Shown here: positions 1 to 64,000 of the stretch, piece after piece | How the letters are laid out: each line of letters starts with the position of its first letter | How positions within the stretch are numbered: the stretch's first letter is position 1 | Assembly: GCA_010909725.1 (NCBI GenBank) | Contig: JAACMV010000021.1 | Coordinates: 955,469 to 1,019,468 of the forward strand | Direction of reading: 5' to 3' | Length of the DNA: 64,000 nt | Source of the DNA: Picochlorum sp. 'celeri' | Taxonomy: Eukaryota; Chlorophyta; Trebouxiophyceae | Program-made: the position numbers and the translations under genes | Notes under the pieces: model-generated | What the model was told of the DNA's origin: nothing | Databases searched by the model: none | The model's input: only the letters and a program-made list of their open reading frames with translations

Positions 1-2052
1 TCCAGATGAGAATGCAAGCTCGCCCAACTGCCTCCATTTAGCTTCACTATCAGAAGCAGATGCCAAGCGCGATGCAAGATCCAATTCGCGTAATCCAATC
101 GCCAATTCAAACTTGTAGTCATCATCTGTTGCAATCTCCAATGCCTTTTCCGAGTACCCCTTGGCTTCCAAAAATTTGGCCAAAACATTATGGTGCTCCT
201 TTGGAATGCCATCAAGCACATCAGCAGCAGTGTCAAAGTCTTCACGCATGATGAGCGTTTTATACTCGACAATAGACAGCAAGAGTTCATACGATGTCAC
301 TCCGAAATCACGATCAACCAAAAAGACTCTTGATTGAGCTGCCATGTATCCCAACAAGTACATTGGGCGATCTAAATGATGCAGCGTTGTCACTTCACCA
401 CCAATACAGTAGTTCAATCTCCACGAAGCATTGTTGTATATGAAACAATCTCCAACCCAGATGGCTGACTTGACAACCTCTGGAATCTCAGCCTGCAGCT
501 CAAAGGCATCCTCAATGCCATCCTCATCATCAATCTCCTCACCAGATTCAAACACAGCATCCACCACATCTTGCTGATAGGATAACAAAAAGATTGCTTC
601 CTCAGTCGCAATAGCTACAGAACCACCCGACTCTGACCAATACAAGGCCTTGGCTGACACATCAATCCTGCGAATAGTTTCTCCAGTAGACCAATCAAGG
701 AACATGACAAACTCCTTTGTCCTCACACCAAGCAACGCCCCTCCATGAATACCAGTAATAGCAAATGGTACTTTGATGGGAAACGCTTCTTTAAAGTTCT
801 TGTGCACCTTGATGATGTTGGAGCTTTCCCTTGTTGCATACACTGAAGAATCCTGACTCCACGCAAACTCCAGAGCAGAACCAAACGCCTTATTCCTCCA
901 CGCCAACGCAGTATACACCACATACTCTCCATCACCACACACCGCCACAAACCGACCGTTTGGAGAATGCTCCAAACTCTGAGGATACACATCAGAAGAC
1001 CCCAAATCCTTCACCGCCAATGGCAACCTCTCCCCATCCTCAGTCTGCGCAGCCACATCCCCCAGCGCCTTTATATTCACCGTCTGAACTTCATTATGAC
1101 GCGCCCAAATAACCTTCCCAGACGCATCCATCGACACCAAAGGATCCTCTCGCCCCATGGTAATCATCACACACCCCTCATCATACCCAAACGCCACCGC
1201 ATTGCTCCCCCTACACGTCGCAATCGCCCACGCCCTCTCCATCCCATAATTCAGCGTACTCTCCAACCGATACGTCGTCGAATGCCACATCTTAATCGTC
1301 CCATCCTCCGCCCCTGTCAATATCACCGGCAACTCTGGATGGAATGCCACAGCACTGATATTATGCGCATGCCCATCCAACGTCTGAATACACGCCTTGG
1401 TCTGATAATCCCATATCTTCACCAGACTATCATCAGCCCCAGATATCAAATACGGCTTGTCCCCACCAACATAATAATCCACGCAGTTCACCCCACGCTC
1501 GTGCCCCTCCAATGTAAAATTCGGCACTGGAGACCCAATAGACCACACCTTGACAGTCCTATCCAGCGACGCCGATGCAAACGTATTCGTATCCTTTGGA
1601 TTAAAAGCCACGTACATCACATAATGACCATGCCCCTCAAACATCTGCGTGCACATCCAATCCTTGTCCCAATCCCACAGCTTGATCGTCATGTCATCAG
1701 AACACGTCAAAATCAACGGCAGAGTCGGATGCACCGCCACGTGTCTAATATAATCCTGATGAGCTTCAAACTGAGCAACTTTCTCCATCGTATTGTAATT
1801 ATACACCCGGATGACCATATCATCCGCCCCACAGACCAACCATTGCTTCCGGGGAATGAACTTGACAGTCCTCACAGGCAATTCGGTTACTTCAAATGAG
1901 TTCACCAGTGTGTTATCAACGTAATTCCAGATACACACGTGACCAGAGTAGAGGGATGTGACCAACCATGGCTCTGTCGGATGGATGTCCAATCCCTTGA
2001 CTCGCTCAGACCGTTGGCTGAATGTCCTGGTGGCATCCAGTCTCAACGGCAT
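1..2052 (-). CDS. COPB2: Coatomer subunit beta-prime (COPI), 3' end outside window
   Basis: An open frame of 684 codons runs from the ATG at 2052 (MPLRLDATRTFSQRSERVKG) to base 1 with no stop and no intron; the C-terminus lies beyond the window edge. It encodes the beta-prime subunit of the COPI coat, which carries Golgi-to-ER retrograde cargo. Visible are WD40 repeats with blade ends such as IRVYN, IKLWDWD, VKVWS and VKIWDYQ over the first 260 residues or so. A second propeller follows, then the start of the alpha-solenoid (FDTAADVLDGIPKEHHNVLAKFLE). The family is about 900 residues, so roughly three quarters is present. It is transcribed divergently from eIF1. Confidence 0.95.
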   Translation of the reverse strand, partial: MPLRLDATRTFSQRSERVKGLDIHPTEPWLVTSLYSGHVCIWNYVDNTLVNSFEVTELPVRTVKFIPRKQWLVCGADDMVIRVYNYNTMEKVAQFEAHQDYIRHVAVHPTLPLILTCSDDMTIKLWDWDKDWMCTQMFEGHGHYVMYVAFNPKDTNTFASASLDRTVKVWSIGSPVPNFTLEGHERGVNCVDYYVGGDKPYLISGADDSLVKIWDYQTKACIQTLDGHAHNISAVAFHPELPVILTGAEDGTIKMWHSTTYRLESTLNYGMERAWAIATCRGSNAVAFGYDEGCVMITMGREDPLVSMDASGKVIWARHNEVQTVNIKALGDVAAQTEDGERLPLAVKDLGSSDVYPQSLEHSPNGRFVAVCGDGEYVVYTALAWRNKAFGSALEFAWSQDSSVYATRESSNIIKVHKNFKEAFPIKVPFAITGIHGGALLGVRTKEFVMFLDWSTGETIRRIDVSAKALYWSESGGSVAIATEEAIFLLSYQQDVVDAVFESGEEIDDEDGIEDAFELQAEIPEVVKSAIWVGDCFIYNNASWRLNYCIGGEVTTLHHLDRPMYLLGYMAAQSRVFLVDRDFGVTSYELLLSIVEYKTLIMREDFDTAADVLDGIPKEHHNVLAKFLEAKGYSEKALEIATDDDYKFELAIGLRELDLASRLASASDSEAKWRQLGELAFSSG

Positions 2053-2500
2053 CGTAGATATCAATTGATGTATCTATCTAAAACAGAATACCAAGAATAG
2101 AAGTGAGATGGGGGAGGGAGAGACAGGAGGGGAGTATAACAACAGATGGATCAGAGTAGAGTATAGATGTCCCATCCATGGATGGGTTTGATGGGATATT
2201 TCTATAGCCTTGGCGCATGCCTTGAGGGATCCATGGTTGATCAAGAATCTTGCATTCTGAGTGGGTAGAGGCACATATAAATACGTATCTATTGGTTAAA
2301 GTATCAATAGTCTATTCATACGCCCACAGGTATGTTGTATGTGGCGGTGGCAGTCTCATGGCGATGATCAGGATTCGCGTTGAATATATTCGTGAGAACG
2401 GGGGCGGGAGAGGCCTGTTTGGTATGTATTATGAGTATTTAAATGTGCTTGTGTGTGTAGGAGTCTGTATTTTGATACGAAGGAAAAGAAGACACATCGC
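2053..2500. other. Divergent promoter region, COPB2 / eIF1
   Basis: This holds the 5' flanks of two divergent genes and no credible ORF. A TATAAATA-like element sits at 2276-2283. A possible 5'-UTR intron of the eIF1 gene starts at a GTATGT donor near 2330 and ends at a TGTGTAG acceptor near 2460. Confidence 0.5.
2276..2283 (+). promoter_or_regulatory. TATA-like element for eIF1
   Basis: TATAAATA lies in the non-coding flank about 220 nt before the eIF1 ATG, which would fit a transcript carrying a 5'-UTR intron. Similar TATAAATA/TATATAAAT boxes lie 40-90 nt upstream of other genes here (pirin, NAP1, DnaJ, RING-PHD). Confidence 0.35.
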
Positions 2501-2869
2501 ATGTCCGCTGCTGACCTCGGAGGATTTTCTTTGCCAACTGGACCGTCTCTGGGAGGTTTTGACCCATTCGAAAAAGAGGACGGGAAAACGAGCAAAAAGT
2601 CTGATGTGAAGGAGAGTGTGCATATTCGAGTGCAACAGAGGAATGGTAAAAAGTCATTGACAACGGTGCAAGGATTGCCTAAAGAGTTCGACCTGAAGAA
2701 GATATTGAAGGCGTTGAAGAAGGAATATTGCTGTAACGGGTGTGTTGTGGAGGACGAAGAATTGGGAAAGGTGTTGCAGTTGCAAGGTGATCAGAGGAAG
2801 AACGTGAGTACGTTTGTTGTGGAGAACAAGCTGGTGAAGAAGGATGCCATCAAGATTCATGGGTTCTAG
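2501..2869 (+). CDS. SUI1: Translation initiation factor eIF1 (SUI1)
   Basis: This 122-residue protein starts at MSAADLGGFSLP. It helps the 43S complex scan and select the AUG. The SUI1 fold is recognisable in VHIRVQQRNGKKSLTTVQGL, then FDLKKILKALKKEYCCNG, then LQLQGDQRKNVSTFV, and the length is normal for eIF1. The frame stays open upstream to 2453, but the conserved family N-terminus begins at the ATG at 2501. No intron falls inside the coding region. Confidence 0.96.
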   Translation: MSAADLGGFSLPTGPSLGGFDPFEKEDGKTSKKSDVKESVHIRVQQRNGKKSLTTVQGLPKEFDLKKILKALKKEYCCNGCVVEDEELGKVLQLQGDQRKNVSTFVVENKLVKKDAIKIHGF

Positions 2870-3211
2870 TACTAGTATAGGGTGGGATAGCGGTGGTATA
2901 GAGGTGTGGCGGTGTAGAGGAGTAGACATAGCGATGGTGGATTGTACGCGACGGAAATGAGTACTGCTTTCTCTCTCTCTTATTTCACTGTACCAACACG
3001 ATACTGCTGCGAATTTCCGAGTGCTGTGTTTTTATTTTTCCTTCTTCTTTGTCCGTCTCGATCTCATGATGAGAAGGAGGAAGGGGTAGGCGCATGCATA
3101 TGATACCACCACTACTACTACTATTCATGATGTTTACAATGTATGTAATACAAGTGCATTTTTTCTTCTTTTGGCCACTCGTGATGCATGCATGTTCTTT
3201 TAGAAGAATGA
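2870..3211. other. Convergent 3' flanks of eIF1 and the bilin reductase gene
   Basis: No ORF of interest. It contains a short (cta)n/(act)n run near 3109-3126 and the TGTAA signal of the bilin reductase on the minus strand at 3134-3138. Confidence 0.5.
3134..3138 (-). terminator. TGTAA poly(A) signal (bilin reductase gene)
   Basis: TTACA on the + strand reads TGTAA on the minus strand, about 75 nt after the stop codon at 3212. TGTAA is the usual polyadenylation signal of core chlorophyte algae. Confidence 0.5.
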
Positions 3212-4491
3212 TTATGATGCATGGTGTGTAGTACCATTATCCTCATCATCATTCTTTGTCGTCTTCTGAACATGATGGTCGAACATGAAATTGTCCATGT
3301 AATCGTCGGCCACCTCGGTGCCAAAGCATGTTGCCAAGACCCTGCGGGTCTTGTCATTTTCTAGCTGCTTGGCGCAGTATCGAATATGCGCTTGCTCAAT
3401 CTCTTGTATTGTACTGCTTCCATCTTCCAGAGGGGTCGCTAATCGAGCAAATTGAAGGTGGAAGTTGATCAATGCAAGGGTATACTTTAGGAATCCTCCC
3501 ATGTCCTCTGGGGATGTGGGCCGCAGAAGAATGCACAAGGGAGAAAATATGTCACGGCCCCAGTCTGGAATCCCCCTATTTGTTGCTACATTATACGTGT
3601 CTTGAAGTGACTGGACAGACTTTGCATAGAGTGGTGGCAACGTGAGGTTGGATGTCACTGGACATGGATCTATGATGGCCAGTGTTGGCGTGCCCTTGAA
3701 GGCCACCAGGTCCATGGATACAATGGGGAGGCTAAAGTTTGTCCGGGGATACATGACCAAGTGCAGGACTTGCATCCCATCCTGCTTCACAGCTACTTCA
3801 ATGTGAAGCTTTCGGAAACAGTACGACTCGTACACCCTATTCTCTATCTGCATCCTGGGCCATGCTGCATCCTCCTTTGAGGGGTCTGGTATATTATGGC
3901 TCATTCGACCCTCACCCTTGGGGTCCATCGTATCCAAGTACGCATACTTCCTCGGTATATCACTCGCTGTCACATCTGGGAGAATGTCCCACATCATCGT
4001 CTCGATATGACTCACCAAGAGCTCAATCTGGGGAATGACCAGTGGCCCCACACGCCAAGACCCCATCTTGACCATCTGAGCCACCTCCTGCGATGTGAGT
4101 GGTTTCTCTGCATCCATACAGTCATTCTCATACATGAATTATAAACAGCACACGCGTGTACAATGGACATACCTGGTGCATTGGCAGGTCGCTCTCCTCC
4201 ACTCTGTCCACTAGAACCCATGCCATAAAACAGATCATGCACTGTTGGATCCTCCATCATAGCATCCCATTCCCTCTGCTCTTGTTCATTAAGTCCATCT
4301 GGACGTCTGTATTCATCATTCGTATCTCTAGGCAAGGCACGACACACGCGTGTCTCCTGGTGGGTTGAGACGGAAAGCAAAGTCCCTTGGCAGTGATGCT
4401 GACTGCCCATTGACAGCCTGATGGCCATTCTCATTTTACTATCGGTTTGAATTTTTATGGATTCATTCCAATCGAAAAAAGAGGAATGCAT
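3212..4491 (-). CDS. PCYA: Ferredoxin-dependent bilin reductase, PcyA-like
   Basis: Two exons, 4491-4173 and 4107-3212, are joined over a 65-nt GT-AG intron to give 404 residues. The enzyme reduces biliverdin IX-alpha with ferredoxin electrons, probably to phycocyanobilin, in the plastid. The family core is visible as CFRKLHIEVAVKQDG, VLHLVMYPR, LPIVSMDLVAF and LAIIDPCPV. The His of VLHLVMYP and the Asp of SMDLVAF match the positions I recall as catalytic in PcyA. About 100 residues precede the conserved part and could hold a transit peptide. The start is uncertain (ATG at 4491, or the next in-frame ATG at 4434). PebB- or HY2-type specificity cannot be excluded by eye; PcyA is the usual green-algal form. 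Confidence 0.85.
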
Positions 4492-4754
4492 TTTGTTTTG
4501 GTCACGAATTCAGAAAATGCCTAATTAAGCAACTGCTCCACTCTAGATGCAGAGTGCCGGTTTCATGGTCCAAGTGGGTTATTCGAGGTATCATTCTTAT
4601 TCTATAGTAGGTGTTGCATTCTTTGAATCATATACAGGCGGATTACACTGTACAAGGGCTGTTGTGTGCATGCACAATTCTTTCATGTGGATTGCAACAC
4701 ATTGGTGCGGTGAGACGACATCCTTGGTAGATTAAAATACGCTATACGTAGTAT

Positions 4755-6575
4755 ATGAGTGATTCTGATAGCATTACATTCGATTCCCTCGGGATCGATG
4801 CGAAGATTGTGAGGGCGTTGAATAAACGTCAATTTAGACATGCAACTCGAGTGCAGGCTGCATGCATCCCTAAAGCGTTAGAGGGGCATGATATTGTGGC
4901 ACGAGCTCGAACGGGGAGTGGGAAGACGTTGGCATACCTGGTGCCAGCGCTGCAGCGGTTGTTGGAGGTGGACAAGGGGAGGGTGGGGTGGCAGGCTCTC
5001 GTCCTGGTTCCTACCAAAGAGCTGTGTGAACAGGTGTGTCAGGAGGCCAAGTCATTGGCCCTTGCATGTTCAGGGTCTATTCAGGTGACGAGCTTGACTG
5101 GAGATGGGAGGAGTCTTCGCCAGGCGGCAGTTACCGCTGGTTCTGTTGTTGTGTCGACACCTGGTAGAGTGGCAGAGCTTATACGGAGCAAGGTTGTGCG
5201 TGGGGATATGCTCGGGTCCAATTTGACCTTTCTTGTGTTGGATGAAGCTGATCTCTTGTTGAGTTATGGATATGAGGAAGATATGGATGTGATTTCGCCA
5301 TGTATTCCTCGATCCTGCCAATGCATGCTGACGAGTGCCACCACATCAGAGGATGTGGAGAAGCTGACGAGATTGATTCTCCAAAATCCAGTATCACTGG
5401 ATCTATTGGATGTGACCGATCCAAATAAAAAAGTGTTAGAAGAAGGAAAGGATGATATTGATCACCGTAGAATAGATTTACCATCAGCATCGGGGAATCC
5501 AGGTTCCCTGACAGAGATGACGGAGCGGCTGCTGAGACTTCTGACGATTCTCAAGTATGGATTAGTGGAGAACAAAGTTTTAATCTTTGTGAATTCTCCA
5601 GATACGGGAATGAGGACGAGGCTGTTCTTGGATGCATTTGGAATACGCTGCTCTGAGATGCACTCAGAAATGCCTCTGAATACGAGAAACCATCTATTGC
5701 AACAATTTAATAGAGGGCTGTTCGATTATTTGATAGCTACAGATGATGTGCATGGAATGGACGATGCTTCAAAAGGCAAGAAGGGGAAGAAGAACAAGAA
5801 GGATGAGGAGTTTGGTGTGACACGTGGGATAGATTTTAAGGGAGTCAAAACTGTTATCAATCTGGAGCTTCCCTCAAGTATTGATGGATATACCCACCGC
5901 GTCGGTAGAACCGGGAGGGCGGGAGAGCATGGGACGGCCATCTCGATCGTGGGAAAGGGAGATGACTCCATCATAAAGGATGTTGTGGCTCGTTTGGAAA
6001 TCTCTGGCCAGTCCTTGTTGGAGTTTGATCGCATCACAGCGTCTGCAGTCGAAGGCCTCCGATATCGTGGAGAGGACGTGGCGAAGAGTATTACAAAATC
6101 AGTGATACGAGAAGCGCGAGCAAAGGATATTAAAGGAGAGTTGATGAACTCAAAACGCCTTGCCTCCTTCTTTGAGGAAAGACCATCTGATCTTCAGCTC
6201 CTTCGCCACGATAGGTCGGTGGCATCTACCACGGCAGGGGCTTCAGCCTCACATCTTAAACATGTACCAGCATATCTTCGCGACCCTTCACTCCAGGGGA
6301 AATCCTTTGTTGGCTCATCGGGTGTCGTTGGAGGCAATGGTTTTCTGGCACCACGAAAGAAGAGAAAGACTGACAAGATCGATCCAGTGAAGGGATTCAT
6401 GAGAGCACCAAAGCGTGGGGGTGATCGATTCGAAGAGCCTACAGAAATGGAGATGAGAGCCGAGAAAGCTGCTGAGAAGGAGCGCAAAAAGCTTAAAAAA
6501 GCTGGGAAATTGCCAGGAGAGCCATCATTCGTCCCAAAGAGGAATGTCCGGAGACACAAATCACGCAAACGTTGA
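4755..6575 (+). CDS. DBP9: DEAD-box RNA helicase, DBP9/DDX56 type
   Basis: A single 606-residue exon. Helicase motifs appear in order: Q-motif region RQFRHATRVQAACIP, motif I ARTGSGKT (residues 51-58), Ib STPGRV, II DEADLLL, III SATTSED, IV LIFVNSPD, V RGIDFKGV and VI HRVGRTGRAG. The continuation SYGYEEDM after DEAD and the basic C-terminal tail (KKLKKAGKLPGEP, RRHKSRKR) are typical of the nucleolar DBP9/DDX56 group, which acts in 60S ribosome assembly. A Lys-rich insert (GKKGKKNKKDEE) precedes motif V, as in this family. The 3' flank is very short: a TGTAA lies at 6602 and the next ATG at 6628. Confidence 0.94.
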   Translation: MSDSDSITFDSLGIDAKIVRALNKRQFRHATRVQAACIPKALEGHDIVARARTGSGKTLAYLVPALQRLLEVDKGRVGWQALVLVPTKELCEQVCQEAKSLALACSGSIQVTSLTGDGRSLRQAAVTAGSVVVSTPGRVAELIRSKVVRGDMLGSNLTFLVLDEADLLLSYGYEEDMDVISPCIPRSCQCMLTSATTSEDVEKLTRLILQNPVSLDLLDVTDPNKKVLEEGKDDIDHRRIDLPSASGNPGSLTEMTERLLRLLTILKYGLVENKVLIFVNSPDTGMRTRLFLDAFGIRCSEMHSEMPLNTRNHLLQQFNRGLFDYLIATDDVHGMDDASKGKKGKKNKKDEEFGVTRGIDFKGVKTVINLELPSSIDGYTHRVGRTGRAGEHGTAISIVGKGDDSIIKDVVARLEISGQSLLEFDRITASAVEGLRYRGEDVAKSITKSVIREARAKDIKGELMNSKRLASFFEERPSDLQLLRHDRSVASTTAGASASHLKHVPAYLRDPSLQGKSFVGSSGVVGGNGFLAPRKKRKTDKIDPVKGFMRAPKRGGDRFEEPTEMEMRAEKAAEKERKKLKKAGKLPGEPSFVPKRNVRRHKSRKR

Positions 6576-6601
6576 TAAATAAGAAATTTTATTTCTTCTC
6601 T

Positions 6602-6606
6602 TGTAA
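6602..6606 (+). terminator. TGTAA poly(A) signal (DBP9)
   Basis: TGTAA lies 27 nt after the DBP9 stop and only 22 nt before the next candidate ATG. Confidence 0.5.
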
Positions 6607-6627
6607 TACTGTATTAGTTGCGGAGTA

Positions 6628-7110
6628 ATGGGTAGATTTGGAGGTGGGGTTGGTCATGCCAATGCATGCTGCTGTCAACTGCGCTCATCTCGCGCCTTTG
6701 TTGTGCGACCATTATACGATAATATGCAACTCATATAACTGTCCATTAATTGCATTGCAGGTGGAACCAACAATAGCTCCTTTAATGGTAGGACGACCAA
6801 CTGGCAAAAGGTGAAAAGGATAAAGGCACGAGTGGCAAAGAAGAGATCCGGAGCGAAATCAAAGCATTTGGACACTGCTGTGGAAGGAGTGAGCGGCAAG
6901 AGGACTGGTAAATCCCAGAGGAAGTCCCAGAGGAAGGAAAGGCTTCGACAAAAGGAGCAACAGAATCTGGAGTCTGGGATGGATGTTGATGGTGAGAAGA
7001 AGCCTGCGAAGAACTTGGCAAAAGCATTGAAAAAGACTGGCAGTGGCAAGAAAATCGTTCGAAAGATGATGGGCAAGTCAGAGGGCGAGGTGGATGCAAT
7101 GACAGACTAG
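6628..7110 (+). CDS. Small Lys/Arg-rich protein, function unknown
   Basis: The main exon 6761-7110 follows a clear acceptor (TTGCATTGCAG) and encodes about 115 residues rich in Lys and Arg (VKRIKARVAKKRSGAKSK, SQRKSQRKERLRQKEQ), ending EGEVDAMTD. The acceptor phase requires one leading base, so exon 1 could be only ATGG (6628-6631, donor GTAGAT) or 6628-6652 (donor GTCATG); both are in phase and I cannot decide. The composition suggests a nuclear or nucleolar protein, but I do not recognise a family. Its stop codon ends 4 nt before the ATG of the TAD1 gene, so the two may share one transcript. Confidence 0.6.
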
Positions 7111-7114
7111 CAGT

Positions 7115-8377
7115 ATGGAGCAACTGATACAGGCGTTTTTAGAAACATTTAGGGGACTGGGGACTCGGGGGAAACCTCAACCTGCTGAGCACACCACCTT
7201 GGCTGGTGTAGTGGTTAAATTTGATGACACGTATGCTTTGGATGAGACGTTGCTTGGTGATTCATATGTATTTGTTGCAATGGCAACAGGAACCAGATGC
7301 ATTCCAGCAGCATCCAGGTGTCCAAAAGGATCCACTGTTCATGATGGCCATGCAGAGGTGTTGGCAAGAAGAGTTTTTAATAGATGGCTACTAGAGGAGA
7401 TAGAAAATTGTAGAAATGATGAGAGCTCGCTGATCTTCCAGAAAGATGGAGACAGGCCTCCTTGCCTGAGGGATGGAGTGAGTTTTGAGCTACTAATATC
7501 AGCTCTTCCTTGTGGAGATGCTTCCATCGTGGAACAACAGGGACGCAAGAGAGGTCGCACTGGTGCTAAAGTTGTCCCTCGCGATGGCCCTGCGAGATTG
7601 CCTGAGGCTGGTGATGTGGAGAACCAGGATTGTTCACAAGCGCGTGGGGTTGTTCGAAGAAAACCAGGGAAGGGTTCACCCACATCCAGCGTCTCGTGCA
7701 GCGACAAAATCCTTAAATGGAATCTGTTAGGTTTTCAGGGATGTTTAATGCTACCCCTCATCCAAGAGCCACTGTATTTTAGTAAGATTATTGCTCTCAC
7801 AAGTGATGAATGTGAAACACCAGGGAATGTGGACACTGCTGCATCGAAATCAATGCAAAGGGCGCTGTGGGAGCGTGCATGCAGCCTCAAGGAATACCTT
7901 GAAGGATCCATATTCGTTCGACAGACTTTTCCTAGGTTCACTGCGATTTCTGTGAACGCAGCAGTGCTGGAAGAGCATGGTCTTGTGGCATCTTCAACAA
8001 GGAAAGTCTCCCCAGGAATCTCTGCAATGTGGTGGGCCAAAGCGTCAAAGGACTGGAAGTCGAAACGTCTGGACTATATATCCCATATTCCTAAAGGCGA
8101 TAAGAATTACTGCGAGGTTATTGTTGGAAAAACCGGAGTAAAGATGGGCTTTCAAAAGTCAGCAACAGACCCACCTGTTTGCAACAAAGCATGTTCTCGC
8201 ATTTCACGTGCTTCTATGAGAGACTTGGTGCAGCAAATGTACGATTCTGGAGACGAGACACTCAATTCTGGTTCACACGATGAGCTCAAACTTTCCGTAT
8301 GTCCTGAGTACATGGAGGTCTGGAACAAACTCCGACAACCTGGATCGACATTATCAAATTGGATTTGTAAATCATGA
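7115..8377 (+). CDS. TAD1: tRNA-specific adenosine deaminase 1 (ADAT1/TAD1)
   Basis: A single 420-residue exon. The enzyme deaminates A37 to inosine in eukaryotic tRNA-Ala. The N-terminus (LGTRGKPQPAEHTTLAGVVV) resembles other family members, supporting the ATG at 7115. Zinc and catalytic motifs are DGHAEVLARR (HAE) and ALPCGDAS (PCGD), with a third Cys in SCSDKILKWNLLGFQG. The phrases QGRKRGRTGAKVVPRDG and QGCLMLPLIQEPLYFSKI are also family hallmarks. It starts 4 nt after the stop of the small basic ORF and converges on NBP35 with 42 nt between stops. Confidence 0.95.
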   Translation: MEQLIQAFLETFRGLGTRGKPQPAEHTTLAGVVVKFDDTYALDETLLGDSYVFVAMATGTRCIPAASRCPKGSTVHDGHAEVLARRVFNRWLLEEIENCRNDESSLIFQKDGDRPPCLRDGVSFELLISALPCGDASIVEQQGRKRGRTGAKVVPRDGPARLPEAGDVENQDCSQARGVVRRKPGKGSPTSSVSCSDKILKWNLLGFQGCLMLPLIQEPLYFSKIIALTSDECETPGNVDTAASKSMQRALWERACSLKEYLEGSIFVRQTFPRFTAISVNAAVLEEHGLVASSTRKVSPGISAMWWAKASKDWKSKRLDYISHIPKGDKNYCEVIVGKTGVKMGFQKSATDPPVCNKACSRISRASMRDLVQQMYDSGDETLNSGSHDELKLSVCPEYMEVWNKLRQPGSTLSNWICKS

Positions 8378-8378
8378 T

Positions 8379-8393
8379 TTACAGCTCGTGTAA
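8379..8393. terminator. Paired TGTAA signals of convergent TAD1 and NBP35
   Basis: TGTAA at 8389-8393 (+) follows the TAD1 stop. TTACA at 8379-8383 is TGTAA on the minus strand and follows the NBP35 stop. The two 3' ends must therefore overlap or abut. Confidence 0.5.
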
Positions 8394-8419
8394 TAAATAC
8401 TATTGTATAGATGATGAAT

Positions 8420-9536
8420 CTATGGAATTGGTTTCGATGCAACAATTTTGTCGACAATCCGCGTCAAACTCAATGCACTGGGACTTGCTTTTGCAGTTTC
8501 GAATATTGAAACGCCCTGCTCTGCAGCCTTGCTCATTTCCAAGTCCATTGGTATCTTGCCTAGAAAAGGGACTCCGAATTCATCTGACATTTTCTCAGCA
8601 GCACCATCCTTGGCGAAAAGCAGCTCACCATTGGCGCGAATATCCCCAGCATTAATACTGCCAAGAGCTTCACGAATCTTACTGGAAACATCATGGCCAT
8701 CCTGGTCAACAAATGACAGCGAGGCCACCGGCACTGTGAACCCTGACATATTTTCTATAACTCCCAAGATTGGAACGCCAGTCTTTTTGCAGAAATTTAT
8801 TTCCTTTCTGACATCAATCAGGGATACCTCTTGCGGCGTTGAAACAATAACTGCCCCAGCCAAATTCCCATGTGCCTTGTGACTGGGCAGCAAAAACTGC
8901 ACAGCCGAAATGTGCTCATCTGATGTGCCAGGGGGCGCATCAATCACAAGATAATCCAGCTTTCCCCAATCCACATCCTTCAGAAACTGTTTAATGAGGC
9001 CATTCTTGCGTGGCCCCCTCCAAATAACTGCATCATCTGGATTTGTGAGCATAAACCCAATGCTCATCACACCAAGATTCTCCTCGACATAGACAGGAGA
9101 CCATCCAGAATTGCTATGATGAATTTCCTGCCCTTCCAAACCGAGCATTCTTGGCATTGACGGGCCACATATGTCAATATCCAGCAGGCCCACTTCCAAA
9201 CCTTTGGAGGCCAGAGAGAGAGCCAACTGGGCACTCACTGTGGATTTTCCGACCCCGCCTTTCCCTGAAAGTACTAGCACAATATTCTTTACATACTGTA
9301 ATCTTTCAGCAATTGTCTGGAGATCCGGATCTGGACCCTTGGGCGCAGTGGAACAAATCTTCTGGTTGGGGCACCCAGCACACGCAGAAGCTTTTCCTGC
9401 CTGTTCACTATTCGTTCCAGGACAACCTGTAAATGCATTATTATGACTTAATGGGTCAACTGTAGATTAGGTATCCGAGAGAAAACGAGAATAGCGTACT
9501 CTCTGGTGCATTGTCCGGCACATGCGACGTAGCCAT
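8420..9536 (-). CDS. NBP35: Cytosolic Fe-S scaffold P-loop NTPase NBP35
   Basis: Exon 1 (9536-9500, MATSHVPDNAPE) joins exon 2 (9426-8420) over a 73-nt intron, giving 347 residues. NBP35 is a scaffold for cytosolic and nuclear Fe-S cluster assembly. The N-terminal cluster motif C-X13-C-X2-C-X5-C is intact (CPGTNSEQAGKASACAGC, then PNQKIC). The deviant Walker A is GKGGVGKST and the switch region is VIDAPPGTSDEH. The C-terminal CPXC motif usually found after ENMSGF is absent: the sequence reads ENMSGFTVPVASLSFVDQ with no cysteine. Plants lack the CFD1 partner, so this may reflect a green-lineage homodimeric scaffold. The join is well supported because it completes the Cys motif. Confidence 0.93.
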
Positions 9537-9568
9537 TTGAAATACTGAATCGAATTCGTAGGTAAAGT

Positions 9569-9573
9569 TTACA
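9569..9573 (-). terminator. TGTAA poly(A) signal (expansin-like gene)
   Basis: TTACA on the + strand lies about 34 nt past the stop codon (9607) of the minus-strand gene. Confidence 0.45.
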
Positions 9574-9606
9574 GTCAAAGATATTCAGAAACAAAATACT
9601 GAATTA

Positions 9607-10635
9607 TCAGCATTGCACATCCGTGATACAAGGTTGGCAGTCTGGATCTTGATACATGCACAGGCACTCTCCAGCAACGATTTCAGTCTCTTCCGTCCAC
9701 GCAGATGGACCATCAAGACATTGGATTCTGACAGTGACGGTGTCAGACACACTGAGACCAGGGTTGCCATCTGATCCAGGTTCCCAAAAGTCGTCGACTG
9801 ACCTTCTCATAGCGTACTCCTGTCCATTGAACACTAATGTGACGGCACCAATGGGATATCGAGAGCCCCAAACTTTCAATTTTGGCCATCCCACTGGATT
9901 CTTATCTGGCTCATGAACAATAGTTCCACATGGACCGTCATATCTGTTGTCGCAGAGGCTTTCTTCGACTCCACTTGGAAGGATTCCTGCAGAATCGTCT
10001 GCATCCCACCCTGAGTCTGACCTCACTGGGTATGGTTTGCTGTAGTCCATGAATGACAAGGAGAGGCCAGAGTCGCCTACTGGACATGGCACAGGCTCAA
10101 GACCTACATTCCAAACACCGAACTGTCCAATCGTATCTCTTTGTTGGAATATGGGATACGTTATGTCCAATCCAGAGGATTGGTATCTGTCAAACCACTC
10201 AACGACCACAGCAATGAAGTAATAGGCCCCAACATCTGGATCATATGACACGTTTGCCGAATATGCCCACGGCTCGGTCACGGTTGATTTCATCGGATTT
10301 GTTCCAGCCTGTTGCCCCAAAGCAGGAGTATCATACATGTATACTTTCATACACATCCCACACGTTGCGCTGCGCTCGGGTGAAAACCACCAGTCGTTGG
10401 ACACACCTATCGGAGCCACACCTGCCGCGGTCAATGCATCTGCCATGGGCATGGAGCATGCCATGCATGCCATGCTGTCAGTACCCACACAATTCGTCGT
10501 TCTTGCCGCCCATGCTTCGATGTCATAGTAATAGCTGACTGCCGGAATGATTCCCTGGGAGTACCAATCTGATAGGGTTTTCCCAAATGCTGGCACGCTC
10601 ATGCAAATAAGCACGCAAAAAAGTAGATTCTGCAT
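9607..10635 (-). CDS. Secreted expansin-like protein
   Basis: A 342-residue protein starting at MQNLLFCVLICMSVPAFGK, a clear signal peptide; the open frame continues upstream but this ATG gives the secretory N-terminus. Cys-rich segments (TNCVGTDSMACMACSM, ATCGMCMKVYMYDT) suit a double-psi beta-barrel domain. The C-terminal part (WPKLKVWGSRYPIGAVTLVF, MRRSVDDFWEPG, TVTVRIQCLDG) resembles the expansin C-terminal beta-sandwich. Expansins loosen walls without hydrolysis. The Cys content is high and ends in a CxxC-rich tail (CLCMYQDPDCQPC). Assignment is by overall pattern, so another DPBB-type secreted protein is possible. Three wall-lyase-like genes lie 7-12 kb downstream. Confidence 0.65.
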   Translation of the reverse strand: MQNLLFCVLICMSVPAFGKTLSDWYSQGIIPAVSYYYDIEAWAARTTNCVGTDSMACMACSMPMADALTAAGVAPIGVSNDWWFSPERSATCGMCMKVYMYDTPALGQQAGTNPMKSTVTEPWAYSANVSYDPDVGAYYFIAVVVEWFDRYQSSGLDITYPIFQQRDTIGQFGVWNVGLEPVPCPVGDSGLSLSFMDYSKPYPVRSDSGWDADDSAGILPSGVEESLCDNRYDGPCGTIVHEPDKNPVGWPKLKVWGSRYPIGAVTLVFNGQEYAMRRSVDDFWEPGSDGNPGLSVSDTVTVRIQCLDGPSAWTEETEIVAGECLCMYQDPDCQPCITDVQC

Positions 10636-10838
10636 TCTTCTGAATTCGACAAGTAATTTTGATACAAATCGAGAGATTAACATATCCTTCCGCTGCCCCA
10701 ACCGCGGCCGGATCAGTCCTAACATAACGGATGCACATACAATTTTGGACCATCCTAGAGCTGACGTCAGCTACATGGTAGGTAGGCTACCCTACCCTTT
10801 TTTTGGTTTTCAAGAGCTCCAAACCAGACTAAAAGTTG

Positions 10839-11902
10839 TCAGCCGAGGCCCCAAAGCTCAACTGCACCTATTCGAAACTCTTCCGTGCTAGACAAACTAT
10901 CATTTCCAAAGGTCAGACTGGACCTGGATAGGCCAGAAGAAAGGTCACTATTTAGCCAAATGGCATACCCCCCTGCCCCTCCCACAGCAATGGCCTCATG
11001 TGTTCCCCACATGAAAAAATCATTCTGCGACTCTGCTGACTTTTTCCACCACCAATGCCATACACCAGGATTCGGCTCAACTCGGAACACAAAAGTCTCC
11101 CCCGTGCCATAATATCTACTGCTCAACTTCCATGGCTCTGAACAGAATGCCCCAAAAACATGCTTATCCATATCTCTCACGAGCAAGACTGTGGGAGCTT
11201 TCCCTTTACTTTTACGCAATAACGTCTGCATGCTGATTCCATCTCTATGTGTGCTGTAGAGAAGAGTCCATGACTTTTGTCGATGCCGCAACGGCACATG
11301 AGATATTATGCTCTGAATGTCCTCTCGTGAAACCAACTTGCTCTCCTCACTTAGAATGGGGTCATTCAGTTCCTCGAGTAGAACAGCGCTAGATAGCAAT
11401 GGCAAAGGGTCTACCCGATCGCCAAGCCGGACAGATTCCTTTTCTACAGGTCCTGGAGAAAACTGCAATCCCCTCCTCTCCTTCTCATCCTCCAGATCCA
11501 ATGCTGATATCCCAGAGACAGAGGAAGCATTCCTTGAATGCGTTATTGACTGAGATACGCTGTCATCGTCCTCCAGATCTACTATATCCGCCACTGCGTC
11601 CATGAACCTGCGAGCACCACTGACAAATTTTCTCCAAGGCCCCTTCCTATCTGGAGATGGAGCCCTCAAACTCCCCATGCTGGACGAGGCTGTCATTCGC
11701 CCTTCACTGTGTCGGATAGATTGTGCTGGCGATGGGTTAATCCCGTAATCAGACGCTATGAAATCGCCCCCCGAGACGTTCTTCTCGTCTGCAGGGGCCT
11801 CGGACAGTTCTACAAACACAGCAAGGAACAGTGAAACAGTCGTCGTATCGCCCACCCTCTCAACCACATGTACAACAAACCTTGTATGAATTTTTTAAAC
11901 AT
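10839..11902 (-). CDS. TLDc-domain protein (OXR1/TLDC-like)
   Basis: Exon 1 (11902-11881, MFKKFIQ) joins exon 2 (11809-10839) over a 71-nt intron, giving 330 residues. The first 150 residues are Ser-rich and low-complexity. The TLDc domain follows: VPLRHRQKSWTLLYSTHRDG, VLLVRDMDKHVFGAFCSE, GTGETFVFRV, FFMWGTHEAIAVGGAGG and IGAVELWGLG. TLDc proteins act in oxidative-stress resistance and, in animals, regulate the V-ATPase; the role here is not shown. The very short first exon was chosen because its phase and donor (AAG|GTTTGT) fit the acceptor TTTGTAG, while the unspliced frame lacks an ATG. Confidence 0.85.
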
Positions 11903-12216
11903 GAGAAGCAACTCAAAAGCCCAGGAAGCCTGCTACTTGTGCTTCCTTAACTAGATTTGGGGGGTCCGAATTCCCGTCAACCAAACATAGCCATGCCCTG
12001 AATTTGGATACCATGCAAGTCTGATGAATTAATTCAACTTCTGAATCTTATCCGTGCAGAATATAATGATCTCTGCAGAGTCTATCATTGCCATGATCAA
12101 TGGCCATGGCCATGGCCAATGACTGGCAGTCACCATGGTACAACATTGGGGAAATGGGTGATCATTCTATAAAAAGGATGTGTTACCATGTGTCAAAATA
12201 TGTATGTTTATAGCAT
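11903..12216. other. Intergenic: TLDc 5' flank and KAS III 3' flank
   Basis: No supported gene. It holds a palindrome TGAATTAATTCA (about 12024-12035) and an iterated CCATGG/GGCCATGGCC stretch near 12100-12120. A minus-strand frame beginning at 12014 (MVSKFRAWLC) is open for about 33 codons but cannot be spliced convincingly to the TLDc gene. Confidence 0.4.
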
Positions 12217-13338
12217 TCATCCCCATCGGACGACGGCAGAAGCCCATGAGAGACCAGCACCAAATCCAGCAAGGCCAAGGACATCTCCCTTCTTAATGTC
12301 CCCTCTGCGGACGGCCTCGTCTAACGCAAGGGGGATTGAAGCAGCAGATGTATTTCCATACTCGGAAAGATTGGAGACAACTCGCTCAGGAGGGACGCCT
12401 AGCCTATCGGCTGCAGAGGAGAGGATTCTCATGTTGGCCTGGTGGAGGACAAGCCAGTCAATGTCTTCCTTTGTCATTCCAGCATCTTTCAGCGCCGCAC
12501 CAATGACGTTTGGTACAGCGCGTACGGCAAATTTAAACACTTCTTGTCCATTCATTGAAAGATTTGAATACGAGCCTTCTGAAGAAGCACCCTCACCTTC
12601 AGGCTTGTTTCCATGCCCAGAGAAGGGGCAGTTGAGATGTTTGAGACCTTCTCCATCCGAGTGCATGTCAATTCCTAGCAGCCCACACGGCGCATTGGCA
12701 TCTTCGTGAGCACGGAGTACAACCGCCCCTGAGCCGTCACCGAATAAGACGCACGTGTTGCGGTCTCTCCAGTCAATGTACCTGGAGAGTGCATCAGCCC
12801 CGATGACAATCACATTCTTGTATGTACCTGAACGAATAAATTGAGAGCCTGTCGCAAGAGCCATCACAAATCCACTACAGGCTGCAGTGAGGTCAAATGC
12901 TGCTGCCTTTTTCGCCCCAATCTCAGCCTGGACGGTGGTTGCACTTCCAAACAGGTCATCCGGACTGGATGTCGCAAGGATGATAAGATCCACCTCCTCA
13001 GCACTCATCCCTGCCATCTCTAACGCTCTAATCGCCGCTAATGATGCGTGAGAACTCAGTTTCTCGTTCTCCTGCAGTATATGGCGCTTCCTGATACCAG
13101 TTCTGGTCGTGATCCATTCGTCACTCGTCTCTACATACTTTTCCAAGTCTTGGTTCGTCAACACCAAATCCGGAACTGATGAGCCGCATCCAGCCAGCTG
13201 CACGCTACTTTTTACACTGATATCCAATCTATATTTTGCTCCATTATGTTGCCTCGATGCTGTGTATCTGCCAAATGCCGTCCGTGAGATGGACAGAGTA
13301 CAAGAACGGCTCGTTCTACTGGGCAGCAATTTTGACAT
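12217..13338 (-). CDS. FABH: Plastid 3-ketoacyl-ACP synthase III (KAS III)
   Basis: A single 373-residue exon. The enzyme condenses acetyl-CoA with malonyl-ACP to start plastid fatty-acid synthesis. The catalytic triad is present: Cys154 (DLTAACSGF), His299 (LHQANMRI) and Asn329 (YGNTSAAS). Other family blocks are SDEWITTRTGI, RYIDWRDRNTCVLFGDGSGA and GFGAGLSWASAVVRWG. The first 40 or so residues (Ser, Arg and Thr rich, few acidic) read as a chloroplast transit peptide. It belongs to the same superfamily as the PKS KS domains further along but is a stand-alone primary-metabolism enzyme 36 kb away. Confidence 0.96.
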   Translation of the reverse strand: MSKLLPSRTSRSCTLSISRTAFGRYTASRQHNGAKYRLDISVKSSVQLAGCGSSVPDLVLTNQDLEKYVETSDEWITTRTGIRKRHILQENEKLSSHASLAAIRALEMAGMSAEEVDLIILATSSPDDLFGSATTVQAEIGAKKAAAFDLTAACSGFVMALATGSQFIRSGTYKNVIVIGADALSRYIDWRDRNTCVLFGDGSGAVVLRAHEDANAPCGLLGIDMHSDGEGLKHLNCPFSGHGNKPEGEGASSEGSYSNLSMNGQEVFKFAVRAVPNVIGAALKDAGMTKEDIDWLVLHQANMRILSSAADRLGVPPERVVSNLSEYGNTSAASIPLALDEAVRRGDIKKGDVLGLAGFGAGLSWASAVVRWG

Positions 13339-13671
13339 GGTTCTACCTTTTAAACTATTAGATGTTTACAATGTACCCCAATTATGGCTTAATGGCGATC
13401 AGAACTGCCTTCTCCGAGGTACAGTGAAATCCACGATACGCTACCCAAATGAATTTCTACTTGGCTACGCTTGTGGGAAAAAAGCCATCAATTTTAAACT
13501 CTGAAACAGTTTTATTGATTAAAATGTGATCCATTGCGCAGGCACATGATCGAGCAAAAAGAAACTCATCTGTCTGCATCCGGATTTGATCTCATCATGG
13601 TGGTACCGGTGGTGCTCTATGCAAAACAGCTGGAACAACCAATTAATTGGTTGTCCAAAAAAAGGATTCTT
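13339..13671. other. Intergenic: KAS III 5' flank and NAP1 3' flank
   Basis: No gene supported. A 20-nt perfect palindrome, ACAACCAATTAATTGGTTGT, spans 13635-13654 just past the NAP1 stop and could form a hairpin in the NAP1 3' UTR. Confidence 0.4.
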
Positions 13672-14417
13672 CTATTGCTGCTTGCACTCTGCTTCCTTTG
13701 CATCCTCTGGCTTGAGTTCATACTCTTCATCATCATCATCATCTTCATCATCGTAGTCTTCCTCCCCATCTTCGTCATCCTCCTCGTCGTCCTCTTCTTC
13801 TTCTTCTTCAATAGCTTCTCCTGTAAACCAATGGACTGCATGAGGAATGATGTCTTCACGGAGGCTCTCGCCCATGGCCAGAATCTTTTCAATCTCCTCC
13901 TGGGTTTCTTCAGCCTCCTGCTGTTCCATGTCCTGGATATCCTCCAACACTGGTGGCGAGAATATGTTGAAGAATGAATCGACCTTTTCTTTCTTGACTG
14001 CAGGCTTCTTACCCTGACCAGATTTCTTCTTCATCACCTTGATGGTTGGATTGACAGAGTCTGAATGCCAGTGAATCTTGGTTCCCTCCAGCTCATCCAC
14101 CTGCATCATTCCTCCCTCCTGATACAACTCAATCAGCAATGAGAGTACCTTATTTGAGAAGTATTTATTCTCTCTGAATACAAAATTCAGGCGATAGCCC
14201 TTTTCATCACCATCCTCATCCAAGACATCTTCACAGGAAATATCCTCCAAAAATTCCAAGATTTCTGAGTCCTTTTCAGTTAGCTGCATCCAGTGACACC
14301 AACATGAGTTCACATCAATACATATATCAGAAGAATATACATATACGTACAATAGGCTCAAACAATGGATTGTTGCTCAAAGCAATGAGCCAAAAGTCTG
14401 GAATACCAACCACCTCT

Positions 14418-14455
<38 letters not shown>

Positions 14456-15036
14456 TTCCTCTTCTTCAACAGCATGCTCTTCTGGTACCTCGTCTTCCCC
14501 GGCAACAATCTTTCTCCTCATCTCAAGCAAACCATCAAATGTAGGCTTGTATTTCCTTTCCAAGGCTTTGATCTCCTCATTCAAAGCCTCCTCTGCTGCA
14601 TCGTAATCAGCCTGAATGCTCTCCAGATACGCAATACGAGCTTTCACAGGCCCTGGTAAACTCTCAATGTACCCACTACTAGTCCCGATGAGATTCTGCA
14701 ACCCAGCCTGCATAGCCTGCACCAAACTCGCCTGCAGGACGTCTGCACAACAACAACAACAACACACTCTCACTCAGATCACCCAACCCCCTCTTCCACG
14801 CATGCATATGACATTGTTAATACATGATCAGTCTCATACCACCCATATCAGACCACCGCAGTCTGACTGAGTTTTCAAACGTGATTCTGATCCAACACAC
14901 CCAACCCTGTATGCAGCACCGTACCGTCTGGGATATTCATTTCTTTGAGAAGTTTTGATACATCTCCGTCTTCTGGTAAGGTAATATCCTCCACATCCTC
15001 CTCCCCTTCGTCCTGAACGTGTCGCTTTGGTGGCAT
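13672..15036 (-). CDS. NAP1: Nucleosome assembly protein 1 (NAP1)
   Basis: Three exons, 15036-14925, 14742-14351 and 14283-13672, with introns of 182 and 67 nt give 371 residues. NAP1 is a histone H2A-H2B chaperone. It starts MPPKRHVQDEGEEDVEDITL. The coiled dimerisation helix and NAP fold are visible (VKARIAYLESIQADYDAAEE, IKALERKYKPTFDGLLEMRR, GIPDFWLIALSNNP, LTEKDSEILEFLEDI, YRLNFVFRENKYFSN). Two acidic runs occur: an uninterrupted Glu stretch inside the domain, encoded around 14413-14470, and the usual C-terminal Glu/Asp tail. The first intron is long for this window and carries a TTG repeat directly before its acceptor. Confidence 0.95.
14413..14470 (-). repeat. Glu-codon microsatellite in NAP1
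   Basis: A GAA/GAG repeat (ttc/ctc on the + strand) encodes about 18 consecutive Glu inside the NAP domain. It is a length-variable, slippage-prone tract. Confidence 0.7.
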
Positions 15037-15098
15037 GCTAGTCCTCGGCGTATACTCTCGCTGTCCTGGCGACTATGTATGGCTTCTTATTACATATA

Positions 15099-15106
15099 TA
15101 TTTATA
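15099..15106 (-). promoter_or_regulatory. TATA-like element for NAP1
   Basis: TATAAATA on the minus strand, 63 nt upstream of the NAP1 ATG at 15036. Confidence 0.45.
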
Positions 15107-15177
15107 AAAGTAAGAAATCTAGCCTTGTCGTTGAAAATTCAAAACTCTCTGCAAACGATGATGAGGATGGCCACTGC

Positions 15178-15843
15178 TCAGATGCCTTTGAGACCAGAAA
15201 TATTGGCCTTGACAGTCCAATCGGTCAACGCAATGACCGTGTCCACATACTCTTTCTTAGCTCCATCCAAGGATCCTGAACCCAAGGCGGATACCAAGCT
15301 ATTCAACTCTGCCATGGCAGTCTCTCCAGCACTCTGTGATGCGCTATCAAGAGACAATGTCTTCACAGAAGCAGCAGTCTTGCTGGCGTCGAGGCCTCCT
15401 GCGGCCGCGTTGGCTTGCTCAACAGACCCCTGAGCCAAAGCTTCTCCAATCTTGGCCAGAGCATTCACGGCGAGCTGCACAGATGCAATGTCTTGCTTCG
15501 AACCTCTGTCTACGAAACCTTCGGCTCTGCTGAATTCCTTCTCTGCCTTCTTCTCTCCAGCAAGTCTCTTCTGACGATTCGCTTTTGCTTTCTGGACCAT
15601 TTCTTCGTCGTCATCGTCGGGGATGAGTGCGAGCGCTGGCAATGGAGTTGCCATCAGTTGTACTGCAGCCAACAATCCAGCGCCCAACACTGCTCCCCTT
15701 CGGCCCATGACTCCCTGATGCATCACATCGGTGCAATCTGACTTGACTGCGCTTACTGTGATGGCGTGACGCCTGCTGCCTGTCGTGAGGCTGAGGGTCG
15801 AGACGGTGGGTAATGAGCGTGTCAAGCGTTGAGCGATCATCAT
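15178..15843 (-). CDS. Thylakoid lumen protein, TL16.5/MPH2-like
   Basis: A single 221-residue exon. The N-terminus is bipartite: a Ser/Thr/Arg-rich stroma-targeting part, then a twin-arginine lumen signal (GRRGAVLGAGLLAAVQLMAT ending PALA). The mature protein would start LIPDDDDEEMVQKAKANRQK, which I recall from the 16.5-kDa thylakoid lumen protein family linked to photosystem II maintenance. The rest is an Ala-rich four-helix-like protein with no catalytic motif. Targeting is well supported; the family name rests on the LIPDDDDEE...KANRQKR signature alone. Confidence 0.72.
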   Translation of the reverse strand: MMIAQRLTRSLPTVSTLSLTTGSRRHAITVSAVKSDCTDVMHQGVMGRRGAVLGAGLLAAVQLMATPLPALALIPDDDDEEMVQKAKANRQKRLAGEKKAEKEFSRAEGFVDRGSKQDIASVQLAVNALAKIGEALAQGSVEQANAAAGGLDASKTAASVKTLSLDSASQSAGETAMAELNSLVSALGSGSLDGAKKEYVDTVIALTDWTVKANISGLKGI

Positions 15844-16231
15844 TGGTGTACAATTTAATGACTATCTGGTGTAAGAAAAAATTATACGAATGCGGTCATG
15901 GTCTGCGGTGATGAATCAATGGATCCATGGTTGTTTGTGAGGGAGACAGATATCTCCAAAGAGCCCCCGTCAACAGAGTATTTTGACAGGAGTCTGCAAT
16001 TGTCCTCGCTGGAATGACTGTGTTCCCATTGAAAATTCATCCACCCTGCTTTTCTATGACTGAGGAACAGAGACATTTGTTCGTATTTTCTATATTAATG
16101 CAATACATGGACAGAAGGTAAACGGTGTTTGCCTGCACCCGTGCTCGAGGCTTGAAAGAGAATTTGTTTATTTCCAAGGCGTCGTACCGAGTACCCAGCG
16201 CATATCTTCTGGTTAAAATTACATTGATAGT
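15844..16231. other. Divergent promoter region, lumen protein / WD40 gene
   Basis: Upstream sequence shared by two divergent genes. No ORF with coding character and no strong repeat is seen. Confidence 0.4.
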
Positions 16232-17399
16232 ATGGAGCATCCCCCTGCGCCGAATATTCTTACGTACGACTCTTCGAGCATCGTCTTTGCTCTAGATTGG
16301 AGTGTGAGTGCCCTGGAGTTTTGCAGACTTCTTGATACTTCTTGATGTCTTGTCATGTCGACTGATTGGTTGGTTGTAATTGTGCAGTCTAGGCAAGATA
16401 AGGGTGTACGAGTAGCTGTTGGCAGTTTTGTGGAGGGTGTCTCGAACACAGTCGAGATTCTTCGCGGTACGGATCATCTGTGAGTCTCTGTTCTACTTGG
16501 GAAATGTGGGCATAATTTTTTGTATATGAGGTGCAGTGACTCCCGCAGGTTTAATTGTGGATGACAAGGAAACGTTCGGCATAGAGTATCCGGCGACGCA
16601 GGTGGGATTTATTCCTGATAGGTTTTGCAACAAGCCAGATTTGTTGGCAACCTCTGGGGATGCTGTTAGGTTGTGGAAAATTTCAGACGCAGGGACGACG
16701 CTTGAACTGGTGTTGAATGATCCAAAGAATACCTCTAAAAATTTCAGTGCGGTGACCTGCTTTGATTGGAGTGAAATCAATGTGAAAGTGTTGGCGGCAG
16801 GGTCGAGTGCAGGGCGATTATTGCTGTGGGACACCGAGTCAGGGAGGCTGCAGGGCACAATGGTGGGACATGAGGATGAGATTCTTGATTGTCAGTGGGC
16901 AGCTAATGATGTGATTGTTTCTTCTTCGGGCGATGGATCAATTCGGATGTATGACCTGCGGGATAAAGACCATTGCACGGTATTGTATGAGACCCCCAGG
17001 AGGACCCCTGTGCCGAGGTTTTGTTGGAACAAGCTGGATCCGAGGCATCTTGCATTTTCTATAGAAAAGAGTCGGCTTGTTAGTGTTCTCGATGTTCGCT
17101 TTCCGACAGAGCCGGTGATCTTGCTGGACGGTCATATGGGGAACTGTACAGCACTTGGTTGGTCCCCTCACAGAGAGGAATACCTCTGCTCGGTTGGAGA
17201 TGATTGCCATGCATTGATATGGGACGTGGGGAAGGTGAATAGTGAGGAGGATAGTAAGCCAAATCGAGAGGCGGTGGACGCATCTCCTATCCTAGCGTAC
17301 AATGCTCAGGCAGAGATCAATGCGATGGCTTGGAATCCAATAGACCCAGATTGGATTGCCATTTGCGCTAGAAACAGAACACAAGTATTGAGAATATGA
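16232..17399 (+). CDS. DCAF7: WD40 protein of the DCAF7/LWD1/TTG1 family
   Basis: Three exons, 16232-16303, 16388-16466 and 16537-17399, with introns of 84 and 70 nt give 337 residues. Conserved blocks match DCAF7 throughout: IVFALDWS, DKGVRVAVGSFVEG, GFIPDRFCNKPDLLATSGD, SSGDGSIRMYDLRDKDH, CWNKLDPRHLAF, DDCHALIWDVGK and DPDWIAICARNRTQVLRI. In plants these proteins act as scaffolds for transcription factors and in clock regulation. The third-exon acceptor could also be 12 nt downstream (CCCGCAG at 16548) in the same phase, removing four residues. A TGTAA follows the stop at 17430-17434. Confidence 0.93.
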
Positions 17400-17429
17400 G
17401 ATTAAATGCATTTGTATTAACTGATCCTT

Positions 17430-17434
17430 TGTAA
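17430..17434 (+). terminator. TGTAA poly(A) signal (WD40 gene)
   Basis: TGTAA lies 31 nt after the stop, in the 68-nt gap between the convergent WD40 and PL14 genes. Confidence 0.5.
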
Positions 17435-17467
17435 GAAGGAGACTTTTCGATGTGAATACGGCGGTAT

Positions 17468-18592
17468 TCATACAGCTTCATCAATCTCCATGCTGATCAC
17501 CACTTGGGGTCCCTCCTTTGTTTTAGAGCGGGCCAGTGGCTCATTCGGACCATCGTAATACATTCTATAGTTCTTGATGTATATATATTGGTCTCTATTT
17601 GGACTCCATGTAGCATCGCTTCCACCATACCAGGATGCTATATTTACCCCTTCAATTTTGACGGTATCATTGGTTCTCCAAACAAAGTTAAATTTCTCAT
17701 AGGCAGTCTGGTCATTCACGACAAGCCTAATCATCCCGTCCGGGTATCCAGGATTGTTTAGTTTCATTTGTACCTTCACTTTATTCCATTGTCCTGGCTG
17801 GAACCTGAATGATGCCCTGCCAAGTGACCACCCAGTTGTCCCATCACAATTGTTGCATAGGACAGATGGTGTCTTGGTATTGCAGTCTGGAAGCTCGGCA
17901 CACAAAGTTGGGTCTTGGGAAGGGAAAGGAGCGTACACGTATGCTTCACCATAGCCTTCCCTTCTCCACATGACCCTATAAGAGAAACAGTCGTAATCTC
18001 TGTTTCCTCCTCCACACCCTATACCATTGGATGCGCCTCCCATAAAGCCAGGTAGCTTGCCTCCTTTCACCCATTCAAAATCAAGTGGGAAATACACGTC
18101 GTACTCTAATGTCGCTCCAGAAGCTGACACAGGATATGCTTTTTCAGAAGGCTCCGTTTTTGTAGGGTAGGTGTAGAAAAGGACTCCCCCTGGCTTCTCC
18201 GACCCAGGAGACCAAGAACCAGCTGGGTACGAAATCTTCATCACTGGCTGACTGCTGTCCGGGTCCGTTGGATCTATTGGATACTGTTCATAAGGATACG
18301 ACTGTCCTGCAATCAAGCTACATTGCTGCCTCCGCTGTGCGCACGAATTTTTAACGTAAGATGGGGTGAAATATGACATGCCATAGACAGAGTCCAGTCT
18401 GCCCAACCACGATGGAACGTTCTGGCCATTCTCAGTCATAACGCGCTCCTTCCCTTTCGCAGTGAGGGCTCTGCCAGTCATACTGTCTATTAAATTCTCC
18501 TGTGCTACACTGAATGGAATCAAAGCTAATACAGTCAGAATGGCTCTGCGAGCGCTATATCTGTTTTTCGGTGCCTGCACTCCCCAATCCAT
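17468..18592 (-). CDS. Secreted PL14-like polysaccharide lyase, copy 1
   Basis: A single 374-residue exon beginning MDWGVQAPKNRYSARRAILT with a hydrophobic signal segment (ILTVLALIPFSVAQ). The open frame continues upstream without a better start. The core is PL14-type: KISYPAGSWSPGSEKPGG, ATLEYDVYFPLDFEWVKGGK, LPGFMGG, CFSYRVMWRREGYGEAYVYAP. By recalled numbering of the chlorovirus lyase vAL-1, the catalytic Lys, Ser, Arg and two Tyr (K-GGKLPG, S-x-R, then Y-x-Y 12 residues after the Arg) are all present. PL14 enzymes cleave glucuronate-containing polysaccharides; the substrate here is unknown. Unlike copies 2 and 3 it has no intron in the NDTVKIEGVNIASWYGG region. Confidence 0.82.
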   Translation of the reverse strand: MDWGVQAPKNRYSARRAILTVLALIPFSVAQENLIDSMTGRALTAKGKERVMTENGQNVPSWLGRLDSVYGMSYFTPSYVKNSCAQRRQQCSLIAGQSYPYEQYPIDPTDPDSSQPVMKISYPAGSWSPGSEKPGGVLFYTYPTKTEPSEKAYPVSASGATLEYDVYFPLDFEWVKGGKLPGFMGGASNGIGCGGGNRDYDCFSYRVMWRREGYGEAYVYAPFPSQDPTLCAELPDCNTKTPSVLCNNCDGTTGWSLGRASFRFQPGQWNKVKVQMKLNNPGYPDGMIRLVVNDQTAYEKFNFVWRTNDTVKIEGVNIASWYGGSDATWSPNRDQYIYIKNYRMYYDGPNEPLARSKTKEGPQVVISMEIDEAV

Positions 18593-19052
18593 TCTTGGTA
18601 AAGAGCACTGCCTCACGCAATCAATACTGTAAAGTAATAATTCGATTAAAGCCTGAATCTTTCTGCGTTCGATTGAAGAACGACCTTCTCTCTCCGACCG
18701 CGTGGTGCCCAAGTGCAGCTTCCTCCTCACCAATAGGCTACGCGGTGTGCATGTACAATAATAATATATATTTCTGACGCTGTGTTCGCTTACCATTCAG
18801 GAAAGAGGGGGCGAAGATGCCCTCCCTGCCTGCATTGCATCAACTTCCATGTCAGCTCCGAATCAAGCTGAACAGCAGGCCTAGGTCTTCATGAAGACAT
18901 GATCGTGTTCCATTCAAACCAACGTTCCCGTCCCTTTTGATGCGATATTGTTACAAAACATGTTCCTTCGTCATGATTCAATGCATCACGATGAACAAAT
19001 AATGAAGAAAAACAATGCAAACTTGATATATAAGACAGTACTCGGTTTGATT
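18593..19052. other. Intergenic, between PL14 copies 1 and 2
   Basis: This is the 5' flank of copy 1 (AT-rich ATAATAATATATATTT near 18755-18772) and the 3' flank of copy 2. No other gene is seen. Confidence 0.4.
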
Positions 19053-20311
19053 TTAGTATTCCTCTTCATACTCTTCTTCTGGTTCTTGAATTTCTTCATA
19101 CGATACTGTGGACTCCATGACTCCCATATCCTCAGACAATGGTGTTACTCGACTGCTTTCACGCGAGTATGTAGCCGGTCCAGTCCGGTATGCCTTCATA
19201 TCACGGATGAGTGTGTAGGTGTCTCTTGGTGGACTCCACGATGCATCGCTGCCTCCAAAGAAGGACGCGAAATTGATAGCTTCAACCTTGACCTCTGCAA
19301 AACAATAATAGAGTTGTAGTATAAGAATAAAGGGCACAAAAAACAGCAGCAAAAAGGTAAAAGCATTGCATATCAGAGTAACGTACTGTCATAGGTTCTC
19401 CAGCGCATCTGATCATATGAGATTACCGTTTTTCCATCAACCTTGAGCTCCACGTAACCATTTGCACGATTTCTATCATTGAGTACAATGGAAAGCGTGA
19501 GTTTTTGCCACACTCCCTTCTTAAACTGGAAGGTTCCTCTACCAAAGGAGACTCCCTTTTTATAGTTGCAGACAGTGCACGGGAAGTTCTTTCCATCGCA
19601 TCTACTGTACTTGGAGCAAAAGTTCTTTCCTTGTTTTCCCTCTGGTGCATAGATATAGAGCTCACCATTTCCTTGTCTTCTCCACATAATTCTGATCGAG
19701 AAGCAGACATCAGGATCGTTTCCTCCACCGCATCCTCTGCCATTACTTCTGCCTCCTGCAAGTCCAGGAAGCTTTCCTCCCTTGACAAAATCGAAATTGG
19801 GATCAAAGTAAACATCATACTCCAACGTTGCACCCTGGACGGAGAAGGGATTGTCCTTCGTCAGTGTGTTCTTCTTGTAAGGGTAGGCAAAGAAAAGCAA
19901 GCCCCCAGGCTTTGGAGAACCTGGAGACCAAGACCCTTTAGGATAACCAATCTTGAGGACGGGCTCTTGAGATCTTCCTGTTGGATCCTTCAAATATCTG
20001 TCATAAGGATATCTTCCTAGCGATGTCTCACACGTTTTTCCCTTTTTGCAGATATTTGCCGTCAAAGCAGGCGCTAAGTAACTCTTTCCAAACTTTGGAT
20101 TCATACGGGCTCTCCAGGCTGGCAGCTCCTCAACACGCCTTCCATTTGCTAGAAGAAGATTTCTCCTCTTCATATAGTCCACTAATTCCTCTGTCGTCGT
20201 TCCATTGAACTGGGGAAAGACTTCGTCGCCAGATCGTAGATCCCCGAAAGCCTTTCTGCTCAGCATCGCAAATGCGATTGCCAGAATGCAAAAAAGGAAC
20301 GAACTTTGCAT
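19053..20311 (-). CDS. Secreted PL14-like polysaccharide lyase, copy 2
   Basis: Exons 20311-19387 and 19294-19053 (92-nt intron) give 388 residues. The N-terminal signal peptide is MQSSFLFCILAIAFAMLSRK. Conserved blocks are YPYDRYLKDP, IGYPKGSWSPGSPKPGG, ATLEYDVYFDPNFDFVKGGK, LPGLAGG and CFSIRIMWRRQGNGELYIYAP. The catalytic pattern (K, S-x-R, Y-x-Y) is intact. The short last exon supplies the final strand (VKVEAINFASFFGGSDASWS) and an acidic tail (EEIQEPEEEYEEEY) that copies 1 and 3 lack. The intron lies exactly where copy 3 has one. Confidence 0.83.
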
Positions 20312-20816
20312 TTTAAAGCTTTATTCTGCGCACCGATGTAGCCAACGACGTGTCTTTACTGAAAGCTTTCAAAAGCCTCCTTCGGCAGCTGCTGTAACCG
20401 CTCACTCGAACGCCGTAGATAAGAATCTCTCAAATCTACTCACAGATCGCAGGGTTAAATATATATTTCAATTAATTCTTGGCAAGATTTGAAGGGCATC
20501 GTATCTCTATGTAATGCTCGGATGAGCATCGCCAGCTTCTATTGTGGGGCTCACCTTCTCTTCCCCCCGTCCAAGCCACTGTGCCTAGAGATCTCCTGAT
20601 AAGGAGATCCAGGTTGGAGATGAGGTGGCCACCAAAGAAAAAGACTGATTGGATGAACAAGGGAAAGGGTCGCTATTGGTCACGATAGCAATAATAATTG
20701 CTAAATAGCAGTCGCGGTCGACGCTAGGTGGATTGATAGTGTATGTATGCATTCGACGTTACATTTTTTGTGCACCCACATGCAGATGTATGCATATACA
20801 TGCTAGCCTCGCCTGT
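20312..20816. other. Intergenic, between PL14 copies 2 and 3
   Basis: AT-rich upstream element (TTAAATATATATTTCAA near 20455-20470) for copy 2, a small TGAAAGCTTTCA palindrome near 20359, and the 3' flank of copy 3. No ORF is supported. Confidence 0.4.
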
Positions 20817-22030
20817 CTACCACGGCGTCTCATGCAATTCTTCTTCTATCAATACAGGTGGTCTAGGACTTGATGGAACTACATACGGTGTTCCAGGTGG
20901 ATCATCTCTCCATATCTTGATGTTGCGAAGCAAAACATGGGTGTCCTTTGGAGGTCCCCACCCTGAGTTACTGCCTCCAAACCACGTGGAGAACTCGACT
21001 GCTTCTATTTTGGCCTCTGCAAGCACAAGAAACGCTATTAGAAAAATATTGAGAGAGAAGAACAACTCCAACAAAAACGCGTACCATCTGTTTGTCGCCA
21101 ATTAAGCTTGTCAAAGTAAATAGCTCTTCTACCATTGTGCCGGATCTCGAGTATGCCATTGGTCACGTTTGGTGTATTTAACGTCACATTCATGTATATC
21201 TTATTCCACTGTCCCTTTTGAAATACAAAGCCTCCCCGAGCGAAAGACACCCCCTTGTCCAAATTGCAGAAATTACAAGGTTTAATACCGGTACCACTGC
21301 ATTTCTGATACTTGTTGCAGAATTCAGGATGCTGCATGTCCTCGGGCACATACAAGTATGCCTCACCCCATCCATCACGACGCCACATAATTCTAGAATT
21401 GAAGCACCAAGCAGGATCCGCCCCGCCTCCGCATCCACGCCCGCCTCCTCTTCCGCCAGACATTCCCATGAGTTTACCCCCCTTGACAAAGTCAAAGTCG
21501 CTCGGAATGTACACTTCATACTCCAAAGCAGCACTTGTAGCTGAAACAGGATTATTCTTATCACTGGGGCTGCTCTTATAAGGGTACACGAACATCAGAG
21601 TACCTCCTGGCCTCTCACTGCCAGGAGACCAAGACCCTTTCGGATACCAAATGCGAATCACTGGCTGTTTATCTCCATCCGTGGTAGGATCGAGAATGTA
21701 CTCGTCATATGGATACATTTTACCTCGAATAGCAGTGCAATTTTTCTTCGAGGTGTCACATTTGTTCTTTATCCTCGCAGGAGCAAGGTATGCATCCTCA
21801 TACCTTGGGTCAAAGCGAGCCTTCCAAGCTGGTGGCCTGCCATTTCCCGAGGGCAAAACAGGATCTTGCAGAAGCTGTCGATGCCTATGCTCATACTCTA
21901 ACATCTGACTGTCCCCGTGAGAGTCTAGAATCATTGAATTGCCCAGCGCTGTGGTCACATCCTCGCCGAAGCCGCTGCCCGCAACCAGCCCAGAACACGC
22001 TAGTAGGATCCCGCAAACAAGGCACTGCAT
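20817..22030 (-). CDS. Secreted PL14-like polysaccharide lyase, copy 3
   Basis: Exons 22030-21085 and 21016-20817 (68-nt intron) give 381 residues. The signal peptide is MQCLVCGILLACSGLVAGSG. Core blocks are YPYDEYILDP, IWYPKGSWSPGSERPGG, ALEYEVYIPSDFDFVKGGK, LMGMSGG and CFNSRIMWRRDGWGEAYLYVP. The expected Ser two residues before the Arg is Asn (F-N-S-R) with a Ser shifted by one, so catalysis may be altered. Lys and both Tyr are kept. The glycine-rich loop is expanded (GGRGGGRGCGGG). Same orientation and intron position as copy 2, indicating tandem duplication. Confidence 0.82.
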
Positions 22031-22453
22031 TTTTCTCGCCTACAGTCCCGAAGAGTATAATATATTTTTTCAGATTTTTTCGTGATGATATACGACCACA
22101 GTGGTGGAGATACCCTTCCTTCCTCCTTAGATCTACGTTCAGAATTTGGTACGCTGGATTCGCTTTCTGATGGTATTGCACCTTATCTGAAATGAAAAAT
22201 GAAATCTTTCACGATATTTAAAAACATTTATAGAGAATTCTTCGCTTCTTAGCCCTGTCGGACACTCGGCAAGCAGCTGCTTAAGCAGGTGCATGTTCTT
22301 CATTCCAAGAGTTCCGTAATAAATACCAGTTGCTTGTTCTTTTTCGCCCGATTGCTTTCAAATTCCCGATGAAGACTCAAAATTGAAAACAAAAGAATAT
22401 TTTTATTATGTGGGATCATATGTCACACGCGTGGAAGAAGCATCGGCACTGCC
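22031..22453. other. Divergent promoter region, PL14 copy 3 / glucosylceramide synthase
   Basis: AT-rich patches on both sides (GAGTATAATATATTTTTT near 22050; AATATTTTTATTATG near 22395). No ORF is supported. Confidence 0.4.
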
Positions 22454-23933
22454 ATGAACAACGTTGACTTGAGCCTTGCAAAGTCCGTTCTGGACAGCTG
22501 GGTGGTCCTGATACTGCAATGTCACTCAATTGTGCCTATGATATTGATTGGAACTCTTTGGTACCTCGCAGCTGCGGCAAGGCGTCGGGAGATTCGTGCC
22601 TTGACGACGAAGGCGAGACGCAACAGGAGGCCATCTGAGAAAGGGTTCCCAAAGGTCACCATCTTGTTACCTACGAGAGGTTTTAGACGATACAGTGCCG
22701 AAAACTGGAAGTCAATTCTGAATTTTCGATACGGTGAGTACGATTGCGTGTTCAGAAATGAATGCTGTACGACATAATGTGGGACATTTCAATTATACAG
22801 ATGGGCCACTTTGTTATGTGTTTGTTGTTGAGGATATGGACGATCCGAGCGTTTCAATAATCAACGAATTATCTGAAACATTCGATGGCTCAAGATCTAA
22901 AAATGCAGAAATAGTATGTGCCGGCAGAGCACGGCATTCATCTCAGAAAATTCACAACCTCATGTATGGTATCAAACACTGCATCAAATCCTCACAGGAT
23001 GCACAAAATGAGTACATCATGTGCATGGATGACGATGTCCAGCCACACAGTACATTCCTTGAGGATCTTATTTATGATTTGGACTCTATGCCAGATATGC
23101 GTGTGGCCACTGCGTATCCTTTCGATATCCCCCCAACAAGGGATGCTTCCATATTTTCATATGCAACCTTGGCTTATCATCTGCCTCTGAGCGTCGGCCT
23201 TGCCATTCATACCAAGACTCGTTTCGTCTGGGGAGGCTGTATGGCGTTTAGACTAGAAGACATGATTGGTGATCGTTTGGGAATTCTGTCCTCGTGGTCC
23301 AAAGGAGGATACTCTGACGATTTAACAGTTGCTGCACAAATGGGAAAACTAGGACTGCAGATCTATTGCCCTGCAAGCGCTGTCTTTCCCCAATGGCTTC
23401 CAGAGACAATGACATTCAGACAATACTGGAACTATTTGAGGAGACAATTGTTTGTGCTGGACACGTACTCTGATGCGCATAACAAGCACACAAACTATGC
23501 TCTTGTGTGTCTGCTCATCTATGGATCTGTTGGGTTTGTTGCCCCTGCGGTCACGATTCCATTGCGCTTCGGATTGTATGTCTTTGAGGTGTTCACATAC
23601 TCGAGTAGGCTATTCATACCGCAAGCATGGGCTCTATCTGCCTGCCTCTTTTGCATCGGAGTTGTTTATATGGGGGTCGCATTGGCACAGATGATAGCAG
23701 AGACTGCAACCCTCATATCAATTCTACATGGATCTGATCGTGCAGCGATCACATCCAAATTATCTTTCTTCAGAATTGCCGTTGGTTTCTGGTTTGCTCA
23801 ACTAGTATCTCCAGTGTGCTTGGCATACACTCTCCTCACGCCACACATTGTTTGGACTGGAGTGTCATATGTTCGCAAACAGGGCAAGGTGTCTGTAGTG
23901 TCTCACAGTGCAGCCCCGTGTGACAGATACTAG
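22454..23933 (+). CDS. GCS: Ceramide glucosyltransferase, plant-type (GT21)
   Basis: Exons 22454-22733 and 22801-23933 (67-nt intron) give 470 residues. The enzyme moves glucose from UDP-Glc to ceramide at the ER/Golgi membrane. An N-terminal membrane anchor (VVLILQCHSIVPMILIGTLW) precedes VTILLPTRG. Conserved blocks are YVFVVEDMDDPS, GRARHSSQKIHNLMYG, CMDDDVQPH (D2), VWGGCMAF, GGYSDDLTVAAQ (D3) and QYWNYLRRQLFVLDTY, which stands where (Q/R)XXRW lies in animal enzymes and matches the plant form. Three hydrophobic segments follow near the C-terminus. Confidence 0.9.
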
Positions 23934-24019
23934 CAGGAAAAAAATGGACTTACAAAATGTGGTTCTGAGAATTTATAAACGAATGAATAACGAATGAAGT
24001 AGAAATACCTGCATATTTT

Positions 24020-25328
24020 TTATTTTTCAACAGTTGCAAATAACTCCCCAATTGTATCATCTCCATCTCTTGATTTGCCCCTCTTTGCCCAATTGCCAAA
24101 GTCTTTCGTCAGCAATTCAGCAAAATTTGGTACAGCCCCATTTAAGACGGCCTTGGATATGAGACTTCCCGCGTACCCCAGCAGAGGATTTGGAATCACC
24201 TTGAGCGCAGTTGGGACCCGTACAGCCATTGTCACATTCACCCTACAGTGGAGATGAACGGTGCCATTGGCACTAGCAGAGGATTGCCCCACTTCTTCTC
24301 TCGATTCTCCCGCGCCTTTCTCTTCCTCTTCTTCACTGACACTATCACCTTGACTGAGATAAATCTTCTCAGAAGGAAAAGGGGCACTGTCAGCAAGATT
24401 TTGAACATCCACATCTGCCAATTCCTGTCCCTCGATATCGACGAGCACATTGATATCTTCTTCAACATGTACTACTGCCTCGCTGTCCTTGTCCCCCAAT
24501 GGGGCTTTCTGTCTAGCATTTGCCGCCCATTTCTGAAGCCTACTGACAGGTCTACCAGGTATGTGATCCGGGGTAGGAATCCTAGGGATACGCCTCCTCC
24601 TCCCCTGACTTTGCAGGACAGCTACGACATTCAACCTAAAAGACTCATCCAGCCCAGGAGACCCGAGTGACGCTCTAGATCCCACAAATGTCACCTTTCC
24701 CTGCCCAGAATGTGGTTTCGCAACAATGGAAAGTGTTGGAGTCAAATCCACCCCAACAAGCTCACTCAATGGTACCTTGACAGTAAAAACATCCGAGCAA
24801 GGATCCAGCTGCTGCTCTCCCCCCGGAAAATCCCCAGAGGATGCATGCTCAACCCTCTCAACCCACTTTGGATCCAACAGTGAATACTCTGACGTAGGCA
24901 ACGACAAATACTCCCCTAACAAGGATCCCACATCTTCCTCGACACCTTCAGACAATAAAACTGGAACCTTTGCGCTCGTCATGGCGCCAAACTGAACCCA
25001 CCTCTCTCGAGTTTCCCTCCCTTGTTCACCAGCTCCATCACTTGACTTCCATTTGGCCTTTTCGCCGATACTTATCACTCTATTCACAATCTGCAAGGAT
25101 GAATAATTCTTATAACACCAATTCTCCAGTATACGTACGACAACAAGATACCAGTACCTGTATAGCTCGCTCCAAAGGCTCGTAAGGACTAGCCCCAAAA
25201 GCCCAGACTGTGACACCCCGCCTCCTCCTAGGATTCCGCGTCAGATAGACCCCCCTCCTCCTTCCAGCACCACTATAATATCCGTGGGTAGTTATCATGC
25301 TACGACGCTGCCCTTGGAGCTGATTCAT
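24020..25328 (-). CDS. DUF1997-family protein, probably plastid
   Basis: Exons 25328-25158 and 25090-24020 (67-nt intron) give 413 residues. The first 45 residues (MNQLQGQRRSMITTHGYYSG, then many Arg) look like a plastid transit peptide. DUF1997 features are LSLPTSEYSLLDPKWVERV, FTVKVPLSELVGVDLTPTLS, and the late block VHLHCRVNVTMAVRVP followed by LKVIPNPLLGYAGSLISKAV and FAELLTKDFGNWA. A low-complexity acidic stretch of about 100 residues interrupts the domain. Family members occur in cyanobacteria and plastids; no activity is established. Confidence 0.75.
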
Positions 25329-25587
25329 TCCTGGCAGAACAGTTCTTTCTCTCCTACGTGTGTTATCTTCCTACAATGCGTGTGTACCTCATACCATAAT
25401 TAAATATACATGAAATTTTCAATGTGCTATACCGGAGCGCCAATGGATCACAAGTGGACCTGGAGGTCCTCTGATCGTCAGTTTCCTGGTTTCAGCAACA
25501 AATTCCATGCATTCCACTGGATACCATCCAGGTTTGTCACCTCCATTGGACAGGCATGGTATTAAAATAAATCATCATATCGTAATC

Positions 25588-28500
25588 ATGAGTGTCTGTG
25601 ATCATATAGTGAAGGCAAAGGGCATACTCGGGAAAGACACTCTAGTCAAGAGACTGTTGAGAGAGGTGCTCGGTTTCCCAGGAGCAGAACGAATACTGGA
25701 GAAGAATTCGCTGACGCTATCCACCTTTATTGTGCTTAGAAGGTTTAGATCCAGGGACGACGATGCTTGTATCGATTGCGAACGATTTGTACAGTCCTAT
25801 GAGAAAATTCAAAGCACTGCAGAAGAGTTTGAATCGATTGTGGAGCAGTATTTGTGTGGCTCTGATATCGCGGAGATTTTTGCCCCAATGTGCACGAGGC
25901 AGATTTATCTCAAGTGTGGCGCGCATGGTCAAATATTTACGGTGCACTGTCCGAGCTCGTTTGGGTTGGATGATGCTATGATGATGCACATGGTTCATGC
26001 TATGACAAACCAGGGCATGAGGAGATTGCGTTCGATAGAGAAGGATAGCAGTGGTACTTTGAGCAAGCCGAAACCCGAAATAAGGCAGGTCAGAAGAAAT
26101 CAGAAGGATTTGAATGTTCCAGATAGTGTTGATTCGACGAGGGGAGCATTGAAAGAAGCCATGCAGCAGGGGGAAGCGATGCAGCTAGTGAAAGATGCTT
26201 TGCTCAATCCTTACACGTTTAATAGTATTGGAAAAGTTCTTCATGTGGATCCCGGTTTAGACTTTGGCGTGCATTGTATGCGGAAGAGTGAGCCACTGGG
26301 TGATCTGAGCACCCTGCTGGAATATCAGGAATGGTTGCACCTTCGAGGCAACGACTTTATGCATCGCGATCGTATTCGTATCTGTTTTCAAAATCAGGGA
26401 GAATTGTGGTTATGTGGTGCTGTGGCGGTGCCCAGGTGCGCTTGCGTATTGTAATTGTAAAAAAGAAGTCATGTGACAATCAACATGGCTGGTGCAGGCT
26501 CCCATCGACATTCTTGCATGTGGATGAATCGAACTTGTTTCTGCTTGAAGAATCAAAGCCACTTAGGCTGCAGAAATCCATCCCATATTATATCGACGTC
26601 ACCATGTCTACAGAGGACACTCCAGGTAGGGTAGAAGAAATGGGATATCTGGAGCAGAGCTTGCTTTACATCTTTGCATACCCGACGAAAACCCGATATG
26701 GAACTACCAGCAAAGAGGATGCACTACTTCGTAACAAATTGCGTACTAGAAAGATAGGCTGGGTTGAATGCCAAGTTCAAGGGAGGGAATATCTATTTTT
26801 CTGCTTGAGGTCTCGTCTTGCCACAATCTTACTGAAGCAGAAAGAGTACATGATGTTTCAAAAGCCTTTGAATTTCAAGGCCAAACCCTTTTATTCTAAA
26901 AGGTTAGAGCAAATATTCGATGTCACTCCTGACTACATTTGCTGCGAATTTCCTGAAGAAGAAAAGGCATCCTTGATGGTTGACAGGCAATTGCTTGTGC
27001 ACCCTGCAAGAGATGCCATGACAGTCGACGCCCTTCGATACGATGGGTTGAATTTTCATTCCATGTCGTATTATCAGAAGAAATACACTCGATTAGTTCA
27101 GATAGAGGCCAGACAGCAGATACTTGATATTCGATGCCATGACATGCATTACGTAAGGCCCATTCCAGTTGTCTTTGACAAATCCAATGGCAATCAGCGC
27201 AAGTGCTGGGTAGGGGATGATGACCATCTGAAAATATATAGAGGTTTCATGTCCCAACGCATGAATAATAGGCGAGGAAAACCAAGCTTGATAGCGATCA
27301 GGGTGCCAAGCATACTGGAAGGTCAGCCCAGTGTCCACCTGGGCACAATAGTCCGCGTCAAAAGTTCCGAGCAGAAGGGCCACGAGTATGAGTTTAACAT
27401 GATATGCTGTGGTATCGATGGTACATTGGTGTTTTTGTTGCCACCTGTGGGGTTTTGGGAGGAAACACCTCTTGGCAGAGCCATTGAAAGCTGCAAAGGG
27501 CAGGAAAAGGACCTGTTCATCAGCATTCGATTTGGATACTCCAGTCGAGCGATGCGCCGCATGCTGGATGTTCCGATCTCCAAATTTATGTTTGAGGATT
27601 CTCGTGCATCTTTTATAGGAAACACATCTCTGCTCCCCCAAAGAAAAGATGTTGAGAAACTATCTCTGGAGCTGCAGTCCAGATCCTTTCTGAATGAGCA
27701 GCAAGCAACAGCGATTTCGTCGGTTGTGTCAGGATCCGGGCGGATCGCTCCATTTTCGATCATCGGCCCACCTGGTACGGGAAAGACGTTCACATTGACG
27801 CACTGCGTTTGTGAGATTTTGAACCAGTACCCTTGCGCAAAAATACTCTGTTGTGCCCCACAAAACTTCAGTGCGGATATCATCTGCTCGGAATTGCGCA
27901 AGAAAGGGATCAATTCCAAGAAAATGCTTAGGCTCAATGATCCCCGTCGGCCAATATACTCTACCAAGGAAGATGTGCTAGATTACTGCTGCATGGATGA
28001 TACAGGCACCTTCCGAGTCCCTGGGTTCCGTGAATTGGATGAATTTTCCGTCATTGTTTGCACCTGCCTCTCCAGTGAATATCTTCGTCCAGAATCTAGA
28101 ACACATGTGTTGATCGATGAGGCAGGCCAAGCATTACTTCCAGAGAGCCTGCTTCCCTTGCAGGCTTTGTGCTGCGATAGAGACCCATTGAACACAGGTT
28201 GGGGATCTATCCTGTGTGGCGACCCTAAACAACTCGGCCCAATCGTTCGAAATAAGCTTGCATCTGAGTGTGGACTCCAGAAAAGTCTTCTTCAAGTGCT
28301 AAGCGAAGGCAAGAACTGGAATGGCTTGATGCTTTGTCAGAATTATCGGAGCAGCAACGCTCTCTTGAACTTGCCATCAAAGCTGTTCTACTCTGAATCT
28401 CTCTATTACGCAGGAGAAGATAGCGATAGTGTCCTGCCTCCATCGTTCAAGTGGAATATTCAAAAAGAGGAGGAAGCTCTGCCGTGCGTGTTTTATGGAG

Positions 28501-29120
28501 TCAACGGTAAGCAAATCAGAGAAGGGGATTCGTCATCATTCATGAACAAAATTGAGGCAATGGCAGTTGTTGACCTAGTGGTCAAGCTGCTTGAGAATGA
28601 CAGTATTTCAGAGGATGATATTGGCGTTCTTGCCATGTATCGTAAACAAGTATATCTTATCCGTAAGCTCTTCAGAGACGAGGGTTTACGCAAGATTCGT
28701 GTGGGCACAATTGAAGATTACCAAGGTCAAGAGGAGCGCATAATCATCATCAGTACTGTTCTTTCGGATTTGAATGACTTACCTCTGGGATCGTTTGCAC
28801 GCTCGTTCTTCCAGAATCCGAATCGCTTCAACGTCGCAATCACACGAGCAAAAGCCCTTCTTGTGGCCATTGGAAATCCCACTGCACTTGCCCAAGATTC
28901 CAACTGGAAGACATTCATTCGGCATTGCTATGCAAGATCTTCCGTCTTCGGTGCTCGCAGTGCAGAGATTGATAGTGCTTGCAATGAAGTGGACGAGGGA
29001 GGAGAAGAGGCGATCCTGTCTGCCATCTCACAGATTGCAGCACTAGGGCCTGGAACAGCAAACATGGTTGATGATTTTGATCCATTTGATGAGGACTGCC
29101 CGTGGAGGATCATGATTTAG
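25588..29120 (+). CDS. SF1 RNA helicase, MOV10/SDE3-like
   Basis: Exons 25588-26435 and 26498-29120 (62-nt intron) give 1,156 residues; an in-frame ATG at 25507 would add 27. Helicase motifs are I GPPGTGKTF (about 27763), Ia CCAPQNFSAD, II IDEAGQALLPES, III GDPKQLGPIV, IV LCQNYRSS, V GTIEDYQGQEE and VI NVAITRAKAL. The DEAG box followed by LLPESLLP points to the MOV10/SDE3/Armitage branch, RNA helicases of small-RNA silencing. The N-terminal 280 residues contain no domain I recognise. The stop is only 35 nt from the stop of the convergent RING-PHD gene. Confidence 0.86.
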
Positions 29121-29155
29121 TATTTGTACTTTATGTGATTTATATATAGAATAAA

Positions 29156-30817
29156 TTAATCAAATTGACTCATTGCTTTCAGAACTTCGTCCACTGCCCA
29201 GGCAGCATGGTCTCCATTGATTCCATCAGGATGATGCCTTTGGCACAGATTTCTGACTGCGTGATACCGTACATGTTTTTGCTTCTCAGGAGGCAATTCA
29301 GAACCAAAGAGAAGTTCAATTTGTTCATCAATTAACTCCAATGCTTTGTTTTGGCAAATCCCGTGCCTTGCATGCAACTCACTTGGTGGAGATTTTCTGT
29401 TGGTCCTGCACTCCGGAGGCGCCTGACGCGAGTTCAGGTACTCTACAGATCGTATTGAAGCGCAATTTAACCTCTCGTTGTTGCTATATCGCATTTCCAT
29501 CCTCTCCCTCAAAGGTTTCGGACTGCTGCTTCCACCGGCATTAGCGTGGCACCCAGCGCTGGCAGCCATTGCATGAACCATTGCCTGTGTTTTATGAGCA
29601 AAAAGCTTACCAACCCCTGAAGATGTTGATTCTTTCTTTCCAGAAGACTTTGGAGTCGTCCTGCCAGCTGCAACTGATGCCCCGAAAGTCAAATCTCCCA
29701 GGGTTGTGACTCTCCCTTCCTGCTGCCTCCATGCCCCTCTCTGATGGTTGGGCGTCGTGAATGAATCTGGCGATAAGCCTACATACTCCTTCTCGTGATC
29801 CAATAGGTCTTTTTGGATCCTTGACCTTAGATCTAGAAGTGGGGGCGAGAACTGACCGGCTCGAAGTAGGCTACCAGAGAACCCTGCATTGGGACTCCTC
29901 TTAGGAGACTTGACACCAGTCAGGTCTATTGTGGGACTATCGTTTCTCGCCCTCTTGGAATCACTGTTTGTCATTCTCATTTCGTCACCTTCATCACCCG
30001 AAGTGTCCAAAATTTCTTCAAAGGACATCGATCCCTCCCGCAAAGATTCCCAATTCTCTTGCAGAGATGCAATCCTTTCACGATCTCCTCGGTGTCGGTG
30101 GACAGGTGTACCCTCCACTCTTCTAGATCTCCTCCAATGTTCCCCACTTCGAGCTGTCTGAATTCTCCTGGATCTTCTTGTGGGATGAATCGAAACAGCA
30201 TCGGTAAAAACTGACGCCTGTGCCTGTCTGTGCTGATCCTCCTCTTCTTCCTCACTATCCTCGACAATTGTAAGAGATCTTGAACGTGACCGTCTGCGAG
30301 GTCTCGTTGTTTGCATCTCTTCTGCTATGGCATGATGATTTTCGTGATTCACAGCCTCTTGTGTCCTGTCCCTAGCTTCTTGGCACATAGAGCAGAACCA
30401 GGCCTCCTCTGGCACACTGCTCAGCCCCAAACAGTACGTATGACAGGCCTGGTCACACCCATCACAGAGGAGTAACTGGTCTTCATTCTCTGATCCATTG
30501 CAAATGATACAAGCAAGACCCTCTAACCACTCTAAGAAGGTGAGATCTTCGAAAACCACTCTTTGGTCCCTCTCTGGGACTTCCGTCCGAGCAACAACGG
30601 TTCCTCCAACCAAAGGTCCACTCGGGGAGACGTTTCCCTTGAGAGGGGAAGTTAAGAGCCTCCGTGTGATGCAAGAAAATCTGACTTTACAGAATGGGCA
30701 CTTGCTCTCGATTTGAGACCATTTTGAGATGCATTCGTGGCAAAACCTGTGCTCGCAACTGTCGATTTCTCCAATGTCAAGCAAATCGTCCTCGTGGCAA
30801 ATACCACACACTAGCAT
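29156..30817 (-). CDS. RING + PHD finger protein (PHRF1-like)
   Basis: A single 553-residue exon. A C3HC4 RING is at the N-terminus (CGICHEDDLLDIGEIDSCEH, RFCHECISKW, CPFCKVRF), then a PHD finger (ACIICNGSENEDQLLLCDGC, DQACHTYCLG, AWFCSMCQE). This order matches PHRF1-type proteins, likely E3 ubiquitin ligases acting at chromatin or with RNA polymerase II. The middle is Arg/Ser-rich and disordered, with acidic patches (EDSEEEEEDQH). A conserved helical patch at the C-terminus (KHVRYHAVRNLCQRHHPDGI) has no name I can give. A TATA-like TAAATATATA lies 44 nt upstream of the ATG. Confidence 0.85.
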   Translation of the reverse strand: MLVCGICHEDDLLDIGEIDSCEHRFCHECISKWSQIESKCPFCKVRFSCITRRLLTSPLKGNVSPSGPLVGGTVVARTEVPERDQRVVFEDLTFLEWLEGLACIICNGSENEDQLLLCDGCDQACHTYCLGLSSVPEEAWFCSMCQEARDRTQEAVNHENHHAIAEEMQTTRPRRRSRSRSLTIVEDSEEEEEDQHRQAQASVFTDAVSIHPTRRSRRIQTARSGEHWRRSRRVEGTPVHRHRGDRERIASLQENWESLREGSMSFEEILDTSGDEGDEMRMTNSDSKRARNDSPTIDLTGVKSPKRSPNAGFSGSLLRAGQFSPPLLDLRSRIQKDLLDHEKEYVGLSPDSFTTPNHQRGAWRQQEGRVTTLGDLTFGASVAAGRTTPKSSGKKESTSSGVGKLFAHKTQAMVHAMAASAGCHANAGGSSSPKPLRERMEMRYSNNERLNCASIRSVEYLNSRQAPPECRTNRKSPPSELHARHGICQNKALELIDEQIELLFGSELPPEKQKHVRYHAVRNLCQRHHPDGINGDHAAWAVDEVLKAMSQFD

Positions 30818-30860
30818 ATTGTACCATTTCCTAATCTAACTATCTAATATTGCTTATACA

Positions 30861-30870
30861 TATATATTTA
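30861..30870 (-). promoter_or_regulatory. TATA-like element for RING-PHD gene
   Basis: TAAATATATA on the minus strand, 44 nt before the ATG at 30817. Confidence 0.4.
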
Positions 30871-31007
30871 ATGACCAGGGGGTAGGCGTCGCCCGTCAAC
30901 AAACACCCTGCACTGTGACGAAGATGAAGGTGCTGGCATCTTTTCTGTTGTGCAACAGACAAGACGTTCACAGATGAGAGGATGATGATAGCATCGATCT
31001 AGATAGA

Positions 31008-31012
31008 TTACA
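31008..31012 (-). terminator. TGTAA poly(A) signal (MKP1-like gene)
   Basis: TTACA on the + strand, 48 nt past the minus-strand stop at 31060. Confidence 0.45.
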
Positions 31013-31059
31013 TATTCTATTGTCCTATCAAGTTGAACCAATACTGTACATTCGCACGA

Positions 31060-32652
31060 TTATTGCAAATTCAGTTTCGGTATTCCCATTCTACCTTTGG
31101 GCAGTGTCTTCTCCTCTGGAGATGATTTGTATTCGCTGTTGTCGTCTTCTGATGAGGAATACTCTTCGAATAAATCCCCAGAATCGCTGGAAAATGCATC
31201 ATCGTCGCCATCACAGCTATCATCACCCTGCTTTGACTGTGGTGACGAAAGGTTGAGTGGAGGGGGGCCAAGACGAGAAAGACCTGACGATTTCCGTGCT
31301 GACAGCAGAACGGATGGGCTATGAGACCGAACGATACGGCTGCCATTAGGATTTCCAGCCGAAAATTTGTCTGTGCTGTTGTCTGGCATGTTGGACCTCG
31401 CTTGCTTACGATGCCTATCATTTGGAGATGCACACTTGGCCTCTACCCGTGGTGTCTTTCTGCCGCTCCTAGCACTATCGCAAGTATCAGTGCCCAGCAT
31501 ATCCGAGGCTTTTGAAGAAAACGATGCTCTGTTCCAAATATCAAAGTCCATGTCGAAAGATGAGCAGTAGGATGTATCATTTGCTGAGAGCCTCCTGTCG
31601 CCCTCCATGCAGCTATTCAGGGAATCCCAAAACTCCTCGGGCTCTCGTCCCTGATCAATTTTCAAAACTTCTAGATGCGTTGATGAGTCCTCGCTTTCGT
31701 ATTTTCGGAGCTGATTTGCAAACCTATACGCCGCCACCATGAACTCATCTGCAACAATCTCTGACCCACGCCACAAGTATATCATCCGTTTGCTCTGCAA
31801 AACAAAAGCTCCGCGAGGGTCCAGTGAAAATCCTCGCAACTCGTGTCCATTCATCCATTTGGGTACCAAATACGTCGGTGCCGATACCGACTGGGGGGCA
31901 ATCCTGTACAAATTTGAACTACTTGCATGCCCACCTCTCCGCTTATGCCACTGAATCAGCTGACAAATAAACCCAATATTCGGATTCGCTACACCTCTCA
32001 TCTGCTTCACCTCTGCAAACACATCTTCGTACTGTCTCTTCTCTCTCCACATTCTGTACGCAATGGCGAGCGAGGTTGACCTTGACACGCCCTGGGAGCA
32101 GTGCACAAAGACATTACCCACATTCCTGGCATCCTCGATGAAATCAAACACATCATATAGAACCGCCAGTAGATCTTCTTTGGGGCTGTCTTGCAGGTAC
32201 AATGTCTGATACTTCAACTCATCCTCAAAGTACGCGGGATACAAGACACCCACGCAGTTGACAACGTGTGATATGTGGCACCTCTGCAGGATATCCCTAC
32301 TCTTTGCAACAACCTCTCCACCGACAAATAGATTCTCTCCCACCCGCGTACAATCTCTCTCATATTTGGAAAGCTTTTCCTTCCGGTTCCTCACCTCGGA
32401 CGGGGGTCCTTCACCCCTGCCAAGAACGTCAAGATCAAGTTGCTTCAGAGACGCACCAGAGCACGACGCTCCGCCTCCCACGGAACGTGTTTCGTTCCCA
32501 ATATCCTCCAAGATCCTTAATCCCACCCCAGTATGCCTCTTTTCCGTCTCTGAACCGTCCCGCTCCCGACCTGCGCCCTCCTCCTCTCTGGGTTTGCTGA
32601 TGGGCACGTCCTCATCCTTTTTGATAAACGCAGAGGTAAAATGCGGAAACAT
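31060..32652 (-). CDS. MKP1: MKP1-type dual-specificity phosphatase with gelsolin-like domain
   Basis: A single 530-residue exon. The phosphatase domain (about residues 105-245) carries the signature VHCSQGVSRSTSLAIAYRMW, with catalytic Cys in HCxxGxSR and the general-acid Asp in LYLQDSPKED. Next comes a gelsolin-like segment (YLVPKWMNG, LDPRGAFVLQSKRMIYLWRG), the combination seen in plant MAP-kinase phosphatase 1. It should dephosphorylate MAP kinases in stress signalling. The C-terminal 180 residues are Ser/Asp-rich and disordered (SSDSGDLFEEYSSSEDDNSE). No intron. Confidence 0.9.
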   Translation of the reverse strand: MFPHFTSAFIKKDEDVPISKPREEEGAGRERDGSETEKRHTGVGLRILEDIGNETRSVGGGASCSGASLKQLDLDVLGRGEGPPSEVRNRKEKLSKYERDCTRVGENLFVGGEVVAKSRDILQRCHISHVVNCVGVLYPAYFEDELKYQTLYLQDSPKEDLLAVLYDVFDFIEDARNVGNVFVHCSQGVSRSTSLAIAYRMWREKRQYEDVFAEVKQMRGVANPNIGFICQLIQWHKRRGGHASSSNLYRIAPQSVSAPTYLVPKWMNGHELRGFSLDPRGAFVLQSKRMIYLWRGSEIVADEFMVAAYRFANQLRKYESEDSSTHLEVLKIDQGREPEEFWDSLNSCMEGDRRLSANDTSYCSSFDMDFDIWNRASFSSKASDMLGTDTCDSARSGRKTPRVEAKCASPNDRHRKQARSNMPDNSTDKFSAGNPNGSRIVRSHSPSVLLSARKSSGLSRLGPPPLNLSSPQSKQGDDSCDGDDDAFSSDSGDLFEEYSSSEDDNSEYKSSPEEKTLPKGRMGIPKLNLQ

Positions 32653-33003
32653 GAATGTTTGAATATCGCTTAATCGCGTGTATGTCCACCCCTGGGGACT
32701 GTGAACTCTGCACGTGAGGCAACGTTACCTCAGATCCACGAGAAGGTTGTTTTCCCTGATCATCACAGTCTCAATTCCAAGAAATCATTCCAATCTATAG
32801 CAATGTATACATCCACACGAGTAGTGTGATGTCAAACGCGCGATGAATGCGGGTTAGCAGATCAATTTTTTAATGTCTTTATTAATACGACATATGTGGG
32901 TCGTATGTATATAAATGATACCCTCGTTGTCAGTAAAATTCACTCAATACTCCAGAAGTACACGATTTCTTGGCAGAGATTCGTCTCACGGGGGGTGTTC
33001 GTG
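32653..33003. other. Divergent promoter region, MKP1 / pirin
   Basis: It holds TATATAAAT at 32908-32916 on the pirin side. The pirin frame is open upstream to 32896 but has only a GTG and an ATG inside the TATA region, so this part is read as promoter and 5' UTR. Confidence 0.45.
32908..32916 (+). promoter_or_regulatory. TATA-like element for pirin gene
   Basis: TATATAAAT, 88 nt upstream of the chosen pirin ATG at 33004. Confidence 0.45.
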
Positions 33004-33888
33004 ATGGCGTCCTCTTCTGTCAACAGCATGAGACCAATTGCTACCGTCGTACGCGGTAAGAAGCTGATGGAAGGCGCAGGGGTGCAGATATGCAGAACCA
33101 TAGGGTATGGAGACGTTCGAGTTGATCCATACCTCATGCTGGATGAACTACGACTTCCTGCTGAAAAAGCTTCTGCTGGGTTTCCAGACCACCCTCACAG
33201 AGGGTTTGAAACCTGTACCATTATGAAGCGTGGGAAGATGGAACATCGTGACAGCGTGGGAAATAAGGGAGTAATTTGTGATGGAGGTGTTCAGTGGATG
33301 ACTGCGGGTCGCGGGATTGTGCATTCGGAAATGCCAGTAGTCTCCGAGGGAGACCTGCATGGCTTCCAGTTGTGGATCAATCTCCCAGCGAAAGACAAGA
33401 TGGTCAAGCCACGGTATCAGGATATACAAGCACCTGATATCCCAGTAGTGCAGTTTGAAGATGGTGGACACGCTCGAGTCATGGCAGGTGTATGCGAGGG
33501 TGTTGAAGGACCGCTCAAGTTGCGTAATCCTGGGTTGCTCCTCGATGTGACTGTGCCAGCGAGTTCTCAAACGTGGAAGCAAACGATTCCTCGAGAATGG
33601 AATGGGTTTGCATATGTGTACGACGGAGCTGGAACGATTTCTGACATGAGAGTTGAGGAGCAGCATGCCTATATATTTGCCCAGGAGGGCGGCGACTTTG
33701 TTGCAGCCAAGGCAGATGCGGCGTCGAAAGAGATGAGCTTCTTGTTGATCGCTGGGAAGCCGATTGGTGAACCGATTGTCCAATACGGGCCCTTTGTGAT
33801 GAACCATGAGCTTGAAATTGCTCAAGCCTTTCAGGATTACAGGACTGGAAGGCTGCAGAATCCAACAGACGATCCATGGACAGCGTAA
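33004..33888 (+). CDS. Pirin family protein
   Basis: 294 residues from MASSSVNSMRPIATVVRG. Pirins are bicupin iron proteins acting as transcription cofactors or quercetinase-like dioxygenases. Metal ligands sit in FPDHPHRGFET (two His) and WMTAGRGIVHSEMP (His and Glu). Other blocks are VDPYLMLDEL, GFQLWINLPAKDKM and PIVQYGPFVMN. A longer form from the ATG at 32905 would add a basic N-terminus that could target an organelle, but a TATA box overlaps that ATG. The patatin-like gene lies a short distance downstream on the same strand. Confidence 0.92.
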   Translation: MASSSVNSMRPIATVVRGKKLMEGAGVQICRTIGYGDVRVDPYLMLDELRLPAEKASAGFPDHPHRGFETCTIMKRGKMEHRDSVGNKGVICDGGVQWMTAGRGIVHSEMPVVSEGDLHGFQLWINLPAKDKMVKPRYQDIQAPDIPVVQFEDGGHARVMAGVCEGVEGPLKLRNPGLLLDVTVPASSQTWKQTIPREWNGFAYVYDGAGTISDMRVEEQHAYIFAQEGGDFVAAKADAASKEMSFLLIAGKPIGEPIVQYGPFVMNHELEIAQAFQDYRTGRLQNPTDDPWTA

Positions 33889-34026
33889 GACTGAATAAAT
33901 ATCTATAAACGGATATGCGTAAGATATATATTCATGTATGGGACCGTGAATGTTAAAGAATCGGCCCCTCGCTCTGGTGGAACCGTGAACTGCCGATCGT
34001 TCAGCGAGCGGCACGTTCCTCTGACC

Positions 34027-34914
34027 ATGCCCATGCGCAAGTTCGGCGGTGATAGTATTAAATTAATATTTAATGTGAAAAAGAACGTGCTATCAGCTTC
34101 AACGATGGAGAGTATGGTGTCGACTACCGACGGAGTGAGTTACAGTTCACGACAGAGCAGTTCAGGCGTTGACATTGTCCTCTCGTCGGGGTTTTTAGCA
34201 TTTGCATCGCATTGTGGCTTTCTGCAGGCTGTAAAAGATGTAGGATTGAATGTGAAAGGAGTCATGGGGACGAGTTCCGGAGCATTGACGGGGTCCCTGT
34301 TTGCTGCTGGGTATTCCCCCATGGAAATAGCTCAAGAATTCTCCAGGCTTCCTCCAATAGAGCGTATCAAGCTATCAAAAGAGCCATGGAAAGGTGTTTT
34401 TAGTTTGGATCCGGCGACCAAGAGATTGCGTGAGCTGCTCCCCGATACATTTGATGAGATGGAGATTGATTTTGGGGTTGGAGTCGTCTCCCGGTATGGC
34501 TACGATATTGTTGACTCTGGCAGTTTGGCGGAGGCGGTCGTCGCGTCTGCTGCTGTTCCAGTGCTTTTTAATCCAGTGAGGATACCTAGTCGAAATAATA
34601 CTCCGCACATTGATGGAGGCATAAAAACGCGAGTAGGCTTGGAGGCATGGCGGGCGCATCAGAAGGCTAAACTGGGGATTCTCCAACCCCGCCCTGCTGC
34701 TGTCCATGTGGTGGGTCGCAGCTCTCCATTCAGTGGGAGTGACAAGGTTGACACTGAAAGGACAGAGGACATTGCACTAGTCCTGAGCCCAAAGAGCAAA
34801 TCGTCCCTGTGGGACATGAGCAAATTTGCTTCTCAAATGGAGCACACATATGCTGCTGCTGTCCCAGTTCTACAAGTTTTTGCTGATCAAATCCATCCTG
34901 AAAGTACCTCTTGA
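34027..34914 (+). CDS. Patatin-like phospholipase/acyl hydrolase
   Basis: About 295 residues. The catalytic Ser-Asp dyad is present: nucleophile elbow GTSSG in VKGVMGTSSGALTGSLFAAG, and Asp in HIDGGIKTR (DGG). The expected oxyanion glycine loop is reduced (LSSGFLAFASHCGFL). The enzyme should release fatty acids from membrane lipids. The start is ambiguous: in-frame ATGs occur at 33934, 34027 and 34105, and an AT-rich TTAATATTTAATG patch at 34063-34077 could be a core promoter favouring 34105. TGTAA follows the stop at 34958-34962. Confidence 0.82.
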   Translation: MPMRKFGGDSIKLIFNVKKNVLSASTMESMVSTTDGVSYSSRQSSSGVDIVLSSGFLAFASHCGFLQAVKDVGLNVKGVMGTSSGALTGSLFAAGYSPMEIAQEFSRLPPIERIKLSKEPWKGVFSLDPATKRLRELLPDTFDEMEIDFGVGVVSRYGYDIVDSGSLAEAVVASAAVPVLFNPVRIPSRNNTPHIDGGIKTRVGLEAWRAHQKAKLGILQPRPAAVHVVGRSSPFSGSDKVDTERTEDIALVLSPKSKSSLWDMSKFASQMEHTYAAAVPVLQVFADQIHPESTS

Positions 34915-35251
34915 ACCTGATGTTGAAGAACCATTGATTACCTGTTTATATGCCGCTTGTAACACACTGTACCCACATGCATCCAGACTGGATATCCAAA
35001 ACATCGATGTTTTGTTCCAATTGGACTTTCAAGTCCAAGTTGGGTCGATGATTCTTGCGAGATCGGTTTGAATGCGCCAAGTCGCTTAAGCGAAATTCAC
35101 ACAAGCTTGTCTTACACAAATAGAAAAAATTTGCGAGTAAATTTTCCATGGCAGTGAAATCAACGGTCCTCTGCAGACAGTGACTGCTCTGCATCGGAAG
35201 GAGTTTCTCTGTGACGCTGAGCCATACATAGCCTGTGCGGCATACCAAAGG
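34915..35251. other. Intergenic, patatin-like to PRP3
   Basis: TGTAA at 34958-34962. Two inverted repeats lie close together: TTGGACTT-TC-AAGTCCAA at 35021-35038 and TCGCTTAAGCGA at 35082-35093. No ORF or tRNA is recognised. Confidence 0.45.
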
Positions 35252-36676
35252 ATGACGGATGGCAAAAGGAAAGTGGAGGAGGAGGTTCCTGCCGATGGAA
35301 CCAAAAGGGCCAAGGTGGAGGGAGGAGAGCGCCCCAAAAATGTCTCATCTGTCCTGGAAAAGGCCAAAAAGGCCTTGGAGATGCAGAGCAAATTGAAGCA
35401 GAGACTAGAGAGCATTAAGAAAGCCAAATCAGAAGATAAACAGGGTGCAGAGACGTCTTCCAAACGGGAGGGTCCGAAGCAGTTGAAGTTGATACAGCCT
35501 GAGGAGTTGTATGAGGAGGAGGGAGACTCTTTTTATGACCCTATGTTGGGGTACACACGGAGATCGCAACGCAAAATACGGCCGACTCTCCAATTCATTG
35601 AGGAGGGTTCATTGAAAAGGCAGGCGGAGATCGAACGATTAAAAGCCGAGTTTGGAGATGAGTACGTGAAGAAGCTTGAGGAGAAAGGCGGCCATCTTGC
35701 TGAGGCAAGGGAGGACGATGACCTCTTGAAACGAGAGGCGAGTGGGGCAGTAGACATGGAAGTAGAAGAAACAACGCCTTCGGTAGAATGGTGGGATGAG
35801 AGAATCCTGGTGGACAAGGGGCAGTACCCATCTGCATCTTCATGGGCTCAGATTGACGACAAAGATGTTCGATTAGACAGAATCACACATTACGTTGAGC
35901 ACCCTGTTGAACTAGAACCGCCGCTCCAGCAGCCTGAACCAGAACCTGCACCTCTAAAATTGACAAGGAAAGAGATGAAGAAGCTGAGAACACAGCGTAG
36001 GCAGGCTCGGGAGGCTGAGAAACAAGAACTTGTACGCCAGGGGCTGCTGGAACCTCCAAAACCAAAGGTGAAGATCTCGAATTTGATGAGAGTCCTGGGC
36101 TCGGAATCCACTGCAGATCCAACGGCAATAGAGTTAGAAGTTTCCAAACAGATGGCAGAAAGGCGCGCGGCACACGAGGATCGAAACTTGGCGCGAATGC
36201 TCACCCCAGCAGAGCGACGTGAAAAGAAAATGAAGAAGCTGCTTGATTTTGTGCCTGGCTCTGACGTGGAGCAGAGGGAGATTAAAGTTGCAGTGTATAA
36301 AATCAAAGATCTATCGAGACCTCAGCATAGATTCAAAGTGCAAGCCAATGCACGAGAGAACCATATGTCTGGAATTGCCATAATTGTGCCTGGGTCCTTC
36401 TCTGTGGTTGTCGTCGAGGGTGGGCCGAAAACGCTTCGACGATACGAAAAATTGATGCTACATAGAATAAAATGGAACTTGGAAGAAGATGACGAAGAAG
36501 CTGTGGACCAGGGTGCGAATTCTTGTCATTTGGTATGGAATGGAATAGTAGCCTCGAGTGCCTTCAAAGGAAAATTCAAGACTCGTGAAGCGGCAAGCAG
36601 TCTTGCTGGCAGGAAAATTCTAGATGACCACGGGGTCGCTCATTATTGGGACATGGCTGCTTCAAGTGAGGCATAA
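35252..36676 (+). CDS. PRP3: U4/U6 snRNP splicing factor PRP3
   Basis: 474 residues from MTDGKRKVEEEVPADG, one exon. PRP3 holds the U4/U6 duplex in the tri-snRNP. The family core is evident: SFYDPMLGYTRRSQRKIRPT, RITHYVEHPVELEPP, LTRKEMKKLRTQRRQARE, PPKPKVKISNLMRVLGSES, DPTAIELEVSKQMAERRAAH, and the C-terminal ferredoxin-like DUF1115 region (VYKIKDLSRPQHRFKVQANA, VVVVEGGPKTLRRYEKLMLH, RIKWN). It is shorter than animal PRPF3 and has no N-terminal PWI domain. The stop is 22 nt from the stop of the convergent DnaJ gene, and its TGTAA lies at 36693-36697. Confidence 0.93.
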   Translation: MTDGKRKVEEEVPADGTKRAKVEGGERPKNVSSVLEKAKKALEMQSKLKQRLESIKKAKSEDKQGAETSSKREGPKQLKLIQPEELYEEEGDSFYDPMLGYTRRSQRKIRPTLQFIEEGSLKRQAEIERLKAEFGDEYVKKLEEKGGHLAEAREDDDLLKREASGAVDMEVEETTPSVEWWDERILVDKGQYPSASSWAQIDDKDVRLDRITHYVEHPVELEPPLQQPEPEPAPLKLTRKEMKKLRTQRRQAREAEKQELVRQGLLEPPKPKVKISNLMRVLGSESTADPTAIELEVSKQMAERRAAHEDRNLARMLTPAERREKKMKKLLDFVPGSDVEQREIKVAVYKIKDLSRPQHRFKVQANARENHMSGIAIIVPGSFSVVVVEGGPKTLRRYEKLMLHRIKWNLEEDDEEAVDQGANSCHLVWNGIVASSAFKGKFKTREAASSLAGRKILDDHGVAHYWDMAASSEA

Positions 36677-36698
36677 AAATAATAAAATATAATGTAAA

Positions 36699-37823
36699 TT
36701 ATGTGTTGGTGCCGCCAAACTTCGCTGCAAGTGTGTCGCACGAGGCGAGGGATACCTTGGCAGCTTTTTCAGACTGGCCGTAGTATTCATACCTGTGCCT
36801 GACAAGCTTTTCTTGATAACACTTTTTCTGCATCATATCCTTCCAACTCGTCTCTATTTGATACTCAAGCCGTGTTCTCTCTTGCGATCCGGGCCTAAAA
36901 TCTCTAGCAAATTTTGCTTTGCTTGCTACATAATATGGGACTCTATGGGCAGATGTCATTGAGGGAAATGGGTACTCCCTCGTCTGCGAGAGAGAATATA
37001 CCGGAGCGCTACCCTGAGAAATAAGATTGAAAAAAATCAAAAGCAACATCGGGGCCAGGGACAAAAGGACCCGGAAAATTGGCATGGGACTGTCCTGACC
37101 CCTCTGCCCTTGGCGCGGTGGATGTTGACCGCGGAACTGTGCTCCCCGCCTATGACCTGTGCTGAATGTTGCCCCCATGAACGGATTGCCACCAAAAAAC
37201 ATTCTAAATATCTCATCTGGATCAATTTCTTGGCCATTAAATGTCGCGGTCGAGTATCTGTGACCCCTAAAATTGGTTCTCGGGATGCTATCAACATCCC
37301 CGTATCTGTCATATTGGGCACGCTCGTCTGGATTGGATAAAACAGAGAAAGCTTTTGATACCATTTTAAAAGCCTCATCAGCTCCTGGAGATTTATTTTT
37401 ATCGGGATGCAACTTCAACGCGAGTTTCCTATACGCCTTTTTAATGTCATCATCGCTTGCCGTCTTGGAGACACTCAGTACCTCATAGTGGCATTTCTTG
37501 GACCTAATCGTTCTCACCAGGTGCTGCTGATCTGCTGTCCCCCGACTAGACCCTTGGTCAGACGTATTACTATTGCTGCGATGCTTCAGTCCATCTGAGG
37601 AAGGCGCTGTCCTGGCGGATCCCTCGCTCGCCGATGTCTGCCCCCCAGCACTCTCCCTAGCCCTCTCCGCTCGTGCCACCATGCCCTTCGATTCCTCGGT
37701 TGGATACAAGCGATAGGCCTTCTCTGCAAATCTCTTCGCTTTATCATAATCACCATTTTCCATTGCTCTATGAGCGATGGAAAGGCATTTCAAACCTTCG
37801 TCTCTATTTGCTTCTACGACCAT
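36699..37823 (-). CDS. ER-membrane J-domain protein, DNAJB12/B14-like
   Basis: 374 residues from [14 protein letters not shown], one exon. The N-terminal helical part ([20 protein letters not shown]) resembles DNAJB12/14. The J-domain ([20 protein letters not shown]) has HPD in [21 protein letters not shown] Gly/Arg linker precedes one membrane segment ([20 protein letters not shown]), then the DUF1977 region ([34 protein letters not shown]). It should recruit Hsp70 for ER-associated degradation. A TATA-like TAAATATA lies 75 nt upstream of the ATG. Confidence 0.91.
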
Positions 37824-38143
37824 GGCCTCATCAATCACAGCCTAGTTGTCTCTACTGTATCCTATTCAATGATACACTTTGTCTCCCCCATTTTATCTAT
37901 ATTTATTCGGATTATTAGCCATCGTATTGAAGCTGTGACATCATATCATCTTCACCAAGGAACAGATCTCCACAGAGATCTCCACAGAAAATGGATCTTT
38001 GGTTTGTCGATTTTCGGGGGGTGGATTGCTTTGATCTCTCGTACTCCACTTTATTTGTCATAGGTAATAATCCCCTATTTAGAAAAAAGGTATGGCAAAT
38101 ATGCCTGAATTGACTGGATGATCATGGGTTTCAGAAGCAAACC
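37824..38143. other. Divergent promoter region, DnaJ / NDUFAF2-like
   Basis: TAAATATA (minus) at 37898-37905. A direct repeat of CAGAGATCTCCA/CAGATCTCCA lies around 37966-37988. No ORF is supported. Confidence 0.4.
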
Positions 38144-38512
38144 ATGTTCAAGAAACTTGGTGAGAAGTTGACCTGGGCCGTTTTACGGCGGAAATTCGTC
38201 GGGAGAGATGGGCATGGAAATTCTTATTACATCCGTATGGAGAAAAATTTCAATGGGGAGCTAGTAGAGAAGAGATTCGTCAAGTTTCAGGGTGGAGAGT
38301 ACAGGCCTGAAAGAATGAGCCCAGAGTGGGTCCAGTGGCTCCAGACCACCCGGCGCGAGACGCCATATGGCGATGCATCGGCAACGCCCGTGGGCGACAG
38401 TGTCGATACGAAGAGTAGCGATGAGGGGTTGGACGAATGGCTGAGAAGGCAGGAGCAGAAGTCGTCTGGACAAAAATCCAAGAAAACTCCCGTCATTCCA
38501 ATACAAAGATAG
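38144..38512 (+). CDS. Complex I assembly factor NDUFAF2-like / NDUFA12-like
   Basis: A 122-residue protein, one exon. The family block is VGRDGHGNSYYIRMEKNFNG, then EKRFVKFQGGEYRPERMSPE, WVQWLQTTRRETP. This domain is shared by the complex I subunit NDUFA12 (B17.2) and the assembly factor NDUFAF2. The Ser/Lys-rich tail after RRETP (EWLRRQEQKSSGQKSKK) and the N-terminus MFKKLGEKLTWAVLRRKF favour the assembly factor. It should be mitochondrial. It converges on CCT2 with 36 nt between stops. Confidence 0.84.
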   Translation: MFKKLGEKLTWAVLRRKFVGRDGHGNSYYIRMEKNFNGELVEKRFVKFQGGEYRPERMSPEWVQWLQTTRRETPYGDASATPVGDSVDTKSSDEGLDEWLRRQEQKSSGQKSKKTPVIPIQR

Positions 38513-38526
38513 AGATAGAACAATTG

Positions 38527-38531
38527 TTACA
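38527..38531 (-). terminator. TGTAA poly(A) signal (CCT2)
   Basis: TTACA on the + strand, about 18 nt past the CCT2 stop at 38549. Confidence 0.45.
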
Positions 38532-38548
38532 AACTTGGAGAGATATTC

Positions 38549-40315
38549 CTAAGCCTCGCGTTGTCGTGGTGCTGCTTTGATAATGTCATCCACCCTCAAA
38601 ATCATCTCTGCTGCTTCTGTGGCACTCATCAGAGCTGCAGACTTGACCTTGAATGATTCATACACACCTCTCTCCTTCATGTCTCCCGCTCCTCCAGTGG
38701 TGACATCCACACCAATGGTTGAGGATGGATTCGAGGCGACCGCCGCTCGCATTTGCGATACAATTTCTGCAAAATCCAGTCCGGCGTTGTCAGCGATAAT
38801 TGATGGGATCTGGCGAAGAGCCCTTGCATATGCAGCCATGGCCAACGACTTCTTCCCTGGTGTACGCGCAGCAACCTCGTCGACTGCGGCAGCCATCTGC
38901 ACTTCAGCCCATCCACCACCATAGATAACTCGAGTGTCAGCTGCGGTCTGACTGAGGACGCAGAGAGCATCATGCAAGGAGCGCTCAGCCTCGTCCAAAA
39001 TGTGCTCAGAGGCACCTCTAAGAACAATGGTACATGCCTCACCGAGAGCACATCCGCTAAAATGTATCATAACATCTTCCCCAATCATCATTTCTTCGAT
39101 AACATCACAATGTCCCAATTTAACGCCGCTTGGGTCATCAAATGTTGATGTAATCTCGCCACCAGTGACAAGAGCCAACCGTTCAATGCCATCAAAATCT
39201 GCATGCTCGATTGCCATCACGCCCGCGTCAGCAAACAATTCCTCGGGGAAGTTATAAATTAGCTGCCGGTTGATGAAGACGTTGGCGCCGTGGCTTATGA
39301 TCTTTTCACATTTTGACCTCATCTTCTCCTTCTCTGCCAACTCAATATCAGCAACCTTGGCGAGAGAATCTGCCCTCACTCTTGCTCCATATATCTTAAT
39401 TTTGTCCGAGTCCATTGAGGTATTTGCTACGAGTACTTTTGCGTTTTCGATTCTCTTGGGCTGCCCTACACCAATCCTCTTGTCTAAGATGAACCCCTCA
39501 TCCAGAAATGAGTCTTTGATTGTGCCTCCAGGCTTTTTCAATATCTGAATCGCTTCCAGATTGGTGGAGCCCTTCAGACGAAGCACTGCATCTACAGCCA
39601 ACAGGGCAAAGTGCTCTTTGTCAGATGTCAATATCTTGCTACTCAATGTTGTCTTGGCAATATTCATCAAATCCATTCTGAACGCTTCCTTATTCTCCCC
39701 GTTATCAAAGGCAATCTCCTGCAATTTAGCCCTGGCAATATCCGCAGCCTCTCGAAATCCAGCTATGATGAGCATTGGATGAATCTTTTGCTGCACGAGT
39801 TGTTCAGCTTCCCTCAGCAACTCTCCTGCAAGCACCACGACGGATGTGGTCCCATCACCAACCTCATCGTCCTGAACTTTACTAATATCAACCAGTACTT
39901 TCGCAGCAGGATTGTCGACGTAGATAGACTTCAATATAGTCGCCCCGTCATTCGTCACAGTCACGTTCTGCCCTTGGCTGACACTCTGCAAAATCTTGTC
40001 CATTCCCTTGGGACCGAGCGTGGTTTTCACCAAATCAGCTATTGCCATGGCACCAACAAACGAAGACTACATAACACAGTGTACCAAAGTCAGCATGATC
40101 ACACATCACACCCCATCGTGACGGCACTTCGTACCAAACGAGCATTCTCGCCCTTCTCCTCCACAGCCCCTTCCTGGAGCACACTTTGGGTGAAATTCGA
40201 CGGCACCTGTGTCATTCAACCACATATTGGTTAGTCCAAAGCATGCATGCGCCACAGCTACGTGCTGCGCAGTCGTTCAAAACGCCAATTGATCACGCAC
40301 CCCAACTTGACCCAT
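38549..40315 (-). CDS. CCT2: Chaperonin TCP-1 subunit beta (CCT2)
   Basis: Three exons, 40315-40301 (MGQVG), 40206-40135 and 40066-38549, with introns of 94 and 68 nt give 534 residues, the usual length. Exon 2 reads [20 protein letters not shown] and runs in phase into [20 protein letters not shown]. Group II chaperonin motifs are [41 protein letters not shown] and the late [23 protein letters not shown] folds actin and tubulin in the cytosol. The five-codon first exon is the weakest part: donor GTGCGT gives MGQVG, while a donor six bases earlier (GTTGGG) would give MGQ, also in phase. Confidence 0.94.
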
Positions 40316-40714
40316 GGTTCAATACCAACACTTTCGATCAGCCCTCCCACGCTGTGGTATTCAACTCTCTCTATTATCCTTGTGCCTTGAAGTTTCTTCG
40401 GAAGAAACAATCTCAATATGAAATACTCGTTGTGGGAAGGACTGTGTATACTTTGAAAAAAAAAGTAGCCTGCTGTCATCCAGGTGGAGAGGGGCATTCG
40501 CTCGCATATCGTATTTGACCGGATGCCTTTTGAATTCACTCTTTGTCCTTCCATTCCAATGAAGCCACAGCCTCCAGTGCGCAGCAAACTTGAATTTTGC
40601 GATTTTCGTATCATGTATTATCTTTATATGGTGCCACATGTGTGACTGTGGGACGATTCGCGCATGACGTAAGGGTGCTGTGTGTCCTGTCCCGAAACAG
40701 ACCTGTGCTTCCCG
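40316..40714. other. Divergent promoter region, CCT2 / VPS52
   Basis: No ORF with coding character. It has a short A-run (40455-40465) and no clear TATA box. Confidence 0.35.
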
Positions 40715-42805
40715 ATGGATGATTGCAATACTTTAGTTGGATTGGCTCAGGATATAGAGAGGTTTTCTAACCGGGAACAGTTGGCTGCTATCCTAGACAG
40801 TGGAGCAAATCCAGAAGATTTTCTGAGCGACTATGAGTCAAAATTGCACGTAGCTGAAGGGAGAGCGATAGCTGATTACATAGCGGAGGCAGATAACCTT
40901 TTAGAGCTTAATGTAAACATCGAGAAATGCGACGAGGTGCTGCAGGCGCTGGAGGAAGTGCTGCGTCGGTTCGACCAGTCTCTGGGCAGTGCCAGTGATG
41001 AAATCATGGGTCTGCAGCGGAGGAGCGAGGACATGAGGCGACGCGTGGAGAACGGCAAATCGGTGCAAGAGCGCTTGTCATCCTTTATCGAGAAGATTGT
41101 GGTGTTGCCGAGCTTGATTGAAGACGTGATGAAGGCACATGTGAGTAGCAAAAGATTTGAGGATGCCCTCACGACACTGGACAGCAAGCTCCGATATGTG
41201 GACGAGCACGAGGATGTTAGGATGTCAGCGGCTTTTCGGGACGTAGCAGTAGAGATGGAACGGTTGAGATTGGCGGCAGTGAAGAGGTGTCGTGACTTTC
41301 TGATGGATAAGGTGTATGAGATGCGCCATCCAAATTCAAACATTCAAGTGCAGCAGAATGTGCTGATCAGGTACAAGCAGATGATTTCTTTTCTGAGGGA
41401 TCACGGACATAGTATGTACGAGGAAATTCGTACGACATATATTGCGTCGGTGACATCCAAATTCATGGAGATTTTTAGAAACTATTGGGCTAGCATGGAG
41501 GGGCTGGAGGAGATTATAGTGCCTTCTGATCTGTTGCTAGGGTCTCCCGCCAGCACAGGGATCTCACAAGGACTCTCTAATATGGTATCTTTATTCAATT
41601 CAATGAGAAAGGAACTACATGAAAGCATGGATCACCATGAAGCATTTCAATTGAATGATCGGTTGGATGTGCTTGATCATCTGCATGACAATCCCATCAT
41701 TCCATCAGCTCGCCAAGTTAAACGACCGTTCGAGTATCTATTTGCTTCACTATCCAGACTTTTAGTAGATACAGCTGCGCACGAATACTTATTTTGCAAG
41801 AACTTCTGGCAGAAAGATGGGAGGAATATTTTCAAGGATGTTTTCAAGCCTGTTGTTGATTTCATCCACGGATCTTTGAATGCATCATTCCAGGAGCAAA
41901 ACGACCTTATAGCTCTTCTTTTGTGCATTAAAATCAATCGAGAGAACTTTTTGACCATGTCGAAGAGAAGAAATCCAGCGTTGGACGAACATTTTGATGC
42001 CGTCAACCTGCTGTTGTGGCCCAGAGTAAAACACATTCTTGATAGACACTTGGCATCAGTTCAGCCCTCAGAGTACACGGGTAATGAGGGAACGGATATT
42101 ACATCTCATACGATTTTACCTCTCAGTAGAAGATATGCATCTTTGATGGCTTCAATTTTGATTCTAAATGCTCATCTAGTAGAAGGATCGCTTTCTCTCA
42201 ACATTGAACAACTGAAATACGCAGTCATGAATATATTGTTGACAACGAGTAGGCAGCTGCCAAAACGGGGGCAAGGCACAATATTTCTGTTGCACAACTT
42301 TCACCACATCATCTCAGCACTTAAATGTAGCGTAGACCAAGCAGATGGTCGCCAGGAGGATGAGACTCAGAGCCCAATCCCGCCCTTTGGAAAGCAAGTA
42401 CTGGAGTCCTTTGAAGAAGCATTTTCAAGAGCACTTGATCTTTATGTGGAATCAAGAATACAGGCTGGGGTCCCCCACGTATCGAGTTTTGTTCGCAGGG
42501 GCGAAGCTGCAGTTGCAAAGGATGCAAACCTGTCGGAATCTTTGGATCACAACACTGCCTTGCAAGTAGCACTGGAGTTTTCTAGCCGATGGGACAAAGT
42601 TCTTTCAGTACTCAATGGGGAGATCCGAAAAGATTTTAGCCACGAAGCCTTGTTTGCACTGGTGCAGAAAACAGCACATAGCAAAATTCTACTTTTGTGG
42701 AGTCGCTTTGTCGAACTCCTGAAGAAGATGGGTGAGCAAGGGGAGGACATTGTTAGGAGATCCATTTCGATTCCGACCATCATGCAGACCATGCGAAACA
42801 ACTGA
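40715..42805 (+). CDS. VPS52: GARP/EARP tethering complex subunit VPS52
   Basis: 696 residues from MDDCNTLVGLAQDIERF, a single exon. VPS52 is the core subunit of the GARP complex, which tethers endosome-derived vesicles at the trans-Golgi. Coiled coils fill the first 250 residues (LLELNVNIEKCDEVLQALEE, MGLQRRSEDMRRRVENGKSV). The Sac2/VPS52 blocks are YEMRHPNSNIQVQQNVLIRY, KQMISFLRDHGHSMYEEIRT, FFRW-like RNYWASMEGLEE, and FEYLFASLSRLLVDTAAHEY. No intron despite its length. TGTAA follows at 42862-42866. Confidence 0.9.
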   Translation: MDDCNTLVGLAQDIERFSNREQLAAILDSGANPEDFLSDYESKLHVAEGRAIADYIAEADNLLELNVNIEKCDEVLQALEEVLRRFDQSLGSASDEIMGLQRRSEDMRRRVENGKSVQERLSSFIEKIVVLPSLIEDVMKAHVSSKRFEDALTTLDSKLRYVDEHEDVRMSAAFRDVAVEMERLRLAAVKRCRDFLMDKVYEMRHPNSNIQVQQNVLIRYKQMISFLRDHGHSMYEEIRTTYIASVTSKFMEIFRNYWASMEGLEEIIVPSDLLLGSPASTGISQGLSNMVSLFNSMRKELHESMDHHEAFQLNDRLDVLDHLHDNPIIPSARQVKRPFEYLFASLSRLLVDTAAHEYLFCKNFWQKDGRNIFKDVFKPVVDFIHGSLNASFQEQNDLIALLLCIKINRENFLTMSKRRNPALDEHFDAVNLLLWPRVKHILDRHLASVQPSEYTGNEGTDITSHTILPLSRRYASLMASILILNAHLVEGSLSLNIEQLKYAVMNILLTTSRQLPKRGQGTIFLLHNFHHIISALKCSVDQADGRQEDETQSPIPPFGKQVLESFEEAFSRALDLYVESRIQAGVPHVSSFVRRGEAAVAKDANLSESLDHNTALQVALEFSSRWDKVLSVLNGEIRKDFSHEALFALVQKTAHSKILLLWSRFVELLKKMGEQGEDIVRRSISIPTIMQTMRNN

Positions 42806-43017
42806 ATGCCTTCAGCACCGAAGTACAATGTGATTTTTCTCAGGTGGATCTCAACCTTCCCTGTAAATACTGTTCGATCCTATCAAAGATTGTACCCAAC
42901 CGGGAAATATATCCTGTCGCGGTGGCGGTGGACCTCGCCCTGGTGTGATGCATCGTCAATGTACCGGTGGCCGATCTCGAAATAGTGCATAAAATTTTTC
43001 ATTTCGAATAATCAACG

Positions 43018-43733
43018 ATGCAGTTTGCTCTGTCTGCCCGCATGGGCAATCTTCGTGTGTCGTCTAAGGCGCCAGTCGCGCAGGTGCGTTTTGCTTCGTT
43101 TCCACTGTCTGACTTTTACTTTCTCGTCAATCTGCTGTCAAAATGAGTAGAATGTGTGACATTTGTGGCATTCTATCACCATTCTGGGAATGTATGTCGG
43201 TCGGCCCAGGGCGACTGGTGGTGGATAGTAGTACCCAAAGGGCGACCTGCTGCAAGTCTCTGCATAATGGCCGATTCCATGACATCTGTACATATGTAAC
43301 AAGAATTATTTTTTATGCAGACGTTATCCTCCAAGCAGAATGGCATCGCCGGAGTAGCGCCGCGCCTGTGCACCACTGCTTTGGCTACTCAACGCAGAGC
43401 TACAGCAGCTGTTGTTGAAGTCGAATGCGCTGATGGTCGCCGTGGAGGTAAATTGAAGACAAGAAAGGTGCGTTTGGATGCATTTGCATGGCTCACTTTT
43501 GTTTCATTGACTAATTTTGAGCGAAATACCTTGTCCTGCAGGCTGCGGCAAAGAGATTCAACGTAACTGGAAGTGGTAAGGTTACCGTCCGTAGAGCCGG
43601 AAAGAACCATTTTCAGGAGAAGAAGAGCAGCAAAAGGAGAAACAAATTGTCCATGAAGCAGCAAGCGAGTGACAGCATGCTGGACAACATCAAAGGATGC
43701 CTTCCATACTCCAAGGTGAAGGGAGGCAAGTAG
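43018..43733 (+). CDS. RPL35: Plastid ribosomal protein bL35 (nuclear-encoded)
   Basis: Three phase-0 exons, 43018-43083, 43321-43467 and 43542-43733, with introns of 237 and 74 nt give 134 residues. The N-terminal 45 residues (MQFALSARMGNLRVSSKAPV, TLSSKQNGIAG) are a transit peptide. The mature part is bL35: KLKTRKAAAKRFNVTGSGKV, RRAGKNHFQEKKSSKRRNKL and LPYSKVKGGK. It joins the 50S plastid ribosome. The first intron is the longest in the window and has local inverted repeats (see findings). TGTAA lies at 43781-43785. Confidence 0.93.
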
Positions 43734-43798
43734 ATTTACACACGTTGCTCATGTATCCATCTAAAAGCAGTATCAAAAAATGTAAAACAATTTAGTTA

Positions 43799-46366
43799 TT
43801 ACAGTTCTTCATGGACAGTAACATCATCATTTTGAACGTCGCTTGTTTGGTCTTTGTGCGCTCCACTCTCATTGTCAAACACCCCCGTCTCTAATTTCGA
43901 GCCATCATTATCCGAGGGAGAATGTAGGCCTCCTCCTCTGCTCGCGTTTGGGGAGATCTTGGTCGAAGACAGAGGGGCTGGAGGCGTTTCTACCTTTGAT
44001 GACTTGCCATGGTAAGGGTACAAGAGATTTTTGTCGTACTCTACCTGCTGTATAGTTGAATTCGTTCTAGGACCCAGCACTGGAATGAAATGCGCTTCTG
44101 TGTTTAATACAAAATCAGTCAGTGGATACTTTGCCTTCAGGAGGGGCTCATTTTTGCAAGATGTATGCAGGCACCTGTCAGGTGGCTCGCTGAAAATCAG
44201 GAACAAGTACTTCAGAGTTTCCGATATCCAAAACGATTCCATTTTATCGATTCGCAGCGGCGGTACGACTTTTGTTGACTGCAGACCTGCGTACCCCGAG
44301 CTGGCCCCTATCTCTCCACAAACGGTATTTGAAATAGTGTCACCGTCCCATTTCGGATTTCCATAGCCCGGCTTTATTATTCCAGATCTAAAACTTTGTA
44401 TGAGAAAATTTATGGCACCCTTCACTTCGACAGATGCCGTGTTTATAACCTGACTGCCTTGTTTCAGATCTGCCAAACGGGTTGCCTGAAGCATCCCTGT
44501 GGTTAGCTTTTGTGTTTCGTTGGCAATAGCCTCCCACGAACGGCCCTTGGATCTCAAGTCCACAGCCTTTCTCAGAGCTAATCGTGCAAGTGTCTGCACA
44601 ATGTCGTCCTTAACTCTGTGGCCTTGCCTTGCAAGGCAGAGCTCGAGCCCCTCCACCCTTGTCCATCTCTCAAAAGCCCTAAATATCTGCCATGCCCTCT
44701 CCCTGTACATGGGGTCCCCTGTTGTTTTCCATAATACGAAAAGACTCTCAACTGTTTCTGGTCTCAAGATATTGTGTGCATCGTTATCTTTCACGTAGAA
44801 CAGGCCTCCTCCAATATCACTATGATGATTCCCCGGATACGCAGGATCCTGAGGAATGAAATGCGCAATTTCGGGCGCCAAGCCAGTCGGGGACAGCCTG
44901 TATAATTCATAACATGTTGATGCTAATTCTTCTGCAATATAGAGATCGTCGCCCCAGAGATGTTTGTGCCGTTCCACCTCCCATTCATCTTCCTCCCCGG
45001 AGATGGGTGGTTTGGGAAAAGCTGTGGAAACACCGTGAAGATGACCAAGAGCGAATACCCCGGGCAGAAAACACACTAAATGATCCATCTTTGGAGACAT
45101 GGTCTCCCCCTCCATCTCTGAAACGAACAAGAACCCTATATCATGCTGTCGTCCTGGCAGAATGTTGGTTCTCTTGAGCATCCTCTTCCTCAACGACTGC
45201 ATTGCGTGTACATACCTGTTTTTCAAGACATCGTCTGATTTTCCAGTTATAATCCAGTACTTTAAGAGGTATTCATAATACGAATCGGTTCGTGCTCCCA
45301 GCATGATGTAACGTCCCTGTGCAGTGCCTGCCTCAGGGTTGAAGTACTGCGGTAGCAGACCATCGTATGCCCGAACCGCATTACTTAACACATCGTACAC
45401 ATTTCGAATGGATTCTTCAAAGAAAGAATGGCCAGTTAACCTGGACAAGGCAGAAAACTCTAGGGCCAATGTAGTCATCTCAGACAGCGACGAATGTGAC
45501 ACTGAAAAATCAATCTCGCCCGTCCTCAAATTCACGTCAGAGTGAGGAAGGCCACTCTTCGATGCAAAAGCCTGCGAGAGGCGAGCTCCCAAAGCGATGG
45601 CACTGTCCAGCAGCATGCGCTGTGTTCCCTGCACCCGAGCAGATGTGCTCTTCTCAATTTCAAAATATGTCGACAACAGGCCCCCAAGCACTCGTATCGT
45701 CGTCTCGAACACGTTGCAATATCCCGGCGAATGCAGACTGAAGTTCCTCTCCATGACGTGCATGGCACTCATGTACTCGTCCTCGAGACCCATGATGAGC
45801 AAGGTGTCCATGCTGTCCACAGCAGTCAGTGTCAGATTCAGCCAGTGTTTCCCACCGCACACAAGCGGCCGCAGCTCGTCTTCTCCAGAAGCACAGGAAT
45901 CATACCCTCGCCACGCCCATTGCGTAGCCTCCCGCACTTTCGCAGCCCTCTCCCTTGGGCTGCTCACACAACTTAAACGTGCATCCCTCTCCCTCGCGAG
46001 CAAATCAGAAAACACCAGACCTTCCACAGATCCATGGATCGCTTTTGAAAACTCATTGTGAGCGCAGACTCCACCTTTCTCATCGGAGCCTACGTCGCAA
46101 ATACCAGACAACCTGCAGCGAGACCCATCGTCAAGGACTGCCGTTCCAGTAGCACAACACCATGGGCCAGCGGCGACCAGAATCAGCAGTAAAGTTTGAA
46201 CGACAACATTCATGCTACATTCCAATGACCCATCTGGAGGCAAGTTGGCCAGCTTCACAAAAATACGGTGTTTTGAATGAAAAAATGGATTATTATGAGC
46301 CGAATGGCTCCATGTGTCTCGGAACCGGCTCACCAATTGGTGGACCGGAACAAAGCTCTGGAGCAT
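43799..46366 (-). CDS. GH47 class I alpha-1,2-mannosidase
   Basis: 855 residues, one exon. It trims alpha-1,2-mannose from N-glycans in the ER/Golgi. The start at 46366 gives a short cytosolic tail before a hydrophobic segment (VVVQTLLLILVAAGPW), the type II topology of ER/Golgi mannosidase I; the ATG at 46213 would instead make that segment a signal peptide. Motifs are WAWRGYDSCASGEDEL, TAVDSMDTLLIMGLEDEY, NVFETTIRVLGGLL, GARTDSYYEYLLKYWI, HLVCFLPGVFALG, IDKMESFWISETLKYLF and the calcium-binding LNTEAHFIP. About 115 extra residues are inserted between FERWTRVEG and SGYAGLQSTK. The C-terminal 90 residues are disordered. Confidence 0.9.
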   Translation of the reverse strand: MLQSFVPVHQLVSRFRDTWSHSAHNNPFFHSKHRIFVKLANLPPDGSLECSMNVVVQTLLLILVAAGPWCCATGTAVLDDGSRCRLSGICDVGSDEKGGVCAHNEFSKAIHGSVEGLVFSDLLARERDARLSCVSSPRERAAKVREATQWAWRGYDSCASGEDELRPLVCGGKHWLNLTLTAVDSMDTLLIMGLEDEYMSAMHVMERNFSLHSPGYCNVFETTIRVLGGLLSTYFEIEKSTSARVQGTQRMLLDSAIALGARLSQAFASKSGLPHSDVNLRTGEIDFSVSHSSLSEMTTLALEFSALSRLTGHSFFEESIRNVYDVLSNAVRAYDGLLPQYFNPEAGTAQGRYIMLGARTDSYYEYLLKYWIITGKSDDVLKNRYVHAMQSLRKRMLKRTNILPGRQHDIGFLFVSEMEGETMSPKMDHLVCFLPGVFALGHLHGVSTAFPKPPISGEEDEWEVERHKHLWGDDLYIAEELASTCYELYRLSPTGLAPEIAHFIPQDPAYPGNHHSDIGGGLFYVKDNDAHNILRPETVESLFVLWKTTGDPMYRERAWQIFRAFERWTRVEGLELCLARQGHRVKDDIVQTLARLALRKAVDLRSKGRSWEAIANETQKLTTGMLQATRLADLKQGSQVINTASVEVKGAINFLIQSFRSGIIKPGYGNPKWDGDTISNTVCGEIGASSGYAGLQSTKVVPPLRIDKMESFWISETLKYLFLIFSEPPDRCLHTSCKNEPLLKAKYPLTDFVLNTEAHFIPVLGPRTNSTIQQVEYDKNLLYPYHGKSSKVETPPAPLSSTKISPNASRGGGLHSPSDNDGSKLETGVFDNESGAHKDQTSDVQNDDVTVHEEL

Positions 46367-46686
46367 GCTGCCCTAATCTCCGCCAATGTCGACCGAATAT
46401 TATTGCCAGATTCCATCGAGCAAGCTCCACTACTACTATTACTACTACTATTCACAGTATACATACTAGGATAGCATCTCATATTTATACCCTGACAACG
46501 TATTGTTGTTGGGATTACAAGCCTTTGAACCCATACGGACCCGTTCTAGGGTATCAAAGTTACAGAACCATTCGGTGGACGACGGCGTTTTGGTGATATT
46601 TCTCGGGCTATTTTACTGTTTTTGTAGATAACAGTCATTTTTGCTTCTGTGATGCACAGTCTTCCTGCTCGGAACTACTGAAAGAT
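46367..46686. other. Divergent promoter region, GH47 / SBP factor
   Basis: It holds a trinucleotide repeat (ctactactattactactactatt, about 46430-46452) and TATAAATA on the minus strand at 46482-46489, about 116 nt upstream of the GH47 ATG. Confidence 0.45.
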
Positions 46687-48672
46687 ATGGCAGGTGGAAA
46701 TCACTGGCGCTCTCAGGAATACGCCTGGTCGCCTGAGACGCTCGTAGCGAAGAGAGTTTCTGAGCGCAAACAAGCTGAATCTAATAAGCGGGGGGAAGAT
46801 GCTCACCATGTATCTCCGGAAGGTGGGGTGTGTCACAAGAAGGCTTCCAGGAGGCGTGCAAAGGGTGCTCCGATATCATGCCAGGTGGTTGGATGCACCA
46901 ATGTATGCGAGAGTAGTTACTATAAGAAGTATAGGATATGTGAGGAGCACGCCAAGTCCCCAGCGGTGTGCATCGATGGAGAAGCAATGAGGTTCTGCCA
47001 AAAGGTATGCATGTTGTTGGCCACCCTGGATGATGGGGGCAAAGTCTAACATCTGGTCGTCATGTATATGCAGTGTGCACGATTCCAGAGTCTGTTCAGT
47101 TTCGATGCCGAGCACAGGAGCTGCCGCGTATCATTGGAGCATCACAACAGACGGAGAAGACAGGCAAAGGGTAGAAGCCGGGGGAAATCAAAGGCTGTCG
47201 CAAAGAGTGCGGTGGCGGCCGTTTTCTCGGAGCACGAGCTGATGCATCTGAACTGTGTGTCTAATGGACCTTCGCAGACAGAACGCAGCACCCCAAGCCA
47301 TGAGGATACGCAGTCTGCAGATGATGCATATCTGTCCCTCATGAAGGCTGATGGAAGCATGGATATTGATGAATACAGTCCAGAATACAAAGAGATGCAT
47401 CTATCGATAAAGTTTCAAGAAGGAACGCCATCAGATCTGCCGGAAAGTCTCTATGATGACCTGTTGTTGGAGGTGCCTGCCGTTGCAGATGTGGTGGGCG
47501 CCATTCGCCCGGGCTGTACCCACTTGACAACATCTTTAAGAATACCTGCGGAAGTGCATGCGGAATTCATGAGCTCTACCAAGCCATATGATATGGCAAG
47601 GCGACTTCACAAGAAATGGTCTCAGTCAAAGAGTCTGAGCAAAGGCTTTGAAGTTCAAATTGAGCAGCATGCAACACAGGTCACAAGTGATGGCTCCCAT
47701 GTTATGGATCGACACGCGCTGCCATCACTGTTATCTTTAATTCCTTTTTGTGTATCCAGCACCAAAGATGCGTGCTTGGTCGATGTCCTTGGCCACGATA
47801 TCAAAGATTCAAAGTTTGTAGCCATGTGTCGCCAGAATGGCAGATATCTGACAACAACCATGCTAATGGATGAAAGCTGGAATGATTCAGTGTTCAAACA
47901 TGTACCACGAAGTCACACGAGTGATGATGAGACATCTCATGGGGGTGATTCATTGGGATCCTCACTGGAAAGCAGAGGTAGCTCGAGCATTTGTGTGACG
48001 GATGGGTTTGACAAATATGATCAGAGCGATCTGGGATCAGACACTTCTGACGTGAACGAAGAAAGGAATCACACAGAGAAGAGGTCCATCAAAATAATTG
48101 GCCTTCAAGATGGTGTTTGCGAGATTGAGCTTGTGCATGAGAATAGCTCTACTCCGCCTTTGGCTTTGCTGATTCTTCCTGATCCTGATGCAGTAGAGGA
48201 GCTTCAGAACAAAATCACAAGCCATCAGCACAAGCCATGGGCTCAGGCTTTTCTCAGAGATGTGGGATTTGTGACCCATCACTTGCATGGTGAGGTGCCG
48301 TGTAGTATGGAGAAGATGTCTCTGGTCAGGAGAACTGCGGATAATCTGATATCGTACAGTTGGAAAAACGGTTTTTGTGCGCTCGCCAATTTCCTTGAGA
48401 CTTCCATTGCAAAACATGGATTCCCAGAGGACACAGATCTACTAACAACCAAAAGCCACAAGAATGCCATCTCTGTCCGGGAAGTATCCTACAGTAGAGG
48501 ATTGGAGTACGTGAAGCTGGCAGATGCCAAAGTTTTGCTGGAGAAGATTATTAAATTGACAGGAATAACCAGAAGACCCATTGATTCTGGATGGAAAGGC
48601 CTCGAGAACCAGATAATATATGGGTCAGGAATGCTCATGATTGCCATCCTTGTGTATGCCGCAAGCAGTTGA
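46687..48672 (+). CDS. SBP-box transcription factor (SQUAMOSA-promoter-binding-like)
   Basis: Exons 46687-47004 and 47074-48672 (69-nt intron) give 638 residues. The SBP domain, unique to Viridiplantae, spans the intron: CQVVGCTNVC, YYKKYRICEEHAKSP, AMRFCQK then CARFQSLFSFDAEHRSCRVS and LEHHNRRRRQ, giving two Cys/His zinc sites and a basic nuclear signal. It binds GTAC-core DNA. The long C-terminal part shows no ankyrin repeats I can see and ends in a hydrophobic segment (SGMLMIAILVYAASS). That resembles the C-terminal membrane segment of large plant SPL proteins and would allow release-type regulation. Copper signalling (CRR1/SPL7) is one possible role but is unproven. Confidence 0.92.
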
Positions 48673-48839
48673 TGATTTGTTGTTGCAGATCGTGTTGTTG
48701 ATATTTTACCCAAAGCAATTGCGTGTTTTCTTTTGCGTTACTTTTCTTGTTGTATGTCATGTGGTCAACATTTTTGTCCACTGAAGGTTGAATGATGTAG
48801 CTGAATGCCAAAATTTTCATGAAAAAATAATAGATTTTT

Positions 48840-49526
48840 CTAGGTAACGATTCGAACCAATACTACTTCAAATATAAGTGGCTCGCTCTTATGATTCTCG
48901 AGCTGCCTTTTGGTTCCAAAAGTTGGCATCTGTGGCTCCACATCGCTTGCCTGCCCTGACAAGTAGCCAGCGCTGGGTGGAACAAGAATTCTACGTTTGC
49001 CGCCTGGCCTCATCCCTGAGAGGCCTTCCACGAGCCCTGGCAGCAAACTGCCATTGTTTAGTTTCCATCGGACCGGACCAGTCGGAATGTCTCGAGGCTG
49101 AAAGCTGACACCTTCCACAGTGGAGTAAATAAAGTACCCATTAGCTCGCCTTAAAACATAGTCGACCAGGACGTCGTCCCCATTGCGGGCTTCCGCGTAA
49201 TTGGCTGGACCATCAATTAGATCTTGTACCAATGCTCCAGATGCTGTCTTGCGGAATTTTGGAGCCGAAGGATCGATTGGGGCGGATAGTCCTGGACTCG
49301 ACCAGTCGCCTGAATCCCTGGCTCCCAAAGCCTCTCCACAGCCAAGCAGAGAGCCGGAAATCAGAGTCATACACATTAAATCCCTCCTTTTAATACATAA
49401 ATTTCTATCAATCGTAGCATCGCCCACTCCCGGTCGCACTTGAGCACATCTGTGCACAGACCGTCTCGTGGCGCAGCGTTCCGAAACTTTACGGGGCTGT
49501 TGCCCCCTAGAAAAGCATCCTTTCAT
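48840..49526 (-). CDS. Thylakoid-lumen FKBP-type peptidyl-prolyl isomerase
   Basis: A 228-residue single exon. The N-terminus is a bipartite plastid/lumen signal: an Arg-rich stroma part, then KRRDLMCMTLISGSLLGCGE ending ALGA. The FKBP domain includes VQDLIDGPANYAEARNGDDV, LVDYVLRRANGYFIYSTVEG, LPGLVEGLSGMRPGGKRRIL, VPPSAGYL and PLIFEVVLVRI. Lumenal FKBPs of the FKBP16 group assist photosystem assembly. Several active-site aromatic residues of canonical FKBP12 are not obvious, as is common in lumenal members. It is divergent from the PKS gene. Confidence 0.85.
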   Translation of the reverse strand: MKGCFSRGQQPRKVSERCATRRSVHRCAQVRPGVGDATIDRNLCIKRRDLMCMTLISGSLLGCGEALGARDSGDWSSPGLSAPIDPSAPKFRKTASGALVQDLIDGPANYAEARNGDDVLVDYVLRRANGYFIYSTVEGVSFQPRDIPTGPVRWKLNNGSLLPGLVEGLSGMRPGGKRRILVPPSAGYLSGQASDVEPQMPTFGTKRQLENHKSEPLIFEVVLVRIVT

Positions 49527-49928
49527 TCCTCAACCCGAAAGATAATCCATTCAGACTGCAATGGTAGTAACGGATGACGAAACGCTTATCGGACAGTGTG
49601 GGCCACACCTCTGGGCATGTACTGCGCCATTTCCATGACAGGTCAACCCTTTGTAAGGGTTGACTTTTTCTCAGGGATGGTCATCATCGCCCGATCATCG
49701 GGATTACCAAGACATCTATATCATGATACACTTGAATATTGTAGAAAGAGTTAAAGATATAGAGAGAGGGAGTGTGTGAATAGGTGGGACGTCTCCAGGT
49801 CCTTTGCCTGTACAGTTGACCACTGAAGGGCCCTTTCACGGAAGGGTATCCCTCAACATATGTGCGGATAGATATATATGAGAAAGATATTATACATATT
49901 TGGTTTGGTTTGAGAATCGCATTGCGTG
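49527..49928. other. Divergent promoter region, FKBP / PKS
   Basis: It contains a perfect hairpin (49642-49664) followed by a T-run, a GGGCCC-centred palindrome AAGGGCCCTT near 49827-49836, several GTTGAC/GTCAAC cores, and AT-rich GATATATATGAG at 49871-49882 about 50 nt before the PKS ATG. A 25-codon frame at 49561 has no support. Confidence 0.45.
49642..49664. repeat. Perfect 10-bp inverted repeat with 3-nt loop
   Basis: GTCAACCCTT, TGT, AAGGGTTGAC, followed on the + strand by TTTTTCTC. The stem is perfect and encloses TGTAA. It could be a protein-binding dyad, a small-RNA hairpin or a 3'-end element. Confidence 0.6.
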
Positions 49929-52900
49929 ATGGAAACCTCGGAAGGTAGCATGAGCAGGACTTTCCTGTGTCGTGTGTGCTCCAAGCCATTGCAAGAGGAG
50001 GTCGATCTACTAGTGAAAACGGTACAGTCCAGGTACGTTCCATGATTTTTCATGGTATATGTTGCCAAAAATATGGATATGGAATACTTCAAAGCACAAT
50101 GCGCAGGGCCATGACGGAGGAGCTTGTCGTTTTGCATCACAGTGAGAGCCAGATGCTTTTACTGATCGACATGCTCAGGGGCGTTTTGAAGGAGACTAAA
50201 GTCTCTGGAATATTGATTGATTCTCATGGCGTAGAAGATCTCATGATTGCTCTTCGTGATGAAGAAAGAGGGGGAGGGAGGATCCTCAAAGACCTGTTGG
50301 ATACAAAGCCCCTGATGGTTGATGACCAGGTACGTGTACAACTGAAGGGTTCCCTGATCACTGCGATTGATATTTCTATAATATTCACTCAAACTCGCAT
50401 ACGCAGGCATGTACTTGTGAATTCGACCCAAGCATTGTCCAGGGAAGTGGGTATTGTAGCATGACCAAGTCTGAAATTGAAGATATTGTTGTTGGAAGTA
50501 CTCGAGAATATTTGGTAGAGAATGGGTATCAATTACCTCAACACAAAATGAGAGATATCAGCTTTTTTAAAATTGGCCTAGACAGTCTTGATCTAATGAT
50601 GCTCGCAGAAAGGATCTCGGAAAGGATCAAGGTGGAGATGGAGCTCACAGCTCTGATAGATTACCCTACAGTTGACGCATTGTGCACATATATCAACAAT
50701 CTTTGTGACCCTGATGCCTCGAATGCTACTCGTGAAAGTATGTGTTATACCTGATCGCATTTGGTCCGATTCATCCAATTTATGTGTATACATGCTTTGC
50801 AGGATCACTGCTTCCTCACATTCCCAGTCATGTTGTCCTTGGGGTCACAGGCATCAATTCAAACCTCCCGACGCGTTGTGAAGGACACATAAGCAGCTTT
50901 TCCGAGGATGGTATCACTCAAATTCCCATGAAGAGATGGGATATGGACCGCCATGGCTATACTGAAAGCCCCACTGCGAATGCACAGGTTTTGACAGTTC
51001 GCTTTGGAGCCTTTTTGGAGAATATAGAATACTTTGATCCTACCATATGGGATATTCCTGTGATTGAGTGTGAATATATGGACCCACAACAGCGCCTTTT
51101 GCTTGAAGCAGTCTCAGGATTGGCATTCGCTCTGGGAGCGGCTGTGGTCAAGTGTGGTATTTTCGTGGGAGCTTCGACCTGCGATTATCAATCCCTAATC
51201 TCGAAGCGGACTGAAGCATATAAGACGACTACTTCTTTTTGTGTGACTGCTACGGGGCTAGGGGTCATCCCTGGCAGGATAGCGTTCCATTTGGGCATGC
51301 AAGGACCTGCTATTGCCACAGACACTGCATGCAGTTCCAGCTTGGTTTCACTGAGTATTGCTCACCAAATGACCCAGCAAGAGGTCATTAAGTCTTCTTT
51401 CTCATGCGGATCTAGCCTTCTGATTGATCAGGGGCAATTTCAGGCGTTTGAGTCGGCAAACATGTTGGCAAAAGATGGTAGGAGCAAGGCCCTTGATGCC
51501 TCTGCTGACGGTTTTGCGCGAGGGGAAGCCATCGTGGCTCTGCGGTTGGATGAAATTTCTGAAGACAGTCGTGATGTTTTATGCGTCCTGCAAAGTATAT
51601 ATGTGAACCAGGATGGAAAGAGTAGCCGTTTGACAGCGCCGAATGGGCCTGCACAGACAGCGCTCATAACAGAGACATTGAGGCGTTCCGCCTGCGAGCC
51701 CTCTGATGTGGCCAAGCTCATGCTGCATGGGACAGGTACCCCATTAGGAGATCCTATAGAGCTTGGAGCTTTACTTAAATCATATCAGAGCTCAAACCAG
51801 GATACATGTGACAGCCAACGGAATTTGTGCGCCGTCAAAACATCGGTTGGGCACAGTGAAGCAGCAGCTGGCATTGTTTCCTTGTCTGGGGCCATTGCCA
51901 TGAAGTCAATGCAGATTGTTCCTGTTCTTCACTTGCGTCATTTGAATGAGCACTTGGAGCGGCTCGTGGAATCCTGTAGAGACAAAGGGTCCTGTCTGGG
52001 CATTAAGAGATGTTCTGCACCCAGCAATGGAGATAGGACTGACAGAGATTTCATTGGAGTCTCGAGTTTTGCTTCCCAAGGTACAAACTGCCATGCTATT
52101 TTGTCCCTCTGCCATCACCAATCGGTGCAAACACAGTCGGAATCAGTAACGAGAGACTTGTGGAGGAAGAAATGTATGTGGATTTTTGCTCTGCCAGAGA
52201 CTCGAATAAAACTCGTTTGTTCCAGGGACACCTGCATTTTGTTTGAAGTGCCTGTTCATTTTCCCTCGCCTGACAGCTTGCAAGAGTGCTTCTTAGAGGT
52301 ATGTGATGTGCTGTCTCTTGCTTTCCAGAGATTCTGAAGAAAAAAATTAAATGTATAGTCGATGCATGTGTGTTGTTCAGGTGGCTTTGGACGCCGTGTC
52401 AGTCCTCCGAAGTGACAAGCAACTAAAGGAAGGCGGCCACGGACTTCAGGGCATAGTTTACAGGAAATTCGTCAAAGAGAAATTGAGCTTTTATATTATG
52501 AAGGTCCAAGTAGAAGTTGACGTAGTGGCGGCGTCTGTGGACGGCCTACGATGTTTCTTTGCAGAGGCTCATGCCTGCTCTCTACTTGATCTTTCGCAAT
52601 GTACACCTTGCACCATTTGCCCACTGATGCCCACTGATGCTGTGAAGCCGGTTGCATCTCCTCCCATCTTTGCCAACAAAAAGCCGCCAACTGATTTTTG
52701 TCACACCCACGCGTTGGCACTACTAAATTGGATCCAGCTTGCTGATGATGGCACATTTGGTCGAAGCCCTCCGAGGCTACAATCACTTGCACTTTACACC
52801 TCTTGCGAGAGTTCTGGCAGGGATGCTTATCAAATCATAAATGAAGAGATTTGTTTATCTGCAAAAAGAACATTAAATGGATATTGTATGGGTTTCAAAA

Positions 52901-55900
52901 GAGATGTGCCCACCAATGCTGAAATTTATTATACCAGCAATGTCCTTGTGGATGAATGTGAAGGCGGGAGACACGAGACAGTTCCCGAGAAATACTACCC
53001 TCTAAGCCTCCATAATGCGAATTATTTCGTGCCGCTGTCTATTTATGAGTGCCGGGACAGTTTCTTGGTCAGTCTTGGCTTTCTGCAGCAGTCCATGTCC
53101 TATGAAAAGTCCACTGGGAGAATAGGAAATCCACTGATATGCGCGAATGACTTCTCACTGGTTTGGACCCGGCAAGATACTACACTTGCCAAATTCTGCT
53201 ATGCTGTCAGTCGTTCTTTTGAAAGAGAGACTTTCAATGGAAAGTTTGCTTTTGCGGGGAGCAAGGGGAGGACAAGAGGTGTTGATAATGAAATCTCTCT
53301 CAGGAGCACTCAGCCTGAAGAGGACAATAATGCTAGGCATTCACGCTCTAACAGAAAACTAGTTCATTGCATCTCACAGATGGATCATCATTATGGATAT
53401 TTGATGCATCAAAGAAAGACGATGCCCTCTCCTTGGATGCTTTCTGGCGGCACCGGTGGGTTGGGCTGGCTTCTAGCAACATTATGTGCTGTGGACCACT
53501 CCCATGTCGTCTGCATGAGTAAAAGTGGTGTTCTAAAACAAGCAAGAATATCGGATATTGATTCGATCAGAAGTGATTCGGCAATTTCCATCGAGAGGTT
53601 CGTGAATGTGAAGAGCTGAGTGAAATTGATTTTTTTGCTGTCGTTTCCTGAAGATGCATCGTGCTGTGAATGCAGGGGGGAAGTGAGTTCCAACGAGGAC
53701 ATTGGTCAGATTGTCAACGATGCCACCTATAAGATGAGGACTTGTCGCTTCGTTCATGCAGGAGGAATCTTGCATGACTCGAGCCATAGAAATGTGTCCC
53801 TCGAAACATTTCGGAAAATGTTTGCCCCAAAGGTGTCCGGGATCCATTGCATAACAAAGAGCTTGTTGATACATTCCAATCTCCAAAATCTGATAGCCTT
53901 CAGCTCTATCGCTGCATTGCTACACCCTTCTGGCAGTTCAATATATGGAGGTATCAATACAATAATGGATACCCTAACATCGCGGTTGCCCGCGACAGGT
54001 ATGCCCGCTGTTTCTATCCAGTGGGGTCCCTGGAGCTCGGTAGGCATGGTTGCAAAATCGTCCAAAGTCAGCAGCGCAATGAAAGCATTCGGAATTTCAA
54101 TGCTGTCGACAGAACAAGGACTATGGGCATTTTCTACTTTACTGTCAATGAAGTCGAGTCCTTCACTGATCGCAGTTGTGCCCTTCGATGAAAGGCAGTC
54201 AAGTTGTGGTGCTACGCTGCAAGAGGTGATTCTCAGCAGAGCCTCCTCCAGGAGGCACCATCAGATGAGTGGACCCCAGATCAGCAATGCTGATGCCAAC
54301 TCCCTTGCGCCCAGAGTCCAATCGCTATTGTCCGCGATAATTGGTAACAGAATAGACAGCCAAATGGAATCTCTCATTAAGTACGGCGCAGATTCTCTCT
54401 GTGCCATCGAGATTCAGCAACAGCTGTCTGAAGAATTCCGCATAGACCTGCCCCCCTCATTCCTATACGACTTTCCCACAGTTCACTCTATGAGTACGGC
54501 AATCCAGGCAATGTTATCAGACAAAGAAGCTTATTGCTTGACAGCAGAGTTGAAAAGTGACTTAGACGGGCAGAAACATCAAGGTCCTCTTGGCATCAAA
54601 GAACTTGCCTCTCGTGAGCCTGATGGACTTTCGGGAGCCCGCTTTGATGTTGAATGCACAAAAAGTGCAAACTTCTTTCGATGGGATGTAGATGAACTTG
54701 CAGACAATGTTCCAGAAGCGAGGTTTGGAAAATTCCTGTCACATATTGACATATTTGATTCGGGGGTTTTTGGAATATCGACTTTGGAAGCAAACCTTAT
54801 GGACCCACAGCAGAGAATTCTTCTCGAGGTGCGTTGATCATAGTATCCAGCAATGTACATATATTTTGTTGAATTAAACTATACACACACGCCTCCAGGA
54901 TTCCTTAGCGCTGCGCTGTAGTTGTACCGAGGCACAAGATCAGGCAGTTGGAGTTGTCGTCGGTCTGTCGTTCTGGGACTACTCAAATCTGTCTGAAAGG
55001 CATACTCAGTCTCTTGGAGATGCTCTGAAACTGACAGGAAGAAATTTCAGCGTATCCTCAGGCAGGATAAGTTTCGTTCACGGTTACTCCGGTCCTTCCA
55101 TGGCAGTTGATACGGCTTGCTCATCGAGCATTGTAGCAGTCAGCATTGCCTCACACCTGTTAACGAGGGAGCCATTACGGTCCGTGATCGTTGGTTCGGC
55201 TCTTATTTCACTTTCTATTGACGTTATGAGATTTCTCGCTTCGGCGTCCATGATTTCTGCTGACGGGAGATGCCGAACCCTTGATGAGGGAGCTGCTGGA
55301 TACGGCAGAGGAGAAGCCAGCGTGTGCATGCTCATTACGCGCTCTCCAGATGGTCCAACTGCCATTTGTGCAGTGACTGTAAATCAGGATGGGCACTCTG
55401 CTTCGCTGACTGCGCCCCATGGGCCTTCCCAAATTCAAGTCATTCGGCAAGCGTGTGCAAATGCTGAAATGTCCCCGGTAGATGTGGAGGTGCATGAACT
55501 CCACGGCACAGGCACCCCGTTAGGGGATCCTATAGAGCTTCTCGGTGTTTCTAAAGCTCAGGAAGAAGCATCAAATGGTATGGCATCGTTGTTGTCCATC
55601 TCTACTTCCAAGACAGCCCATGGACACTCGGAACCAGCAGCAGGGTGCATAGGAATTCATTGGATTCTGAGGCAGCTTGAAAAGAAGATTATGGCCCCAA
55701 ACATCCATTTAATAGAGGTTAGTAAGCATATAGCATCTGCGCTCCTTGCAAGTAAGAGGCCCATGTATCCTGCGAGGGAATGCCGCCCTATCGGATTACA
55801 GGAACAAAGAGCCTTCGCTTCTTTGAGCTCGTTCGCATTTCAAGGGACAAATGCACACGCAATCTTACAGTACGATACTTCGAGGGATACCCAGTTTCGG

Positions 55901-58900
55901 GTAGATGCATTGAGATGTATGGCAGCGTATCACGGACATGTCTCTTGGTACTGTTCAACCGTACATGCTCTGATGCACCCAATCAGCCCTACCTTCCCAG
56001 ACCAAGACATCTCTTGGAGCGTTGGGTACAAGCAGAACTTTATTGCTCGGATGAAAGATCATAAAGTATTTTCAGCGAGCCTATTACCAGGAATGTGCGT
56101 TTTCGCAATCATGTCTGATGCGGCACAGTTGTGCCTTGCTGGAAGGGCTGATTACCAACACCTTCTCAGGAGTGCAAATATTGGGACGCCTGTGCATCTT
56201 GACGACGCACATAGCCTTGTGGCAAAAGTGTCACTTTCTACAGGCAAGGCCACGTTATCTGTGGATAACGGAAACTGCAGCAGGCCCAACGCAATGTGTG
56301 GGATATGGTGTCTTTCTAGCCAGGGGCAAGGGCCCGTCAGCAAGGACCCACGCCCACTGGTGCTGAACACTCATGCGAAACCACATACCAGTGCGCCTTC
56401 GATTGGCTTTCTTGCGCATGCTGTCGATCAAAAGGTCGAGATGGCAAATGTGCCTTCTCCTGAATTGCTTGATGGCTCAACTCATCTTGCCGCCTTCTCT
56501 GAAACTCTGAAAGGGAGGGCTGTCTCTGTACCCGTCTCGTCTGAATGCTTGAGCATCGCATTTACTAGCCTCCATACTTCTAAAATAGTCCGATTTCAGG
56601 GCTTTGCAGTTTGCGATGATGCACGTGCAAATGAGAGGCTGAGAGACTACTTTGTCCATCTGCCAGGGACAAAATACACGTATATCAAGTCGCTGTACTC
56701 GGCATCGATCAAACGAGAGAGATCTTTGGAGGCTAACTTTTATTTTTTAAATGTAGATCATATCAATAATACTAGAAAAGCTCGTGAACTGTCTGATATC
56801 AGGCACCGCCAACGAGCAGTACACAAGTTGCTAACATTGCAGGGGAGCATCACTTTTTCCTCTGCTAGGAGCCATAAAAATCCTCTTTTGGAGTACTCGA
56901 CGCTAATAGAATTTGTACGTACCCAGCATGGGAGATCATTCAGTTATCTGGCGCCCAAACTGTTGGGCGTGAGTTCGAGCTCAAGAAATAGCGGACAGCT
57001 TCAAGCGGCGAACACAGAAATAGGTTGTAAAGCAGACATCATAGAGCTCGATACCAGCGCCTGTAGACTGCACACTGTCGACTCCTGGAAAGAGGTATCG
57101 ATTCCCTATAGTCCGAATGAAAATACGTTCGGGCCATCGAAAAACTACAGGAGCCTGGCAGCGGGTATGGCTGCGGTTTCAGGGGGAACTGACGGCATAG
57201 GCCTCCTCCTGGGACAGTGGCTCGCATCAGGCGAGGTCGAAACGCAATCATCCATCGCACTAGTTGGACGAACCCCATTTCTCCCCACCTCGTTTCCTAA
57301 ATCCTTTTCGCGCAACATTCCGGTGACGATAACGCAGCACGACTGCGCAACTGAGACGGGGACCCTTGGCATGGAAAAACTGTGCAGGGCTTGCACTGTT
57401 GGCTTTCGTGCAAACATGTTTCATGGAGCTGGCGTCATCCTGGATCAAACAATTACTTCCACGACTTTTGGATCTTCATTAAAAGTCTTTGCACCAAAAT
57501 ATTGGGGCATCAAACGGACAGCAGCACGCGCAGTGTCCTGTTTGGCTGTAGGAAGCATCGTCTCTTTGTCTTCCATGTCAATCACGATAGGAAATCCAGG
57601 ACAGACTAATTACATCGCTGCAAATTCAGCAATGGAAACTGTTTCACAGGATATTGCATACACAGGCATAGATTCTCGAATCATTCGATATGGCCCGTGG
57701 AAAAGTGTAGGCATGCTTGCAAAAAAGGAGAGTATCCTAAAGAGCTTGAGCAAACTTGGATTACTACCTCTCTCTCCTTCGCAAGGTTTGGCTGCGACAG
57801 AGACATTTATCCGATCTTCGCATTTATTTTCTACACTAGCTCATATTAAGTGGGAGACAAGCAATCGTGGTGATCCATTCGACAATGAAAGGTGCAACTT
57901 GGATTCTGAGGGCTGCCAGCATTCTGAAACCATCGATCAGTTGTCAGATACTCGGGATTCGTACGATCATGTTCGATCAATCATTGTTGACATTCTCGCG
58001 GATGTTTTGGACGAGGTACCCTCCACTGATGATGATCCTTTCTTTGAGGTACGTAACTTGCTTGTATTTCACCAGACAAATGATATGAGGAGACATGCAC
58101 CTTGTCCTGCAGATTGGTATTGATTCAATATCATCGATAGAAATTCATAGAAGATTGAATAAGAAGCTACAGAAAGATTTACCACCCACCATCCTATTCG
58201 ATTATCCAACGGTGTCAAGGCTCGCAAACGCTCTCTGTGGGCATCTGGAGATCCGTGTATCACATGTCCTTCATGTGGATAATGGGGAAGAGAAGGACCG
58301 CAAGGTATCCATTTGCGGCACATCTCAAATCCTTCCAAAGATAGGCCTGAGCTTGATTGAGGAATTTGTTAATTTGGTGCCTTCATCCACGGATCTTCAT
58401 AGTGTGCTCCCAAAGGACAGGTGGGATTTTGAGCGACACTTTTCACTGTCAACGGGTGGCACGACAGCGTACACGGGTATTGGTGCATTCGTCCCCAATA
58501 TATGGGCATTTGACCAGGACTTTTATGGATTAAAAGCTAATGAAGCCAGACAAACAGATCCTCAACTGAGATCTCTGCTGCATACTACAGCAAATGCTAT
58601 TCACTATTCTAGAAAAACGGATCGCCTCCGAGATACAACTTATGGAGTCTTTGTTGGGTGCATGTTCTACGACTATTTGAGGATTATCCAAGGTGCTGCC
58701 TCGGGAATCGATGCAGCAGCTATCATTGGTAACGGGGCGCCCTACTTGTGTGGGAGGATTGCCTATACATTCGACATGCAAGGCCCTTGTGCAGGCATCG
58801 ATACGGCCTGTTCAAGCAGCCTGGTCGCTGTCGACAGCGCGTATCACGCAATATTGAACAGGCAAGTACGCCATTCTGTGGCTTGCGGAACAAATGTTAT

Positions 58901-61900
58901 CATCTGTCCAGGCACAACAGCGATGGTCTGTCAACTCGGAGCCCTGTCCAGATATGGACGATGCCTGAGCCTCGATGCAACTGCAGATGGATATGGGCGC
59001 GGAGAGGGGATAGTGTCTCTTAACTTGTCGGCAGACCATAATGAGAACACTCTGGCTTCCATCAGAGCAACTGCAGTCAACCAAGATGGGAGGAGTATTT
59101 CAATGACTGCCCCAAACGGACCAAGCCAAGAGGCTCTTCTCCGCTCATGCTTATCCAAAGGGGGGCTCGCGAGTGATGACCTTGATCAGGTCGTAATTCA
59201 CGGAACTGGCACCTTGTTGGGAGATCCAATTGAGTCTCAGGCACTGCATAATCTTTTGCAGGGACCAAGTGTCTCCCCGACCCACATAGCAGCTGTCAAG
59301 GCGCTTCTGGGGCATTGCGAAGGTGCTGCAGGGACAGTTGGTGTTCTTCTTTCTGTGTATACTGCATGCAGAAAGTCAACCGCATCAATTCAAACGCTGC
59401 GCTCGATGAACCCGCTAGTTCAGAACACCCTGAAGAGTGGGAAACTTGTACCAAGTCGCGAGCACGCGCCAGAACGTGCGACAATAGCCGGCGAGACCGT
59501 CTCTGGAAGCAGCTCATTTGGGATGAGTGGTACGAATGCGCATGCAATACTTTCAGGCACGCAGGTCTTTACGCCGGGTCGGCAACACGAGACGCTGTTA
59601 AAGGATCGCATGTATTCTTTTAGACTTTTTGTTTCGGAGTCCCTCGAGTTCCTCGGACATGAGGTGCAACATGCATTGGATCTGTTTGAGTACAACGCAT
59701 CAAGCTCTACTGTGCAAGTCATGATGAATCATCAGATCACAGGTAAAACACTGCTTTTGTACCACCGCTCGATGGTATTTTTCTTTCCATTCCGCTCAAT
59801 ATTTAGTTGCAAAACATTTTGGTTGTGCAGGCCGTAGTATAATCCCAGCATCTTTACAGATATATATTTGCTTTCAAACTTTGCTGCAGACAACGACCAC
59901 AAAATGCGAGTGGGGTATGAATACTTTTATCTTCTATAGGCCTTGTCTGATGAGCAATAATCTTCGATTGCTCGTACGTCACGATTTTGCTGAGGGCTCT
60001 CTTGCGATTCTGGACCGTGCAACCAGTGGTTTGGAATTCTCGTCGTCCCGGGTAGAATCTTTGTGCTGCCGCACGGGATGGACATCCGGGGCATCCCGCT
60101 CGAGCCTCCAAAGCCACGTGATGCAAAACTTTTTCTCTGCAAAAATTACGGAGAAATGTTTTGCGCTGATCTCGGCGGGTGGGCGGCACGTTGCTCCCAT
60201 TCTTGATGCCTCGTTCCACCTAGGCGCAATTCATCAGACTGATTGCAGAATACCAGTATCATGCGGATCAATCCATTTCGGTGCCGATCCATCATTCAAT
60301 ATGACTAAAAGTAACTTTTTTTCGAGTGCTGAAAGCTCAAAAGAGTACCGAGACCAGAGCATGTACCATGGCCTTGGAAGGAGGGAGCATTTCAAATCCA
60401 GGCAAATGAAAGTAAAACGCACACAGGGTGATCTGATGCGCCAAGAATCTATCTGGCAATCCACTCCTGGTTTCAAAGTTTTGCAACCAGGAGCCAGAAT
60501 AAAGCAGACAATCGCGCCATTCTATCAGGCGAGCGATCCCGAACCACTTCGATTGGTTTCAACAAGTTTGGAGATGCTGTATGGAGGCATCGCAACAAAG
60601 GATGATGATTCCGTCTTTCTCTCCTATCAATATCCCTCCAATGATAGACAGTTTATAAATCAATATCCACTGGGAGCTTGCTTACAACGAGTTTACAATT
60701 CCGAAGCTAACCAAGGGCTGGTGCAGCCCTTGAGTGGAGAGATGACCTCAAGACAATTCGTGCCGTTTGACAATGTCCCTGTCCAGTCATCGCTGCAATA
60801 CCCCATACCAAATCAGACTGCTAAGACTCCCGGGATACAAGGCGGAACCATTTTATCCTCATTAGGAGGTATTGGCATTCTTCTAGCTCAATATTTTGCC
60901 ACAATGGGCTCTGACATTCGTTCTTGCTCCCGACACGGCGTGACTGAATCGTTACCATTGAGCAAAGGAATAGAAATCACTAAAGCAGATGTATCGCATG
61001 CTGAGGATGTCCAGTTTCTGCTGTGCGATGCCACGCTCGGGTATGGGATCATGCACACCTCAGGATGTCTGCGTGATGGATTGATTCGCAGTATGGACTT
61101 GGAGGGCCTCCGGGCGACTTTGGCCGCAAAAAGGAACTCATTCGATCTCATCAACCATTATTCACATGGTTCCCCCCGGATGTACGTGTGCGCCTTTTCT
61201 AGCATTGCCAGTTCTTTTGGGTCCATCGGTCAAGCCGCCTACGCAGCTGCAAACCAGGCCTTGGACGCGGCGGTATGCCAGTGCTCTGACAGCGGTTTGC
61301 CATCTCACAGTATTCAGTGGGGTTTGTGGGATGGCATTGGCATGGCGAGAGGGCTTCATACAGCCGCGTTGAAACGCCTGTCCTCAATTGGAGTCTCAAG
61401 CATCACTCCTGTCGAGGGCTTGGAGCGGCTCGAAGCGTTACTCAGTCTCCAAAAGAGGCACCATATACCCATCGCGATGATTTGCAAGATTCACACCGAT
61501 CTACTTGAGAAATATCTGGCGTCGCAGCCCCAATTAAGGCATCTACTGAGAGGCATCAAATCCCATCAAGACTTTGGTGGCCGGGAGATCTCGAGACCGA
61601 ATGAGGTTGACAGGGTAAATCAGTACCCGGAGTACAACATTCCTCGGAAACTTAAGCTATTACTGTCCCAACACGTTGACACCGAAGAGGATGACTTGGA
61701 CTTGAGTGCTCCGGTTCTTCAATTGGGCTTTGATTCTGTCTCTTCTGTGGAGCTCTTGCAATCCCTGGAAAAACAATTCCATGTGCATTTTCCTGCTACC
61801 TTTATGTATGACTATGTTTACTTCGACGATATGGTGGCCTATATCAAAGAAAAATTAGAAATAGATGGGCTCGAGGAGCACACAGCAGTCAGAATCACTC

Positions 61901-64000
61901 CAGTTGGACAACTCACCAAAAGGATCCAAATAGTGTGTACAGCCTCACTATTTGCAGGCGCCGATGATCTTCAAGGGGAGAGACTATCATTTGGACACGA
62001 CTGTGCTGGTCCCACGCTGCGAAACTCGCCGGATGTACACTCTGAAGTTTTTGCATCGACTCTATCCAAGAGAGACATCTTTGCGTTTGACAGCGATCTT
62101 TTCAAACTGCCGAAGACGACAGTAGTAGGTCTTGATCCGAATATACGCTGGATGCTAACGTTGACGAAAGAATTGTTTGGACGAAAGGAGGCAGTGCAGC
62201 GCAATTGCGGAGTGTACTTGGGATGGATGTGGTCGCATGAAAATTTCCACCGCTTGCAGCGAGATGGATATGCTTCGCAATATCTGGCATCTTCAGTAAC
62301 AGGAAACTCTGCGGCATTTGCAGTCGGTTATACCTCCTATCTGTTCGAATTAAATGGGCCCAGCATCCCGATTGATACCGCCTGTTCAAGCAGTTTGGTG
62401 GCGTTGCACACTGCCAATCAGGGCATGCAATCATCTGACTGTGTTGATGCAGTCATTTTGGGAGTCAACAGTTTCTTGGAAGACCAGACATGGACTAAAA
62501 TTGAAGCTCTCAAGGCGCTGAGTCCCGATGGCAGATGCAAGACTTTTGATGCAGCAGCAGATGGGTATGGTCGTGGAGAGGCCTTCACGTCCTTGCACCT
62601 GAGTTCCTCCGATCAAAATAGCACTGCTAATCTGGTCGTTGGAACAGCAATTAACACAGTGGGAATAAGATCATCGCTAACAGCGCCGCATGGTCCTTCT
62701 CAGGTGGATGTCATCCGGCAGGCCCAAGAGCGATGCGGCAATGTCCCCGTTTCGGGGCTCTTCTTGCACGGAACAGGTACGAGTCTTGGGGATCCAATTG
62801 AGATACGAGCGCTGCAGCAAGCGCTGAAAGAATCTGGGGAATGCGGACCTGTTGCGTTGCAATCACCAAAGTCGTCCGTTGGCCACACAGAAGGCTCGGC
62901 TGGCTTGACAAATATTTTAGCAGCACTCGCTGCGATGCAGTCGCAGCAACTGATGCCCATCCATAATTTACGCTCGCTAAATCCTATGATAGCTCTCATC
63001 CCTGGTACAGCATCTGTGACCCGTACATTACGCCCCCATTCATGCGAGACACCTGCATATTCTGGTACGTGATACAGCAACCCCGACCCTCTAGTTTATA
63101 TCAACTTACACCGATGATCCCTTTTTGATCAAATAATACAGGGTCTAACTCATTTGGAATGACGGGAGTGAACTCACATGCAATTATGCTGCATTCAACC
63201 GGGGCGGCAGATCATCCATCCTCAAGTGATGTGGAAATGGGTTGGATGTCACCAGTCGGTTGGACCCAGCACGTCCTCCGAACTGGCGAGAGCAGCAATG
63301 AATTCCACGTGCTACCCCATATATCAATGAAAGCTTCATTTCTAAGAGATCACTGGGTGAATAAGCAGCAGCTTCTTCCTGGAACATTATTCATTGAGCT
63401 CGCCAAGGAAGCATTGGCCTTGCTCAGTCAAAATGGCCTTCAGCCGCTGTCCAACATCTCGTGGAATGTCGGTTGCCTATTTGATGATCTTCCTGGTATT
63501 AAATTGACTATCGAAGATAAGGGAAGGATCAATGTGAGTAAGAGAGGCGTGAGGTGCGCATGCACCATGGACTGTGTTCAAACCCTGGCACAGAGTGGGG
63601 GCATCAGTACGAAGGCCCCATCACCGCCATGGCCTGTACCATTCTCGGATACCACATCCGATACAGCCTCGTACATCTCTAATTCTTCGTCTGAAACTTC
63701 GTATCGCGGCCATCCACTATGGATCGCCTTGCCCACGGACGCAATGTTGCATTTGGGAGCAATTGACAGCAAGGCGATGCATATTCCAGTAGCCATGAAA
63801 TTTTTCCTCGACAGACAAGTCTTCAATCCACCTGCCTGTATTTCTACCTTACCTTCAAATACAGAGAATCGGAAGTCGACAGGGGCACTATCACTGGGCG
63901 TCACTGCAAATACAATCAGCATTGAGAGTCATTCCCTCGTGGGAAAAGCAGTGATTCAGGGAGCCAACAATGCTGGACGCCAACCCCCTGAGAAAATGTA
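49929..64000 (+). CDS. Modular type I polyketide synthase, AT-less, 3' end outside window
   Basis: Ten exons read by phase: 49929-50032, 50107-50329, 50407-50737, 50803-52298, 52381-53597, 53676-54828, 54899-58048, 58113-59742, 59831-63064 and 63142-64000; introns are 64-88 nt. The product exceeds 4,465 residues and is still open at the window end. Order: unidentified N-terminus, ACP (Ser169); KS1 (Cys396, His528, His570), degenerate DH1, KR1 (Gly1074, Tyr1214), ACP1 (Ser1364); KS2 (Cys1582), DH2 (His1896, Asp2033), KR2 (Tyr2413), ACP2 (Ser2563); KS3 (Cys2791), DH3 (His3098, Asp3227), KR3 (Tyr3572), ACP3 (Ser3737); KS4 (Cys3953), DH4 (His4250, Asp4379). No acyltransferase GHSxG, methyltransferase or enoylreductase is seen. 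It should build a reduced, partly unsaturated polyketide chain, with malonyl units delivered by a separate AT. Confidence 0.9.
50470..50715 (+). other. PKS domain: N-terminal ACP
   Basis: EIEDIVVGSTREYLVENGYQ, then FFKIGLDSLDLMMLAERISE and LIDYPTVDAL. The phosphopantetheine Ser is in GLDSLD (residue 169). It precedes the first KS, so it probably carries the starter unit. Confidence 0.85.
50850..52110 (+). other. PKS domain: KS1
   Basis: EYMDPQQRLLLEAV, nucleophile in DTACSSSLVS, LHGTGTPLGDPIE, KTSVGHSEAAAG and GVSSFASQGTNCHAIL. The Cys-His-His triad is complete, so it is a condensing domain, not a decarboxylating or transacylating KS0. Confidence 0.9.
52150..53350 (+). other. PKS domain: DH1, probably inactive
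   Basis: This linker of about 400 residues has DH length and a recognisable proline-helix element (SPDSLQECFLEVALDAVSVL). The residue nine positions before that Pro is Phe, where DH2-DH4 have His. A TDFCHTHALALL stretch could be the remains of the Asp motif. Confidence 0.55.
53430..54200 (+). other. PKS domain: KR1
   Basis: NADPH loop LSGGTGGLGWLL, FVHAGGIL, Lys in FAPKVSG, Ser in FSSIAALL, Tyr and Asn in IYGGIN, then VSIQWGPWSSVGMV. Catalytic residues are present. An intron (53598-53675) falls inside the domain. Confidence 0.85.
54300..54520 (+). other. PKS domain: ACP1
   Basis: LIKYGADSLCAIEIQQQLSE, with Ser1364 in GADSL, and LPPSFLYDFPTVHSM. Confidence 0.88.
54640..55885 (+). other. PKS domain: KS2
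   Basis: LMDPQQRILLE is split by an intron (54829-54898) directly after the motif. Then come VDTACSSSIVAVSI, LHGTGTPLGDPIE, SKTAHGHSEPAAG and SSFAFQGTNAHAIL. All catalytic residues are present. Confidence 0.9.
56020..56700 (+). other. PKS domain: DH2
   Basis: The hot-dog His motif is MKDHKVFSASLLPGMCVFAI (His1896, Pro nine residues later). The second half-domain is SPELLDGSTHLAAFSETL (Asp2033). Both catalytic residues are kept. Confidence 0.8.
57150..57850 (+). other. PKS domain: KR2
   Basis: The loop VSGGTDGIGLLLGQWLASGE has Asp where KR1 has Gly. Others are NMFHGAGVILDQT, VSLSSMSITIGNPGQTNYIA (Ser, Tyr2413) and RYGPWKSVGML. Confidence 0.83.
57940..58260 (+). other. PKS domain: ACP2 (split by intron)
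   Basis: VRSIIVDILADVLDEVPSTD runs up to FFE at an intron (58049-58112), then IGIDSISSIEIHRRLNKKLQ. The pantetheine Ser2563 is the fifth codon of exon 8. Confidence 0.87.
58430..59565 (+). other. PKS domain: KS3
   Basis: IDTACSSSLVAVDS (Cys2791), IHGTGTLLGDPIE, KALLGHCEGAAGTVG and SSFGMSGTNAHAIL. The normally invariant DPQQR motif reads TDPQLRSLL. The triad is complete. Confidence 0.88.
59690..60540 (+). other. PKS domain: DH3
   Basis: MMNHQITG, intron 59743-59830, then RSIIPASLQIYICF gives His3098 with Pro nine residues later. PILDASFHLGAIHQTDCRIP supplies Asp3227. The domain is recognisable only after splicing. Confidence 0.75.
60820..61510 (+). other. PKS domain: KR3
   Basis: GGTILSSLGGIGILLAQYFA has an expanded glycine loop. 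Then MHTSGCLRDG, FSSIASSFGSIGQAAYAAAN (Ser, Tyr3572) and SIQWGLWDGIGMA. Confidence 0.82.
61640..61870 (+). other. PKS domain: ACP3
   Basis: LQLGFDSVSSVELLQSLEKQ (Ser3737) and FPATFMYDYVYFDDM. Confidence 0.88.
62030..63180 (+). other. PKS domain: KS4
   Basis: IDTACSSSLVALHTANQGMQ (Cys3953), LHGTGTSLGDPIEIRALQQA, KSSVGHTEGSAGL and NSFGMTGVNSHAI after an intron (63065-63141). DPQQR is replaced by LDPNIRWML. Confidence 0.88.
63290..64000 (+). other. PKS domain: DH4, module continues beyond window
   Basis: FLRDHWVNKQQLLPGTLFIE (His4250) and ALPTDAMLHLGAIDSKAMHI (Asp4379). Both catalytic residues are present. A KR and ACP are expected just past the window edge. Confidence 0.78.

Follow-up and report, generated by a model that had tools for sequence, protein, structure and literature searches.

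A giant green-algal polyketide synthase with no detected acyltransferase and a NUP98 autopeptidase-like C-terminus

The green alga Picochlorum sp. 'celeri' encodes a six-module type I polyketide synthase (PKS) in which neither an acyltransferase (AT) nor a thioesterase was found, and whose predicted chain has a NUP98 autopeptidase (APD)-like domain at its C-terminus. Multimodular PKSs without AT are already known as the chlorophyte norm, as described in 2015 (PMC4661987); the unusual feature is the predicted NUP98 domain in a position where a thioesterase is expected.

Gene model and domain order

The assembly comprises 27.4 Mb in 30 contigs. Since matches pair up on partner contigs (C21/C1, C3/C23, C4/C30, C7/C24 and C8/C17), we interpret it as a phased diploid. 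The window, meaning the whole 64,000-nucleotide stretch analysed here, is C21:955469-1019468. In continued window coordinates, the PKS gene occupies 50461-74492 (its end is C21:1029960, with the stop codon at 74493) and consists of 14 exons encoding 7,670 amino acids, separated by GT-AG introns of 64-91 bases. Splicing was predicted from genomic DNA alone, with a simple model of codons and splice sites whose output was adjusted manually. The portion inside the window (50461-64000) encodes about 4,340 residues from its exons, slightly short of the more than 4,400 counted in an earlier note on this DNA. That note also placed the start of the PKS at 49929; the conserved N-terminus, an ACP, begins at the ATG at 50461. 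This is the probable start of the protein, as the long relatives P0127-P0129 open with the same ACP. An alternative gene model starting at 50111, which left an intron within ACP4, was dropped in favour of 50461, and the upstream open reading frame at 49949-50464, which matched no Pfam family, was excluded. The features are as follows:

50461..50737, + strand: exon 1, N-terminal ACP (GLDSL); PP-binding 44.9 bits
50904..51935, + strand: KS1 (DTACS, HGTGT and GH intact); PF00109 142.9 bits, PF02801 91.4 bits
53443..54036, + strand: KR1, split by intron 53598-53675; PF08659 70.8 bits (second part), GTGGLG at 53443
54319..54504, + strand: ACP1; PF00550 33.8 bits
54679..55711, + strand: KS2, split by intron 54829-54898; PF00109/PF02801 and motifs
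56060..56092, + strand: DH2-like motif HKVFSASLLPG (HxxxSxxxxP); motif alone, no Pfam DH at E 0.01
57170..57703, + strand: KR2; PF08659 58.3 bits
58043..58235, + strand: ACP2 (GIDSI), split by intron 58049-58112; PF00550 38.0 bits (second part)
58299..59360, + strand: KS3; PF00109 169.3 bits, PF02801 90.3 bits
59730..59850, + strand: DH3 motif HQITGRSIIPA (HxxxGxxxxP), across intron 59743-59830; motif alone
60862..61332, + strand: KR3; PF08659 79.7 bits
61651..61845, + strand: ACP3; PF00550 34.9 bits
62044..62970, + strand: KS4; PF00109 118.8 bits, PF02801 85.7 bits
63318..63488, + strand: DH4, N-terminal part, HWVNKQQLLP (HxxxKxxxxP); PKS_DH_N 31.7 bits, motif at 63351
63142..64000, + strand: exon 8, inside which the window ends at 64000; the gene continues beyond
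Beyond the window: ER4-KR4-ACP4-KS5-DH5-KR5-ACP5-KS6-DH6-KR6-ACP6, then the NUP98 APD
74091-74486 (C21:1029559-1029954), + strand: C-terminal NUP98 APD-like domain; PF04096

The complete order is ACP - KS1-KR-ACP - KS2-(DH)-KR-ACP - KS3-DH-KR-ACP - KS4-DH-ER-KR-ACP - KS5-(DH)-KR-ACP - KS6-DH-KR-ACP - APD, amounting to six KSs, six KRs, seven ACPs, one ER and DH motifs in five modules. The Cys-His-His residues are kept in all six KSs and the serine in all seven ACPs. Modules 3 and 6 have the canonical DH motif (HxxxGxxxxP), which is altered in modules 2, 4 and 5, while Pfam supports a DH in modules 4 and 6 only. The intron at 59743-59830 is supported by the DH3 motif, which its removal completes. 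Within the window, the four KSs (each with Cys-His-His), three KRs and four ACPs (the first being the N-terminal one) agree with the earlier count, whereas the four DH-like domains claimed there reduce to three motif-bearing regions (56060, 59730 and 63351); motif inspection of the spliced gene found none in module 1.

The C21 and C1 copies of the locus are 99.4% identical across 29 kb. Over the 7,670 codons, the haplotypes differ at 55 synonymous and 53 non-synonymous positions (pN/pS 0.30), and hence the gene looks to be under constraint. At around 69045 (continued coordinates), a homopolymer run in C21 is one base off relative to C1, shifting the PKS frame; this is either a sequencing error or a genuine allele difference. 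In C1 the frame stays open across it for 961 codons, which makes the C21 gene model uncertain at this run, and an intron predicted nearby in C21 (68881-68971), where that same C1 frame is open, is probably not real. The PKS is adjoined by a gene for an FKBP-type peptidyl-prolyl isomerase (window 48843-49529, minus strand).

Acyltransferases and KS ancestry

No ACYLTRANSFERASE was found in the gene's frames, nor any Pfam Acyl_transf_1 match. We further searched with two AT profiles, one built from ankyrin-ATs and the other from 16 bacterial PKS ATs; neither reported an AT (i-E < 1e-5) in the spliced protein, including the part past the window, in seven APD-containing PKSs or in a further nine PKSs of algal type. 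Of the bacterial-type PKSs, the six with no PF00698 listed were also negative (27 proteins tested overall), and, as a control, the ankyrin-AT profile matched four of four bacterial cis-AT PKSs (16 domains). We therefore reject an AT concealed in the linkers. This bears out the earlier observation that the part of the PKS inside the window contains no AT block; the profiles agree with its answer, although absence of GHSxG was too weak a criterion, given that GLSLG is the motif found in both of the genome's AT proteins.

To these two proteins belong the only PF00698 loci genome-wide: an ankyrin-AT fusion (C3/C23) and a two-exon FabD-like gene (C7/C24). The search for discrete AT genes proposed in the earlier note therefore gives two loci per haplotype. 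Matches to PF00109 numbered 79 over both haplotypes, with split KSs counted more than once, and the KS clusters correspond to four PKS loci (C21:1006372-1026423, C4:316971-361477, C3:962685-977200 and C8:147059-176206; 35 matches). No AT domain was found at the other three. A candidate phosphopantetheinyl transferase is one partial PF01648 locus per haplotype. Since no AT was found in any of the four PKS loci, and the genome search gave just two AT loci in each haplotype, these searches argue strongly for malonyl loading in trans. A stand-alone AT serving the synthase, as the earlier note had supposed, is thus most likely, and a candidate for a dedicated one exists.

This candidate, the ankyrin-AT gene (C3:1172749-1174254; L001:1456-2961, minus strand), combines ankyrin repeats and AT in one protein, with GLSLG and GAFH motifs. 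Among the best 120 of 7,080 matches, its closest named relative is the Picsp_1 protein P0006 (86%); proteins with ankyrin and AT also occur there in Chlorella, Auxenochlorella, Micractinium, Myrmecia, Chlamydomonas, Pycnococcus and others, and a Coccomyxa relative has the AT domain listed alone. From their JGI identifiers, further relatives with both domains are presumably from Tetraselmis, Chlorokybus and Mesostigma. The Chlamydomonas counterpart is CHLRE_02g088250 (P0115); a literature search for Cre02.g088250 found no paper. Loss of PKS1 offers a comparison in Chlamydomonas, as PKS1 is reported to have a part in making the zygospore wall (Heimerl et al. 2018, as cited in PMC12633428). The N-terminus (MPRDMTATGRYPP... 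in many) is conserved among the 23 compared and, judged by eye, looks unlike a transit peptide. If a green alga has a malonyltransferase in its cytosol, a type I PKS would be among the few conceivable clients, and the ankyrin-AT is most likely the loader of the synthase. Its dedication to PKS is unproven, as it is also present in P0118 and P0119 (early-branching streptophyte identifiers) and in algae of unexamined PKS content.

A similar arrangement is known from dinoflagellates, where ankyrin-bearing trans-ATs, mostly with GLSLG and assigned to the cytoplasm, are described alongside AT-less PKSs (PMC7159223; see also PMC6361889). The two systems share ankyrin repeats upstream of the AT, the GLSxG and xAFH motifs and the accompanying AT-less modular PKSs. 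Here, however, each haplotype carries a single such gene, which is conserved within the green lineage, and the likeness is one of domains and motifs. Alternatively, the FabD-like protein, a malonyltransferase of plastid/mitochondrial type, loads the synthase and the ankyrin-AT has another role. It is the sole other AT locus found and shares both GLSLG and GAFH, and in certain bacteria the ACPs of a PKS can be loaded by FabD. A FabD of plastid fatty acid synthesis would need relocation to the cytosol, however, whereas no transit peptide is obvious in the conserved N-terminus of the ankyrin-AT, which also has a dinoflagellate parallel, and we consider loading by the FabD-like protein a serious but distinctly less likely possibility.

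To place the KSs, we kept three per bacterial-type protein, dropping 24 of the 147 KSs found and leaving 123 rows; pieces shorter than 300 residues were excluded, and the tree was built by a quick search with SH-aLRT support, without bootstrap or outgroup; two FabF rows yielded no KS that passed the filter. The 89 algal-type rows, from this gene, the other PKSs of the genome and their relatives, split from the 34 bacterial-type and P0184 rows with 98% SH-aLRT. KS1-KS6 each group with the same-position KS of the APD-containing relatives (99-100%), indicating that they are orthologous position by position. A branch with 95% support sets apart the 18 rows from six AT-less bacterial-type PKSs (three named Streptomyces, three presumed bacterial), and none of the 89 algal-type rows falls within that group in the 123-row tree. 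The synthase resembles bacterial trans-AT PKSs in its AT-less modules, their hallmark according to the earlier note, and in the probable loading in trans, and such an assembly line might have been gained by horizontal transfer. The separate placement of its KSs puts it outside the bacterial trans-AT lineage and leads us to reject such a transfer; considering also that the gene contains introns, we regard it as extremely improbable.

The proposal of a eukaryotic trans-AT assembly line is supported in that no AT was found, but it would not be a first: according to Shelest et al. (2015), some 30 non-iterative algal PKSs depend, with few exceptions, on an AT in trans, and this is the predominant type in chlorophytes (PMC4661987). 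Those PKSs are likewise giant multimodular KS/DH/KR/ER/ACP proteins without AT, falling into algal KS groups and with a free-standing AT assumed; the present one differs in having an ACP at its start and an APD at its end. The word 'ankyrin' is absent from the main text of that paper. Weighing against loading in trans, modular PKS clusters are listed for two other Picochlorum strains under a detection rule that requires an AT (PMC10794256). Among the giant-protein matches listed, P0135, P0137, P0139, P0140, P0142, P0144, P0145 and P0204 contain a thioesterase, and some a ligase domain. P0134, from Bathycoccus prasinos, is a PKS that contains several KSs and a ligase domain; Bathycoccus appears without type I PKS in the 2015 survey (PMC4661987).

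The NUP98-like tail and chain release

The APD lies about 10 kb past the window end and is matched by PF04096 (75 bits) in both haplotypes in a genome profile search. By sequence search, the last 140 residues of the PKS match Nup145/NUP98 APD entries in the PDB, and in a structure prediction of the relative P0122 the tail appears to adopt the NUP98 APD fold (pLDDT by tens, 51-78 over the APD). It thus resembles the APD of NUP98/Nup145N (peptidase family S59) in profile and predicted fold, but is fused to an ACP and has neither an HF/S site nor a downstream partner. A canonical NUP98-NUP96 with the HFS site is encoded separately on C8/C17, and its APD shares 28% identity with that of the PKS.

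The evidence for the fusion comes from genomic DNA alone, so one might suspect that the APD is part of a gene next door, or that assembly or annotation has joined the two falsely. However, the C-terminal half of KR6, ACP6 and the APD share one uninterrupted, intronless frame in both haplotypes (442 codons in C21, 441 in C1), and the same domains are joined in P0122-P0126 and in P0127-P0129 (7,814, 7,934 and 7,863 aa). A false join is very improbable, and it is likewise unlikely that the PKS frames are separate genes.

A search with the 442-codon frame (E 0.001, 8,000 candidates) gave five matches, all combining ACP and PF04096: P0122 (78%) and P0123-P0126 (37-41%). A giant-protein search (337 matches, 765 candidates) gave at least seven proteins with PF04096 among the best 120 of the 337 (P0127-P0130, P0132, P0133 and P0184), and in none of these seven is PF00698 or PF00975 listed. 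The first six are long relatives ending in the APD; P0127-P0129, with six KSs, look full-length, while P0130, P0132 and P0133, with five, look cut at the N-terminus. P0131 looks like a C-terminally cut member, as its five KSs pair with KS1-KS5. The PKS shares 37-42% identity with P0127-P0133 over 5,270-6,945 aligned residues. In Picsp_1, the ankyrin-AT (P0006) is 86% identical and the APD-containing PKS (P0133) only about 37%; either evolution of the PKS is much faster, or the comparison is with a paralogue. P0184, a eukprot protein of 4,289 aa whose identifier we take to be choanoflagellate-style, has four KSs of different ancestry and no AT found. Its C-terminal APD is barely above the Pfam cut-off (29.9 vs 28.4 bits) and was not reported by the APD profile built in this analysis; if real, it would mean that the PKS-APD combination arose twice. 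In open-licence PMC papers, we found no description of a PKS-NUP98 fusion, and as far as these searches reach, a thioesterase-free PKS subclass terminated by an APD is undescribed.

Neither the PKS nor its relatives have an HF/S or HF/T self-cleavage site followed by further chain. The NUP98 site is replaced by CF-TIN-stop in this PKS and by CF-NIG in P0122, while five relatives (P0123-P0126 and P0133) stop at the Phe itself, five others (P0127-P0130 and P0132) one residue later and P0184 two later. Self-cleavage is therefore unlikely. The loss of the motif, with chains stopping at about the cleavage point, instead suggests a binding domain. The APD of Nup145N is described as binding the Nup82 beta-propeller (PMC5653651), APD-partner complexes are present in the PDB (5cww and 7mni, by title), and this genome contains a NUP88 gene. 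Loss of catalysis also has precedent in the family, as a trypanosome orthologue without the cleavage residues is reported (PMC4758718). Together with the improbability of self-cleavage, these observations make a putative tether or dock our first choice for the PKS APD.

Could the domain still be catalytic, removing itself or a tail, or having turned into a chain-release domain? It follows the last ACP, the usual site of a thioesterase, and in this species a Thr follows the Phe; the T994A mutant used for a fungal Nup145N APD (title of 5hb6) suggests Thr as a possible nucleophile. Yet the HF/S of the genome's own NUP98 reads CF/T here and CF/N in P0122, and the differing chain ends of the relatives show that the site is not kept, so we find continued catalysis improbable and prefer the tether or dock.

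The genome search and the domain searches of the gene found no PF00975 thioesterase at the C21 or C1 PKS locus. The other three PKS loci do have a match: at C4 and C3 it sits in a frame equal in length to that of the KSs, and at C8 it lies 3 kb beyond the last KS match, in a frame of 535 codons. A thioesterase is common in this PKS family, though not strictly a defining feature of it. Each haplotype also has three loci for thioesterase-like proteins that stand alone (C4:120877, C16:66436, C6:175128 and their partners), and these genes may provide chain release in trans. At C4:312657-342428, one open frame, reported as 10,443 codons long, holds KS and thioesterase matches over 30 kb; the matching C30 frames are of 3,086 and 2,993 codons and shorter.

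A model of the synthase

We consider it probable that the gene encodes a colinear type I PKS of six modules, located in the cytosol, loaded by the ankyrin-AT and bearing the APD as a binding tail. The sequence itself shows the order of domains, the failure to find an AT or thioesterase, the fusion to the APD with its conservation, and the lost cleavage motif, whereas the cytosolic location, the loading by ankyrin-AT and the binding role of the tail are inferred. The N-terminal ACP would take the starter, and the separate AT, most likely the ankyrin-AT (C3/C23), would malonylate each module ACP. Six condensations would follow with ketoreduction, some dehydration and one enoyl reduction. The chain would end in a NUP98-type autopeptidase fold in place of a thioesterase; having no cleavage residues and ending at about the cleavage point, this tail resembles the mature, already-cut C-terminus of NUP98. 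It may be a fixed binding module that tethers the synthase to a partner of the NUP88 or nuclear pore type, or that docks a release enzyme. A bolder version, in which the tail replaces the thioesterase and anchors the megasynthase to NUP88 or a NUP88-like dock, with the cytosolic ankyrin-AT loading it, would place the PKS under nuclear pore control; we offer this as speculation, and think it rather unlikely.

These results name one candidate gene for the missing AT of green-algal trans-AT PKSs, and its Chlamydomonas counterpart makes the candidate genetically testable. They also point to a conserved group of algal PKSs in which a nuclear-pore fold takes the place of any known release domain, and through which chain release, docking and the subcellular location of algal megasynthases become directly testable.
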